DNA of 9,385 nucleotides from a bacterium (GTDB taxonomy: Bacteria; Blakebacterota; Blakebacteria; Blakebacterales; Blakebacteraceae), in the NCBI GenBank assembly GCA_025774615.1, contig JALGVQ010000114.1, forward strand, positions 1-9,385. The letters run 5' to 3'. Every line of letters begins with the position of its first letter. Position 1 is the stretch's first letter. Made by a program: the position numbers and the translations under genes. Of this stretch, positions 1-9,385 are shown piece by piece. Below the pieces are notes generated by a model. The model was not told the DNA's origin. It saw only the letters and a program-made list of their open reading frames with translations, and searched no databases.

Positions 1-1
1 T

Positions 2-856
2 CATCGACCGACAACGCTGGCCGAGGCATGCGAACTCGGCCGATCACTCGGGGATCAGGTCTGCTACCTGGCAGGCGGTACCGATCTCTTCGTCGATCTC
101 AAACAGAAGCGGCGTACGACCGGTCACGTCATCTCCCTGGCGACCATACCCGGTCTGGACGGGATCACCATCGACAACGGATCACTTCGTATCGGCGCGA
201 TGACAAGACTCACCGGGGTCGGGAGATCAGAGGAAGTGAAACAGGCCTTTCCCGCCCTCAGCGACGCGGTCTCGGCGATCGGTTCAGAGCAGATCCGCAA
301 TCAGGGAACTATCGGCGGTAATTTCTGCGGCGCCGTTCCATGCGCCGATTCTCCCCCGATCTGTATCGCGGGAGAGGCCCGCCTGAGGATCAGTGACGGA
401 ACCAGTGAGAGGACTCTACCCGCCCAGGAGTTCTTCTCCTCACCGCGGGTGAACGCCCTCATGCCGGGTGAAGTGCTCATGGAGGTCACGATCCCCGACC
501 AGCCCGTTCATTCCGGGGCCAGTTACCAGCGGTTCTCACTGCGACACGGTTCGGCGCTTGCGGTGGCTTCGGTAGCGGCGAGGCTCGTCGTGGAGGATGG
601 AATGATCGGGGACGCGCGGGTAGTCCTGGGAGCGGTCGCTCCGATACCACTCCCGGCGGTCGGTTGTGCCGGCGAACTGATCGGTCAGGAACCATCGGAG
701 GATCTCTTCCGGAGGGCGGCCGCCGTTGCCGCCTCGGAAGCCAGACCGCTCACCGACATCAGGGGAAGCGAGGGATTCCGGCGCGACATCGTGGAGGTGC
801 TGACTCTCAGGGCATTGCAGGAGGCCATGGTGAGGGCCGGGGGAGTGAGAAGATGA
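2..856 (+). CDS. FAD-binding subunit of xanthine dehydrogenase-family Mo hydroxylase (5' partial)
   Basis: Medium (FAD) subunit of a molybdenum hydroxylase; it passes electrons between the [2Fe-2S] clusters and an external acceptor. The frame is open to the left edge, and the first visible residues (HRPTTLAEACEL) match the usual N-terminus of the family around residue 8-10, so only a few codons are missing; 284 residues are visible, close to the normal 280-300. Seen directly: the FAD-contacting AGGTDL motif at visible residues 24-29 and TIGGN at 103-107, followed by a C-terminal CO-dehydrogenase-flavoprotein-like region. Three cysteines cluster after TIGGN (109, 114, 121). The roughly 40-residue loop that carries a [4Fe-4S] cluster in 4-hydroxybenzoyl-CoA reductase HcrB is absent. 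The stop overlaps the next gene's start as ATGA, implying translational coupling and one complex. Family call is firm; substrate is unknown. Confidence 0.93.
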   Translation, partial: HRPTTLAEACELGRSLGDQVCYLAGGTDLFVDLKQKRRTTGHVISLATIPGLDGITIDNGSLRIGAMTRLTGVGRSEEVKQAFPALSDAVSAIGSEQIRNQGTIGGNFCGAVPCADSPPICIAGEARLRISDGTSERTLPAQEFFSSPRVNALMPGEVLMEVTIPDQPVHSGASYQRFSLRHGSALAVASVAARLVVEDGMIGDARVVLGAVAPIPLPAVGCAGELIGQEPSEDLFRRAAAVAASEARPLTDIRGSEGFRRDIVEVLTLRALQEAMVRAGGVRR

Positions 857-3681
857 GTGACCAGTTCCAGGTGACCTTCACCATCAACGGTCAGAATCGA
901 ACGGTGAGCACCCGCCCCGGAGAGACCCTCCTCGACGTCATCCGGGATGATCTCGGACTCACCGGCACCAAGGAAGGCTGCGGTCTCGGTGACTGCGGCG
1001 CCTGCACGGTACTCGTGGACGGCCGCGCGGTCACTTCATGCATCATCATGGCGATCGAAGTCGAGGGATCCGAGATCATTACGGTAGAGGGTCTTTCCCG
1101 GAACGGGGACCTCCATCCCCTTCAGAAATCGTTCGTCAAGCATGGAGCCCTGCAGTGCGGCTTCTGCACACCGGGCATGCTGATGTCATCGATAGCACTC
1201 CTCGAACGGAATCCCGACCCATCGCGTGAGGAGATCATTGACGCGCTGGGCGGTAACCTCTGCCGGTGCGGTTCCTACGACCGGATCGTCCGCGCCATCC
1301 AGTCATGGCGGGAATACGAGTCGACACCACTCGACACTGCTCCCCGGCCCGATGATGAACGGGACCAGGAGCGTGACCTGGATGTCGTGAGTCATGGTGT
1401 CACCCGCTACGACGGACCGGACAAGGCCACCGGGAGAGCGATATACATGGCCGATATCCATCTCCCCGGCATGGTGTACGGCAAGATACTGGGCAGTCCG
1501 ATTGCGCACGGCCTGATCCGCGGCATCGACACCAGCCGCGCGCGCGCCCTCCCCGGGGTGCTGGCGGTCATCACGGGTGAGGATGTTCCCGACACCCTGT
1601 ATGGAGTGAGTCCCGCCCGTTACGACGAGCATGTGCTGGCAAAGGAACGGGTGCGCTACGTGGGTGATGAGGTCGCCGCGGTCGTGGCGCTCGATGAGGA
1701 CACCGCCGAGCAGGCGCTGGCACTGATCGACGTGGAGTATGAGGAACTCCCCGCTCTCTTCACACCCGAGGAGGCGATGGCCGCCGACGCCCCTGCCATC
1801 CATCCGGACGTTCCCCGGTTCGCCGGGAATATCAACACAACGGTGGATTGGGACTTCGGCGATGTCGAGAAGGGCTTCGAAGAGGCCGACATCATCCTCG
1901 AGGAACGTTACATCGGCAACCGTACTTATCAGGCTCCGATCGAGCCGCACGCCGCGATCGCCCGGTGGGAGCATCATGGCCCGAAGTTGACCCTCTGGTC
2001 TTCGACCCAGGTGCCCCACTACCTCCAGCATATGGTCTCCCGGGTCTTTGACATCCCGATGGGTGATATCAGGGTCATAAGACCGGCCGTGGGAGGCGGT
2101 TTCGGGGTGAAGGCGGAGACAACGCCGCTCGAACTGTGTGCCACGATCTTCGCCCGGATGACCGGGCGTCCGGTCATGATGCGGTACACCCGGGAGGAGA
2201 TGTTCATCCACTTCCGTGGTCGACACAAACAGTACCTCGACCTGAAGATCGGCGCGAAGAAGGACGGGACCATCACGGCGGTCGATTCGAAGGTGGTGCT
2301 GGATGGAGGCGCCTATACTTCATTCGGCGTGATCACTGCCTATTACGCGGGAGCGATGCTCCCGACACTCTACAAGTTCGACAACTACCGGTACCGGGGC
2401 CTGCGGGTGTTCACCAACCTGCCCGCAAGCGGCGCTATGCGGGGCCACGGGGTTCCACAACCCCGCTTCGCGTTCGAGTCACTCCTCGACATGATCGCCG
2501 AGGAGCTCTCGATCGACCCGATCGAGATCCGCCTGCGCAACGCCATGGAGCCCGGCATCCTGACCTGCAACGACCTCGATATCTCATCGTGCGAATTCAC
2601 CGCTACGCTCGAGCAGGCGCGGGACGTGTCCGGATGGAAAGATAAGAAGGGCAAGCTGCCGCCGGGGAAAGGGATCGGTGTCGGCTGCGGAGGCTTTGTC
2701 TCGGGAGCGGGGTATCCGATCTATCGCTCCAACTTCCCCCACTCGAACGCCATCATCCGCGTACATGAGGATGGCCGTGCCGTATCGCTCCATATCGCGG
2801 CATCGGAGATCGGTCAGGGGAGTGACACGGTCCTGCCCATGATCGCGGCTGAAGAACTCGGCATCCCCTACGAGCGGGTCTGGATGGCCGAATGTGACTC
2901 CACCCTGAGTCCGATCGACCTTGGCTCCTACTCCAGCCGGGTCACGCTGATGGCCGGTAACGCGGTACAGATGGCCGCTGCTGAGGTGAAGAGCAGGCTG
3001 CTGGAGGTCGCCGGGCGGCATCTCGACTGCGACCCGGGAACACTGCAGATCATCGATGGTCGGATCACTCCCGATCCTGATTCCGACATCGGACTCGACT
3101 GGGACGAAGCGGCAAGGATCGCCTTCTCCGAATCGGGCCCGCTGGTGAGCACTGGGCACTACCGCCCACCGGAGGGATTGGGTGGAAAGGCCAAGGGGAG
3201 CGCGGTCGGGACCTCGCCTGCGTACAGTTTCTCCACCGCCATCTGCGAGGTGAGCGTCGACCTGGAGACCGGGTATGTCACGGTCGAGAAGTTCACCGAC
3301 TTCAGCGATGCCGGGACAGTGATCAATCCGGTCACCTTCCACGGTCAGGTTGAGGGAGGGATCACGATGGGGATCGGTGAGACCCTCTTCGAAGACACGG
3401 TATTCGACGAGAAGGGTGTGCTCATCAATCCCGACCTGCACGCCTACTTGATCCCGACGATCGGTGATATTCCGCATATCCATTCAGAAGCGGTCGAGAG
3501 CTACGAACCGCGTGGGCCGTTCGGCGCCAAGGAGATCGGTGAAGGGTGCCTGTTGCCGATCCTCGGCGCCATAACGAACGCGATCCATGATGCCTGCGGA
3601 GTGCGGGTGAATGATCTGCCGATCACGCCTGAGAAGATACTGAAGGGGATCAGGGCACAGAAGGGTGGTGGAACAGGATAA
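853..3681 (+). CDS. Fused [2Fe-2S] / molybdopterin-binding subunit of xanthine dehydrogenase-family hydroxylase
   Basis: A 942-residue catalytic subunit that would hydroxylate (or reductively dehydroxylate) an organic substrate at a Mo centre and pass electrons through two [2Fe-2S] clusters to the FAD subunit encoded just upstream. Residues 1-75 are a plant-ferredoxin-type domain with Cys43, Cys48, Cys51 and Cys63. Residues 80-155 are the helical [2Fe-2S] domain with QCGFC (Cys102, Cys105) and LCRC (Cys137, Cys139). From about 180 to the end lies the Mo domain: GGGFG at 414-418, MRGHGVPQ at 529-536, EIGQG at 652-656 and GAKEIGEG at 891-898, where Glu897 is in the position of the catalytic glutamate. 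Size and domain order resemble the FAD-less aldehyde oxidoreductase MOP, but here a separate FAD gene overlaps by ATGA. The ATG at 853 was chosen because it follows GGGGGAGTGAGAAG and begins the ferredoxin fold directly. The C-terminal region (GAKEIGEG, LPITPEK) recalls 4-hydroxybenzoyl-CoA reductase HcrA more than classical XdhB; a selenium-dependent xanthine dehydrogenase is an alternative. Substrate not assignable. Confidence 0.93.
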   Translation: MSDQFQVTFTINGQNRTVSTRPGETLLDVIRDDLGLTGTKEGCGLGDCGACTVLVDGRAVTSCIIMAIEVEGSEIITVEGLSRNGDLHPLQKSFVKHGALQCGFCTPGMLMSSIALLERNPDPSREEIIDALGGNLCRCGSYDRIVRAIQSWREYESTPLDTAPRPDDERDQERDLDVVSHGVTRYDGPDKATGRAIYMADIHLPGMVYGKILGSPIAHGLIRGIDTSRARALPGVLAVITGEDVPDTLYGVSPARYDEHVLAKERVRYVGDEVAAVVALDEDTAEQALALIDVEYEELPALFTPEEAMAADAPAIHPDVPRFAGNINTTVDWDFGDVEKGFEEADIILEERYIGNRTYQAPIEPHAAIARWEHHGPKLTLWSSTQVPHYLQHMVSRVFDIPMGDIRVIRPAVGGGFGVKAETTPLELCATIFARMTGRPVMMRYTREEMFIHFRGRHKQYLDLKIGAKKDGTITAVDSKVVLDGGAYTSFGVITAYYAGAMLPTLYKFDNYRYRGLRVFTNLPASGAMRGHGVPQPRFAFESLLDMIAEELSIDPIEIRLRNAMEPGILTCNDLDISSCEFTATLEQARDVSGWKDKKGKLPPGKGIGVGCGGFVSGAGYPIYRSNFPHSNAIIRVHEDGRAVSLHIAASEIGQGSDTVLPMIAAEELGIPYERVWMAECDSTLSPIDLGSYSSRVTLMAGNAVQMAAAEVKSRLLEVAGRHLDCDPGTLQIIDGRITPDPDSDIGLDWDEAARIAFSESGPLVSTGHYRPPEGLGGKAKGSAVGTSPAYSFSTAICEVSVDLETGYVTVEKFTDFSDAGTVINPVTFHGQVEGGITMGIGETLFEDTVFDEKGVLINPDLHAYLIPTIGDIPHIHSEAVESYEPRGPFGAKEIGEGCLLPILGAITNAIHDACGVRVNDLPITPEKILKGIRAQKGGGTG

Positions 3682-3703
3682 ACAGGGTGCCTTCGTGAGA
3701 TAC

Positions 3704-3730
3704 ATCCTCTACTATCCTGAGTCAGAGGAT
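3704..3730 (+). other. Upstream leader hairpin
   Basis: ATCCTCT at 3704-3710 is the exact reverse complement of AGAGGAT at 3724-3730, giving a 7-bp stem with a 13-nt loop. It lies after the hydroxylase stop codon and before the riboswitch-like fold. There is no T-run after it, so it is not a standard intrinsic terminator. It may be a weak end-of-transcript or RNA-stability structure for the upstream operon, or chance. Confidence 0.35.
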
Positions 3731-3739
3731 CTGATTCGA

Positions 3740-3848
3740 CAGAGCTCCGAGCCGAAGAACCTGGGTCCCGCCCCGCGGGATACGGTTCGAGGCCGACAGG
3801 GTAAGGCTGGAAACGGCCTTGCCTCCCGTGTTTGGAAAGGAGTGCCTG
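3740..3848 (+). promoter_or_regulatory. Probable Moco riboswitch in the moaA leader
   Basis: Leader RNA that by position and fold fits the Moco RNA motif, the proposed molybdenum-cofactor-sensing riboswitch found upstream of moa operons. Stems seen in the sequence: P1, CAG 3740-3742 with CTG 3846-3848, and GCTCC 3744-3748 with GGAGT 3839-3843; P2, GCC 3751-3753 with GGC 3791-3793, GAACC 3757-3761 with GGTTC 3784-3788, and TCCCGC 3766-3771 with GCGGGA 3775-3780; P3, GGTAAGGCTG 3800-3809 with CGGCCTTGCC 3814-3823, ten pairs capped by a GAAA tetraloop. A GNRA tetraloop is an expected element of this class. The GGAG in P1 is the moaA ribosome binding site, so ligand-stabilised P1 would repress translation. 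That a structured RNA exists here is well supported; the Moco identity rests on memory of the family plus the downstream genes and was not tested against a covariance model. Confidence 0.68.
3834..3842 (+). promoter_or_regulatory. moaA ribosome binding site
   Basis: GGAAAGGAG with its AGGAG core ending 8 nt before the GTG at 3851. It decides the moaA start and is also base-paired in the 3' strand of riboswitch stem P1. CTCC at 3823-3826 could pair with the same GGAG as an alternative masking helix. Confidence 0.75.
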
Positions 3849-3850
3849 CT

Positions 3851-4831
3851 GTGAGTCTGGTCGACCGTTTCCAGCGATCGATCTCCTATCTCCGGTTATC
3901 GGTGACTGATCGGTGCAATCTGCGCTGTCGTTACTGCATGCCGGCTGACGGCCCTGATCTGATACCCCGGGAAGAGCTGCTCACGAGGGAAGAACTGATC
4001 CGACTCACCCGGATCTTTCTGGATCTCGGAATCCGAAAGGTTCGCGTCACCGGCGGTGAACCATTCATGCGGGGGGGATTACTCGATCTCCTCAGAGAGT
4101 TGCGTGACCTCTCCGGTCTCGATTCACTCCACATCACCACCAATGGCCTGGGAATGGCCTCCCATGTCCCCGCGCTCCGGGATATCGGTATCGCGGGGGT
4201 CAATCTCAGTCTCGACACACTCGACCGACACACCTTCGAGAAGATAACCGGCAGGGATGGTCTCGATGATGTGCTGGAGACATTCCACACCCTGCTCGAT
4301 CACGACCTCACGGTAAAGATCAATACGGTAGTACTGGGGGAATGGAACTCCGATGAGATCGGCCGCATGGCGCGTCTTGCCCGTGATCATCAGGTGGAGG
4401 TCAGATTCATAGAGGAGATGCCCCTGATCGGAATTGCGCGGGCATCGACGATCCATTGGGATCAGGAACGGATCATCGACCGGCTCACCTCGGAACTGGG
4501 TACTCTTCGGCCGTTGCCGCCGAACGGCGGTACAGCCCGCCGCTTCACCATCGCCGGATTCACCGGCACGATCGGCATGATCGCCGGACACACCCGTTCG
4601 TTCTGCTCGACCTGCGACCGGATCCGGATCACCGCCTCCGGTCTCATGAAGACCTGCCTCTACGGGCCCGACACGATCGATCTGAAGCAGATGCTCCAGG
4701 ATGGAGTGGACGATAACGCCATCGGAGCCGCCGTGTCAGAACAGGTATCGAACCGGTCATCTGACGGATTCGAGGCTCACTCCGGATGTGGCCCCCGGGC
4801 TTCCGATTGCATGTCATCGATCGGTGGGTAG
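3851..4831 (+). CDS. moaA: GTP 3',8-cyclase MoaA
   Basis: Radical-SAM enzyme that converts GTP to 3',8-cyclo-GTP, the first step of Moco synthesis, in the cytoplasm; its product goes to MoaC, encoded two genes downstream. The protein has 326 residues, the usual length. Seen: the SAM-cluster motif CNLRCRYC (Cys22, Cys26, Cys29), the SAM-binding GGEP at 68-71, the second cluster as CSTC plus a later cysteine (Cys252, Cys255, Cys269) in the family pattern CxxCxRxRxTxxGxxxxCL, and the conserved C-terminal Gly-Gly in MSSIGG. The GTG start at 3851 is chosen because AGGAG lies 8 nt upstream and MoaA N-termini begin just before the SxxYLRxSVTDRCN segment. The open frame continues upstream to 3665 but that part is the riboswitch leader. 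First gene of the Moco operon; the stop is overlapped by, or one base from, the start of the transporter. Confidence 0.95.
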   Translation: MSLVDRFQRSISYLRLSVTDRCNLRCRYCMPADGPDLIPREELLTREELIRLTRIFLDLGIRKVRVTGGEPFMRGGLLDLLRELRDLSGLDSLHITTNGLGMASHVPALRDIGIAGVNLSLDTLDRHTFEKITGRDGLDDVLETFHTLLDHDLTVKINTVVLGEWNSDEIGRMARLARDHQVEVRFIEEMPLIGIARASTIHWDQERIIDRLTSELGTLRPLPPNGGTARRFTIAGFTGTIGMIAGHTRSFCSTCDRIRITASGLMKTCLYGPDTIDLKQMLQDGVDDNAIGAAVSEQVSNRSSDGFEAHSGCGPRASDCMSSIGG

Positions 4832-6020
4832 CTTGAGCGGTTTCCGTTCCGAGCACCGGAATTCAATCGCGCTCACCGAATGGGCAGGCGCCGTGGGTGA
4901 TCTCGGCATCCTGTTACCCTTCGCGTTCGCGCTCGTGATCTTCAACGGATTCCCTCCTGAGCGCCTTCTCTTCCTGTGGGGACTCACCTACATAGTGACA
5001 GGCTGGTACTACCGCGTCCCGGTATCGGTCCAGCCTTTGAAAGCTATGGCGGTGATCGCGATCGCCTCGGGGTTCGGTGTATCTGAACTCGCCTCCACAG
5101 CTCTCTTCTACGGTGTTCTCATGATCTCTCTGTCGGTGACCGGTGTGATCCGGATACTCCAGCGTATCTTCAGCATGTCGCTGATCAGAGGGATCCAGCT
5201 TGGACTCGGATTTATTCTCTTCCATACCTCTGTCACCATGGTCACCACCAATGGACTCCTCCTCGGAGGGGCGAGTGTGAACCTGCCGTTGAACCTTCTG
5301 CTGACGCTGCTTACGATCGTGATCATCGCCCTGCTCCAGTCACGCCGGGACCTTCCAGCAGCACTTATGGTAATCATCGTATCTATAATTATTGTTTACA
5401 TTTATGGAACTCATATAATGCCATTCAAGGACAGCGAAGGCCTCCTCCAATTCACGCTGCCCCAGCTCGGTTTTCTCGGCCCCGCACTGGTAGTATTGAT
5501 GATCCCGCAGTTGCCGCTCACACTGGGAAACGCGGTATATGCCGCCTCGGATGCCTGCTGCACGTTCTGGCCAGATCGCTCTGCCCGTACCACCCCCACC
5601 CGTCTCGGTCTCTCGATCGGTATCAGCAATGTCGCGATCGGTCTGGGCGGAGGATTCCCGATCTGCCACGGCGCGGGAGGGATCGCGGCGCACGCCCGGT
5701 TCGGCGGCAGAACCGGAGGCACCACAATGCTCCTCGGCGGCATCCTGCTGCTCTGTGCCGTCATCAGACCGCTCACCGACCTTCTCTTCGCCATCCCCAT
5801 ACCGGTGCTGGGCGCCCTCCTCATCTTCACCAGCTGGAAGCTGATGGTTCTCGTCCGCGACCTGACAGGAGCTCCCGAGATCATCACCGCTTCCCTGGTC
5901 GGCCTGCTCTCATACATCACGCGCAACCTCACCATCGCGCTCCTGGCCGGATTCCTGATCGAGCGGGGCCTGCGTCTCGCTCATAACCGTTTCAATATCT
6001 TCAGAGGTGAAAACGCATGA
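4824..6020 (+). CDS. MOT1-family molybdate transporter
   Basis: Polytopic inner-membrane protein of about 398 residues with roughly ten hydrophobic segments, of the MOT1 branch of the SulP-related molybdate/sulfate transporters. Seen: the N-terminal EWAGAVGDLG-LLPF segment (19-33), PVSVQPLKA at 66-74, PQLPLTLGNAVYA at 228-240 and FPICHGAGGIAAH at 278-290 followed by RFGGRTGG; these match the hallmark motifs of MOT1 proteins. It would import molybdate for the Moco enzymes around it; sulfate or tungstate cannot be excluded. The start is uncertain: GTG 4824 overlaps the end of moaA and TTG 4833 lies one base after the moaA stop with a weak GGTGGG before it. Both imply coupling to moaA. The stop overlaps the next ATG as ATGA. 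A short AT-rich stretch at about 5369-5420 encodes an Ile/Val-rich membrane segment (residues 182-199) and stands out from its surroundings. Confidence 0.88.
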   Translation: MGSLSGFRSEHRNSIALTEWAGAVGDLGILLPFAFALVIFNGFPPERLLFLWGLTYIVTGWYYRVPVSVQPLKAMAVIAIASGFGVSELASTALFYGVLMISLSVTGVIRILQRIFSMSLIRGIQLGLGFILFHTSVTMVTTNGLLLGGASVNLPLNLLLTLLTIVIIALLQSRRDLPAALMVIIVSIIIVYIYGTHIMPFKDSEGLLQFTLPQLGFLGPALVVLMIPQLPLTLGNAVYAASDACCTFWPDRSARTTPTRLGLSIGISNVAIGLGGGFPICHGAGGIAAHARFGGRTGGTTMLLGGILLLCAVIRPLTDLLFAIPIPVLGALLIFTSWKLMVLVRDLTGAPEIITASLVGLLSYITRNLTIALLAGFLIERGLRLAHNRFNIFRGENA

Positions 6021-6934
6021 TCGATGTCAGTCCGAAGTCGAACACGCTCCGCTACGCGAGGGCGGAGGGCAGGCTCCACTGCGGGGCGGGAACACTCGAA
6101 GCCATACGAGCCCGGGAGGTGCCGAAGGGGGATGTTCTGGAGATAGCTCGTGCCGCCGGGATCACTGCCGCGAAGCAGACCGCCGATACCATCGTCTTCT
6201 GCCATCCCATCCCGCTCGATTGGGTGGAAGTCATGCTCACGGTGAAAGAGGACCATCTCGCGGTCACCGCGGAAGTGAGATCGGTCTGGAAGACCGGTGT
6301 CGAGATGGAGGCCCTGACGGCGGTGACCGCCGCTCTGCTCAATGCCTGGGACATGGTGAAGCCGCTTGATGAGGCACTCACGATCGAAGGGATCCAGCTC
6401 ATCGAAAAGAGAGGCGGCAGGAGCGACTGGAGAGACACCTTCACCGAACCGATCCGATGCGCCGTATTGGTGATCTCCGACTCGACCCACGCGGGTGAAC
6501 GTGAAGATCGGTCTGGCCTGCTCATCCGGGAATCCCTGCAATCTCAGCCGGTCGATGTGAGTGTCTATGAGGTCCTGCCTGATGATCGGACGATCATCGC
6601 TCAGAAACTGACGGAGCTGGCGGACAGCGGGATGATAGACCTGATCCTCACCACCGGAGGCACCGGTCTGGGACCGAGGGACGTCACCCCTGAAGCCACA
6701 ATGGATGTCATCGATCGGGAAGTGCCCGGGATCACGGAGATGGTTCGGGCGTACGGTTCGGAGCGCACCCCCCATGCCATGCTCTCCCGTTCCCGGTGCG
6801 GCCAGAGGGGAGAGACCCTCATCATCAACCTGCCCGGCAGCAGTCGCGGCGCAAAGGAGAGCATGGATGCTCTTCTGCCGGGGCTCCTGCATGCCTTCCC
6901 GATGATCCGCGGCGGAGGACACGACCAGAAATGA
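6017..6934 (+). CDS. Bifunctional MoaC-MogA fusion (cPMP synthase / molybdopterin adenylyltransferase)
   Basis: 305 residues, two Moco enzymes in one chain. Residues 1-135 are MoaC, which rearranges 3',8-cyclo-GTP to cyclic pyranopterin monophosphate: MIDVS start, AAK (Lys53), CHPI (Cys62, His63), KTGVEMEAL with Glu96 and Glu98, DMVK (Asp112, Lys115) and KRGG (Lys131), so the expected catalytic residues are present. Residues 146-305 are a MogA/MoaB domain, which adenylylates molybdopterin before metal insertion: VLVISDS at 150-156, TTGGTGLGPRDVTPEA at 212-227 and NLPGSSRG at 271-278. The linker is only about ten residues. GAGGTGA lies 6 nt before the ATG, and the start overlaps the transporter stop as ATGA. 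The two halves act at different points of the pathway (before and after MPT synthase), so fusion probably secures co-expression rather than channelling. Such MoaC/MogA fusions are known in other bacteria. Confidence 0.95.
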   Translation: MIDVSPKSNTLRYARAEGRLHCGAGTLEAIRAREVPKGDVLEIARAAGITAAKQTADTIVFCHPIPLDWVEVMLTVKEDHLAVTAEVRSVWKTGVEMEALTAVTAALLNAWDMVKPLDEALTIEGIQLIEKRGGRSDWRDTFTEPIRCAVLVISDSTHAGEREDRSGLLIRESLQSQPVDVSVYEVLPDDRTIIAQKLTELADSGMIDLILTTGGTGLGPRDVTPEATMDVIDREVPGITEMVRAYGSERTPHAMLSRSRCGQRGETLIINLPGSSRGAKESMDALLPGLLHAFPMIRGGGHDQK

Positions 6935-6936
6935 AT

Positions 6937-6941
6937 GGAGG
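6937..6941 (+). promoter_or_regulatory. moeA ribosome binding site
   Basis: GGAGG ending 6 nt before the GTG at 6948. It supports a GTG start for moeA; there is no in-frame ATG nearby. Confidence 0.8.
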
Positions 6942-6947
6942 AATCCG

Positions 6948-8162
6948 GTGATCCCGATCGAAGAGGCGCTTGCTATCATCAACAGGCATGAGCCGCCGAT
7001 GGTGACCGAAAGCGTGCAGCTGAGCGAGGCGCTCGACCGGGTCATCACTGAAGATATCACGGCCCCGGAGCCTCTGCCCCGTTGCACGAACAGCGCCATG
7101 GATGGATTTGCCGTCTTCTGGAACGATGTCGAGACGTGGAGTGGAGACGCGCCACCCTCTCTTACCGTAGTCGGGGAGAGCCGGGCGGGAGAACCATATC
7201 ACGATACGGTACTTCCGGGAGAGGCGGTACGGATCAGCACCGGCGCAATGCTGCCCGACGGAGCCGACACGGTGGTGCCCCTGGAGGATGTGGATGACAC
7301 CGGTGATGCGATCATTATCCGGTCGGCAACAGGGCAGCACCAGCACGTCCGGTTCGAGGGTGAAGAGATCCGTACCGGAGACACCCTTCTTTCGAGCGGC
7401 GCCAGACTGACCCCGTCATCACTCGGTCTCCTGGCCTCACTTGGAGTCGGGAACGTGATGGTCTCGACTCCCCCGGCTGTGGGTATCGTGGTGACCGGTC
7501 ACGAACTGGCCGGAGCAGGCGCTGAGATCAAACCATGGCAGGTCCGGGATTCGAACGCCCTCATGCTCGAGACTGCTATACGGAAAGCAGGCGGCAGGGT
7601 CGCCAGCATGAGCAGGTGCGGCGACCTGATCGAGGAGACCGAAGCCGCCATCACCACAGCCGCCGACTCCTCACAGATCGTTCTCGTATCGGGTGGCGTA
7701 TCCGTGGGCCCCCACGATCTGGTGAAGCAGGCCGCCGGGGGGGCCGGATTCAAGCAGATATTCTGGAGGGTGAGTCAGAAACCGGGCAAACCTATGTTCT
7801 TCGCCCGGCGGGATGATCAGCTCCTCTTCGGTCTGCCCGGCAACCCGGTGGCGGTGCTAAACTGTTTCGCGTACTACATCCACCCCCTGCTCCAGAGGAT
7901 GCAGGGCAGACCGTTCAGCTGGGAGACATTGTCGGGTACGATCGACTCCCCATACAAGAACCGGGGAGACCGGAGCTTCTTCCTCCGGGTGGCAGTCAGC
8001 AGAGAGCATCCCGAACCGGTCACCATCACTCCACTCCGGAAACAGGGCTCACACATGCTCTCATCGATGACAGACGCCGACGGATTCCTGCTGATCGAAC
8101 CGGGTCATGCCCTGGAAGCAGGAGATGAAGTCATCGTTCACCTCTATCCCTGGAGGTCGTGA
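6948..8162 (+). CDS. moeA: Molybdopterin molybdenumtransferase MoeA
   Basis: Inserts molybdate into adenylylated molybdopterin, releasing Moco and AMP; acts directly after the MogA domain encoded upstream. The 404 residues equal the usual MoeA length and all three main regions are present. Seen: NSAMDGFAV at 48-56 (Asp52), the STGAMLPDGAD segment at 97-107, TGHEL at 183-187 (often TGDEL in other MoeA), QVRDSNA at 198-204, SGGVSVGPHD at 248-257 (Asp257), KPGKP at 278-282 and GLPGNPVAV at 295-303. The C-terminal domain IV extends to the end, so it is not truncated. The start is GTG 6948, 13 nt after the moaC-mogA stop, with GGAGG well placed. The 3' end runs directly into the MOSC gene: the GGAGG at 8152-8156 sits within the last MoeA codons. 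Confidence 0.96.
   Translation: MIPIEEALAIINRHEPPMVTESVQLSEALDRVITEDITAPEPLPRCTNSAMDGFAVFWNDVETWSGDAPPSLTVVGESRAGEPYHDTVLPGEAVRISTGAMLPDGADTVVPLEDVDDTGDAIIIRSATGQHQHVRFEGEEIRTGDTLLSSGARLTPSSLGLLASLGVGNVMVSTPPAVGIVVTGHELAGAGAEIKPWQVRDSNALMLETAIRKAGGRVASMSRCGDLIEETEAAITTAADSSQIVLVSGGVSVGPHDLVKQAAGGAGFKQIFWRVSQKPGKPMFFARRDDQLLFGLPGNPVAVLNCFAYYIHPLLQRMQGRPFSWETLSGTIDSPYKNRGDRSFFLRVAVSREHPEPVTITPLRKQGSHMLSSMTDADGFLLIEPGHALEAGDEVIVHLYPWRS
8152..8156 (+). promoter_or_regulatory. Ribosome binding site of the MOSC gene
   Basis: GGAGG inside the end of moeA. It lies 8 nt before GTG 8165 but only 2 nt before GTG 8159, so it favours 8165 as the true start. Confidence 0.65.
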
Positions 8163-8164
8163 CC

Positions 8165-8602
8165 GTGGGGACCGTGGAAGCTCTCTCGATCAGCACAGGC
8201 CGGGGAATGGTGAAGGAGCCTGTATCCGAGGCCGAGTTCATCGCCGGACACGGCATCTCGGGTGACGCTCACGCGGGCGACTGGCACCGTCAGGTATCGC
8301 TGCTGCCGGGTGAGAGCATCGATCGGATGAAGGAGAGCATGCCGGAGATTGCCCAGGGCGCCTTCGCGGAGAACATCATCACGCGGGATCTCGATCTGTC
8401 GCTGATACATGTCGGAGACACGATCGTCATCAACAACGAAGTCGTCCTGGAGGTCACCCAGATCGGCAAGGAGTGTCACTCCGCCTGCGCCATCCAGGAA
8501 GTGACCGGAGAATGCATCATGCCGGTCGAAGGTGTTTTTGTCCGGGTCATCAGGGGTGGCGCGGTCAAGCAGGGTGATCTGATAATTCTGGCAGGTCGAT
8601 AA
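8165..8602 (+). CDS. Stand-alone MOSC-domain protein
   Basis: 145-residue single-domain protein of the MOSC family (Moco sulfurase C-terminal type), last gene of the Moco operon. Seen: an N-terminal strand MGTVEALSIS typical of short MOSC proteins, GISGDAHAGDWHRQVSLL at 30-47, FAENI at 67-71, and GKECHSAC at 101-108 followed by GECIMPVEGVFVRV at 115-128, with Cys104, Cys108 and Cys117 as candidate sulfur-carrying residues. The domain family is linked to binding, sulfuration or transfer of Moco; the exact role of short MOSC proteins is not established. The neighbouring hydroxylase family needs a terminal sulfido ligand on Mo, so a role in sulfur or cofactor delivery is an attractive inference. 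GTG 8165 is preferred over GTG 8159, which overlaps the moeA stop, because of the spacing from GGAGG and because it gives a family-typical MGTV start. Confidence 0.9.
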   Translation: MGTVEALSISTGRGMVKEPVSEAEFIAGHGISGDAHAGDWHRQVSLLPGESIDRMKESMPEIAQGAFAENIITRDLDLSLIHVGDTIVINNEVVLEVTQIGKECHSACAIQEVTGECIMPVEGVFVRVIRGGAVKQGDLIILAGR

Positions 8603-8631
8603 TCCGGGTCTGTCCCGTTATCCGGATTATC
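8598..8631. terminator. Stem-loop between convergent operons, possible bidirectional terminator
   Basis: GATAATCCGG at 8598-8607 is the exact reverse complement of CCGGATTATC at 8622-8631: 10 pairs plus a G-T pair, loop about 12 nt. It begins in the last codons of the MOSC gene and sits 35 nt beyond the stop of the minus-strand gene, where a shared terminator would be expected. No T-run follows on either strand, so it is not a canonical intrinsic terminator. The remaining bases to 8666 show nothing else convincing. Confidence 0.5.
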
Positions 8632-8666
8632 TCATCCCCCGCAGAGGAGAGGCACTCCGTGGGAAG

Positions 8667-9059
8667 TCACTCGTCCAGATCGGTATCCAGCCACGCCAGG
8701 GCTTTCTTCCGCGAGCGGAACGTTCCATACGTCACATCGGAACCCTGAAGACTCCGGAATGTCTCGAACATCCGGCCCAGGCCGAAGCCGACATCAGAGG
8801 CGAATACCAGCGCGGTCATCCCGCCCTTCCTGTCTGACCCGGTGTGTTGCTGAGACACACCAGCCAGCTGCTGGGGGACAGTGCCCGAGATATGTTCGAA
8901 GGTCGCGGCAGAAAGATCCCACAATACGCGGTCCGTCGGATCACCGTCGTAAAATTCCTTAATCGCCTGGCTGACCTGTTCACCGGTGAATTCACCACTG
9001 ACGGTGAATATGGTCAGGTCTCTCTTCTGATCTATTTCAATCTCGATTGCTCCGGACAT
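8667..9059 (-). CDS. SpoIIAA/STAS-like small protein
   Basis: 130-residue soluble protein with no signal peptide or membrane segment. It looks like the widespread uncharacterised group of STAS/SpoIIAA-like proteins: a beta strand and FTVSGEFTGEQV near the N-terminus (18-29), VLWDLSAATF at 45-54, an alternating strand-helix segment TALVFASDVGFGLGRMFE at 82-99 and a C-terminal FRSRKKALAWL at 114-124. I see no catalytic motif. Known STAS proteins bind nucleotides or partner proteins; the target of this one is unknown. GAGGAG lies 6 nt before the ATG at 9059 (plus positions 9066-9071). It starts 28 nt after the DUF35 gene, so the two are probably co-transcribed. It is convergent with the Moco operon and probably unrelated to it. 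Confidence 0.72.
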   Translation of the reverse strand: MSGAIEIEIDQKRDLTIFTVSGEFTGEQVSQAIKEFYDGDPTDRVLWDLSAATFEHISGTVPQQLAGVSQQHTGSDRKGGMTALVFASDVGFGLGRMFETFRSLQGSDVTYGTFRSRKKALAWLDTDLDE

Positions 9060-9087
9060 AGCTTACTCCTCACTGACGAGTAGACTG

Positions 9088-9385
9088 TCAGGTGCTTGTT
9101 TTCGACCACGTCGTGCCCGATTTTTCCAGACTGTAATAGACTTTGATGTTCTCTTCCTCATCGAAGATCTGTGGCACTACCTGCAGATCCATACCGATTG
9201 CGATCTCATCATCAGGAACCGTTTCGCCGAACCACGCCAGCGCCCTTCCACCTTCTTCGAGATCGACCACGCCCACCGTGTAGGGGACGACATCCTCGAA
9301 GCCGGTCGGGGCAGCCACGACCTTCGTGAACGTATGCAGAGTGCTTCTGCCGCTCAGTTCGACGAACTCGAAATCGCCACTCATG
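9088..9385 (-). CDS. DUF35 OB-fold acyl-CoA-associated protein (5' partial)
   Basis: C-terminal OB-fold half of a zinc-ribbon/OB-fold (DUF35) protein, a family usually encoded beside thiolases or other acyl-CoA enzymes and thought to bind acyl-CoA or assist the partner. Seen: EFVELSGRSTLHTFTKV, VPYTVGVVDLEEG, and IGMDLQVV followed by YYSLEK, the normal order for the domain; 98 residues are visible. A Met codon lies at 9382-9384, but full-length members have a cysteine-rich zinc ribbon directly before the FVELSGRGT-like strand, so I treat this Met as internal and the gene as running off the window. The one remaining base would be C in the third position of the preceding codon, compatible with Cys. 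The C-terminal tail GTTWSKTST is short and Ser/Thr-rich. Confidence 0.82.
   Translation of the reverse strand, partial: MSGDFEFVELSGRSTLHTFTKVVAAPTGFEDVVPYTVGVVDLEEGGRALAWFGETVPDDEIAIGMDLQVVPQIFDEEENIKVYYSLEKSGTTWSKTST

Follow-up and report, generated by a model that had tools for sequence, protein, structure and literature searches.

The RNA described here is related to the Moco RNAs. In the homologous leader of Escherichia coli, the ribosome-binding site lies in P1 and moaA expression is repressed when Moco is made (PMC2408646). The same study proposed that RNAs of this kind that lack the P3 stem sense the tungsten cofactor (Tuco), but it did not demonstrate direct binding of the cofactor to the RNA and left room for a protein factor (Regulski et al. 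2008, PMC2408646). According to a paper of 2024, the exact metabolite has still not been identified (PMC10845959). Our search of the literature for later ligand-binding evidence found nothing useful, and no later test of the question raised in 2008, whether P3 decides between molybdenum and tungsten, was found in the searchable literature. A Moco RNA has also been annotated in Caldithrix abyssi, before the gene set Cabys_2007-2011 (PMC5317091).

The window analysed here is a stretch of 9,385 nucleotides from a bacterium of the Blakebacteraceae (contig JALGVQ010000114.1). Its plus strand encodes the FAD-binding subunit of a molybdenum hydroxylase (2-856, cut by the window start; PF00941 and PF03450) and a fused FeS and molybdopterin-binding subunit of a xanthine dehydrogenase-family hydroxylase (853-3681, from family profile matches), followed by moaA for GTP 3′,8-cyclase (3851-4831; TIGR02666, 325.5 bits where 284 are required, with the alignment starting at residue 3), a MOT1-type molybdate transporter (4833-6020; PF16983, 146.7 bits), a moaC/moaB fusion (6017-6934; NF002947, 374 bits against a cut-off of 285), moeA (6948-8162; MoeA_N, MoCF_biosynth and MoeA_C domains) and a MOSC-domain protein (8159-8602; PF03473). 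Because the frames from moaA onward overlap or nearly abut, the rest of the operon is predicted to follow moaA. On the minus strand, a 130-residue protein that matches neither Pfam nor NCBIfam (8667-9059) adjoins an OB-fold ChsH2-type protein (9088-9384). From the hydroxylase stop codon (3681) to the moaA GTG (3851) there is a gap of 169 nucleotides (3682-3850), as the initial annotation had it.

That annotation took the gap for a Moco-like structured leader, and a covariance-model scan bears this out: RF01055 matches 3733-3858 of the plus strand from end to end (model positions 1-135) with 73.8 bits (E 8.7e-17), the gathering score being 36 bits, and among the four Rfam matches listed it is the only one above its own gathering score. 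Profile searches thus place an RF01055 element on the 5′ side of genes for molybdopterin synthesis and transport; the element is real but slightly longer than the bounds first assigned to it (3740-3848). The minimum free energy of the leader is -59.8 kcal/mol, whereas shuffled sequences average -45.4 kcal/mol (z -3.8), and none of 200 shuffles is as stable. One copy of RF01055 was found in the host genome, of which the assembly is 82% complete. The spacing between the hydroxylase gene and the element is 51 nucleotides and no sigma-70-like promoter was found in the gap; given this spacing, the element may be internal to a longer transcript.

The covariance model and the fold agree that the aptamer is closed by P1 (3744-3748 with 3839-3843), with covariation at the 3744/3843 pair. 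P2 (3751-3793, from the covariance model and the leader alignment) is interrupted and contains a receptor-like bulge, CCUGGG (3760-3765) opposite UACGG (3781-3785). The joint J2/4 that leads to P4 is the five nucleotides CGACA in the covariance-model alignment (3794-3798), and so the family's P3 stem is absent and the RNA does not belong with the P3-bearing (Moco) type. P4 (3799-3824) has eleven pairs (3799-3809 with 3814-3824) capped by a GAAA tetraloop (3810-3813), supported by the covariance model and the fold, and P5 (3826-3835) has two conserved pairs recognized by the covariance model and an alignment of 31 leaders. The moaA Shine-Dalgarno sequence AAAGGAG (3836-3842), identified from sequence and structure, lies eight nucleotides 5′ of the GTG and overlaps the 3′ strand of P1, which contains its GGAG. 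Of the three stems described initially, the GAAA-capped helix is thus real, although with eleven pairs rather than ten and under the wrong name, P3, for what the published nomenclature calls P4; the short P5 had been overlooked. Nor is the RNA as divergent as first supposed: its core is canonical, and what departs from the family is the tetraloop receptor of the genus, CCUGGG where CCUAAG is usual. The P4 GAAA loop is kept, and the full receptor is CCUGGG/UACGG here versus the usual CCUAAG/UAUGG, CUAA being found at this position in 91 of the 120 RNAs surveyed below. The sister leader (L009) combines CCUGGG with UAUGG. A literature search on tetraloop-receptor variants found nothing useful.

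In a same-genus genome (G001), the same leader follows the same hydroxylase at a distance of 52 nucleotides and precedes moaA. Compensatory changes, which had been named as a check on the initial reading, are present in the stems of related leaders: with six alignable leaders, aligned by plain MAFFT and read against a structure drawn from the window sequence, both sides have changed in 13 of 30 pairs, and with 31 leaders of many lineages, in an alignment that was fitted to the structure and hence is biased toward it, both sides have changed in 22 of 30 pairs and 90% of cells are paired. The smaller alignment and the covariance model were used because, with 20 leaders, MAFFT by itself did not align P2 correctly. 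None of 500 shuffles reached the observed compensatory counts or covariation score in either set; in the set of 31 the covariation score is 0.54, compared with 0.07-0.12 when the partners are slid. The P5 pairs are nearly invariant in the 31 leaders and therefore uninformative for covariation. The structure is conserved, and these results bear also on the idea that the gap encodes extra N-terminal residues of MoaA and folds only incidentally, to which we give almost no credence. The frame is indeed open from 3665 to 4831, back to a GTG at 3665, but MoaA models begin at the product of the GTG at 3851, the moaA frame is closed through the leader in G001, and the RF01055 score and the covariation speak against it as well; it was rejected. 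We are highly confident that the element is an RF01055 riboswitch of the P3-lacking subclass acting as a translational OFF switch.

With its Shine-Dalgarno sequence partly within P1, moaA is predicted to be under translational OFF control, together with MOT1, moaCB, moeA and the MOSC gene. Plentiful molybdopterin cofactor, in its molybdenum or tungsten form, would be bound by the RNA and stabilize P1; stabilized P1 would hide the moaA Shine-Dalgarno sequence, less moaA product would be made, and the coupled transporter and cofactor genes would fall along with it. The riboswitch probably shuts off cofactor synthesis in this way when cofactor is sufficient; we infer what it binds, which way control runs and that the downstream genes are coupled. 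By folding, freeing the Shine-Dalgarno sequence costs 2.4-4.4 kcal/mol (free-site ensemble versus unrestricted ensemble), a gap small enough that ligand binding could decide the outcome, and no terminator-like site was found in the gap, which fits translational control. Counting against the mechanism, the ligand-free structure of minimum free energy is without P1 when longer stretches are folded, and in G001 (L109, 3715-3790, G001:C505) the likely start codon of moaA, an ATG, is some 50 nucleotides downstream of the Shine-Dalgarno sequence in P1, so that the expression platform is not identical there. A short frame with its own ATG, closed by a TGA, overlaps this start codon in G001, where control may instead use another start or a leader peptide. 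Alternatively, a protein might sense cofactor status and bind the structured leader, which would then not be the sensor itself, as the 2008 study, having no direct binding to report, left possible (PMC2408646). The size of the RNA and its conserved junction resemble those of metabolite aptamers and the structure is common to very distant bacteria, which makes a protein sensor improbable.

Since P3 is absent, the RNA falls in the proposed Tuco subclass, and the ligand of the same mechanism could be specifically the tungsten cofactor. The host carries a single gene of the AOR family, tungsten-type and short in frame (L107, G000:C97, 1560-3368), and an intact gene of this kind is present in a family member (G003, L108). 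The host gene, in the assembly, is interrupted by one in-frame TGA, codon 398, at a position occupied by glycine in the intact relative; at other places in the window TGA is an ordinary stop codon, and the interruption is either a nonsense mutation or an assembly error. No AOR gene was found in the same-genus genome, yet it keeps a P3-lacking leader, and the switch of the window sits between a molybdenum hydroxylase and a molybdate-type transporter operon, both of which argue against tungsten. No modA was found in the four genomes of the family, and MOT1 may accordingly be the main importer, although the assemblies are only 63-85% complete and among the four MOT1 was seen in the host (G000) alone.

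RF01055 was searched in 389 genomes, most families being represented by a few, and AOR was sought in those with matches; P3 was classified in 120 RNAs by eye and unblinded, with doubtful cases folded, because an automatic caller gave false P3 stems, that of the window's own RNA included, owing to the ability of the P2 sequence to pair with itself. Short-frame AOR genes (<700 residues) are present in 39 of the 71 genomes with only P3-lacking RNAs, in none of the nine with only P3-bearing RNAs and in three of the four with both. Of the P3-bearing-only genomes, four have no AOR and five have only a long-frame class (≥700 residues), which we suspect resembles YdhV, a molybdenum protein of E. coli. 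The difference in short-frame AOR between P3 classes is significant by Fisher's test (p 0.002 with genomes as units, 0.02 with families), but the frame-length boundary was set once the data had been seen, the genome lists were typed by hand and relatedness was controlled only coarsely (6 and 47 families), and when any AOR is counted instead the difference is not significant (p 0.27). The association of P3 with AOR is suggestive. Tandem RF01055 copies on one strand were noticed in two of the genomes, two in G293 (L200 and L208, G293:C74:8956-9359) and two in G292 (C20:147005-147777), and G377 has six matches in one 1.6 Mb genome.

Within this survey, the rule of 2008 is borne out in one direction. 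Among the P3-lacking-only genomes, 19 of 71 have no AOR that was found and 8 more have only the long-frame class; with 27 of 71 thus without the short-frame gene, a missing P3 is a weak predictor of tungsten use. One of these, G076, has the same cassette (RNA, moaA, MOT1, moaCB and moeA) and no AOR was found in it at 98% completeness. The absence of AOR is no proof that tungsten is not used, because other tungsten enzymes, some formate dehydrogenases among them, cannot be distinguished by family. The absence of P3, the short-frame genes of the host and its family member and the survey counts together make the tungsten cofactor a serious candidate, its chances falling somewhat short of even; the interrupted host gene, the AOR-less same-genus genome, the molybdenum setting and the 27 exceptions stand on the other side. 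There is nearly an even chance that this P3-lacking RNA senses Moco and not Tuco, in which case, against the proposal of 2008, the absence of P3 would be no mark of tungsten specificity.

Publications already cover the riboswitch family, its subclass without P3 and the cassette of genes, and the find is in itself ordinary. The RNA resembles the P3-lacking subclass of RF01055 (PMC2408646) in matching the whole model, in having P1, P2, P5 and a GAAA-capped P4 with no P3, and in its placement before molybdopterin synthesis genes; it differs in its receptor (CCUGGG/UACGG in place of CCUAAG/UAUGG) and in adjoining genes that look like molybdenum metabolism. By gene content, the locus is like that of C. 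abyssi, in which a Moco RNA is followed by moaA, MOT1 (PF16983), moaC, moeA and MOSC, except that here molybdenum hydroxylase genes lie directly on the 5′ side. As in the E. coli moaABCDE leader (PMC2408646), P1 holds the ribosome-binding site and moaA is predicted to be switched off at translation; unlike the RNA of the window, the E. coli RNA bears P3, and the E. coli operon, moaABCDE, has no MOT1. Set beside these systems, the locus is of value for testing the P3 rule, being a P3-lacking switch between a molybdenum hydroxylase and a molybdate-transporter operon.
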